From NCBI GenBank assembly GCA_030648645.1, contig JAUSHL010000014.1:1-34522 (forward strand): DNA of 34,522 bases. The letters run 5' to 3'. Origin of the DNA: Candidatus Daviesbacteria bacterium. Its GTDB lineage: Bacteria; Patescibacteriota; Microgenomatia; Daviesbacterales; UBA10151. Of the stretch, positions 1 through 34,522 are shown in pieces; positions within the stretch are counted from its first letter, which is position 1, and each line of letters opens with the position of its first letter. The notes under the pieces were generated by a model, which was not told the DNA's origin, did no database searches, and worked only from the letters and a program-made list of their open reading frames with translations. The position numbers and the translations under genes were made by a program.

Positions 1-1
1 A

Positions 2-640
2 AAATGGTCTCCAGAGATGGCTTATGTCTTAGGATTCTTTACTGCGGATGGGAATATGATTAAGAATAAGCGAGGTGCGCATTTTGTGAGTTTTTATAGT
101 ACAGATAGGGATCTATTAGAAAAAGTTAAATTAAATCTTAAATCCAATCTTAAAGTTTCCGCAAGAAAGATTAACCCCAAATATCCTAATCATAAACAAT
201 CCTATGTACTGCAAATTGGTAGTAAGGAGATATTCAATGATTTATTGAGCTTAGGCATGACGCCCAATAAGAGTTTAACCATTATAATGCCTGTTGTGCC
301 CAAAAAGTTTTTGCCTCATTTCTTGAGAGGGTATTTTGACGGCGACGGCCATGTTTCTGTGTCTACTTATCAACAAAAGGATAGAAAAAATAAAAGCACC
401 GTTATTATAACGGGCTTTACTTCTGGGAGTAAGAAATTTTTGGTAGAACTTATGAAGGTGTTAAAGAAAAGTAAAATTATTGAAGGGGGAACTTTATATA
501 AAACTGATGGTTACCATTTATGTTTTTCCACTCATGATAGTTTGAAGTTATATAACTTTATGTATCAGAAAGAAAAAGACTTGTATTTAGCTAGAAAAAA
601 AGTTATATTTGAGCGGTATTTTAATGTGTTGGGGGTGTAG
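2..640 (+). CDS. LAGLIDADG homing endonuclease, N-terminus cut by window start
   Basis: Frame is open to the window edge (KWSPEMAYVLGFFTADG...). Two LAGLIDADG-like motifs: YVLGFFTADG and FLRGYFDGDG. Stop TAG at 638-640 lies inside the tRNA-Asp gene. Confidence 0.85.
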   Translation, partial: KWSPEMAYVLGFFTADGNMIKNKRGAHFVSFYSTDRDLLEKVKLNLKSNLKVSARKINPKYPNHKQSYVLQIGSKEIFNDLLSLGMTPNKSLTIIMPVVPKKFLPHFLRGYFDGDGHVSVSTYQQKDRKNKSTVIITGFTSGSKKFLVELMKVLKKSKIIEGGTLYKTDGYHLCFSTHDSLKLYNFMYQKEKDLYLARKKVIFERYFNVLGV

Positions 641-911
641 CTCAATTGGTTAGAGCGCTTCCCTGTAGATTTACTGCAGCTCTCCGTTGAAAGGCGGTTT
701 GAAACACTTCGGGATAACGGTGAAGGCTAAGTCTTTAAAGATATGCGAACACCGTGGGAACCTTTTCTTTTGGAAAGGGGCGCCGTAGAGACTAGATACC
801 GAAGCTCCTAAGTCCTAAATGATATGGAGATGATATAGTCCATGCCGCTATGAAAATAGTGGATTACATGCACGGAAGAGGTTGCGGGTTCGAGTCCCGT
901 CGATCCCGCCA
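631..911 (+). tRNA. tRNA-Asp(GTC) interrupted by a group I intron (exons 631-666 and 871-908; CC at 909-910 plus A of the polX ATG gives CCA)
   Basis: GGGGGTG-TA-GCTC-AATTGGTTA-GAGC-G-CTTCC-CTGT | CAC-GGAAG-AGGTT-GCGGG-TTCGAGT-CCCGT-CGATCCC-G. Joined exons give anticodon loop CTGTCAC with a perfect 5-bp anticodon stem. Confidence 0.85.
667..870 (+). ncRNA. Group I self-splicing intron (~204 nt, no internal ORF)
   Basis: 5' exon ends in U; P1 CUGU/GCAG with U.G at the splice site; P3 CTTCGG/CCGAAG; P4 CGGTG/CACCG; P7 GACTA/TAGTC (GAGACTAGATACC ... GATATAGTCC); P8 CTCC/GGAG; P9 CCGCTAT-GAAA-ATAGTGG; intron ends in G. Confidence 0.88.
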
Positions 912-2716
912 TGGACACCTCAAATACTGAAGTTGCGAGAAAGTTAAGAGAAGTAGCTGCAGCGTACACTCTCAAACGAGGGAATCTGTTTCAGATCAGG
1001 GCTTATGAAAATGCTGCAACTTCTATTGAACATTTAACTTCTGAGATAAAAGATCTTTGGGAGGAGGAGAATTTAGACCAGATTCCCGGTATTGGAGATA
1101 GTTTAAAAGAGCATCTTGATGAACTTTTTAAAACAGGCAAAGTTAAACACTGGGAAGAAGTTAAAAAAGGTATTCCAGAACAAACTTTTGAATTTTTAGA
1201 AATCTCAGGGATTGGTCCTAAAACAGCTTTAAAATTGGCTAAATTGGGGGTAAAAGATACAAAAGATCTAGAAAATATGATTAAGACAGGGGAGCTTTTG
1301 AAAAAAGGCATTTCTGAAAAATTGGTTAAAAAAATCAGATCAGGATTAAATCAGAGATTTTATGCTCAAACAGGAAGAATGCTTTTACCCTTCGCTTTTG
1401 CTCAAACAGGAAAAGTTTTAGAGTATCTAAAAAAGAGTTCGGATATAGAAAAAGCTGATGCTTTAGGATCACTTCGGAGAATGGTTTCTACAATAGGGGA
1501 TTTAGATTTTTCTGTGGCATCTAAAAATCCCCAAAAAGCTATCGAATATATTGTATCTCTGCCCGGTATTGCAAAAATTATTGAGAAGGGAGAAAAAAAG
1601 GTATCTGTGGCATTAGCTTCCGGATTACAATTGGACTTCATAGTTACCATATCTGATTCATATGGGGCTTTATTACAGCATTTTACAGGCTCTAAGGCAC
1701 ATAACATTAAGCTGAGAGAAGTAGCTAATAAGATGGGGTATTCATTATCAGAACATGGAATAAAAAAAATTAAAGATAGCTCGAAAAGTCATCCTGAACT
1801 TGTTTCAGGATCTAAGATGCCGAAACTAGTTCGGCATGACAAATTACTAATTTCTGCTAAAACAGAAGAGGATCTTTATAAAATATTGGGAATGGATTGG
1901 ATTCCACCGGAGATAAGAGAGGATACCGGTGAGATCGAAGCCGGATTAAAACATAATTTACCAAAGCTGGTGGAACTGGGAGATATAAAAGGGGATTTGC
2001 ATATACATTCTAACTTAATAATTAAATCCTCACATGATGTTGGAGCAAATAGTGTTCAGGAAATTGTGAAAGAAGCAAAGAAGCTTGGTTATAAATATAT
2101 TGGCATTTCTGACCATCAACCATCACAATCTGAACACAATAAGGAACAAATGATTAAAGTCCTACAAGATAGAAAAAATGCTATTGAACACATAAATTAC
2201 TCACAACGGGACATCCGAGTACTAAATTTACTCGAAGTAGATATTCTGCCTGATGGATCGCTAGGTGTGCCAGATGAAGCATTAAAACTTCTTGATTTTG
2301 CGTTGGCTGGAGTTCATTCAGCACATCATCAGCCAAAAGAGAAAATGACTGAAAGAATTTTAAAAGCTTTAGCTAACCCTTGTGTGAGGATTTTAACTCA
2401 TCCCACTAATAGATTGATTAACCAAAGAGAAGCTTCGGATGTTGATTGGATAGAAATTTTTAAATTTGCCGGAAAGAATAATAAGGCTTTGGAAATAAGT
2501 TCTTTTCCGGAAAGATTGGATTTGCCGGATACTTTGGTCAGACAAGCGAAAGATTATGAAGTAAAATTTGTTATTAATACTGATGCTCATCAAATAAATC
2601 AAATGGAACTTATGAAGTTTGGAGTAAGTGTAGCAAGACGCGGTTGGGCAGAAAATGAAGATATTATCAATTCTTGGGATTTAAAAAAATTGACATCGTG
2701 GTTCGGAATAGACTAA
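911..2716 (+). CDS. polX: DNA polymerase/3'-5' exonuclease PolX (Pol X + PHP domains)
   Basis: N-term EVARKLREVAAAYTLKRGNLFQIRAYENAA, HhH motifs, GDLDFSVA, PHP motifs GDLHIHSN and ISDHQ. Carries an in-frame palindromic repeat. Confidence 0.92.
   Translation: MDTSNTEVARKLREVAAAYTLKRGNLFQIRAYENAATSIEHLTSEIKDLWEEENLDQIPGIGDSLKEHLDELFKTGKVKHWEEVKKGIPEQTFEFLEISGIGPKTALKLAKLGVKDTKDLENMIKTGELLKKGISEKLVKKIRSGLNQRFYAQTGRMLLPFAFAQTGKVLEYLKKSSDIEKADALGSLRRMVSTIGDLDFSVASKNPQKAIEYIVSLPGIAKIIEKGEKKVSVALASGLQLDFIVTISDSYGALLQHFTGSKAHNIKLREVANKMGYSLSEHGIKKIKDSSKSHPELVSGSKMPKLVRHDKLLISAKTEEDLYKILGMDWIPPEIREDTGEIEAGLKHNLPKLVELGDIKGDLHIHSNLIIKSSHDVGANSVQEIVKEAKKLGYKYIGISDHQPSQSEHNKEQMIKVLQDRKNAIEHINYSQRDIRVLNLLEVDILPDGSLGVPDEALKLLDFALAGVHSAHHQPKEKMTERILKALANPCVRILTHPTNRLINQREASDVDWIEIFKFAGKNNKALEISSFPERLDLPDTLVRQAKDYEVKFVINTDAHQINQMELMKFGVSVARRGWAENEDIINSWDLKKLTSWFGID
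1788..1840. repeat. Palindromic repeat inserted in frame in polX
   Basis: GTCATCCTGAACTTGTTTCAGGATCTAAGATGCCGAAACTAGTTCGGCATGAC: GTCAT...ATGAC ends and two internal hairpins; translated SHPELVSGSKMPKLVRHD. Confidence 0.85.
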
Positions 2717-2725
2717 AATAAATCA

Positions 2726-3277
2726 ATGATAGCTTTTTACATTTTTGCAGCAGCAGTTTTTTTTATTCTAATTTGGTTTTTGGTAACTTACAATTATTTG
2801 GTCACTCTCCGGAATAGAGTTAGAGAGGCTTGGTCTCAAATTGATGTCCAATTAAAAAGAAGATCTTCTTTAATTCCTAATTTAGTAGAAGTTGTGAAAG
2901 GTTATGCTAAACATGAAAAAAGTGTTTTTGAAGAGGTAACAAAGGCAAGAACAGCTTTGATGGATGCCAAAAAACCTGGAGAAAAAGCAGTTGCCAATGA
3001 TATGTTGACTGGAGCGCTGAAATCTCTTTTTGCGGTGGCAGAAGCTTATCCAAATCTTAAGGCTTCCGAGAATTTTAAAGAGCTTCAGGCAGAAGTTTCC
3101 GATACTGAAAATAAAGTTGCAGCCTCAAGACAATTTTATAATACCAATGTTTTAGATCTAAATAATTCTTTGCAAACTATTCCTTCAATGTGGGTAGGAT
3201 CAATGTTTGGTTTTAAAAATGAAGAATTCTTTAAAGCTTCAGAGTCCGAAAAAGCAGATATTAAAGTTAAATTCTAA
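2726..3277 (+). CDS. lemA: LemA family protein
   Basis: N-terminal TM helix then [43 protein letters not shown], typical of LemA. Confidence 0.92.
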
Positions 3278-3287
3278 CCCTAATGTT

Positions 3288-3320
3288 GTCATTGCGAAGA
3301 ACGAAGTGACGAAGCAATCT
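3288..3320. repeat. CATTGCGAG-type repeat
   Basis: GTCATTGCGAAGAACGAAGTGACGAAGCAATCT. Confidence 0.75.
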
Positions 3321-3324
3321 TAAA

Positions 3325-3978
3325 TTAATTAAATTTTTTCCAAATACCTTCAGAAATTACTGAGATCTTACCATTGATAACGACAAGAGCACTGTTATCA
3401 TCTAACGCATAAATTGATTCTTTTGTTTCGTCCGCAATTTTTTGCATATTTTCTAAAGTCATTTTTGGGAAAAAGTTATTATTAAGATGAGGTCTAATAT
3501 GGAAATCAAGATAACCCAAGCCAGCATTATTATCCATATCATCATTTTCTCCATAGAGCCTCTGGGAGTCACTTAAGGAAATGTCTTTTGTTACTACAAC
3601 ACTTCCTGCAGAAACACCAACCCAAATTCTGGTTTTTAAAAGTTCTGGGAGTAAATCAGATAGACCAGATTTCTTGATCCAATAAATTAAATGGCAAGTA
3701 TTTCCTCCCTCAACAAAGAATATATCTGCTTCTTCTAGTCTTTTTTGCCAGATAGTTTTTGGTAAAGCAGAAATATCAACTATATCAACGGATAAGAACC
3801 TAAGTTCCTGAAGCTTTTTCAAATCATCAATCAGCCACCATTTATCTCCCTCTTCAACATTGGAAGCTGTGGGAATAAAAGCCACTTTGAGTTGATCAAA
3901 TGGTTTCCCAGCAAGTTTTAGTAAAGCTTGGATTATTGTTTGGTTTTCTAACCCACCAGATGTTAAAAGAAGTTTCAT
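3325..3978 (-). CDS. Peptidase S51-like (dipeptidase E family)
   Basis: MKLLLTSGG..., FVEGGNTCHLIYW, GVSAGSVV nucleophile motif. Confidence 0.85.
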   Translation of the reverse strand: MKLLLTSGGLENQTIIQALLKLAGKPFDQLKVAFIPTASNVEEGDKWWLIDDLKKLQELRFLSVDIVDISALPKTIWQKRLEEADIFFVEGGNTCHLIYWIKKSGLSDLLPELLKTRIWVGVSAGSVVVTKDISLSDSQRLYGENDDMDNNAGLGYLDFHIRPHLNNNFFPKMTLENMQKIADETKESIYALDDNSALVVINGKISVISEGIWKKFN

Positions 3979-4006
3979 TAAAATTAATTATATCAGAAAT
4001 AAAATT

Positions 4007-4095
4007 GTCATTGCGAGCAAGTTTACCTTGAGCGAAGTCGAAGGGAAGTAATCTAATTTGGGATTGCCGCGCTCCTTTCAGTCGCTCGCAATGAC
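4007..4095. repeat. CATTGCGAG-type repeat, terminal inverted
   Basis: GTCATTGCGAGCAAG ... CTCGCAATGAC. Confidence 0.8.
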
Positions 4096-4099
4096 AAGA

Positions 4100-4393
4100 T
4101 TAGACAATATTTTCATATAGATCCTCGAAGCTGGGATTAAAGGATTTTATTAGGTCTAACTTTTTTTTACGTGAGCCACCTTTAATTTGTTTCTCTCTAT
4201 TTATTGCTTCCTTAATATCTTCATAAACTTCAAACCAGACAAGTTTGCTGATATTATACTGAGAAGTAAATCCAGGTACTAGTTTTTCTCGATGTTCATA
4301 AATTCTTCTTACAAGATTATTTGTTACTCCAGTATAAAGGACATTATTTATTTTATTCGTGGCAATATAGACATAATAATATTTGATTTGCAT
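4100..4393 (-). CDS. GIY-YIG endonuclease domain protein (UPF0213-like)
   Basis: MQIKYYYVYIATNKINNVLYTGVTNNLVRRIYEHREK...; the longer ORF start (4516) reads through repeats, so the internal ATG at 4393 is preferred. Confidence 0.85.
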   Translation of the reverse strand: MQIKYYYVYIATNKINNVLYTGVTNNLVRRIYEHREKLVPGFTSQYNISKLVWFEVYEDIKEAINREKQIKGGSRKKKLDLIKSFNPSFEDLYENIV

Positions 4394-4409
4394 ATACACA
4401 TTATAATAG

Positions 4410-4499
4410 AGATTGCTTTGCTTCGCTCGCAATGACAGTGATATAAGTTCGCAATGACAGAAAAAGGAATGAGATTGCTTCGCTTTGCTCGCAATGACA
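4410..4499. repeat. Two CATTGCGAG-type repeat copies
   Basis: GATTGCTTTGCTTCGCTCGCAATGAC and GATTGCTTCGCTTTGCTCGCAATGAC. Confidence 0.75.
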
Positions 4500-4548
4500 A
4501 GTCTGTACATTCGCAATCAGGAAAATAAAATGCTAGAATTATCACAAT

Positions 4549-5493
4549 ATGGCCACAGTTAATACTGCTTGGGATCAGAGATCTTCTAATATTTTTAAGA
4601 CTTGGGTAATTATGTTTTTCTTTACCCTATTTACAATAGTGGTGGCTTATGTTTTAGCTTTAGGATTTGGTCCGGCGGATGGTGGATTTGGAGGAGTTGG
4701 AATAGTTGGTATAGCTCTCATAATTGCAGGAGTTATGAATATTGTTTCCTATTATTATTCAGATAAAATTGTTTTGGGAATTTCCGGAGCCAAAGAGTTG
4801 AAACACAATACCAACAAAGAAATTTATCATTTGGTGGAAAATCTGTGCATAGCATCAGGACTTCCCACTCCTAAAATTTATATTATTGATGATAGTGCAA
4901 CAAATGCTTTTGCTACCGGTCGTGATCCAAAGCATTCTGCTATAGCTCTTACTTCCGGCATTATTGATAAATTACATAAAGCGGAACTTGAAGCAGTAAT
5001 TGCGCATGAACTTTCTCATATTGGAAACAGAGATACTCTTTTAATGGCTGTTGTTGCGGTACTTGTCGGTTCAATTGCGCTTTTGGCTGATTTTTATCTA
5101 AGATCATTGTGGTTTAAAGACAGCGATAGTGACAGTAAGGGCAATGCAATTTTTTTAATTTTAGCAATTGTAGCTGCTGTTTTGGCACCTTTGGTTGCAA
5201 CTTTAATTCAACTGGCAGTATCAAGGAGGAGAGAGTTTTTAGCAGATAGCTCAGGTGTACTTTTAACAAGATATCCTAAGGGTCTGGAAGATGCCTTGCT
5301 GAAGATTTCAGCGGATAAAGAACCATTGGAAGTAGCTAATCGTGGTACAGCACATTTATACATTATAAATCCTTTAAAAGGGCAACAGGCAGTGGGTTGG
5401 TTTGCAGGATTATTCAACACTCATCCCCCAATTCCCGCCCGTATTAAAGCCCTTCAGGAAATGGAAGGTTTATCCACCGAAGCCTCGGCGTAG
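4549..5493 (+). CDS. htpX: Zinc metalloprotease HtpX homolog
   Basis: TM helices, HELSHIGNRD zinc motif, C-terminal RRREFLADSSG and HPPIPARIKAL. Confidence 0.93.
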   Translation: MATVNTAWDQRSSNIFKTWVIMFFFTLFTIVVAYVLALGFGPADGGFGGVGIVGIALIIAGVMNIVSYYYSDKIVLGISGAKELKHNTNKEIYHLVENLCIASGLPTPKIYIIDDSATNAFATGRDPKHSAIALTSGIIDKLHKAELEAVIAHELSHIGNRDTLLMAVVAVLVGSIALLADFYLRSLWFKDSDSDSKGNAIFLILAIVAAVLAPLVATLIQLAVSRRREFLADSSGVLLTRYPKGLEDALLKISADKEPLEVANRGTAHLYIINPLKGQQAVGWFAGLFNTHPPIPARIKALQEMEGLSTEASA

Positions 5494-5512
5494 GTGGACA
5501 AGATTTAATAAA

Positions 5513-5582
5513 GATTGCTCCTGCCCGCCATCGCTTCGCTTAGGCGATAGCAGGCGGGTCGTCGCAGACTCCTCGCAATGAC
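5513..5582. repeat. Composite palindromic repeat (a second palindrome nested in a CATTGCGAG-type repeat)
   Basis: GATTGCTCCTGCCCGCCATCGCTTCGCTTAGGCGATAGCAGGCGGGTCGTCGCAGACTCCTCGCAATGACA. Confidence 0.7.
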
Positions 5583-5600
5583 AGCCTCATTCAGAGTATA

Positions 5601-5662
5601 AGCAGAGCTTGAAACAGCTAAAGCTGTTATAAGCGAAGCTTTCAACGGCAATAGCTGTTATA
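5601..5662. repeat. Imperfect tandem repeat, 2 x 31 bp, upstream of obg
   Basis: agcagagcttgaaacagctaaagctgttata / agcgaagctttcaacggcaatagctgttata. Confidence 0.75.
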
Positions 5663-5664
5663 AT
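5659..5664 (+). promoter_or_regulatory. -10 element TATAAT, 6 nt before the obg ATG (leaderless candidate)
   Basis: TATAAT-acacca-ATG; part of the -10 comes from the second 31-bp repeat unit. Confidence 0.6.
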
Positions 5665-5670
5665 ACACCA

Positions 5671-6645
5671 ATGTTAATTGATGAGGTAGATATTATTTTA
5701 AAAGGGGGACATGGGGGAGCAGGAAAAGTTTCTTTCCGACCTGGGGAAAGATCCGGTCCTGATGGAGGAAATGGTGGTCGTGGTGGAGATTTATATCTTA
5801 ATGTTACCTCAGATTTATTTGCCTTGAATCAATTTTCTAAAGTTAAAGAATTACAAGCTGAAAATGGAGAATATGCCGGAGGAAATTTAAAATTCGGTAA
5901 AGATGGCAAAGATTTAGAAATTTCTTTGCCACTGGGCACAACTTTGATAAATAAAGATACAGGTGACGAGTTGGAATTAAATGATTTAAATCAAAAAGTC
6001 TTGATTGCCAAAGGGGGACTTGGTGGTCGGGGAAATGCTGATTTTAAATCCTCAAGAAATACCACTCCAATGTTTGCCCAAAAAGGACTTCCCGGACAAG
6101 AATTAAATTTAAAAGTTTTATTAAAATTAATTGCTGATTTTGGATTAATTGGATTGCCAAATGCCGGTAAAAGTAGTTTATTAAATGAATTAACTTCTGC
6201 TCAAGCTAAAGTAGCAAATTATCCATTTACAACACTAGAGCCAAATTTAGGTGTTTTAAATTCAAAGGTCATCGCGGATATTCCCGGACTTATTGAAGGT
6301 GCATCAGAAGGAAAGGGATTGGGGATTAAATTTTTAAAGCATATTGAGAAAGTAAAATTATTGCTTCACTGTATTGATGCAACTTCCGAAGATGTTGTTG
6401 CAGATTATAAAGTAGTCAGAAATGAATTGGGAAATTTTTCCACCAAAGGTGGACCCTCCTCTGGAGGGAATCCTAAACTTTTGGAAAAAGAAGAAATTAT
6501 CTTACTTACAAAATCAGATTTGGTGAACGAAGAAGATTTAAGATTAAAGATTAAAGATTTAAAAAAATTTAAAAAACAGGTTTTACCTGTATCTATCCAT
6601 GATTATGATTCCTTGGAAATTTTTAAAAAAACATTAAAATCCTAA
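5671..6645 (+). CDS. obgE: GTPase Obg
   Basis: Gly-rich N-term (GGHGGAGKVSFRPGERSGPDGGNGGRGGD), G1 GLPNAGKSSLLNELT, DIPGLIEGA. Confidence 0.95.
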   Translation: MLIDEVDIILKGGHGGAGKVSFRPGERSGPDGGNGGRGGDLYLNVTSDLFALNQFSKVKELQAENGEYAGGNLKFGKDGKDLEISLPLGTTLINKDTGDELELNDLNQKVLIAKGGLGGRGNADFKSSRNTTPMFAQKGLPGQELNLKVLLKLIADFGLIGLPNAGKSSLLNELTSAQAKVANYPFTTLEPNLGVLNSKVIADIPGLIEGASEGKGLGIKFLKHIEKVKLLLHCIDATSEDVVADYKVVRNELGNFSTKGGPSSGGNPKLLEKEEIILLTKSDLVNEEDLRLKIKDLKKFKKQVLPVSIHDYDSLEIFKKTLKS

Positions 6646-6647
6646 AT

Positions 6648-7046
6648 TTATCTAAAAGATTTGCTGATAAGTTTGGCAGTAAAGACAATTTCTCTGATTT
6701 CCCCATCTTCTCCTTCAATTTCATTTACTCCAGACATTCTTTGATATTCCCTTAAATAATCAGACATAGAGGCTTTATTTTCTTTAATTTGAGATCTTAA
6801 TGATTGAACTTTATTTGCCAACTCTCCAGCCTGTGGTTGTTTTAAAATTTCTCTTTTGGTTTGGGATTTGACTTTGGCTGCCTCCTTTGCCAAATCAGAA
6901 TGTTCTTTATAAGTTGGATCATTATCCAAAATACTATCAAGCATACCTTTAGCAAGATCCATTTCTTCCCTTAATCTGTCATTACTGGAAATCAATGATT
7001 TGATCATGCTTTCCATGTTAATAATTACTGAAGCTTCATCCGGCAT
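6648..7046 (-). CDS. Hypothetical coiled-coil protein
   Basis: 132-aa ORF in an otherwise unoccupied region; heptad-like charged composition; no family recognised. Confidence 0.6.
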   Translation of the reverse strand: MPDEASVIINMESMIKSLISSNDRLREEMDLAKGMLDSILDNDPTYKEHSDLAKEAAKVKSQTKREILKQPQAGELANKVQSLRSQIKENKASMSDYLREYQRMSGVNEIEGEDGEIREIVFTAKLISKSFR

Positions 7047-7098
7047 GTATAAAAATATACAGGAAAATGGTCACTAAAAACAAGGGGTCATTTTGGTG

Positions 7099-7193
7099 TA
7101 TAAGCTAATTTAACTCGAATATTAAAACTCGTTAAATAACTTGAACCCAAAATAGCTTTTTAAAGCTATATGTTGTATTATTTTGGGTATAAT
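7099..7193 (+). repeat. Dispersed element, copy A (promoter-bearing palindrome)
   Basis: ATAAgCTAATTTAACTCG..ACTCgTTAAATA..TTGAACCCAAAATA..TATTTTGGGTATAAT; matches the reverse complement of about 16752-16850. Confidence 0.75.
7188..7193 (+). promoter_or_regulatory. -10 element TATAAT, 7 nt before the gatC ATG
   Basis: TATAAT-ccaagtt-ATG(7201). Confidence 0.65.
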
Positions 7194-7200
7194 CCAAGTT

Positions 7201-7458
7201 ATGAAGTTATCAATTGAACAAGTTAAAAAAGTGGCAAAATTGGCAAATTTATCATTAACAGCTGATGAAGAAAATTTGTATGCTGAGCAACTTTCCCAAA
7301 TATTAGATTATGTTGATCAATTAAATCAGGTTGACACCCTTGGGGTGGAGCCAACTTTTAATGTCACCGGTTTATCAAATGTAATGAGAAAAGATGAAGA
7401 CGGGAAGAGTTTGCCTAAAAATGGTCCTTATAAAACAAAAGGGGTATTTGAAGAATGA
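7201..7458 (+). CDS. gatC: Asp/Glu-tRNA(Asn/Gln) amidotransferase subunit C
   Basis: MKLSIEQVKKVAKLANLSLTADEE..., immediately before gatA; start reassigned from 7183 to 7201. Confidence 0.9.
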   Translation: MKLSIEQVKKVAKLANLSLTADEENLYAEQLSQILDYVDQLNQVDTLGVEPTFNVTGLSNVMRKDEDGKSLPKNGPYKTKGVFEE

Positions 7459-7462
7459 ATCT

Positions 7463-7586
7463 GTCATTCCTGCCCGCTTCGCCATAGCTTCAGCGAGGCG
7501 AGCGAAAGCAGGAATCCAGAATGAAGCACTAGATCCCGCATCATCAGCCAAAGGCTGATCATCCTTTGGACGAAGTGCGGGATGAC
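7463..7586. repeat. Palindromic repeat composite (GTCATTCC...GGGATGAC)
   Basis: CCTGCCCGCTTCGCCATAGCTTCAGCGAGGCGAGCGAAAGCAGG and GATCCCGCATCATCAGCCAAAGGCTGATCATCCTTTGGACGAAGTGCGGGATGAC; recurs at 9028, 14631, 22066 and 29692. Confidence 0.85.
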
Positions 7587-7594
7587 AAAAAAAT

Positions 7595-9019
7595 ATGAAC
7601 AACAATATAACCAAACTAACATTAATAGAAACCCTGAAAGCTTTGGAAGAAAAACAATTTTCTGAAAAAGAATTAAATGAGGCATACTTAGAAAGGATCA
7701 AAAAATTAAATCCTTCTTTAAATGCTTTTCTTATGGTAAATAAAGATACAAAAGGAATCCCTTCAGCTATTAAGGATTCCCTTTGCACCAAAGATATAAA
7801 AACAACTGCTGCCTCAAAAATTTTAGAAAATTTTATTCCACCATATAATGCCACAGTGGTTGATAAATTATTGGAAAAAGAAATTGGAATAATTGGGAAA
7901 ACTAATTGTGATGAATTTACCATGGGTTCTTCAGGAGAAAATTCTGCATTTGGTCCGACCAAAAATCCATGGGATTTAACAAAAGTCCCGGGTGGTTCAT
8001 CAAGTGGATCGGCTGTGGCAGTATCCGCTGATCTTTGTACATTTGCAATAGGCACTGATACCGGATGTTCAGTCAGAACTCCGGCATCACTTTGTGGAGT
8101 GGTGGGGTTAAAACCAAGTTATGGCAGAGTTTCAAGATATGGAGCTATCGCCATGGCTTCATCTTTTGATCAGATTGGTCCAATTACCAAAACAGTGGCA
8201 GATGCAAGACTGGTTTTAGAATGGATTAGTGGTCCGGATGGATTTGATTCGAATTGTGTTGAGATTGCTTCGTCGAAGACTCCTCGCAATGACACTTCGA
8301 TTTCACTCAGTACAGGCGTCATTGCGATCCGCCAGCTGGCGGAGAAGCAATCTCTAAAAGGTTTAAAAGTGGGGGTGCCAAAGGAATATTTTGGTGAAGG
8401 GTTGGATAAAGGGGTGGAAAAAGTAATTAGGGGTGCAATTTCGAAATTAAAAGATTTGGGGGCAGAAATAATTGAAATAAGTTTACCTTATATGAAATAT
8501 GGAATAGCAGCTTATTATATTTTAGTTCCATGCGAAATATCGTCCAATTTTGCAAGATATGATGCGATCAGATATGGTTCGGCGAGAGCCGAATTTGGTC
8601 CGGAAATTAAAAGAAGAATTATGCTTGGAACTTTTGCTTTATCAGCAGGTTATTATGATGATTATTATGCAAAAGCTGCAAAAGTAAGAACCTTGATAAA
8701 ACAAGATTTTGAAAATGCTTTCAATCCGCCAGCTGGCGGAGTAGATGTAATCGTTGGTCCGGTTTCTCCAACAGTAGCTTGGAATTTAGGTGAAAAAGTT
8801 AATGATCCTTTAAGTATGTACAAAGCAGATATTTACACTTGTCCTGTGAACTTGGCGGGGCTTCCGGGGCTTTCTGTTCCCTGTGGTTTTTCGGAGGGTT
8901 TACCGGTTGGTCTACAGATTATTGGAAAATATATGGATGAAGAAACTATTTTGGATGTGGGAGAAATTTATGAACAAAATACAAATTGGAAGGAGCAAAA
9001 ACCAGAATTGTCATTCTGA
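7595..9019 (+). CDS. gatA: Asp/Glu-tRNA(Asn/Gln) amidotransferase subunit A
   Basis: Amidase signature [43 protein letters not shown]. Contains in-frame repeat insertions. Confidence 0.95.
8261..8354. repeat. CATTGCGAG-type repeat pair inside gatA
   Basis: GAGATTGCTTCGTCGAAGACTCCTCGCAATGACAC...GGCGTCATTGCGATCCGCCAGCTGGCGGAGAAGCAATCTC. Confidence 0.85.
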
Positions 9020-9027
9020 AGACTTAT

Positions 9028-9121
9028 GTCATTCCTGCGAAAGCAGGAATCCAGAATGAAGCACTAGATCCCGCATCATCAGCCAAAGGCTGATCATCCT
9101 TTGGACGAAGTGCGGGATGAC
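9028..9121. repeat. Palindromic repeat composite
   Basis: GTCATTCCTGCGAAAGCAGGAATCCAG...GGATCATCCTTTGGACGAAGTGCGGGATGAC type; same family as 7463-7586. Confidence 0.85.
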
Positions 9122-9212
9122 AGAAAGAAATTATGAATAAATTCGAACCAATCACAAGGCTACTTCTTGTTTCACTCGAAGATCTTGTAATTGGCTCAGG
9201 AGGGTTGTCTAT

Positions 9213-10634
9213 ATGAAACAGCTGTATGAGCCAATTATTGGACTTGAAGTTCATGTAGAGTTGAATACTAAATCTAAAATGTTTTGTAAATGCTCTGCTG
9301 ACTATTTTGGCAAAGAGCCAAATACCCATACCTGTCCTGTTTGTTTGGGACTTCCTGGGGCTTTACCATATATTAATGAAACTGCAATTGAAAGTTGTAT
9401 GAAAATTGGTTTGGCTTTGGGTTGCACAGTTTCTGAGATAAGTAGATTTGAAAGAAAAAATTATTTTTATCCTGATTTAGCTAAAGGATATCAGATTTCT
9501 CAATACCGCTGGCCTCTTTGCAAAGGTGGCAGGTTACAGATTACAGGGAACAGTGGACAAGATATAACAATAAGAATTAATAGAGTGCATCAGGAAGAGG
9601 ATACGGGAAAACTTACTCATGTGGGAAATGAAACATTGATTGATTTCAACAGATGTGGAGTTCCGCTGGTTGAAATTGTCACTGAGCCTGATTTTCATGG
9701 CTCGGAAAAAGTACGTGATTTTGCCAAAAAACTACAACAACTATTTAGATATTTAGGGGTTTCTAATGCGGATATGGAGAGAGGTGATATGAGGCTCGAA
9801 GCGAATGTGTCTGTGCGAAAAATTGATATGTCATTGCGAGAAGACGAAGACGACGAAGCAATCTCAAATATGGATGGGATTGCCACGCCCTTCGGGCTCG
9901 CAATGACAAAAAACGTTCGCAATGACAAGCCTTTACCAAACTATAGAATTGAGTTGAAAAATATTAATAGTTTTAGATTCATGGTGGCGGCAATTGAGTA
10001 TGAAATAAAAAGACAATCAGAAGCTTTAGAAAAAGGTGAAAAATTAACGGCTGAAACCAGAGGTTGGGATCAGGTAAAAAAAGAAACATATTTGCAAAGA
10101 AGTAAAGAAGAAGCCAATGATTACCGGTATTTCCCGGAGCCGGATCTACCAGAATTAAGAATTAAGAATAAAGAATTAAGAATCAAGGAAGAAATGCCGG
10201 AGTTACCTTGGAATAAAGAAGAAAGATTTGTTTCTGAATATGGATTAACTAAAGATAATGCCAGGATTTTAGCTGAGTCAAATGATTTAGCTGAGTATTA
10301 TGAATCGGTTGTGAAGCTGGGAAAACAAAAAGAAATGGAGCCAAAACAAATTGCCAATTACCTGATAAATCAAAAGCCGGATATAAATAAAGTTTCTCCA
10401 GAAGAAATAATTAAAAATATTCAAAGCAAAAGTGCAGGAATTATTGGAGATGAGGCGGAATTGAAAAAAATAGCTTTTGATGTTATCAAAGAAAACTCTG
10501 AATCTGCAGAGGCTTTCAAAGCAGGAAAATTAGGAGCGTTGAATGTATTACTGGGAGCAATAATGAAAAAAACTGCAGGCAAAGCAGATATAGAAAAAGC
10601 AAAAGAAATTTTGGAAAATCTTCTGAGTAAGTAA
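9213..10634 (+). CDS. gatB: Asp/Glu-tRNA(Asn/Gln) amidotransferase subunit B
   Basis: YEPIIGLEVHVELNTKSKMFC, DYFGKEPNTHTCPVCLGLPGALPYIN, ELKNINSFRF; AGGAGG SD upstream. Contains an in-frame repeat insertion. Confidence 0.95.
   Translation: MKQLYEPIIGLEVHVELNTKSKMFCKCSADYFGKEPNTHTCPVCLGLPGALPYINETAIESCMKIGLALGCTVSEISRFERKNYFYPDLAKGYQISQYRWPLCKGGRLQITGNSGQDITIRINRVHQEEDTGKLTHVGNETLIDFNRCGVPLVEIVTEPDFHGSEKVRDFAKKLQQLFRYLGVSNADMERGDMRLEANVSVRKIDMSLREDEDDEAISNMDGIATPFGLAMTKNVRNDKPLPNYRIELKNINSFRFMVAAIEYEIKRQSEALEKGEKLTAETRGWDQVKKETYLQRSKEEANDYRYFPEPDLPELRIKNKELRIKEEMPELPWNKEERFVSEYGLTKDNARILAESNDLAEYYESVVKLGKQKEMEPKQIANYLINQKPDINKVSPEEIIKNIQSKSAGIIGDEAELKKIAFDVIKENSESAEAFKAGKLGALNVLLGAIMKKTAGKADIEKAKEILENLLSK
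9830..9928. repeat. CATTGCGAG-type repeat cluster inside gatB
   Basis: GTCATTGCGAGAAGACGAAGACGACGAAGCAATCTC...GATTGCCACGCCCTTCGGGCTCGCAATGAC...TTCGCAATGACAA. Confidence 0.85.
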
Positions 10635-10766
10635 CATTAATAACTATATTACAGGTTTTGTGTCATGCCTAGAAAAAGGCGAGGCCTCTGAAAAAAAGGG
10701 GAGGCCTTGAAAACCTAAACTGGGACTTGAAATAAGTGGGTAAATAGCAGATAAATATTAACTGAT

Positions 10767-13700
10767 ATGTCAAATTTTGTTCATCTTCATGGCCATACTG
10801 AATATTCACTCCTTGATGGATTATCCAAGGTAAAAAAATTGGTCAAAGCAGTGAAAGAAATGGGTATGCCGGCTGTGGCTATGACTGATCATGGAGTAAT
10901 GTATGGAGCAATTGAATTTTACAAAGCCTGCCGTGAGCATGAAATAAAACCAATTATTGGTTGCGAAGTTTATGTTGCCAAAAGATCTCACAAAGATAAA
11001 GAAGGAAAATTAGACACAGAACCATATCACTTAACCCTGCTTGCTAAAAATTATCAGGGATATAAAAATTTAATGAAATTGACCTCTATAGCTCACCTTG
11101 AAGGTTATTATTATAAACCAAGAGTAGATAGAGAATTATTAAAACAATTTCATGAAGGAATTATAGCTTTATCAGGTTGTCCGGGCGGAGAGTTTGCCGA
11201 AAGTTTAAAAGAAGATAATTATAAGGAAGGAGAGAAGATTGTTAAAAGTTATTTGGAAATTTTTGGGGAAGAAAATTACTTTTTGGAGCTGCAAAATCAT
11301 GAGTATGAAAAATTATTAAAAAATGAAAATTTCGATCCTAAAGTAAAACAGGATTTAGAAAGAATGGCTAAATTTCAAAAAATTTGGTGGGAAGCTGTCA
11401 AAACTTTAAGTCCAAAAATAGGTTTACAAATTGTGGCTACCAATGATTACCATTATGTAAATGAATCAGATGCGGAAGCACAAGATGCTGTTCTTTGTGT
11501 ACAAACTGCTAAATTTATAAAAGATGTTGACCGTCTTCGCATGATTGACACTCCCAATCTTTATATCAGGTCAAAAGAAGAAATGACGGAACTTTTTGCT
11601 GATTTACCGGAAGCGATTTCCAATACAGAAAAAATTGCAGAAAACATAAATCTTGAGATGACTTTAGGAAAACCAATTTTCCCGATTTTCGATGTGCCAC
11701 AGGGACTGCAACCAATGGAATTTTTAAGACAACAATGCATGGAAGGATTCGCTCAGAAATTTCCCAATCCATCTGGTATTTACAAAGAAAGATTGGAGTA
11801 TGAATTATCAGTGATTGAATCAAAAAATTTTGCTGTTTATATTTTAATTGTTGGTGATTTCTTAAACTGGGCTCACACTCAGGGGATTATTACTAATACC
11901 AGAGGTTCGGCTGCAGGGTCATTAGTTTTATATGTAATGGGGATTACTAATATTGATCCTATCGCATACATGTTGCCTTTTGAAAGATTTATGAATCCCC
12001 TCCGTCCAAAATTTCCTGATATTGATTCCGATATTGCTGATGACAGACGTGACGAGGTTATTAAATATGTAATGAGTAAATATGGTGAGGATAAAGTTGC
12101 CCAAATTGTAACCTTTGGAACAATGCAAGGACGGGCTGCTATCCGTGATATTGGCAGGGTTTTGGGTATGGCTTATGGAGAAGTTGATAAGATTGCCAAA
12201 CTTATTCCTCCTCCAAAACAGGGTTTTCACCAAACTTTGGATGATGCCTTAAAAGAAGTACCAGAGTTAAACGGGCTATATAGAAATTTACCACAAATAA
12301 AAACTTTAATTGATTTGGCAAAAAAAGTTGAAGGAACAGTTAGGCATGCTTCTGTTCATGCGGCGGGGCTCGTAATTTCTCCAACTCCAATGACTGATTT
12401 TGCTCCACTGCAAAAAGAATCAAATGGTGACAAAATTATTACTCAATATGACATGTTTTCCATCTCTGAGGATTATGAAGGAGTGGGTTTAATTAAATTG
12501 GATCTTTTGGGTATCAGAAATCTTTCTATTTTAGGGCATGCCGTAAAAATTGTTAAGGAAAATAAAGGAATTGATATAGATTTGGGAAATTTACCAATGG
12601 ATGACAAAAAAACTTTTGAGCTTTTGGGTAAGGGTGAAACAATGGGGCTTTTTCAGCTGGAAGGATCAGGAATGACAAGATATTTAGTTGATCTTAAGCC
12701 AACCAGCATTTTTGACATCATGGCAATGGTAGCACTCTACAGACCCGGACCATTGGCTATTATTCCGGAATATATTGCCAGAAAGCATGATCCGAAACAA
12801 ATTACATATTTTGATCCAAAAATGAAAGAATATCTAGAAAGATCGTTAGGGCTTTTGGTTTATCAGGATGATGTGTTACTAACAACTATTAATATTGCGG
12901 GATATAACTGGGAAGAAGCGGATAAATTTAGAAAAGCTATGGGTAAGAAAATTCCAGCTGAGATGGCAAAACAAAAAGATCATTTTATAGAAGGAGCTGT
13001 AAAAAATGGTATAAAGCAGGAAAAAGCGGAAGAGCTTTTTAAATTAATTGAGCCTTTTGCAGCTTATGGTTTTAATAAAGCCCATGCGGCATCTTATGCC
13101 ATGATTTCATATCAGACAGCTTACATGAAGGCAAATTTTCCGGTGGAATTTATGGCTGCGGTGATGACAGCTGAATACGGAGATGCCGAAAAAATTGGTC
13201 ATGCCATGGCTGAATGTAAAAGAATGGGTGTTGAAGTTTTACCTCCTGATGTAAATATATCTGGTGTGGCTTTTATTATTGAAGGACAGTCAATGAGATT
13301 CGGACTTTCTGCTATTAAAAATGTGGGAATTTCAGCAATTGAATCAATTATTAAAGCACGAGTAAAAGATCCATTTAAGTCTTTATCAGATTTGGTTTCC
13401 CGAGTTGATAACAGATTAGTTAATAAAAAAACTTTGGATGGATTAATTAAAGCCGGTGCTTTGGATAATTTAGGATCAAGGGCAGGTCATCTTTTAATTT
13501 TGGATCAAGTTTTGGAGAAAGCCCATCAATTAAATAAAAAATCGTCACAAGGACAGGTTGGACTTTTTGGAGAAGAGGAAGAGATTAATACTTTTGAAAT
13601 TAAATTGCCGGATGTAGAAGAACTATCTTTGGATCAATTACTTATTTTTGAAAAAGAATTGTTGGGATTTTATTTACATGAACCACCATACCTGAAATTA

Positions 13701-14285
13701 TTAACTCAACTTGAAGGTTTTATTTCACACAGAATTGCTGATTTATCAGATGAATTGGTTGGTTATAAGGTAACTTTGGGAGGAGTAATTGCAGAAAGCA
13801 AAAAGGTTGTAACAAAAAAATCTTCGGCGGAGATGGCATTTATTAGAATTTCAGATGGAATATCAGAGATAGAAGCTGTCGTTTTTCCGAAAACTTATGA
13901 AGTTTCCAAACAAATTTTGGAGAAGGATAATGTAATTTTAATTTGGGGAAGAATTGATAAAAGGGAGGAAAAATTATCTTTGGTGGTTGATAGAATTTCT
14001 TCTTTTGATCCGGAATTGGCTGATAAAGTGGAAATTCAGGAAAAGGAAGTGGAAATTTTAATTCCCAAAGGTGCAGGGGTAAATATTTTACAAAAAGTAA
14101 ATAAAACTTTAAGGGGATATCCAGGGAAAGCTAAAGTTAAGCTTTTACTTCCAAATGGAGGAAGTAATTTTAAAGTAATGGATTTACCTTTTGGAATAAA
14201 ATATGAACCAATGTTAGTTGCTGAAATTGAGGAACTTTTAGGACAGGGATGTGTACGACTGTCATCCCTGGCTTGCCCGCCCTGA
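10767..14285 (+). CDS. dnaE: DNA polymerase III alpha subunit
   Basis: PHP start FVHLHGHTEYSLLDG; PDIDSDIADDRRDEVI; VYQDDV; FNKAHAASYAMISYQTAYMKANFPVEFMAA. Confidence 0.96.
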   Translation: MSNFVHLHGHTEYSLLDGLSKVKKLVKAVKEMGMPAVAMTDHGVMYGAIEFYKACREHEIKPIIGCEVYVAKRSHKDKEGKLDTEPYHLTLLAKNYQGYKNLMKLTSIAHLEGYYYKPRVDRELLKQFHEGIIALSGCPGGEFAESLKEDNYKEGEKIVKSYLEIFGEENYFLELQNHEYEKLLKNENFDPKVKQDLERMAKFQKIWWEAVKTLSPKIGLQIVATNDYHYVNESDAEAQDAVLCVQTAKFIKDVDRLRMIDTPNLYIRSKEEMTELFADLPEAISNTEKIAENINLEMTLGKPIFPIFDVPQGLQPMEFLRQQCMEGFAQKFPNPSGIYKERLEYELSVIESKNFAVYILIVGDFLNWAHTQGIITNTRGSAAGSLVLYVMGITNIDPIAYMLPFERFMNPLRPKFPDIDSDIADDRRDEVIKYVMSKYGEDKVAQIVTFGTMQGRAAIRDIGRVLGMAYGEVDKIAKLIPPPKQGFHQTLDDALKEVPELNGLYRNLPQIKTLIDLAKKVEGTVRHASVHAAGLVISPTPMTDFAPLQKESNGDKIITQYDMFSISEDYEGVGLIKLDLLGIRNLSILGHAVKIVKENKGIDIDLGNLPMDDKKTFELLGKGETMGLFQLEGSGMTRYLVDLKPTSIFDIMAMVALYRPGPLAIIPEYIARKHDPKQITYFDPKMKEYLERSLGLLVYQDDVLLTTINIAGYNWEEADKFRKAMGKKIPAEMAKQKDHFIEGAVKNGIKQEKAEELFKLIEPFAAYGFNKAHAASYAMISYQTAYMKANFPVEFMAAVMTAEYGDAEKIGHAMAECKRMGVEVLPPDVNISGVAFIIEGQSMRFGLSAIKNVGISAIESIIKARVKDPFKSLSDLVSRVDNRLVNKKTLDGLIKAGALDNLGSRAGHLLILDQVLEKAHQLNKKSSQGQVGLFGEEEEINTFEIKLPDVEELSLDQLLIFEKELLGFYLHEPPYLKLLTQLEGFISHRIADLSDELVGYKVTLGGVIAESKKVVTKKSSAEMAFIRISDGISEIEAVVFPKTYEVSKQILEKDNVILIWGRIDKREEKLSLVVDRISSFDPELADKVEIQEKEVEILIPKGAGVNILQKVNKTLRGYPGKAKVKLLLPNGGSNFKVMDLPFGIKYEPMLVAEIEELLGQGCVRLSSLACPP

Positions 14286-14312
14286 ACGAGGCCGAAGGGA
14301 CCAGGGATCCAG
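14260..14312. repeat. Palindromic repeat forming the 3' end of dnaE
   Basis: GTCATCCCTGGCTTGCCCGCCCTGAACGAGGCCGAAGGGACCAGGGATCCAG; dnaE stop TGA (14283-14285) lies inside it. Confidence 0.75.
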
Positions 14313-14320
14313 CGTATAAA

Positions 14321-14599
14321 TCAGATATTTTCATATAGGTCTTCCCAATTTGGATTATTGTTTTCTATTAATTCCAATTTCCATCTACGCTTCCATCTTT
14401 TAATTTTCTTTTCTTGAATTATTGCCTGTTCAATATCCTGATGTTCTTCATAGTAAACAAGTGTATGAACGCCATATTTATTTGTAAAACCTTTTACAAG
14501 ATCATTCTTGTGTTCCCAAATTCTCTTTTTTAGATTACTGGTTACTCCTGTATACAATGTTCCATTTCTTTGGCTGGCTAAAATATAAACAAAGTACAT
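14321..14599 (-). CDS. GIY-YIG endonuclease domain protein (UPF0213-like)
   Basis: MYFVYILASQRNGTLYTGVTSNLKKRIWEHKNDLVKGFT... Confidence 0.9.
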   Translation of the reverse strand: MYFVYILASQRNGTLYTGVTSNLKKRIWEHKNDLVKGFTNKYGVHTLVYYEEHQDIEQAIIQEKKIKRWKRRWKLELIENNNPNWEDLYENI

Positions 14600-14630
14600 A
14601 TTTTAATTTAATTATGACACATATTTTACT

Positions 14631-14685
14631 GGATCCCGCATCATCAGCCAAAGGCTGATCATCCTTTGGACGAAGTGCGGGATGG
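14631..14685. repeat. Palindromic repeat (half of the GGATCCCGCATCATCAGCC family)
   Basis: GGATCCCGCATCATCAGCCAAAGGCTGATCATCCTTTGGACGAAGTGCGGGATGG. Confidence 0.8.
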
Positions 14686-14735
14686 CTGTAAATTGGAAAT
14701 TGACTTCAGGAGGAGGCTAGGATACAATTAGAAAC

Positions 14736-15050
14736 ATGATTTCAATGAAACACCAAGATACAGAACTTCACATCGGCGACACTATTCGTGTTCATACAAC
14801 TGTTATTGAAGGAGCCAAAACCAGAATTCAGGTTTTTGAAGGCATTTTAATTGCTTTAAATGGTCGTGGAGAAAATAAAATGATGACTGTAAGAAAGGTG
14901 AGTGCCGGAGGTATTGGAGTAGAAAGAATGTGGCCTGTGGATTCTAAATCTATTGTTAAAATTGAACTAAAGAAAAAAGCAATTCATGTAAGACGTAGTA
15001 AACTTTATTATCTTCGGGAATTAACAGGAAAAAGAGCAGTCAGAGTTTAG
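14736..15050 (+). CDS. rplS: 50S ribosomal protein L19
   Basis: GDTIRVHTTVIEGAKTRIQVFEGILIALNGRG ... RVSAGGIGVER type core, RSKLYYLRELTGKRAVRV; TACAAT -10 7 nt before ATG. Confidence 0.93.
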   Translation: MISMKHQDTELHIGDTIRVHTTVIEGAKTRIQVFEGILIALNGRGENKMMTVRKVSAGGIGVERMWPVDSKSIVKIELKKKAIHVRRSKLYYLRELTGKRAVRV

Positions 15051-15052
15051 TT

Positions 15053-15137
15053 ATTGTTCGATCCGGCAGTTGCCGGAGAGAACTATTTAAGGTAACTTCT
15101 CGATTCGGTCGCCATTGCGACCTCACTTCGAAGAATA
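15053..15137 (-). repeat. Local repeat family, inverted copy
   Basis: ATTGTTCGATCCGGCAGTTGCCGGAGAGAACT then AACTTCTC..CACTTCGAAGAATAT, reverse complement of the modules at 15.75-16.34 kb. Confidence 0.75.
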
Positions 15138-15142
15138 TATTT

Positions 15143-15754
15143 ATGATTTTACCCACTTTAAATATTGAGAAAGATTTATGGAAATCCGGTCATAAATATA
15201 TTTGTGGTTTAGATGAAGTTGGGCGTGGTTGTTTTGCAGGACCAGTGGTAGTAGGAGCTGTAATTTTTCCATCTGATGTAGTTCTTCCGGAAGGCATTGC
15301 TGATTCAAAACTATTGACACCTCTAAAAAGAAAGAATTTAGAATCAAGAATAAAGAATGAAGCACTTTGTTGGGCTGTGGGGGAAATTAGTGTAGATATT
15401 ATTAATGAAAAAGGGATTGGGGAGGCAACCCAGTTAGCTTTTGCTTTGGCTGTTAAAAATCTTGCACAAAAACCTGATTTTTGTTTAATTGATGCCTTTC
15501 ATATTAAATATTTAGAAGAATTTAAGCAGAAAGCAATAAAAAATGGAGATAAAATCTGTGCTTCAATTTCTGCCGGATCAATTATTGCTAAGGTTTACAG
15601 AGATGAGTTGATGGTTAGTCTTCATGATCGATATCCTGAATATGGATTTTCCAAACATAAAGGTTATGGAACTTTGGAACACAGAAATGCCATAAAAAAA
15701 CATGGTTTATCTAGAGTTCACAGAAAGTCTTTCAATCTGGACAAATTCTTGTAA
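15143..15754 (+). CDS. rnhB: Ribonuclease HII
   Basis: ICGLDEVGRGCFAGPVVVGAVIF, DSKLLTPLKR, SIIAKVYRDELM, YGFSKHKGYGT. Confidence 0.95.
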   Translation: MILPTLNIEKDLWKSGHKYICGLDEVGRGCFAGPVVVGAVIFPSDVVLPEGIADSKLLTPLKRKNLESRIKNEALCWAVGEISVDIINEKGIGEATQLAFALAVKNLAQKPDFCLIDAFHIKYLEEFKQKAIKNGDKICASISAGSIIAKVYRDELMVSLHDRYPEYGFSKHKGYGTLEHRNAIKKHGLSRVHRKSFNLDKFL

Positions 15755-15895
15755 TATTCTTCGAACGAAGTGAGAAGTTTCAATTGAAATTATGATATTT
15801 TTTATGGTAAGTTCTCGTCATCCGCCAGTTGGCGGATTCCTCGAACAATATTATTCTTCGAACGAAGTGAGAAGTTACTATATGAATTATGATAA
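15753..15895 (+). repeat. Local repeat family, left block (module copies at 15753 and 15841)
   Basis: ATTCTTCGAACGAAGTGAGAAGTT twice plus GTTCTC-hairpin-TCGAACAATAT; 39-bp core at 15841-15879 is identical to 16236-16274. Confidence 0.85.
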
Positions 15896-15904
15896 CCTTA
15901 AGAT

Positions 15905-16192
15905 ATGTTCTCACCTAAAGATTCGAACAATAGTCAGTGGAAATGGTATGTATATATTATTGAATGTAAAGATGGATTGTATTATACAGGGATGACTTGG
16001 AAACCTTCTATAAGATTTGAACAACATCTTTCTGGATTGGGAAGTAAATTTACAGCTAAACATGGAGTTCAAAAGTTAGTTTACCTTGAAGAACATGAAG
16101 ACTTAGAATTAGCAAGAAGAAGAGAAATCCAAATTAAGGATTTTAGTAGAAAAAAGAAAAAAATCCTAATTGATAGTTTTAATGATTTATAA
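15905..16192 (+). CDS. GIY-YIG endonuclease domain protein, flanked by direct repeats
   Basis: WYVYIIECKDGLYYTGMTWKPSIRFEQHLSG... Confidence 0.88.
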   Translation: MFSPKDSNNSQWKWYVYIIECKDGLYYTGMTWKPSIRFEQHLSGLGSKFTAKHGVQKLVYLEEHEDLELARRREIQIKDFSRKKKKILIDSFNDL

Positions 16193-16213
16193 TTATAATA
16201 TTGGTTCTTAATA

Positions 16214-16335
16214 GTTCTCTCCGGCAACTGCCGGATCGAACAATATTATTCTTCGAACGAAGTGAGAAGTTACTTTAAGAATTATAATATTTTCATGAGA
16301 AAGTTCTCTCCGGCAACTGCCGGATCGAACAATAT
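16214..16335 (+). repeat. Local repeat family, right block
   Basis: GTTCTCTCCGGCAACTGCCGGATCGAACAATAT at 16214 and 16303; 39-bp core 16236-16274. Confidence 0.85.
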
Positions 16336-16339
16336 AATT

Positions 16340-16720
16340 ATGTCTACAACTGATGTTGGTAATAAAGGTGAATATTTGGCTTGTGAATACCTTAAGAAAT
16401 TAGGGTATAAAATTTTGGAAAGAAATTACCGGATCAGGGGTGGGGAAATTGATATTGTAGCTCAAGATAACAATTTCTTGGTTTTTATAGAAGTAAAAAC
16501 TAGATATACTTCTGAATTTGGGCTTCCTGTTGAATCCATGACCCCTTGGAAGATCAAAATTCTTCTAAGAACTGCCAGATTTTATATTCAGCTAATTGAT
16601 TGGGGTGATCAACCGTATAGATTAGATTTTGTTGGTATAGATTATACTTGTCCTGACAAAGGAGGGGCTAATAATCAAGATAATCCTGAGATAGAACTCA
16701 TCAAAGATATCACCAGTTAA
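16340..16720 (+). CDS. yraN: YraN/UPF0102 family nuclease-like protein
   Basis: GNKGEYLACEYLKKLGYKILERNYRIRGGEIDIVAQDNNFLVFIEVKTR; start reassigned from 16262, where the N-term is repeat-derived. Confidence 0.9.
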   Translation: MSTTDVGNKGEYLACEYLKKLGYKILERNYRIRGGEIDIVAQDNNFLVFIEVKTRYTSEFGLPVESMTPWKIKILLRTARFYIQLIDWGDQPYRLDFVGIDYTCPDKGGANNQDNPEIELIKDITS

Positions 16721-16751
16721 TTTTTGGGGCTTGCAGTTCAAGATATATTTG

Positions 16752-16850
16752 TGTTATACCCAAAATACTTTAATTTGCAATTTTTAAAAAAATTTTGGGT
16801 TCAAAATATTTAATGAGTCCGACAATTGACGGACGAGTTAAATTAGTTTA
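16752..16850 (-). repeat. Dispersed element, copy B (inverted relative to copy A at 7.1 kb)
   Basis: Reverse complement reads CTAATTTAACTCG..ACTCATTAAATA..TTGAACCCAAAAT..TATTTTGGGTATAA. Confidence 0.75.
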
Positions 16851-16862
16851 TTTTTTATCAAT

Positions 16863-18140
16863 ATGAAAATTACTTTTTTTGGGGTTGGATATGTTGGGCT
16901 TGTTTCAGGAGTATGTTTGGCTGATATTGGACATGAAGTATGTTTAGTGGGGCGTGACCCTAAAAAAATTGATAATTTAAAAAAAGGAATTTTGCCTATT
17001 TATGAACCCGGACTTGATAAATTAATTTTAAAAAATAAAAAAAGATTAATTTTTACCACTGACCCAAAAGTTGCCATAGAGTTTGCTGATATTTTATTTA
17101 TTGCAGTGGGAACACCTTCCAAAAAAAGCGGAGCTTGTGACCTTTCTCAGGTTGAAGAAGTTTCTAAATCTATTGGTAAATTTATAAATAATGAAAAAAT
17201 TATAGTTTTAAAAAGTACTGTACCTGTAGGATCTGAGGAAATTGTTGGAAAAATTATCTCCAAACACACAAATAAAAAATTCACTCTTGTTTCCAATCCT
17301 GAGTTTTTAAAAGAAGGTACTGCAATTGATGATTTTATGATTCCCGACAGGATTGTAATTGGTTCTGATGATAAAAAAAGTTTAGAAACAATTGAAGAAC
17401 TTTATAAACCAATAAAAACTGAGATTTACAAAACAGATATTAAAAGTGCCCAACTTATAAAATATGCCTCTAATTCATTTTTGGCAACAAAAATTTCCTT
17501 CATCAATGAAATAGCCAATTTAGCAGAAAGAGTTGGGGCGAATGTGGAAAGTGTAGCAATTGGTATGGGACTTGATAAAAGAATTGGGTCTCAATTTTTA
17601 AAAGCAGGTTTAGGGTATGGTGGATCATGTTTCCCTAAAGATGTAAAAGAGTTAATGAGTACATCTAAATCCAATGGTTACACTTTAAAAATATTGGATG
17701 CAGTAGATGATGTTAATAAAAAACAAAAAGTCTTAGCAGTTAAAAAATTAGAGAAAAAAATTAAAATTGAGGGAGCAAAAATAGCAATTTTAGGATTATC
17801 TTTTAAACCGGAAACAGATGATATGAGAGATGCTCCCAGTTTAGAAATTATCAGAGAACTTTTGAAAAAAGGAGCTAAAATAAATGCTTTTGATCCTATA
17901 GCAAAGGATAATTGTAAAAAAATAATTCCGGAGGCAAAATATTTTGATGATATTTATGAAACTGTAAAGAGTGTTGATGCTGTAATTTTTGTCACAGAAT
18001 GGAAAGAAATTAAAAAAATTGATCTGAAGAAATTAAAAGAGTTAGTAAAAAAACCAATTATTATTGATGGAAGAAATATTTTTAATCCCGAAGAAATGAG
18101 AGATTTAGGCTTTGACTACCAAAGCATAGGCAGAATTTGA
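16863..18140 (+). CDS. ugd: UDP-glucose/GDP-mannose dehydrogenase family (likely UDP-glucose 6-dehydrogenase)
   Basis: GVGYVGLVSGVCLADIGHEV, NPEFLKEGTAIDDF, GLGYGGSCFPKDV, LGLSFKPETDDMRDAPS. Confidence 0.93.
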   Translation: MKITFFGVGYVGLVSGVCLADIGHEVCLVGRDPKKIDNLKKGILPIYEPGLDKLILKNKKRLIFTTDPKVAIEFADILFIAVGTPSKKSGACDLSQVEEVSKSIGKFINNEKIIVLKSTVPVGSEEIVGKIISKHTNKKFTLVSNPEFLKEGTAIDDFMIPDRIVIGSDDKKSLETIEELYKPIKTEIYKTDIKSAQLIKYASNSFLATKISFINEIANLAERVGANVESVAIGMGLDKRIGSQFLKAGLGYGGSCFPKDVKELMSTSKSNGYTLKILDAVDDVNKKQKVLAVKKLEKKIKIEGAKIAILGLSFKPETDDMRDAPSLEIIRELLKKGAKINAFDPIAKDNCKKIIPEAKYFDDIYETVKSVDAVIFVTEWKEIKKIDLKKLKELVKKPIIIDGRNIFNPEEMRDLGFDYQSIGRI

Positions 18141-18146
18141 TATAAT
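18141..18146 (+). promoter_or_regulatory. -10 element TATAAT immediately before the truncated tRNA-Glu copy
   Basis: gaTATAATtaatcacatGGCGCG. Confidence 0.6.
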
Positions 18147-18155
18147 TAATCACAT

Positions 18156-18214
18156 GGCGCGTTCGTCTAGTGGTTAGGACGGGTCGAGGCTTCGACCTAA
18201 TCGCGGGTTCGAAT
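18156..18214 (+). pseudogene. Truncated tRNA-Glu copy with replaced anticodon arm and missing T-stem/acceptor 3' strands
   Basis: Identical to tRNA-Glu over GGCGCGTTCGTCTAGTGGTTAGGACG and TAATCGCGGGTTCGAAT. Anticodon arm is GGTCGAGGCTTCGACC instead of CTGGGTTTTCATCCCAG. The 3' part is replaced by AAATGATTTAGG. Confidence 0.88.
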
Positions 18215-18233
18215 AAATGATTTAGGACTAAAG

Positions 18234-18482
18234 ATGATTTGTGCTTATATATTAGAATGTTGTGATAAGACTTATTATGTTGGGAGTACAAATAATATAG
18301 AACGAAGGTTAGTACAACATAATATGAAACAATGTCAGCATACTAAAAGTAGATTGCCAATAAAGTTGGTTTTTACAAGAGAATTTAGCACATTGAAAGA
18401 GGCAAGAGGATATGAGTATTTTCTTAAAAGACAAAGAAATATAAGCTTTTACAGAAAATTAATAAATGGCGCGTTCGTCTAG
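18234..18482 (+). CDS. GIY-YIG endonuclease between truncated and intact tRNA-Glu
   Basis: MICAYILECCDKTYYVGSTNNIERRLVQHNM...; last codons and TAG stop (18480-18482) lie in the tRNA-Glu 5' end. Confidence 0.85.
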   Translation: MICAYILECCDKTYYVGSTNNIERRLVQHNMKQCQHTKSRLPIKLVFTREFSTLKEARGYEYFLKRQRNISFYRKLINGAFV

Positions 18483-18540
18483 TGGTTAGGACGCTGGGTT
18501 TTCATCCCAGTAATCGCGGGTTCGAATCCCGCACGCGCTA
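18468..18540 (+). tRNA. tRNA-Glu(TTC)
   Basis: GGCGCGT-TC-GTCT-AGTGGTTA-GGAC-G-CTGGG-TTTTCAT-CCCAG-TAATC-GCGGG-TTCGAAT-CCCGC-ACGCGCT-A; full cloverleaf, no encoded CCA. Confidence 0.93.
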
Positions 18541-18575
18541 CTTTTAATTTGACTTTTGAATAATTTTTCTCTACA

Positions 18576-18860
18576 ATGTTTATTGTGACTAAATACCTAG
18601 TAATAGTTTTAGTGATAATTTTAATTCTTGGAGCAGTTTACTTTACTTTTTTTGGTAAAATAAACAAAGTTCTTTTTAATAAAGCAGAAACCCCAACCCC
18701 AACAGTTTCTCAAAGTATCATAGAAGTGGTTACAAAATCCAAAAGTGCAATTCCAACCCCAACCCCTGATCCTGAAGCAGATTTAACAGCCTTGGATAAA
18801 GATTTAGCAGATCTAGATAAAAGTAATGTCGATTTAACAAAGGATATAAATAATTTATGA
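18576..18860 (+). CDS. Small membrane-anchored Pro/Thr-rich protein
   Basis: N-terminal TM helix, TPTPT/PTPTPDP linker, coiled-coil-like tail; overlaps the next ORF (ATGA). Confidence 0.65.
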   Translation: MFIVTKYLVIVLVIILILGAVYFTFFGKINKVLFNKAETPTPTVSQSIIEVVTKSKSAIPTPTPDPEADLTALDKDLADLDKSNVDLTKDINNL

Positions 18861-19480
18861 AGATAATAACAAGTTTAACATTAGTATTATTGTTTGTAGT
18901 TTTATCAGTACCAGTTTTAGCTGAAAATTCAGCAACTAATTCTACCAAAGCCAAAGAATTAAAAAATATTAAGGTTGAAAAAGTAGAAAAAATTGAATTG
19001 AGAAATGGCAAAGTTGAAGAAACAATAGAAAATAAAATTGAAAAACTGGAGCCAAAAAGAAAACAAAATGTGATAAAAGTCAGAAATAGTGTGGAAGTAA
19101 GGTATAAAGTTTATGAAAAAATAATAGAAAGGTCAGGAAATCTTTTGACTAAGCTTCAGGAAAAAATTGATAGAGCTCAAAAGGCAGGGATAAATACTAA
19201 AGTGATTGATGGATATATGACAGATGCCAAAGCAAAATTAGCCGATGCTCAGACTAATTTGAATAGTATTAAGGATTTAAAGGATTCAGCTATTGATAAG
19301 ACAACTTTTCTGGATATACAGAAGAAGTTTCAATTAATTCATAAGGATTTAAATGCAATAAGACTTGATGGAGCCAAAGTCATTTCTGAACTTAAAAGAT
19401 ATAATGCAGAAAATGAAAAATTAACCCCTAAACCTACAAGAACCAAATCAGCTACTGCTTCTGCTTCAGAAGATAAATAA
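18857..19480 (+). CDS. Secreted coiled-coil protein, unknown function
   Basis: Signal peptide MKIITSLTLVLLFVVLSVPVLA then Lys/Glu-rich helical sequence. Confidence 0.7.
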   Translation: MKIITSLTLVLLFVVLSVPVLAENSATNSTKAKELKNIKVEKVEKIELRNGKVEETIENKIEKLEPKRKQNVIKVRNSVEVRYKVYEKIIERSGNLLTKLQEKIDRAQKAGINTKVIDGYMTDAKAKLADAQTNLNSIKDLKDSAIDKTTFLDIQKKFQLIHKDLNAIRLDGAKVISELKRYNAENEKLTPKPTRTKSATASASEDK

Positions 19481-19481
19481 T

Positions 19482-19508
19482 CTTTTTGTTTTGTGACCCG
19501 CCTCGGAC
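19482..19508. repeat. Duplicate of tRNA-Lys 3' end plus downstream flank
   Basis: CTTTTTGTTTTGTGACCCGCCTCGGAC identical to 19615-19641. Confidence 0.85.
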
Positions 19509-19576
19509 AATACACCCAATCCTTCGGATTGTCGGACTTCCTTACCTCTGCGAGGGGCGGAGATCTGATCCTTGTG

Positions 19577-19616
19577 ACAGCTAAAAAACAAAAAAGGCGA
19601 GGCATAAAACCTCGCT
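19577..19616 (-). terminator. Rho-independent terminator downstream of tRNA-Lys
   Basis: Minus strand GCGAGG-TTTTATG-CCTCGC-CTTTTTTG. Confidence 0.75.
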
Positions 19617-19626
19617 TTTTGTTTTG

Positions 19627-19698
19627 TGACCCGCCTCGGACTCGGACCGAGAACCAATACCTTAAAAGGGTACTGCTCTACCATTGAGCTAGCGGGCC
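19627..19698 (-). tRNA. tRNA-Lys(TTT)
   Basis: Minus strand GGCCCGC-TA-GCTC-AATGGTA-GAGC-A-GTACC-CTTTTAA-GGTAT-TGGTT-CTCGG-TCCGAGT-CCGAG-GCGGGTC-A. Confidence 0.93.
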
Positions 19699-19713
19699 AT
19701 GATCCTATTATAT

Positions 19714-19753
19714 CAAAAAAAGAACAGGTTAGTCACTTTCCTGTTCTTTTTTA
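19714..19753 (-). terminator. Terminator (bidirectional-looking) after the RRM gene
   Basis: aaaaaaaGAACAGG-ttagtcactt-TCCTGTTCtttttt. Confidence 0.8.
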
Positions 19754-19774
19754 AACTTTCACTAAATATTAAAT

Positions 19775-20125
19775 TTAGCGTCTGTCTCTGTTGAAACCTC
19801 CACCACTACCACCACGGTTTCTGTCAAATCCTCCACGATTATTATCTCGTCTAAAATCTCCTCCACCGGCTGGTCTTTCTTCCCGAGGTCTAGCAACTGA
19901 AACTGCTAATTCTCTGTCCCCAACTTTATAACCATTGAGTTCAGTAATAGCTTTTTGTGCTTCCTCATCACTTTCCATTTCTACGAAACCAAAGCCTCTG
20001 CTTTGACCTGTAAATTTGTCCATGATAACTGTTGCTGTTGATACTTTTCCAAAAGATGCAAAGAGCTCAGAAAGCTCCTGATTTTGCATTGTATAGGGCA
20101 AACTGCCCACGAAAATCTTTGTCAT
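19775..20125 (-). CDS. RNA-recognition-motif (RRM) protein with Gly/Arg-rich tail
   Basis: KIFVGSLPYTM (RNP2) and RGFGFVEM (RNP1); GGFDRNRGGSGGGF tail; SD-like AAGGCGGTG upstream. Confidence 0.93.
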   Translation of the reverse strand: MTKIFVGSLPYTMQNQELSELFASFGKVSTATVIMDKFTGQSRGFGFVEMESDEEAQKAITELNGYKVGDRELAVSVARPREERPAGGGDFRRDNNRGGFDRNRGGSGGGFNRDRR

Positions 20126-20295
20126 TAATATTCACCGCCTTTCAGTTTAATATTTTTTTTGAGAGCATTTGATTTCTATAAATCTCTTTTACTGGAGGTT
20201 GGGCGTGGATTACACTACTTTGGCCTGCAATATACGAGTACACAAGTATTATATGATTTCTTTAAATAAAAAGCAAATTCGGGTATAATACGGCA

Positions 20296-21369
20296 ATGTT
20301 GCTAAAAATCCGAAGAAGAAAGTGGTTTATTATAATACTGTTAATAATACTGGGAGCGGGAATCTATTTTGTTAAACCTTTTGGACTTTTTAAAAATCCA
20401 AATGATAATAAATTCAGAACTTTAACAGTTAAAACCGGATCACTGCAAACCACAATTTCTGCCTCAGGTATGGTTAAAACTAAAAATTCAGCCACTATGA
20501 CTTTTCTTTCCACAGGTAGGCTTGGGTCAGTTAATTTTAAAGAGGGAGACAAAGTTAAAAAAGGAGCTGTGATTGCTTCTTTAAATAATGGTCAACAAAT
20601 GGCCACTGTTTCAGTTGAGCAGGCAGACTACAATTATGCTCAATCTGCTTTAGATTTAGTTTTGGATAATATTCATCTTTATCAATATGGCATGGGAGGG
20701 TTTGCTAACATTGGCTCTGCTAATGAAACTCAAACTCAAAAAACTGCCAGACAAGAAGCAGAAATGACCAGAGATGCTGCCTATCAAAATTTGCAGAGTG
20801 CTCAAATTGCTTTAAGTTTAACTACAATTATTGCTCCTTTTGATGGGGTAATTTCCGATATTTCCAATATGGAAGTGGGACAAAATTTATCTGCAACAAC
20901 TGGGGCTTCTGTAACTTTAGTAGGAACTGATGAGTATAAATTTATAGTTGATGTTGATGAAATAGAATATCGATCTCTAACGGCCAGTCAGTCAGGGGAA
21001 ATAGTTTTGGATGCTTATCCTGATGATAAATTCAAAGGGGTCATTTCTTTTATTGGAGTGTCTGCTCAAAAATTATCTACTGGTGGTTCTGTAGTTCCTG
21101 TTGAGTTGGAAATGGAACCATCTGAAAAGTTGATGAATGGACTAAATGGAGAGGTTACTTTTACTTTAACTGCCAAAGATAATGTTATAACCTTACCTAA
21201 AACAGCAGTCAGAAAAAATGATGGAACTGATTTTGTCTATGTCTTACAGAAGAATAAACCAGTCGTTAGAAGTGTAACGTTAGGTGAAACTCTGGGTAAT
21301 CAAATTGAAATCTCTTCCGGACTTATTGAAGGTGAAAAAGTAGTTTTAGGTGATGTTCACCCCGATTAA
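20296..21369 (+). CDS. Efflux periplasmic-adaptor-like subunit (HlyD/MacA family)
   Basis: TM then VKTGSLQTTISASGMVKTKNSATMTFLSTGRLGSVNFKEGDKVKKGAVIASL; TATAAT-N6-ATG upstream. Confidence 0.88.
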   Translation: MLLKIRRRKWFIIILLIILGAGIYFVKPFGLFKNPNDNKFRTLTVKTGSLQTTISASGMVKTKNSATMTFLSTGRLGSVNFKEGDKVKKGAVIASLNNGQQMATVSVEQADYNYAQSALDLVLDNIHLYQYGMGGFANIGSANETQTQKTARQEAEMTRDAAYQNLQSAQIALSLTTIIAPFDGVISDISNMEVGQNLSATTGASVTLVGTDEYKFIVDVDEIEYRSLTASQSGEIVLDAYPDDKFKGVISFIGVSAQKLSTGGSVVPVELEMEPSEKLMNGLNGEVTFTLTAKDNVITLPKTAVRKNDGTDFVYVLQKNKPVVRSVTLGETLGNQIEISSGLIEGEKVVLGDVHPD

Positions 21370-21384
21370 ATCGGGGTAAAAACT

Positions 21385-22047
21385 ATGATTTTAAAAGTCT
21401 CCCATGTTTTTAAAACCTATAAGATGGAAGGTGAAGAAGTTCATGCTCTAAATGATGTGTCTTTAGAAATAAAAAAAGGTGAATTTGTTTCAATTACCGG
21501 TCCTTCCGGATCAGGTAAATCAACACTCATGCATATTATTGGTCTTTTGGATAACCCAACTTCAGGGGAGGTAATTTTAGATGGGAAAAATGTAGCTTCA
21601 ATGTCAGAAAAAGAACTTGCTAAACTTAGAAATAAATATATTGGTTTTGTTTTTCAACAATATAATTTGCTTCCCAGAACTTCCTCTTTGGAAAATGTGG
21701 AAATGCCAATGATTTATGGAGATATAGGATTTGCAGAAAGAAAGAGGAAAGCTACCGAGCTTTTAACACTAGTTGGTTTACAAGACAAATTATTAAATAA
21801 CCCAAATCAGCTTTCCGGAGGTCAACAACAAAGGGTAACCATTGCCCGAGCACTGGCAATGGAACCTGCCATAATATTGGCTGATGAACCAACGGGAAAT
21901 TTAGATAGTAAAACAGGAGCAGAAATTATGAAACTTTTTCATGATTTAAATAAAGAAGGTCATACTATTATATTAGTAACTCATGATAGTGCTGTAGCAG
22001 TACAAGCCAAAAGAACAATAAAAATAAAAGATGGAAAAATTGTTTAA
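21385..22047 (+). CDS. ABC transporter ATP-binding protein (MacB/LolD type)
   Basis: GPSGSGKSTLMHIIGLLD, LSGGQQQRVTIARAL, ILADEPTGNLD. Confidence 0.95.
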   Translation: MILKVSHVFKTYKMEGEEVHALNDVSLEIKKGEFVSITGPSGSGKSTLMHIIGLLDNPTSGEVILDGKNVASMSEKELAKLRNKYIGFVFQQYNLLPRTSSLENVEMPMIYGDIGFAERKRKATELLTLVGLQDKLLNNPNQLSGGQQQRVTIARALAMEPAIILADEPTGNLDSKTGAEIMKLFHDLNKEGHTIILVTHDSAVAVQAKRTIKIKDGKIV

Positions 22048-22065
22048 GTGACAAAGTTCTAATTT

Positions 22066-22191
22066 GTCATCCCGCACTTCGTCCAAAGGACGATCAGCCT
22101 TTGACTGATGATGCGGGATCCAGAATATTATGAACTGGATTCCTGCTTTCGCTCGCCTCGCTGAAGCTATGGCGAAGCGGGCAGGAATGAC
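22066..22191. repeat. Palindromic repeat composite (reverse orientation of 7463-7586)
   Basis: GTCATCCCGCACTTCGTCCAAAGGACGATCAGCCTTTGACTGATGATGCGGGATCCAG...GCAGGAATGAC. Confidence 0.85.
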
Positions 22192-22212
22192 AGGAAAGTA
22201 GATTAAAAGAGT

Positions 22213-23418
22213 ATGAATTTACGACAAACAATAAAAATTGCCCTACGTGCTTTAAAAACCAATAAAACAAGATCAATCTTAACTATGTTGGGAGTAGTTA
22301 TTGGGGTGATGTCGGTTATTTTATTGGTATCAGTGGGTTCCGGACTACAAAAGTATGTCACAGATCAATTGGAAGGGATTGGCTCAAATTTAATTATCAT
22401 TATGCCTGGAAAAATTGATTTATCAAAGATGGGAGAAGGTGGAGGAGGAATGGGTTTGAATTTTATGACCTCCAAACTTACAGAAAAAGATGCCAAGGAT
22501 CTGGTTACAAATTCTAATTATATTTCAGCTGCTATTCCGGGAACTGCTGCTCAATCTGCCTTAAAATATGGAGATCAAAAAATGTTCTCAGAAGTAAATG
22601 GATTAATATATAACTTTAATGAAGTAATGAAGTCCCCACTGTCTGAGGGAGATTATTTTACTGAGAGTGATGATAGAGCTGGTAAAAAAGTAGTCGTAAT
22701 TGGTTCTGGCATTGCTGAGAAATTTTTTGGAGATGATGATCCAATTGGACAGAGAATTCAAGTTGGAGAAAATAGATTTACAGTGGTTGGTGTTTTAAAA
22801 AGTCGCGGTGTGGGAGGAAATAATTCACAGGATGGTGCCATTATTCCACTTCTGACTGCCAAAAGAATTTTTAATCAGGATAAAGTTAGTGTAATCTATC
22901 TCCAGGCAAAATCTGCAGATCAGGTAGATTTAGCAATTGAAGATGCTAAATCAATCTTAATGGAAAGATTAAAGGAGGATGAATTTTCAGTTCTAACTCA
23001 GAAAGATATGTTATCTGCTATCACTGGAATTTTAGGAACTTTAACTGCCGCACTAACTGGAATTGCTGCTATTTCTTTAATAGTGGGAGGAATTGGGATT
23101 ATGAATATTATGTTGGTTTCTGTCACAGAGCGAACCAAAGAAATTGGACTTCGAAAAGCACTTGGTGCTACTCCTAGTGTAATTTTAAATCAATTTTTAG
23201 TAGAAGCTGTAATTTTGTCTGTTGCAGGAGGGGTAATTGGCATAATTTTAGGAGCAGGAATCTCTTTGGTTTTGAGTAAATTTATTCCTACAGAAGTTAC
23301 TTTTTGGTTAGTCCTTTTGGCATTTGGGGTTTCAGCACTGGTGGGAATTATTTTTGGAGTGATGCCAGCCCGTAAAGCTTCGCGCTTAACTCCTATAGAA
23401 GCACTAAGGTTTGAGTAA
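22213..23418 (+). CDS. ABC transporter permease (MacB/FtsX family)
   Basis: ALRALKTNKTRSILTMLGVVIGVMSVILLVSVG, GGIGIMNIMLVSVTERTKEIGLRKALGA, ARKASRLTPIEALRFE. Confidence 0.94.
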   Translation: MNLRQTIKIALRALKTNKTRSILTMLGVVIGVMSVILLVSVGSGLQKYVTDQLEGIGSNLIIIMPGKIDLSKMGEGGGGMGLNFMTSKLTEKDAKDLVTNSNYISAAIPGTAAQSALKYGDQKMFSEVNGLIYNFNEVMKSPLSEGDYFTESDDRAGKKVVVIGSGIAEKFFGDDDPIGQRIQVGENRFTVVGVLKSRGVGGNNSQDGAIIPLLTAKRIFNQDKVSVIYLQAKSADQVDLAIEDAKSILMERLKEDEFSVLTQKDMLSAITGILGTLTAALTGIAAISLIVGGIGIMNIMLVSVTERTKEIGLRKALGATPSVILNQFLVEAVILSVAGGVIGIILGAGISLVLSKFIPTEVTFWLVLLAFGVSALVGIIFGVMPARKASRLTPIEALRFE

Positions 23419-23460
23419 GTGAGGCGAACGGGCCTCATAGAAGGCCTGGCCTTTCAAAAA

Positions 23461-23503
23461 AAGGCCTCGCCTTGATCTGTTTAGAACAAACTATATCATT
23501 ATT
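23461..23503 (+). repeat. Direct repeat L flanking the TA/Fic island
   Basis: Contains CTGTTTAGAACAAACTATATCATTATT (23477-23503), identical to 27041-27067. Confidence 0.85.
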
Positions 23504-23544
23504 TTGAAATTGAAAAATGATGATTTTTATGATATAATTATTAG

Positions 23545-23853
23545 GTGAAAGTGAAAAAACTGCCAGCTTTTTTAGAAAAGTATTTCTGGGATGTAAAATT
23601 TAATGAGATAGATCCTGAAGAAAATGCCCAATATGTGATAGCAAGGATTTTGCAAAAGGGTGACGAAAAAGCAATAAATTGGCTTTTTAAAAACTATTCA
23701 AAGGAACTTATTAAGGAAGTAGTGGTTGTACGGCGTGGGTTTTCACCAAAAACTGCTAATTTTTGGGCTTCATTGTTAAAAATTGATAAAAGAAAGGTGG
23801 TATGTTTACAAAAACCTTATCTACAAATGCGACAGCCTCTTTGGCCCTATTAG
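23545..23853 (+). CDS. DUF6922-like protein, putative antitoxin partner of the AbiEii-like protein
   Basis: LPAFLEKYFWDVKFNEIDPEENAQYVIARILQKGDEKAINWLFKNY...FWASLLKI; overlaps the downstream NTase gene; TTGAAA-17-TATAAT-N6-GTG. Confidence 0.7.
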   Translation: MKVKKLPAFLEKYFWDVKFNEIDPEENAQYVIARILQKGDEKAINWLFKNYSKELIKEVVVVRRGFSPKTANFWASLLKIDKRKVVCLQKPYLQMRQPLWPY

Positions 23854-24437
23854 GTAACTCTGGCATTCTTAACAAAGGTTATCTCGCCGGAGGAACTGCG
23901 TGTGCGCTTCAACTAGGTCATCGTATCTCCTTAGATCTTGATTTTTTTACGGATAAAGAATTTTCTACAGATTTAGTTTTAAACCAGTTGTCAAAACTTC
24001 ATGGATTCAAACTGGATGAAACTGAGGAATGGATTATTTTAGGTGGTTTTCCAAAGGTCAAATTCAGCTATTTTTATTACCCATATCCATTAATTAAAAA
24101 GGTAACTATTTTTTCCAAAGTTAACGTTTCATCATTAGAAGATATTTCTGCTATGAAAATTGCAGCTGTTTGTGAGAGAGGGACAAAAAGAGATTTTATT
24201 GATCTATATTTTTTAATTAAGAAAAAATTTTCTCTAGATGATATTCTTAATTTTTATGATAAAAAATATAAAAAGCTAGCAAGTAATTTTTTACATATTG
24301 TAAAAAGCCTTAATTATTTTGATGACGCAGAATCACAAAGTATGCCTGATATGTTGATTCCCGTTTCATGGGATGAAGTGAAGAAATTTTTTCAAGATCA
24401 GGTAATTTTACTTGCCAAAAGAAAATTAGGAATATAA
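23802..24437 (+). CDS. Nucleotidyltransferase AbiEii/AbiGii toxin family
   Basis: YLAGGTACALQLGHRISLDLDFFTDKEF; DISAMKIAAVCERGTKRDFIDLYFL. Confidence 0.9.
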   Translation: MFTKTLSTNATASLALLGNSGILNKGYLAGGTACALQLGHRISLDLDFFTDKEFSTDLVLNQLSKLHGFKLDETEEWIILGGFPKVKFSYFYYPYPLIKKVTIFSKVNVSSLEDISAMKIAAVCERGTKRDFIDLYFLIKKKFSLDDILNFYDKKYKKLASNFLHIVKSLNYFDDAESQSMPDMLIPVSWDEVKKFFQDQVILLAKRKLGI

Positions 24438-24455
24438 GTCACGAATTTCGTGGCT

Positions 24456-24606
24456 GTCATTGCGAGGAGCGTAGCGACGCGGCAATCTGATAAAAGATTC
24501 CCACGCTCTCCGGCGAAGCCGGAGGGTCGAATGGGTGGCAATCCCTAAAACAATATGTAGATTGCTTCCCTTCGACTTCGCTCAGGGTAAACTTGCTCGC
24601 AATGAC
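24456..24606. repeat. CATTGCGAG-type repeat composite with nested palindromes
   Basis: GTCATTGCGAGGAGCGTAGCGACGCGGCAATCT...AGATTGCTTCCCTTCGACTTCGCTCAGGGTAAACTTGCTCGCAATGAC. Confidence 0.8.
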
Positions 24607-24675
24607 AAATAATGTAACAATTTAGATTTCCGTTTTATGTAACAGTTTAGATTTCCATTAACAGTAAATAGGTAA

Positions 24676-24705
24676 CTTGACAAGTTGTCAAGAAAATATT
24701 ATATT
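24676..24705 (+). promoter_or_regulatory. TA promoter with palindromic operator over the -35
   Basis: CTTGACAAGTTGTCAAG palindrome (24676-24692); TTGACA-17-TATATT; ATG at 24712. Confidence 0.65.
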
Positions 24706-24711
24706 ATTGTC

Positions 24712-24951
24712 ATGTATCAATTAGCTGTAGGTCAATTTAAATCAAAATTTTCTGAGATGTTGGAGAAAGTGCGCATGGGAGAAAGCGTTGGTATTACTTA
24801 TGGTAAAAATAAAAAAAAGGTAGCAGCTCTAGTCCCATATAAAGAGTTAATGAAGCAAAAAAAGTTTAAATTGGGATTGCTCGAAGGTAAAGCTTCTTTT
24901 AAAATACATGATGATTTTAAGATGACTGACGAGGAATTCTTAAAGTTGTGA
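24712..24951 (+). CDS. Phd/YefM-type antitoxin
   Basis: YQLAVGQFKSKFSEMLEKVRMGESVGITYGKNKKKVAALVPYKEL; overlaps the toxin by GTGA. Confidence 0.85.
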   Translation: MYQLAVGQFKSKFSEMLEKVRMGESVGITYGKNKKKVAALVPYKELMKQKKFKLGLLEGKASFKIHDDFKMTDEEFLKL

Positions 24952-25346
24952 ATTATCTTGTTGATACTCATGTTTTATTATGGACTATATTATCTCCCAA
25001 AAAACTCTCCCGAAGGGTAAAAAATATTCTACTTGATCCGAAACTGATAAAATATGTAAGTGCAATAACCTTCTGGGAAATATCCCTTAAATATCAACTT
25101 AGAAAGATTGATTTGAAAGGAATTTTACCGGATAAACTGCCTATAATTGCTAAAGATACCGGTTTTGAGATTATAAATCTTGATTGCGATATAGCATCAT
25201 CCTTTCATAAACTTCCCAAGGTAAATCACAAAGATCCATTTGACAGGATGCTGGCTTGGCAGGCAATCAGGAAAGATTATTTTTTACTTACTCAAGATAA
25301 AGAATTCTCCAGTTATAATGACAATGGGTTAAATATTGTCTGGTAA
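24948..25346 (+). CDS. PIN-domain (VapC-like) toxin
   Basis: YLVDTHVLLWTI, SAITFWEISLKYQ, DPFDRMLAWQAI. Confidence 0.92.
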   Translation: MNYLVDTHVLLWTILSPKKLSRRVKNILLDPKLIKYVSAITFWEISLKYQLRKIDLKGILPDKLPIIAKDTGFEIINLDCDIASSFHKLPKVNHKDPFDRMLAWQAIRKDYFLLTQDKEFSSYNDNGLNIVW

Positions 25347-25419
25347 AGTTTTTTATTCAAACTTTGCGAATACCTCGTAGCTCCTCGAGTCTGAGCGACC
25401 TCGGAGTCGAAGACTTGCT

Positions 25420-25848
25420 ATGAGGATGAAGCAAATAAGTGATCAAACTTGCCCGAAGGGATACCCCGCAGTTTACTGCGGGGTAGTTTATTACCCATAT
25501 CCACTAATTAAAAAAATAAACATTTTTTCCAAAATTCAGATAGCGTCATTAGAAGATATTTCTGCTATGAAAATTGCTGCTATATGTGAAAGAGGAACAA
25601 AACGGGATTTTATTGATTTATATTTTTTAGCAAAAGAGTTTTCTTTTGAACAAATGCTGAAGTTTTTTGATCAAAAATATGGAGTTTTAAAGGATCAACT
25701 ATATATTATTCTTAGAAGTATGGAATATTTTGAAGATGCTGAGATGGATAAAATGCCAAATATGTTAGTTCCTGTGTCTTGGGAAGAGGTTAAAAAAAAT
25801 TTTCAAGATCAGGTTATTAAACTTGCTAAAAGAAAACTAAAAATCTAA
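25420..25848 (+). pseudogene. N-terminally truncated AbiEii-like paralog; homologous part starts at about 25488
   Basis: YYPYPLIKKINIFSKIQIASLEDISAMKIAAICERGTKRDFIDLYFL closely matches the 24061-24437 product; GG/DLDFF catalytic part missing; N-term is repeat-derived. Confidence 0.82.
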
Positions 25849-25887
25849 ACTTGGCCTTTGCAAGGCTTCGCTTTGCAAGAATTTGGT

Positions 25888-26949
25888 TCATTTAAAGTAG
25901 GTATTTAAAGCAAATTTATATTGATCAATAACTATTTTCTTAAGTTGATACAAACTGCCCTGTTCATAAAAAAGAATTAGAGCCTTTTTATATGTTGTCT
26001 CTTCGACACTGCGATAGGAAAGAGGATAAAAATCACTAGCCAATAAAATTGCATTTGAAAGCATTCTTGCTGTTCTTTTATTCCCATCAGCAAATGGTTG
26101 GATATAAGAAATCATTGCCAGAGTAATTAATGCCTTTTCCAGAGGGAACTTGGTTTTATTCAACACAAAAATATATTTTTCTAAAGCTTCTTTTATTTGC
26201 CATTCATTATCTAGGGGTTGATAAACAGTTCCGGTTATTCCTACTGCTTGATGACGAATACCAGTACTTATGCTTAAATTTTTTATTAAGAAATTATGCA
26301 TCTGGGAAATTTTAGAAATTGAGATTACACTAAAATCAGATATATTTTCTAAAATACTTTCAAATGCCTGTTTATGATTTAGAATCATTATTGCTTCCTC
26401 TTTTGGATGTCCCGGAGATGGAACTCCTTGTTTTATAAGGGTTTCAGTGTCAAGTAAAGAATAAGTGTTTCCTTCAATTTTAGATGATTTCCATGAAAGC
26501 TCAATGGTAAATCGTTCTAACTCTTTCAGATAAATATCCTTGCTGAGTGTTTTTGACTCATTAGAAAAACTTTTATTTACCTTATTTATTTCTTCAATTT
26601 CTTCTGAAGTAAAAAGTGGCTGAAGTTTTTCCAGAATTGTAAAATCAAAGTTTTTTTTTGTTTCAACTCTTTGGTCTGGTTCCTTGATAAAATATTGATC
26701 AATATCAATATATTTAAGGAGTGGATTTGAGTTAATGGGAAAATATCTGGTATTACGTCCTTTACCATCAACATGAACAGTACCTTTTTTTAATAAAAAG
26801 CTAAGGTCGCGGGAAATAGTTGGGACAGAGCCTGAGAAAGTATTTTCTAGGCTATTTTTGATTTCAAATCTGGAAATGCCTTCTGATTGACTGATTATTT
26901 CAAGAATGCGTTTTTGACGGGAGTTTATATTCGTATCATTCATATACAT
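25888..26949 (-). CDS. Fic-family protein with N-terminal winged-HTH
   Basis: SSKIEGNTYSL (inhibitory-helix-like motif), YIQPFADGNKRTARMLSN; HTH-like N-term SRFEIKNSL...ISRDLSFLLKKG. Confidence 0.9.
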   Translation of the reverse strand: MYMNDTNINSRQKRILEIISQSEGISRFEIKNSLENTFSGSVPTISRDLSFLLKKGTVHVDGKGRNTRYFPINSNPLLKYIDIDQYFIKEPDQRVETKKNFDFTILEKLQPLFTSEEIEEINKVNKSFSNESKTLSKDIYLKELERFTIELSWKSSKIEGNTYSLLDTETLIKQGVPSPGHPKEEAIMILNHKQAFESILENISDFSVISISKISQMHNFLIKNLSISTGIRHQAVGITGTVYQPLDNEWQIKEALEKYIFVLNKTKFPLEKALITLAMISYIQPFADGNKRTARMLSNAILLASDFYPLSYRSVEETTYKKALILFYEQGSLYQLKKIVIDQYKFALNTYFK

Positions 26950-26952
26950 TAA

Positions 26953-26971
26953 TCGTATCAGTATGATACGA
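26953..26971 (-). promoter_or_regulatory. Palindromic operator upstream of the Fic gene
   Basis: TCGTATCA-gta-TGATACGA, perfect 8-bp arms, between minus-strand -35 TTGACT and -10 TACGAT. Confidence 0.7.
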
Positions 26972-27024
26972 AGGAAGTCAACCCTTCAATTCATTTAAGG
27001 TTGATCCTAAACATCAACTGTACC

Positions 27025-27067
27025 AAGGTCAGGCCTTGGACTGTTTAGAACAAACTATATCATTATT
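27025..27067 (+). repeat. Direct repeat R flanking the TA/Fic island
   Basis: CTGTTTAGAACAAACTATATCATTATT at 27041-27067. Confidence 0.85.
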
Positions 27068-27135
27068 AATAAAAACCTATCTCTCACTTATACTTAAAAT
27101 GTTGTAAAATAAACTTAATTTTATAATCTGCATTA

Positions 27136-27711
27136 TTGATAATGATTCAAAAAAGAATAATTGTAGTAATAATCGTCTTTCTAACTTTAAGTTTAGGGTT
27201 ACTTTGGTTGGGGTGGGAGGCAGGTAAAGAAAATACCAAGCAATTAATTCAATCATCTGATCCTACTCCAACCTTGGAAGCTGTAGATCCTGTTAATCAG
27301 GAAACTGGAGTGTTGGTCACCAAAGTTGTGGACGGGGACACTATTGAAATTCAAGGAGGACAAAAAATCCGATATGTGGGTATTGATACTCCGGAAACTG
27401 TTGATCCGAGGAGAGCTGTAGGTTGTTTTGGTAAAGAAGCTTCAAAAATAAATAAAGAGTTAGTAGAAGGAAAAGTAGTTATTTTAGAAAAGGATATTAC
27501 TAATGTTGATAAATATAATAGATTACTCAGATATGTTTATTTAAAACAATCAGACGGTACCCTACTTTTTGTAAATGATTATCTTGTCAGAGAAGGGTAT
27601 GCTAAAAATTATACTTATCCTCCTGATGTTAAATTTAATGAACAATTTAGGCAAGCAGAGATAGAAGCCAGAGAAGCAAATAAAGGACTATGGAATAAAT
27701 GTACAAGTTAG
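27136..27711 (+). CDS. Staphylococcal-nuclease-like (thermonuclease) protein, membrane-anchored or secreted
   Basis: N-terminal TM, VVDGDTIEIQGGQKIRYVGIDTPE, DKYNRLLRYVYL, NKGLW. Confidence 0.92.
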   Translation: MIMIQKRIIVVIIVFLTLSLGLLWLGWEAGKENTKQLIQSSDPTPTLEAVDPVNQETGVLVTKVVDGDTIEIQGGQKIRYVGIDTPETVDPRRAVGCFGKEASKINKELVEGKVVILEKDITNVDKYNRLLRYVYLKQSDGTLLFVNDYLVREGYAKNYTYPPDVKFNEQFRQAEIEAREANKGLWNKCTS

Positions 27712-27739
27712 GGTAATCTAAATAGAGGTATCTAAATAT

Positions 27740-28234
27740 ATGAAGAAATTTGGAATTCAAATGATATTTCTAGTTATTATCATTTTAGGAGGTTTATATT
27801 TGACAATGAATCAAAGTATTTGGCAATCTTATTTACCAGGTGGAGTAATAAATCCCCCTACTAATCAAATTAAAATAGGCGATGTTTTATTAAATATAGA
27901 AATTGCTGATAATCAGGCCGAACGGAGTAGGGGATTGAGTGGGAGAGAAAAATTAGCAACTTCTTCCGGCATGCTTTTTATATTTGATACTCCCAAGCAA
28001 TATCAATTCTGGATGAAAGGAATGAAATTTCCTTTGGATATGATTTTTGTTAAAGAAGGTAAAGTGGTAGATTTATTGAATAACGTACCAATTCCGGATC
28101 CGACAATGAAAGATGATAATTTACCAAGATATCAATCAACAGTACCGATAGATATGTTACTTGAAACAAATGCGGGTTTTACCGAGGCAAATAATATTAA
28201 GATCGGAGATAGTCTTTTTACAATAACAAAATGA
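27740..28234 (+). CDS. DUF192 family protein
   Basis: IADNQAERSRGLSGREKLATSSGMLFIFDTPKQYQFWMKGMKFPLDMIFV. Confidence 0.9.
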   Translation: MKKFGIQMIFLVIIILGGLYLTMNQSIWQSYLPGGVINPPTNQIKIGDVLLNIEIADNQAERSRGLSGREKLATSSGMLFIFDTPKQYQFWMKGMKFPLDMIFVKEGKVVDLLNNVPIPDPTMKDDNLPRYQSTVPIDMLLETNAGFTEANNIKIGDSLFTITK

Positions 28235-29685
28235 TAATTCTGCCCATTAAATATATTGTTGAAGAAGATCAGGCACTATTTGGATCCAATCTTTTTAATT
28301 TAGGTAAACTAGAAAGATTAGATTTTCCGGTGCTGAATGGATTGGCAATCAGTGCACCTGAAATTATTTTACAAACCATTGTAAAACATTTGGAAACTTC
28401 TAAATCTCAAATTTTAGAACAAAGTTTGGAAATAATAAAAAAAGAAATAAATAAAATTCCTCAACCGGAAGAATTAATAAAAGAATTAAAAAATTATATA
28501 AGTTTTTATTTAAATGAAGATGTTGTTAAGGATAAAGAAAAATTATGGCAAAAACTTTTACAAATTTGGTTTGAAGAAATAAAAAATCATTTTCTTAAAA
28601 ATGGTTTTTCTCCACGGATTAATGAACTAAAAGCCCAAAGTATATTTTTTCTTAATGATAAATTTATTTTAATAAAAGCATTTTATGATCCAAAAATTGA
28701 TGAAGTTTTAATTGATTCAAAAGAAAAATTAAATCCTGATATTTTGCATAAAGTTGATCAGTTAGTGCAGGATGCAAATAAAAAATTATTAATTCCTCAA
28801 ATTTATCAATTCCTATTAATTAAACATAATTTGGAATTAATAAGTATTTCTCCTTTTACTCAAACTTTAGCCTTATCGAATGAAGAAAATTTAATTATTC
28901 CCAAAAGTGAGCAAAAAATATTAGTAAAATCTGCAATTAAGCTTTTTCTTAATCTTTCTTCCGGTTATGCAGTGGGAGAAAATTTGGATGGGATTTTAAT
29001 TGAAGGAGAAAATATTTTAACTTTTGATGAAAGAGCTTTTAAACTGGCAGAGTCTGCTTTAACATTTCATAATAAACCGGTGATTTTTAAACTTCCTGAT
29101 GTAATCCAAGAAAAGGAAATTAGAGGAACACTCAGATTATTAAATCAAAAAAATTTACTAAAGGAAGCAGTTGAGGCTTTCTTTTTTGTCAGAGTGAAAA
29201 AAAGTCTTTTTAATTTAGAATTGGCTATACCCTTTTTAAGATCTTCAGAAGAATTGATGGAAATCAAAAGAGAACTTTTAAGTATGGGGCTTTCCAGAAA
29301 AGGATCATTAAAATTCTGGATGGAATTTAAAGTTCCGGAAAATTATATTAATTTGGAAAAATATATTGAGGTGGGTTTTGATGGAGCAATAATAGATTTA
29401 GATTTTTTACAAGAATCATTAGGCGGATATAATACAGAAGAAGGAGAATTTTATAAAAAACAAGTGCAGACTTTAGTTATATTTTTAGAACCAGCTTTTA
29501 AGATTTTCCATCAAAACAGAATTCCTGTACTGGTTAAAGGGAGTTTAAATTTATATCCTGATGTTTTGGAATTTTTAGTAGAAAAAGGTGTTTGGGGAGT
29601 GGTGGTAAATTCAGCGCTTGAGGCAGATTCAGTACCCGAACATCTTTCTTGGGCAGAAAAAAGAATGGTTATGAAAAGATTATAG
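28231..29685 (+). CDS. Divergent PEP-synthase/PPDK-like protein, putative pseudoenzyme
   Basis: N-term FGSNLFNLGKLERLDFPVLNGLAI resembles PPDK_N; C-term LELAIPFLRSSEELMEIKRELL...FWMEFKVPENYINLEKYI resembles the PEP-utilizing TIM barrel. No phosphohistidine motif seen. Confidence 0.7.
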   Translation: MIILPIKYIVEEDQALFGSNLFNLGKLERLDFPVLNGLAISAPEIILQTIVKHLETSKSQILEQSLEIIKKEINKIPQPEELIKELKNYISFYLNEDVVKDKEKLWQKLLQIWFEEIKNHFLKNGFSPRINELKAQSIFFLNDKFILIKAFYDPKIDEVLIDSKEKLNPDILHKVDQLVQDANKKLLIPQIYQFLLIKHNLELISISPFTQTLALSNEENLIIPKSEQKILVKSAIKLFLNLSSGYAVGENLDGILIEGENILTFDERAFKLAESALTFHNKPVIFKLPDVIQEKEIRGTLRLLNQKNLLKEAVEAFFFVRVKKSLFNLELAIPFLRSSEELMEIKRELLSMGLSRKGSLKFWMEFKVPENYINLEKYIEVGFDGAIIDLDFLQESLGGYNTEEGEFYKKQVQTLVIFLEPAFKIFHQNRIPVLVKGSLNLYPDVLEFLVEKGVWGVVVNSALEADSVPEHLSWAEKRMVMKRL

Positions 29686-29691
29686 AAAATT

Positions 29692-29805
29692 GTCATTCCT
29701 GCCCGCTTCGCCATAGCTTCAGCGAGGCGAGCGAAAGCAGGAATCCAGTGGATCCCGGATCATCAGCCAAAGGCTGATCGTCCTTTGGACGAAGTCCGGG
29801 ATGAC
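29692..29805. repeat. Palindromic repeat composite
   Basis: GTCATTCCTGCCCGCTTCGCC...GGATCATCAGCCAAAGGCTGATCGTCCTTTGGACGAAGTCCGGGATGAC type. Confidence 0.85.
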
Positions 29806-29806
29806 A

Positions 29807-30487
29807 TTAATTTAGATTAAATAGTAGGATTATTTCTCCCTTAGCTGAAACCTTCTCAAAATCCTCCAGCCAGACATTAATTTTTTGTTTCATAACTGAT
29901 TGATGAATTTTGGTAAGTTCTCGAGCTAAGCAAACCTTAATATCTCCAAAAACTTCCAGCATATTTTCTAGAGTTCTAATTAATTTATGGGGGGCGACAA
30001 ATATTATATAAGTAGTGGATAGCGTCAAGCGGATAGCGTATAGTTCTTGTAATTGTTTAATTCTTTTGCCGGGTTTTTCCGGTAAATAACCTAAAAATAA
30101 AAATTTATCCGGTGGAAGACCGGATAAAGTTAAAGCTGTGATTACTGATGAAGGACCCGGTAATGAATCTACTTCCAATCCTTGCTCCAAACAGGATCTG
30201 ATTAATTTATATCCGGGATCGGAAATAAGTGGTGTGCCTCCATCAGAAACCAAACATAAATTTTCTCCATTTATAAGCCTTTGGATTATTTGAGGATATA
30301 CTCTATTTTCATTAAAGTTATTTAAGATAATAAAAGGATGTTTGATCTCGTAAGTATTTAATAAGATACTAGTTCTTCTTGAATCTTCACAAATAATTGC
30401 ATCGGAGTTTTGCAGAGCCTCAATTGCCCTCAAAGTGATATCTTTTAAATTCCCAATGGGGGTTGCAATAATAGATAGTTTTCCCAT
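29807..30487 (-). CDS. rsmI: 16S rRNA (cytidine1402-2'-O)-methyltransferase RsmI
   Basis: LSIIATPIGNLKDITLRAIEAL, CEDSRRTSILLN, LVSDGGTPLISDPGYKLI. Confidence 0.94.
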   Translation of the reverse strand: MGKLSIIATPIGNLKDITLRAIEALQNSDAIICEDSRRTSILLNTYEIKHPFIILNNFNENRVYPQIIQRLINGENLCLVSDGGTPLISDPGYKLIRSCLEQGLEVDSLPGPSSVITALTLSGLPPDKFLFLGYLPEKPGKRIKQLQELYAIRLTLSTTYIIFVAPHKLIRTLENMLEVFGDIKVCLARELTKIHQSVMKQKINVWLEDFEKVSAKGEIILLFNLN

Positions 30488-30498
30488 AAAATAGTTAA

Positions 30499-31143
30499 AT
30501 GGATATTTTAACCCAGTTTAGTAGTATTATACTGCATTTGGACAAATACATGGATGTTTTTGTTCAAACATTTGGGCTTTGGACTTACGTAATTTTATTT
30601 TTAATCATTTTTGCAGAAACCGGTCTGGTAATAGCCCCATTTTTACCGGGAGATTCCTTACTATTTACTGTAGGAGCATTATCTGCATTGGGATCATTAA
30701 ATATTTTAATTTCTTGGCTGATTTTTTTAACAGCTTCTATTTTGGGAGATACTGTCAATTATTGGATAGGACACTTTATAGGCCCCAAAGCCTTTGAAAT
30801 AAATCACCGATTATTTAGTAAAAAACATCTGGAAAGAACGCATGCCTTTTATGAGAAGCATGGTGGTAAGGTGATTATTCTAGCCAGATTTATACCTATC
30901 ATCAGAACATTTGCTCCTTTCGTGGCAGGGATTGGAAAAATGGAATATTCAAAATTCATTCTCTACAATATAGTGGGAGCGATTTTATGGACTACATTTT
31001 TTACTTTTGCAGGTTACTTTTTTGGAAATATTCCTGCAGTGAAGAAAAACTTTTCTTATGTCATCATCAGTATCATTTTCATTTCTATAATACCTATTTT
31101 AATTGATCTGATAAATAATTTTAGAAAAAGAAATTTAAAATAG
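30499..31143 (+). CDS. DedA family membrane protein
   Basis: FAETGLVIAPFLPGDSLLFTVGAL, GGKVIILARFIPIIRTFAPFVAGIGKM. Confidence 0.93.
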   Translation: MDILTQFSSIILHLDKYMDVFVQTFGLWTYVILFLIIFAETGLVIAPFLPGDSLLFTVGALSALGSLNILISWLIFLTASILGDTVNYWIGHFIGPKAFEINHRLFSKKHLERTHAFYEKHGGKVIILARFIPIIRTFAPFVAGIGKMEYSKFILYNIVGAILWTTFFTFAGYFFGNIPAVKKNFSYVIISIIFISIIPILIDLINNFRKRNLK

Positions 31144-31158
31144 CGAAATTGTCTTAAT

Positions 31159-31229
31159 GTCATTCCCGCGAACGCGGGAATCTATATCAATAATTATTTG
31201 TATGGATTCCGTGTCGAGCACGGAATGAC
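31159..31229. repeat. Short element with GTCATTCC...GGAATGAC terminal inverted repeats
   Basis: GTCATTCCCGCGAACGCGGGAATCTATATCAATAATTATTTGTATGGATTCCGTGTCGAGCACGGAATGAC. Confidence 0.8.
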
Positions 31230-31242
31230 AATGTGAAACTCA

Positions 31243-31857
31243 TTAGAATCTTCTGATTACTCCCACGCATTTACCCTGAATTTTAACATTGGTAGCATAA
31301 ATTGGTTCCATTGCAGCATTGGCTGGTTCTAATCTAATTCTATTGGTTTCCCGGAAAAATCTTTTTAAAGTTGCCAAACCGGTATCTAATAGTGCAACAA
31401 TAATATCCCCATCATTGGCAGTAACCTGCTCTTCAATAATGACAAAATCACCATCCAGAATCCCATCTTCAATCATGGAATCACCTTTAACCTGTAAAAC
31501 ATAAGATCTTTTTTTACCGGAAAGCATATGGGTGGGCACATTAACAGTGGCATCCGGATCGGTGTAAGGCATAATTGGTTGACCGGCGGCAATAAAACCC
31601 AGAAGTGGAATTTCAATTCCTTTTAAAGCCTGAGAAATTTGTCTGTCCAGAACCTCAATACCACGAACTGCTCCTTCAAATTTCTTGATTACACCTTTAG
31701 TAACTAAAGCCTGTAAATGTTCATGAACTGTGGCGAGTGAGGAAACTCCAATACTTTCAGCAATTTCAGCCAAAGTTGGGGAGTATCCATATTTATCAAT
31801 ATATTGTTTGATAAAATCTAATATTTGTTTTTGTCTTTTGTATAATGTTACAGGCAT
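31243..31857 (-). CDS. lexA: LexA repressor
   Basis: YKRQKQILDFIKQYIDKYGYSPTLAEIAESIGVSS; LLGFIAAGQPI cleavage region; VKGDSMIEDGI. Confidence 0.95.
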   Translation of the reverse strand: MPVTLYKRQKQILDFIKQYIDKYGYSPTLAEIAESIGVSSLATVHEHLQALVTKGVIKKFEGAVRGIEVLDRQISQALKGIEIPLLGFIAAGQPIMPYTDPDATVNVPTHMLSGKKRSYVLQVKGDSMIEDGILDGDFVIIEEQVTANDGDIIVALLDTGLATLKRFFRETNRIRLEPANAAMEPIYATNVKIQGKCVGVIRRF

Positions 31858-31995
31858 TTTGTTTATTTACCCTGAGTCCTGAGTTTATCGAAGGATCGAA
31901 GGGTTTGTATTTCCTTTGTCTTAATTAGATTACCAAACCCAACCCGAACATGTCAACTGGGTCAAAGTGGATCATCTATGTTAAAATGAGATGTC

Positions 31996-34125
31996 ATGGC
32001 AAAATTCAAGATAGTCTCAGACTTTAAGCAAAGCTTGAAATTCTCGCTTTGCTCGAATTATAAACCCACCGGTGACCAACCACAGGCAATTGAAAAACTA
32101 GTTAAAGGTTTAAACAGTGGGAAAAAACACCAAGTTTTACTTGGAGTAACAGGCAGTGGTAAAACTTTTACTATGGCAGAGGTGATCCAGAAAGTCCAAA
32201 GACCTACTCTAATAATTTCCCATAATAAAACTTTGGCCGGACAATTAGCACAGGAATTTAAATCATTATTTCCTAATAATGCTGTAGAATATTTTGTATC
32301 TTATTATGATTATTATCAGCCGGAAGCCTATATTCCATCTTCTGATACATATATTGAAAAAGAAACGCAAATTAATGAGGAAATTGAGAAACTCCGACTT
32401 TCTGCCACAGCTTCACTGCTTACCAGAAAAGATGTGATTGTGGTAGCTTCAGTTTCGGCAATTTATAACTTAGGTTCACCTTTAGAGTATGGTCAGGCTA
32501 TTTTAGAAATAAAAAAAGGCATGAAAACAACTCACAAACAAGTGCAGAAAATTTTGGTCAAAATGTATTATCAAAGAAATGATATTGAATTTAAAAGGGG
32601 AACCTTTAGGGTTAAAGGAGAAACAATTGATGTGTTTCCAGCCTATTTGGATAAAGGTTTTAGGTTACAGTTTACAGGAGACAGGGTGGAAAAGGTTTCA
32701 ACTTTTAATCCTATAACAGGAGATTTAACTGTGCTTGATCAAACCCAAATTATATATCCGGCAAAGCATTACATAACTCCTGAACAAAGAATGGAGCCAT
32801 CTTTAAAACAAATAGAAACAGATTTAGGATTTAGGATTAAAGTTTTGAAAAAACAAGGAAAACTTTTGGAGGCACAAAGACTGGAACAGAGAACCAATTA
32901 TGATTTGGAATCAATCAAACAATTTGGATATTGCAATGGTATTGAAAATTATTCCCGTTATTTTGATGGCAGAGAGCCAAATGACCCTCCTTATACTTTA
33001 ATGCATTATTTTTCTAAAGATTTTTTAATAATTTTGGATGAATCTCATATGACAATTCCGCAAATCAGAGGCATGTATGCAGGAGACAGATCCCGCAAGG
33101 AAACTTTAATTGATTTTGGTTTTAGATTACCTTCTGCTTTGGATAACAGACCTTTAAGATATGAAGAATTTATGAAATTAACAAACCAAATTATTTATAC
33201 TTCAGCCACACCAAATGATTATGAATTAAGTCTGGCTTGTTCGTCTGTCATTGCGAGCACTTCCATGTCATTGCGAGCGGAGCGAAGCAATCTCAGCGTA
33301 AACTCCGCGAAGCAATCTAGCACAGAGATTGCTTCGTCGAAGACTCCTCGTAATGACAAAAATCATGATGGAATTGTAGAACAATTAATCAGGCCAACCG
33401 GGCTTCTGGATCCGGAAATTTTTATAAGACCATCTGAAGGACAAATTTCTGACCTTATTAAGGAGATAGAATTAAGAATAAAGAATAAAGAAAGAACACT
33501 GGTTACTACTTTAACCAAGAAAAATGCTGAGGATTTATCTGATTATCTTAAAGAAAAAGGAATTAAGGTAACTTATTTGCATTCAGATATTGAAACTTTA
33601 AAAAGAAGTGATATTTTGGAATCTTTAAGGATGGGGGAGTTTGATGTAATTGTGGGAATTAATTTACTTCGGGAAGGATTGGATTTACCGGAGGTATCAC
33701 TGGTTGCAATTTTAGATGCTGACAAAGAAGGCTTTTTAAGAAGTAGGACTTCACTGATTCAAATCATGGGAAGGGCTGCAAGACACATAAATGGGCAGGT
33801 AATTATGTATGCAGACAATATAACCGGATCAATGAAAGAGGCAATTGATGAAGTAGCAAGAAGAAGAGAAACGCAGTTTGAATATAATAAAAAACACCAT
33901 ATTATTCCAAGATCAATTTCTAAACCATTAAGAGATAGATTAATTGAAAAAGTAGAGGAATTGGAAGAAAAATTAGGAAAAGATTTTTCGGTGGCAGATA
34001 TTCCGGCAAGTGAAAGAGAAAGAATAATCAAGAATCTAAAAGAACAAATGAAAGAATCTGCAGAACTGCTGGATTTTGAACAAGCAGCCAAACTCCGTGA
34101 TCAGATAAAAGAATTGAGCACTTGA
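31996..34125 (+). CDS. uvrB: UvrABC system protein B
   Basis: KPTGDQPQAIEKLVKGL, LLGVTGSGKTFTMA, YYDYYQPEAYIP, IIYTSATP, UVR domain at C-term. Two in-frame repeat insertions. Confidence 0.96.
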   Translation: MAKFKIVSDFKQSLKFSLCSNYKPTGDQPQAIEKLVKGLNSGKKHQVLLGVTGSGKTFTMAEVIQKVQRPTLIISHNKTLAGQLAQEFKSLFPNNAVEYFVSYYDYYQPEAYIPSSDTYIEKETQINEEIEKLRLSATASLLTRKDVIVVASVSAIYNLGSPLEYGQAILEIKKGMKTTHKQVQKILVKMYYQRNDIEFKRGTFRVKGETIDVFPAYLDKGFRLQFTGDRVEKVSTFNPITGDLTVLDQTQIIYPAKHYITPEQRMEPSLKQIETDLGFRIKVLKKQGKLLEAQRLEQRTNYDLESIKQFGYCNGIENYSRYFDGREPNDPPYTLMHYFSKDFLIILDESHMTIPQIRGMYAGDRSRKETLIDFGFRLPSALDNRPLRYEEFMKLTNQIIYTSATPNDYELSLACSSVIASTSMSLRAERSNLSVNSAKQSSTEIASSKTPRNDKNHDGIVEQLIRPTGLLDPEIFIRPSEGQISDLIKEIELRIKNKERTLVTTLTKKNAEDLSDYLKEKGIKVTYLHSDIETLKRSDILESLRMGEFDVIVGINLLREGLDLPEVSLVAILDADKEGFLRSRTSLIQIMGRAARHINGQVIMYADNITGSMKEAIDEVARRRETQFEYNKKHHIIPRSISKPLRDRLIEKVEELEEKLGKDFSVADIPASERERIIKNLKEQMKESAELLDFEQAAKLRDQIKELST
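33247..33358. repeat. CATTGCGAG-type repeat cluster inside uvrB
   Basis: GTCATTGCGAGCACTTCCATGTCATTGCGAGCGGAGCGAAGCAATCTCAG...GAGATTGCTTCGTCGAAGACTCCTCGTAATGACA. Confidence 0.88.
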
Positions 34126-34158
34126 TTTTGAACGAGATATGTTATAGGATACGTAATT

Positions 34159-34522
34159 ATGGCTCCAGTTGCAGAAAGAGTTGAAATTAACGGTTTACAA
34201 CTACATAGTATTATTCGGCTTGATCTAAATAGGCCCGAAAAATTGGATATACGTTCTTTTGATCGTGACGTCAAAGGGATATGTATTCCTGATGAAGGTC
34301 AATGTTGCTTAAAATATATAGTTTCAGAAGATCATAAAATCACTATTTTTGATGCTGCAATACAACATAAAGTTGCATATGAGAAATTATTAGCAATTGG
34401 GATGATTAGTGAATACTTGCAAAGTGCAGGTTTGATACATGTTAGTTTTTATAGAACAGAAGCAATAGAACCATTCAGGAGAATTTCAGGTGATTCGTCT
34501 ACATTGTGGAAAATTTTACCAC
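34159..34522 (+). CDS. Hypothetical protein, 3' end outside window
   Basis: Open frame MAPVAERVEINGLQLHSIIRLDLNRPEKLDIRSFDRDVKGICIPDEGQ... to the window edge. Confidence 0.55.
   Translation, partial: MAPVAERVEINGLQLHSIIRLDLNRPEKLDIRSFDRDVKGICIPDEGQCCLKYIVSEDHKITIFDAAIQHKVAYEKLLAIGMISEYLQSAGLIHVSFYRTEAIEPFRRISGDSSTLWKILP

Follow-up and report, generated by a model that had tools for sequence, protein, structure and literature searches.

A GIY-YIG nuclease cassette at a tRNA-Glu gene of a Daviesbacteria genome, probably one copy of a widespread tRNA-invading element family

The window, a stretch of 34,522 nucleotides from Candidatus Daviesbacteria bacterium, is contig C17 of a genome (G000) of 962 kb in 45 contigs, which is about 95% complete. 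The small size of this genome and the named relatives of the nuclease described below indicate the Patescibacteria/CPR group. It contains a cassette of about 250 bp with a single open reading frame (ORF), which encodes a GIY-YIG nuclease and lies between a broken copy of a tRNA-Glu gene (hereafter the remnant) and an intact one (Table 1). The cassette itself is well supported by its sequence.

Table 1. Features of the tRNA-Glu locus, in window coordinates.
Feature	Position	Strand	Evidence
TATAAT, probable -10 of the original tRNA-Glu promoter	18141..18146	+	sequence; TATAAT-like boxes at similar distance in relatives' empty tRNA-Glu loci
tRNA-Glu remnant, outer part (nt 1-26 of the intact tRNA)	18156..18181	+	26/26 identical
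Palindrome GGTCGA-GGCT-TCGACC (GGTCGAGGCTTCGACC) in place of the anticodon arm (nt 27-43)	18182..18197	+	
tRNA-Glu remnant, inner part (nt 44-60); break in the T-loop, GTTCGAAT	18198..18214	+	17/17 identical
GIY-YIG endonuclease ORF, 82 aa	18234..18482	+	Pfam PF01541, 5.1e-14; last codons within the intact tRNA
Intact tRNA-Glu(UUC), working gene, right end of the cassette	18468..18541	+	ARAGORN; Rfam RF00005, 68.1 bits

The main lines of this layout had been described in an earlier note made from the sequence. The copy at 18156–18214 does repeat the 5' part of the tRNA-Glu: all 43 matching positions (nt 1–26 and 44–60) are identical to the intact gene, and the break falls inside the T-loop. 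The spliced-alignment score of this copy is 78, and six non-cognate tRNAs aligned to the same stretch score 25 or less. The TATAAT box lies ahead of the broken copy, as described, at a distance of 9 nt and directly 3' of the stop codon of a nucleotide-sugar dehydrogenase-like ORF; a promoter consensus scan did not score it as a promoter. The nuclease ORF indeed ends inside the intact tRNA-Glu, its TAG stop (18480–18482) being formed by nt 13–15.

The exchange of the anticodon arm for another paired arm also holds, although the GGTCG/CGACC hairpin first proposed has to be corrected: the palindrome that replaces nt 27–43 has 16 nt, folded into a 6-bp stem and a 4-nt loop, where a normal anticodon arm has 17 nt, and it is therefore without an anticodon loop. 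Folding of the remnant as single-stranded DNA yields a hairpin that resembles a D-arm and the hairpin of the palindrome (z = -2.2). The sequence AATAAATG is present at both edges of the element (18212–18219 and 18461–18468), as first reported, but it does not stand as a meaningful repeat or a target-site duplication: none of the other loci inspected by eye showed a repeat of this kind, and it is therefore treated as chance or local microhomology.

Two familiar kinds of insertion were considered and rejected. An Rfam scan of positions 17900–18700 at E ≤ 1 found no intron family, and the intact tRNA is uninterrupted; the scan gave only the tRNA and two sub-threshold chance matches, which argues against a group I or group II intron or another known RNA. 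The locus also differs from a tyrosine-integrase genomic island seated at a tRNA, since the cassette is of about 250 bp with one GIY-YIG ORF and duplicates the 5' part of the tRNA, not a short 3' end as an att site.

Judging from its sequence, the protein is a GIY-YIG catalytic domain with conserved active-site residues. The UPF0213 structure 1zg2 matches it with E = 2.7e-9. The catalytic residues Y15, G17, R25, H29 and E61 are invariant in the 47 family proteins examined (47/47), and Y5 is kept in all 39 rows filled at that alignment column. The nuclease appears as a free-standing, single-domain enzyme encoded outside any self-splicing intron or intein. A GIY-YIG match occurs in 85 of the 95 genomes searched, small single-domain genes of this kind being very common in such reduced genomes. 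Relatives in viruses are few and distant (one weak relative among viral contigs, and GIY-YIG proteins only 35–43% identical in phage records), so that a phage origin is not established.

The closest genomes that could be compared with the window belong to other genera, so that empty alleles of its site are seen only in backgrounds far from identical to its own, a point against the reading proposed below. Among the 30 tRNA-Glu(UUC) loci of the family, the full cassette is found at one only, that of the window. Most of the remaining loci (and most of the 30) show the empty site which the earlier note had proposed to look for in relatives, i.e. a single tRNA-Glu with a promoter box directly upstream and neither ORF nor remnant. 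About four loci (L183, L184, L188 and L193; genomes G012, G007, G002 and G024) have a short 5' remnant and a hairpin, with no ORF, before the intact tRNA-Glu; these ORF-less remnants resemble non-autonomous mini-elements.

The spacer between tRNA-Phe and tRNA-Gly(GCC) provides a second comparison. It is only 4–25 nt long, and empty, in G026, G040, G034, G036 and G042, compared to 299 and 609 nt in G043 and G038, respectively, where a remnant and a nuclease cassette lie directly before tRNA-Gly. Because empty tRNA-Glu and tRNA-Phe/Gly sites exist in relatives, the sequence comparison identifies the cassette as the derived state.

The intact tRNA-Gly of G038 is the same in sequence as that of G034, where the site is empty. 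For G043, the native-like 3' remnant shares 32/33 positions with the tRNA of G035, which is of the same genus group, and the intact tRNA matches G035 at 27/33 positions and other families at 30/33; this single case, with short sequences, suggests that a foreign tRNA arrived with the element. Since the intact tRNA looks foreign and the native 3' half is left as a remnant, the whole tRNA may be cargo of the element at this one locus at least. In G041 and G035 a different ORF (L270, L271), HTH-like by eye and not GIY-YIG, lies between tRNA-Phe and tRNA-Gly, and this tRNA pair may therefore be a hot spot for several elements.

The arrangement is not confined to one gene. The genome of the window has seven GIY-YIG matches, five of which adjoin tRNAs. 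A survey was made of 120 GIY-YIG loci from this genome and its relatives, picked by similarity to the window protein. A same-strand tRNA lies directly 3' of the ORF in 48 of these loci and just 5' in 30; three have a tRNA on the opposite strand. The other 39 have no nearby tRNA, which is a point against reading these genes as tRNA elements.

The most frequent overlaps between the end of the ORF and the tRNA are of 10 nt (14 loci), 15 nt (8 loci) and 21 nt (4 loci). At the loci with a 10-nt overlap, the stop codon of the ORF is the conserved U8-A9-G10 of the tRNA; with 15 nt, as in the window, it falls on nt 13–15. The probability of adjacency in that register by chance is estimated at roughly 0.1% per locus, for about 45 tRNAs in 1 Mb. 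The tRNAs concerned include those for Glu, Asp, Val, Gly, Pro, Lys, Gln, Leu, His, Ser, Asn, Ala, Ile, Thr and Arg. Further loci were found in named records of Bacteroidota, Omnitrophota, Neomarinimicrobiota, Desulfobacterales and Saccharibacteria.

Remnants were searched for by an alignment that permits inserted or swapped segments, with the same stretch aligned to non-cognate tRNAs as the null. An upstream copy starting exactly at nt 1 of the adjacent tRNA was found in 38 of the 57 loci with a tRNA 3' of the ORF, all loci being counted. A search of genomes for GIY-YIG ORFs that end in the 5' end of a tRNA and follow a partial copy of it, which the earlier note had suggested, thus returns the arrangement many times over. 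The break positions, read by hand, go with the position of the palindrome. In remnants that extend to the T-loop (break at nt 50–60), the anticodon arm is replaced by the palindrome, often over nt 27–43 exactly. In those that end within the anticodon arm or close to it (nt 23–39), the palindrome is inserted in the D-arm region. At one locus, L046, the swapped arm is the T-arm.

Six loci (L052, L081, L097, L098, L099 and L137, of which L099 is from Bacteroidota) show the mirror image, in which the ORF follows the intact tRNA and precedes a 3' remnant that has an arm exchanged in the same manner. There, the duplicated part is the 3' part of the tRNA. The earlier claim that the element carries a replacement 5' part applies to loci of the window type, and has to be widened to the mirror-image loci and perhaps, in G043, to a whole tRNA. 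Other loci, including L056, L090, L103, L105, L107 and L120, have remnants on both sides of the ORF, and in L056, L090, L103 and L107 the same palindrome is present at both ends. Many loci have duplicated tRNA ends on the two sides of the ORF, and there the native copy can be identified only through comparison with an empty site. The idea of a sharp boundary at the palindrome, with host sequence outside and element sequence inside, was abandoned, since by eye both parts of the remnant usually match the local tRNA. Apparent tandem arrays of units made of a remnant and a nuclease ORF were observed at L094 and L096.

Full-length or nearly full-length arm-swapped tRNA copies occur at L090, L091, L097 and L098. 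Such copies would be expected if the remnants were decayed tRNA duplicates that lost the anticodon arm to avoid mis-decoding, a tRNA with no anticodon being harmless, and if the adjoining GIY-YIG ORF were incidental. This explanation is strongly disfavoured, and its probability is put at only a few percent: dozens of GIY-YIG genes keep a common register with tRNAs of many isotypes, the arms of the remnants are otherwise often identical to those of the tRNA, and the replacement is a clean palindrome whose class tracks the nuclease tree. That the same arrangement is met again at dozens of further tRNA genes, in many different bacteria, points to an undescribed and widespread family of tRNA-invading mobile elements. 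Together, the empty sites and the recurrence across isotypes and genomes bear out the earlier proposal that an endonuclease element entered the tRNA gene and that a working tRNA was re-formed behind it, under the old promoter.

The relation between palindrome and nuclease was examined in 47 loci whose palindrome is clear, on a protein tree from which the C-terminal part encoded by the tRNA was omitted. On this tree, which is based on few alignment columns and has weak forks in many places, the palindrome classes, assigned by hand, require 10 changes; 300 shuffles, which ignore host relatedness, gave 20.3 on average and never fewer than 17. For the anticodon-arm loci alone, the figures are 5 changes and 11.3 after shuffling (minimum 8). 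The tRNA isotype also clusters on the tree (27 changes vs 35.3), so the nuclease lineages appear to be partly faithful to an isotype. The five proteins of the CCTGCCTG class group together although they are only 39–54% identical and sit at tRNAs Leu, His, Asn, Leu and Leu. That the 8-nt CCTGCCTG arm is kept over such a distance is more than would be expected of an unselected neighbour. The GGTCGA palindrome of the window is the sole member of its class in the tree.

Three genomes, G016, G043 and G000, each have different palindromes at different cassettes. The cassettes of G016 and G043, and the CCTGCCTG cassette of G000, each group with the same palindrome in other genomes. By these comparisons, the palindrome follows the family tree of the nuclease and not the host, and linkage alone could account for part of the match. 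The earlier note had suggested that the altered arm might confer resistance to cleavage or prevent the copy from decoding; a one-off change of this kind is not supported, since the palindrome class follows nuclease phylogeny and matching copies are dispersed, which together point to a DNA sequence associated with the nuclease. The way in which the class tracks the protein tree may, indirectly, reflect a nuclease specificity matched to the palindrome.

Dispersed copies are indeed frequent. The palindrome GGTCGA-N4-TCGACC occurs 32 times in G000, always with 4-nt loops, and no more than six times in any of 94 relatives. About 25 of the 32 copies lie within a longer REP-like repeat of the GTCATTGCGAG type (GTCATTGCGAGGAG-GGTCGA-N4-TCGACC-CGACG..), often at contig ends (L241–L269). 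The copy of the window stands alone, outside such a repeat, and the shared core could therefore have another origin. One core lies within the 16S rRNA gene of G000; a further site in the RNase P RNA (L252), suspected by eye, was not confirmed by Rfam.

Palindromes of the form CCTGCCTG..CAGGCAGG are present in 47 of the 95 genomes (control, 0) and TCCCGAT..ATCGGGA in 56 (controls near 0). Genomes that own a CCTGCCTG cassette carry more CCTGCCTG copies than the others (p = 0.003); for owners of TCCGAT cassettes the difference is not significant (p = 0.08). Palindromes this common might be independent REP or MITE repeats, secondarily inserted into an unconstrained remnant and unrelated to the nuclease. 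This explanation, to which about one chance in ten is given, does not account well for the genome with different palindromes at each cassette, each matching the nuclease clade of other genomes, nor for the regular position of the palindrome, in the arm before the break and often as an exact swap of nt 27–43.

Palindromes also adjoin GIY-YIG genes of other kinds. A second GIY-YIG ORF of the window (15905–16192), with no tRNA, is bracketed by the exact palindromic 20-mer TTCTTCGAACGAAGTGAGAA (at 15757, 15854 and 16249, spanning 15757–16268), which occurs 7 times in the genome (reversed control, 0). In GIY-YIG genes of other phyla (L069, L070, L072, L074, L075 and L079), palindromes of the GGTGGTTTCGACAAGCTCAACCACC type adjoin the ORF.

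Several known systems share features with the cassette. The mORF gene-hybrid elements of fungal mitochondria (atp6 of Allomyces; atp6, atp9, cox2 and nad3 of Glomus) consist of a free-standing endonuclease ORF that splits a gene and brings a replacement gene end, the native end being left as a remnant (PMC3630166). The tRNA cassette differs from them in that it targets a bacterial tRNA gene, usually duplicates the 5' end, has its ORF stop in the tRNA and carries a lineage-specific palindrome in the remnant; the mORF of Glomus atp6 also encodes a LAGLIDADG enzyme, not a GIY-YIG one (PMC3630166). Insertion sequences with homing endonucleases in the rRNA genes of CPR bacteria concern the same kind of bacteria and endonucleases in structured RNA genes, but they lie inside rRNA genes, are mostly of the LAGLIDADG type, and tRNA is unmentioned in the main text of that study (PMC11270868).

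Another similar system is SegB of T-even phages, a free-standing GIY-YIG homing endonuclease which adjoins tRNA genes and cuts within them near a T-loop motif; microhomology has been reported between the 3' end of segB and the 5' end of a tRNA (PMC2988022, PMC13096335). SegB of phage T6 prefers RAWTSGAAC, the other strand of which, GTTCSAWTY, is the T-loop (PMC13096335), and the break of the window remnant falls exactly within this same motif. In the accessible text of these papers, segB is described as intergenic in a tRNA cluster, with no mention of a swapped-arm remnant or of coding into the tRNA (PMC2988022, PMC13096335).

An ordinary free-standing homing endonuclease of this type could cut empty tRNA genes in the T-loop or the anticodon region, the cassette then being copied by double-strand-break repair, and the palindrome would be no more than a by-product, or an RNA hairpin with a regulatory role ahead of the ORF. 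RNA hairpins are indeed found upstream of several T4 endonuclease genes, including segB (PMC2988022). At less than one chance in five, this explanation is unlikely, although it is the strongest of the competing ones. The palindromes at both ends of at least four loci and 3' of the ORF in mirror-image loci mean that a hairpin in the 5' UTR does not explain the loci in general, and the idea was demoted for this reason; the dispersal of matching palindromes in the genome also stands against it.

Considering now the reading preferred here, the palindrome is most likely, by analogy, the recognition sequence of the nuclease at the end of the element, as in nuclease-repeat pairs of the REP or Ssn/NTS type. 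The Ssn proteins are single-strand-specific GIY-YIG nucleases which go with NTS/dRS3 palindromes, repeats of the TCCC..GGGA type. Compared by description only, they resemble the cassette in the association of a small GIY-YIG protein with a dispersed palindrome, and differ from it in that tRNA insertion is not among their known features. In REP elements with a RAYT transposase, a nuclease-like gene lies between its own palindromes, copies of which are dispersed in the genome, and the cassette is similar in both respects; unlike RAYT, its enzyme is GIY-YIG and not a Y1 tyrosine transposase, and its seat is in tRNA genes. REP superfamilies have been described (PMC3733652). The best reading by analogy is that the cassette operates in the manner of the fungal mORFs and of phage SegB, to which it adds REP-like palindromes. 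Relative to the known endonuclease systems that invade tRNAs or other genes, the swapped arm and its palindrome are the new element. No description of a tRNA-seated GIY-YIG family was found in the literature searched, most subscription journals and preprints being outside coverage.

The explanation that best accounts for these observations, with a probability of about two in three, is that the locus is one copy of a widespread and minimal mobile family, in which a free-standing GIY-YIG cassette invades tRNA genes, carries or regenerates a working tRNA, and has a nuclease-specific palindrome at its end. The nuclease gene would have been inserted into the tRNA gene in such a way that the host promoter is followed by the broken 5' copy, the ORF and the intact tRNA, the 5' end of which doubles as the last codons and the stop of the ORF. 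The spread of the element would depend on cleavage of tRNA genes, the cut probably falling in or close to the T-loop or the anticodon arm, where the remnants break. The target of the nuclease would be either the tRNA genes or the palindromes that lie at the ends of the element, and the cassette would be copied in by recombination or repair, with its tRNA sequence as homology.

The element would supply the 5' part of the tRNA or the whole tRNA, so that the host retains a working gene, and the intact tRNA would keep the host alive. The arm of the remnant just 5' of the break is replaced by, or carries, the palindrome specific to the nuclease lineage. A point against this explanation is that the intact tRNA still holds the presumed cut site. 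A more specific version, somewhat doubtful at about one chance in three, describes a tRNA-seated family of REP-type transposons: single-domain GIY-YIG nucleases would recognise lineage-specific palindromes and insert into tRNA arms, carrying a functional tRNA with them. The ends would be marked by what is left of the old tRNA, in which a palindrome takes the place of an arm, and the palindromes would be recognition and end sequences that also exist as dispersed non-autonomous repeats.

Of the small GIY-YIG genes examined, a large share adjoin tRNA genes, and do so in a fixed register. If the proposed explanation is correct, tRNA genes are the homing sites of a widespread selfish element which replaces or rewrites the tRNA that it invades, and this would provide a route for the exchange of tRNA genes between species. 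The pairs of nuclease and palindrome would offer many natural specificities ready for testing, and they bear on the spread of palindromic repeats.

Follow-up and report, generated by a model that had tools for sequence, protein, structure and literature searches.

A 3.5-kb cluster of toxin–antitoxin (TA) and Fic genes lies between the two copies of a private direct repeat in a Candidatus Daviesbacteria genome, at a site where related genomes have no such genes. The window analyzed here comprises 34,522 nucleotides, and all coordinates refer to it. We favor, with a probability of roughly two in three, the reading that this island is foreign cargo placed at the junction of macB and an SNase gene with a short duplication of that junction, the repeats being scars of the insertion and not the element's own ends. 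In our best reading, the arrangement would fit insertion with long target duplication, as is known for restriction–modification (RM) genes of Helicobacter pylori. These observations bear on the open question of how TA modules in chromosomes pass from one genome to another when no mobile element can be seen.

The bracketed segment is an insertion

The left native flank is a gene for a MacB-type ABC permease (22213–23418, + strand), identified with Pfam and syntenic in the relatives G012, G018, and G027. The right flank encodes an SNase-family nuclease (27136–27711, + strand; Pfam), whose counterpart directly follows the permease gene in G012. All three relatives keep the order macA-macB-macB'-(SNase)-DUF192-...-lexA without the island, and the flanking genes overlap at the empty site in one of them. 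These nearest relatives compared belong to other genera, and their empty site contains little or no intergenic DNA (none in G012). The bracketed segment is an insertion into the macB–SNase junction, between two housekeeping genes. The initial annotation had placed housekeeping genes outside the repeats and had suggested looking for an empty site in related genomes; both flanks agree with it, and all three syntenic sites lack the island genes. Its reading of a cargo island stands for a repeat-bracketed insertion that is absent from the relatives' syntenic site; the shared recombination or attachment site that it implied does not, as the repeat is private.

A private direct repeat marks both limits

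The repeat, CTGTTTAGAACAAACTATATCATTATT, is perfect over 27 bp, with a left copy at 23477–23503 and a right copy at 27041–27067, 5' of the SNase gene (both + strand), as the initial annotation had read them. A repeat scan, a genome search, and shuffles were used to evaluate it. Similarity continues upstream to a total of 43 bp at 38/43 identity (88%), with every mismatch falling on the upstream side of the perfect core (p = 0.005). The diverged upstream part of the left copy (23461–23476), which matches that of the right copy (27025–27040) at 11 of 16 positions, forms a small hairpin (AAGGC-CTC-GCCTT), and the right part forms the hairpin CCAAGG..CCTTGG. GGCC hairpins resembling that of the left copy recur across the genome, and this common hairpin type may by itself account for some of the similarity over the 16 upstream bp.

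About 4e-7 exact repeats of such length are expected in the window, and none of 100 shuffled windows contained an equal one. By itself, the 27-bp repeat is nevertheless unexceptional, because two-copy direct repeats of at least 20 bp are numerous in this genome; what counts is that it brackets an insertion. The 27-mer occurs exactly twice in the 962-kb genome, with no further copy within 3 mismatches, and is absent from 94 relatives (3 mismatches allowed); its 21-bp core has no match in the GTDB and viral collections.

Gene content and composite build

The first gene of the island encodes a DUF6922 protein, a putative antitoxin partner (23545–23853, + strand; Pfam PF21956, 2.7e-17), and overlaps by 52 nt with the gene of an AbiEii-type nucleotidyltransferase (23802–24437, + strand; PF08843, 5.4e-13), a putative toxin with an intact GG..DLDFF motif. 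This overlap is identical in Nealsonbacteria L100 and, judged from the pair's conserved gene order, is also present in most DUF6922–AbiEii loci of relatives. Between this pair and the next genes lies a cluster of genome-wide repeats (24438–24684), which consists of TCATTGCGAG/CTCGCAATGACA palindromes and a double ATGTAACARTTTAGATTTCC unit and has 57 matches across the genome. It is followed by a Phd/YefM-like antitoxin gene (24685–24951, + strand; possibly starting at the ATG at 24712 instead), a weak match below cut-off for both PF02604 (E 3e-4) and TIGR01552 (E 0.0016), and by the gene of a PIN-domain, VapC-like toxin (24948–25346, + strand; PF01850, 4.1e-11). Further downstream are a C-terminal AbiEii fragment without the catalytic N-terminal part (25487–25848, + strand; PF08843 from profile position 130 on) and, on the opposite strand, a gene for a Fic protein with an N-terminal winged-helix-like region (25888–26949, − strand; PF02661, 1e-11). 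The island Fic protein carries IQPFADGNKR, with Gln in place of the canonical His, and thus departs from the active AMP-transferase motif HPFx(D/E)GN(G/K)R; seven further Fic proteins encoded in this genome retain HPF...GNGR. Open reading frames and Pfam searches revealed no transposase or integrase between the repeat copies, in line with the initial annotation, whose gene list was recovered by Pfam for DUF6922, AbiEii, the AbiEii fragment, PIN, and Fic, with Phd remaining below cut-off.

The island looks composite, made of more than one unit, because its VapBC pair sits within a second duplication, that of the AbiEii 3' half. The left copy of this inner repeat (24073–24437, + strand) and the right copy found in the repeat scan, which is the C-terminal AbiEii fragment, are about 365 bp long and about 75% identical, with a longest perfect tract of 32 bp. 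The inner duplication is older than the outer repeat.

Both TA pairs were compared with the systems they resemble. The AbiEii gene shares with type IV AbiE systems (PMC3985639) the nucleotidyltransferase family, the catalytic GG..DLDFF motif, and a two-gene operon, but its putative partner is DUF6922 (PF21956 only), overlapping by 52 nt, and not an AbiEi antitoxin; the literature searched contained no paper about DUF6922. Compared with VapBC, the PIN toxin is present, whereas its adjacent Phd-like partner is the weak match described above.

Private repeats recur around other insertions

Such brackets recur above controls, with repeats that are private to each locus and often correspond to duplicated gene or tRNA ends. 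Insertions of this genome were called against the complete relative G012 (n = 38), with a repeat threshold score of at least 20. Eight of the 38 have their own tight direct repeat and 30 have no detectable repeat, compared with 32 of 700 length-matched gene-boundary pairs (4.6%; Fisher 5e-4) and 0 of 23 insertions of G012 itself (p = 0.017). The genome as a whole is rich in repeats. Among relatives, 7 of 28 HicAB loci reach a repeat score of at least 18, versus 2 of 114 housekeeping windows (p = 1.6e-4), in both of which inserted genes lie between duplicated 3' ends of macB. Several other DUF6922–AbiEii loci in relatives have repeats of their own as well (52 bp, perfect, in L100; 56 bp in L247; 25 bp in L234). 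Across loci, repeats range from 17 to over 100 bp, and no two loci or genomes have the same core sequence.

The window itself contains two further examples. A GIY-YIG gene (18234–18482) adjoins an intact tRNA-Glu (18468–18541) and has a partial tRNA-Glu copy on its left (18154–18217, + strand), and a GIY-YIG ORF (15905–16192) lies between 54-bp direct repeats, 39 bp of them perfect, that begin at 15841 and 16236 (15841–16289, + strand). Besides this tRNA-Glu, duplicated native ends were found for spoU (C9), htpX (L261), macB (L044, L052), and tRNA-Asn (C25). Some other brackets are REP-like palindromes instead of duplicated targets. Brackets also surround glycosyltransferase, adenylyltransferase, and Y1-transposase genes, so that specificity for TA genes is not established.

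Perfect cores within diverged similarity, the pattern expected from recombination between diverged copies, occur at C17, C20, L261, and the inner AbiEii repeat; at C9, C42, and L258 the same argument is not significant.

Likely route of insertion

These sequence patterns are consistent with the following course. Foreign DNA would have entered the macB–SNase junction, of which a short piece may have been duplicated during insertion. The incoming DNA presumably had no transposase of its own, and its recombination at matches of about 30 bp is the most likely putative route, either by a single crossover of a circle or by homology-facilitated illegitimate recombination of transforming DNA. The genome encodes DprA. 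The island would have been built in at least two steps, with the DUF6922–AbiEii operon placed within the outer repeat and VapBC within the AbiEii 3'-half duplication; the Fic gene could have arrived with either step or separately. Addiction by the TA modules would help retention. The process appears to recur, here and in relatives, for TA, Fic, GIY-YIG, and other accessory units between their own direct repeats, which often seem to duplicate the end of the adjacent native gene and leave that gene intact.

In H. pylori, RM genes insert with long target duplication (Nobusato et al. 2000, Gene 259:99; reviewed in PMC3874152; CGAT paper, PMC1643837), and the review ties long duplications, of about 100 bp, to RM systems alone. 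Both cases involve selfish, addiction-type genes, no known mobile element, and direct repeats of target sequence that are long and variable. In contrast to the H. pylori case, the cargo of islands of the present type consists of TA, Fic, GIY-YIG, and other small genes, the host is a small-genome, Patescibacteria-like lineage, and cores are commonly 20–60 bp. The island is absent from the relatives' syntenic site and has private repeats at both limits; since these are not about 100 bp long (outer repeat 27 bp perfect or 43 bp at 88%; inner repeat longer but diverged), it is a variant and not a strict member of this class. No report of such insertion for TA genes was found in the literature searched.

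The repeat signature around many small TA units of this genome and its relatives suggests that "selfish" TA genes move without carrying a transposase. A wider generalization, which we offer tentatively and with the odds somewhat against it, is that TA operons of Patescibacteria-like genomes are minimal mobile units. Bare operons of 0.5–1 kb would repeatedly insert at gene ends, promoters, and tRNA genes, independently of a transposase and in parallel to RM genes of H. pylori, duplicating 17–110 bp of target and sparing the host gene, possibly as a main route of TA spread. A recognizable scar, in the form of a private direct repeat duplicating an adjacent gene end, would allow single insertions to be dated and counted, would reveal target preferences, and would permit a comparison of recombination, break-repair, and attachment-site models over a large number of small genomes.

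Alternative explanations

Repair of a staggered break or nick, or template switching during replication, could have taken up a foreign fragment while copying the target a second time, which would yield long, variable duplications without homology between cargo and target. This accounts for variable lengths and private sequences, and the near-identical long repeats at L258 (105/107) and C19 (62 bp perfect) require no diverged donor; the perfect cores inside diverged similarity are not explained by break repair alone, and we regard it as unlikely.

Still less probable is that the island is what remains of an integrative element (phage satellite, plasmid, or IME) inserted by a tyrosine recombinase, with the repeats as attL/attR and all but the addiction modules deleted. 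A perfect core with diverged surroundings and the duplication of gene ends are usual features of att sites, TA modules would be hard to delete, the duplicated targets include tRNA genes, spoU serves as a target in tandem at C9, and direct repeats restore a host gene end as in integrative elements. Against this, the island contains no integrase or integrase fragment and only minimal cargo, units go down to a bare TA operon of 0.5–1 kb, targets include 5' gene ends and promoters besides 3' ends, and cores differ everywhere. No phage DNA matches the island, and its only plasmid matches are distant AbiEii proteins (≤37% identity). A trans-acting recombinase, as put forward in the initial annotation, found no support, since none of the genome's three tyrosine recombinases is bracketed by repeats; nor did a shared att site, given the distribution of the 27-mer and its core. 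A dif/Xer-like site was likewise rejected, as the 11-6-11 layout fits poorly by eye and relatives contain no copy. Integron and superintegron cassettes are also small units, often TA, between repeats; unlike them, the loci described here have no attC-type site in common, each has its own repeat, and no integron integrase was identified. Locus-specific direct repeats flanking small islands are not necessarily attachment sites.

Movement by a classical transposon or insertion sequence, including HUH Y1/REP-associated transposases, with the repeats as target duplications or ends, would agree with Y1_Tnp being three of the bracketed genes and with several repeats being REP-like hairpins. It is nonetheless highly improbable: the island has neither a transposase nor, in the repeat scan, terminal inverted repeats, its 27-mer is confined to this locus, and repeat length varies widely between loci. 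Y1 transposases are not known to make target duplications.

Equally remote is a regulatory role of both copies, as an operator or part of a promoter, or an origin as a common intergenic repeat, in either case unrelated to insertion, for although both copies lie upstream of genes and after a hairpin, and a strong promoter-like site (23510–23538) follows just 3' of the left copy, that site is outside the repeat, the copies coincide with the limits of the insertion, and two genome copies with none in relatives or collections also dispose of the common promoter or terminator repeat that the initial annotation had named as its own possible refutation. An RNA element was rejected, as no Rfam family matches the repeat. 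An assembly artefact is unlikely, because the copies differ upstream and similar brackets hold diverged gene copies.

Insertion of the island between conserved genes

The toxin–antitoxin (TA)/Fic island lies between the macB permease and SNase genes, within two 27-bp direct repeats at the coordinates reported in the initial annotation (23477–23503 and 27041–27067). Similarity between the copies reaches 43 bp at 88%; the five mismatches are all confined to its first 16 columns (p 0.005). For the 27-bp repeat, the chance expectation within the window is ~4e-7. The genome, G000, comprises 962,049 bases in 45 contigs, of which the window is contig 17, and contains no third copy at up to three mismatches. 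The 27-mer is absent from 94 relatives, its 21-bp core had no match in GTDB and viral collections (from which near-identical records may be omitted), and no Rfam family matched.

Comparison with relatives, all from other genera, shows that the segment is an insertion. The complete genome G012 retains the order macA, macB ATPase, macB permease, SNase, DUF192 and the next gene, and its permease stop overlaps the SNase start. In G018, the gap holds a single, different gene, and in G027 the permease is followed by DUF192, the SNase gene being missing. All three genomes lack the island genes; their intergenic DNA there is too short or too different to show an earlier single copy of the repeat.

Mechanical ORF calling recovered the gene content originally described: DUF6922, AbiEii, a Phd-like antitoxin (below threshold), PIN, an AbiEii C-terminal fragment and Fic. 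By its sequence, the island appears to be a composite. The AbiEii 3′ half is present twice (24073–24437 and 25487–25848; identity ~75%). VapBC and a cluster of repeats that occur genome-wide separate the copies, so that this inner repeat echoes the outer pattern at larger scale and greater age. Separate acquisition of two AbiEii operons, one of them truncated, would look similar. Two abundant families occur in the cluster (24438–24684) and at no fewer than 50 further sites of G000. One consists of TCATTGCGAG...CTCGCAATGACA palindromes; in the other, which resembles multi-site transposon ends or an operator, a double ATGTAACARTTTAGATTTCC unit precedes a promoter-like TTGAC. The island Fic motif has Gln where the catalytic His is expected, a position at which seven other Fic proteins of G000 differ from it, and this copy may therefore be inactive or altered.

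Recurrence of bracketed genes

Reading G000 in stretches and listing local two-copy direct repeats revealed further genes with a repeat on both sides. Among them are HicAB (twice), ParE/Phd, DUF5615/DUF433, a BrnT/CopG pair, Gp49/HTH, a PIN toxin, a PBECR3/DUF2283 pair, Fic/Doc proteins (4 of 10 Fic genes), Bro-N, two PaaX-like proteins and three Y1 transposases, together with several non-TA genes. The genes flanking many of these brackets are neighbours in G012. In a scan starting from insertions of G000 relative to G012 (match score +1/−2, cut-off ≥20), flanking matches occurred at 8 of 38 insertions; among 700 length-matched pairs of gene boundaries, 32 had one (Fisher 5e-4). As controls, here and below, we took gene-boundary pairs and housekeeping loci rather than matched accessory genes. 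The reciprocal insertions of G012 gave 0 of 23; G012 has neither a HicA nor a DUF6922 gene, so the lack of brackets there may reflect the absence of such cargo.

Among relatives, repeats scoring at least 18 flank 7 of 28 HicA loci; the corresponding counts are 0 of 29 for SNase loci and 2 of 85 for macB windows. Both macB matches are macB 3′ ends duplicated around inserted genes, and hence further examples, not noise. Other DUF6922–AbiEii pairs are tightly bracketed by repeats unrelated in sequence. L100, in Candidatus Nealsonbacteria, has a perfect 52-bp repeat whose right copy forms the 5′ coding end of the following gene; the repeats of L247 (G094) and L234 (G021) measure 56 and 25 bp, respectively. 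A weaker case is L236 (G091), with 17 matching bp at the start of a gene. Of the 95 family or class genomes searched, 28 carry DUF6922–AbiEii, a conserved overlapping gene pair (L100 4738–5618; L229–L248) that extends to Nealsonbacteria and Omnitrophota; our search found no literature on DUF6922.

Duplication of target DNA

In many cases the repeat is duplicated target DNA. At locus C9, a Fic gene lies at the start of a SpoU methylase gene; a partial copy of spoU lies beyond the Fic gene, and 6 kb away is a third copy, also partial. At L261, HicBA precedes htpX (peptidase M48), and the duplication covers the first codons of htpX and the region upstream of them. Within the window (18154–18541), a GIY-YIG ORF (18234–18482) adjoins an intact tRNA-Glu (18468–18541), and its other side carries a partial tRNA-Glu copy, identical over 28 bp and then diverged; tRNA-Asn shows the same arrangement on contig 25 (L128 16077–16470). 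The native gene stays intact at the spoU, htpX, tRNA-Glu and tRNA-Asn loci, as expected if a compact genome lets only gene-sparing insertions survive.

Possible mechanism

Several repeat pairs have a perfect core of 27–53 bp inside or beside diverged similarity. The longest perfect runs exceed random placement at C20 (p 0.015), L261 (p 0.002) and the AbiEii pair (p 0.006), and do not at C9, C42 and L258. Such cores approximate the minimal length for bacterial homologous recombination. A single crossover between a small circle and the target at the match would leave a perfect core in diverged similarity, as would transforming DNA joined by homology-facilitated illegitimate recombination; G000 encodes DprA, and no ComEC was identified in it. 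For pairs nearly identical throughout, the main alternative is break repair or template switching in which the target is re-copied. Every locus has its own repeat length and sequence, an argument against transposon ends and against one recombinase acting at a single site.

In H. pylori, insertion of restriction-modification (RM) genes is described with target duplications on the order of 100 bp and no known mobile element (PMC3874152, PMC3031569, PMC1643837). Because the outer repeat falls short of the lengths described there, we class the finding as a variant of this long target duplication. A 2009 TA review cites the H. pylori RM case only for the addiction and apparent mobility common to RM and TA systems, and a search of part of the literature did not yield any description of TA genes bracketed in this way in Patescibacteria.

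Additional repeat-associated loci

Small GIY-YIG ORFs number at least 11 in G000 versus 4 in G012. Four lie in the 34-kb window (4100–4516, 14321–14599, 15905–16192 and 18234–18482), the third with a 54-bp direct repeat, perfect over 39 bp, on either side, and on contig 43 (L146) a 16-bp repeat resembling a tRNA 3′ end lies near another. The contig start (17–640) carries a LAGLIDADG-like ORF, possibly an intein or homing endonuclease. Single PaaX-like genes on contigs 15 (L119 4412–5000) and 18 (L121 11279–12062) are bracketed by palindrome-containing direct repeats (e.g. GTGACGATCGTCAC) and have clean empty sites in G012 (13–15 bp gaps). On contig 19 (L156 1516–2656), a 62-bp perfect repeat containing promoter and start codon precedes both the Bro-N gene and the following ORF, which thus share the same promoter and ATG. 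Finally, on contig 26 (L129 3968–7717), a ~120-bp repeat that contains a GGGG palindrome occurs in four imperfect copies, with one unrelated ORF between each, forming a cassette-like array.
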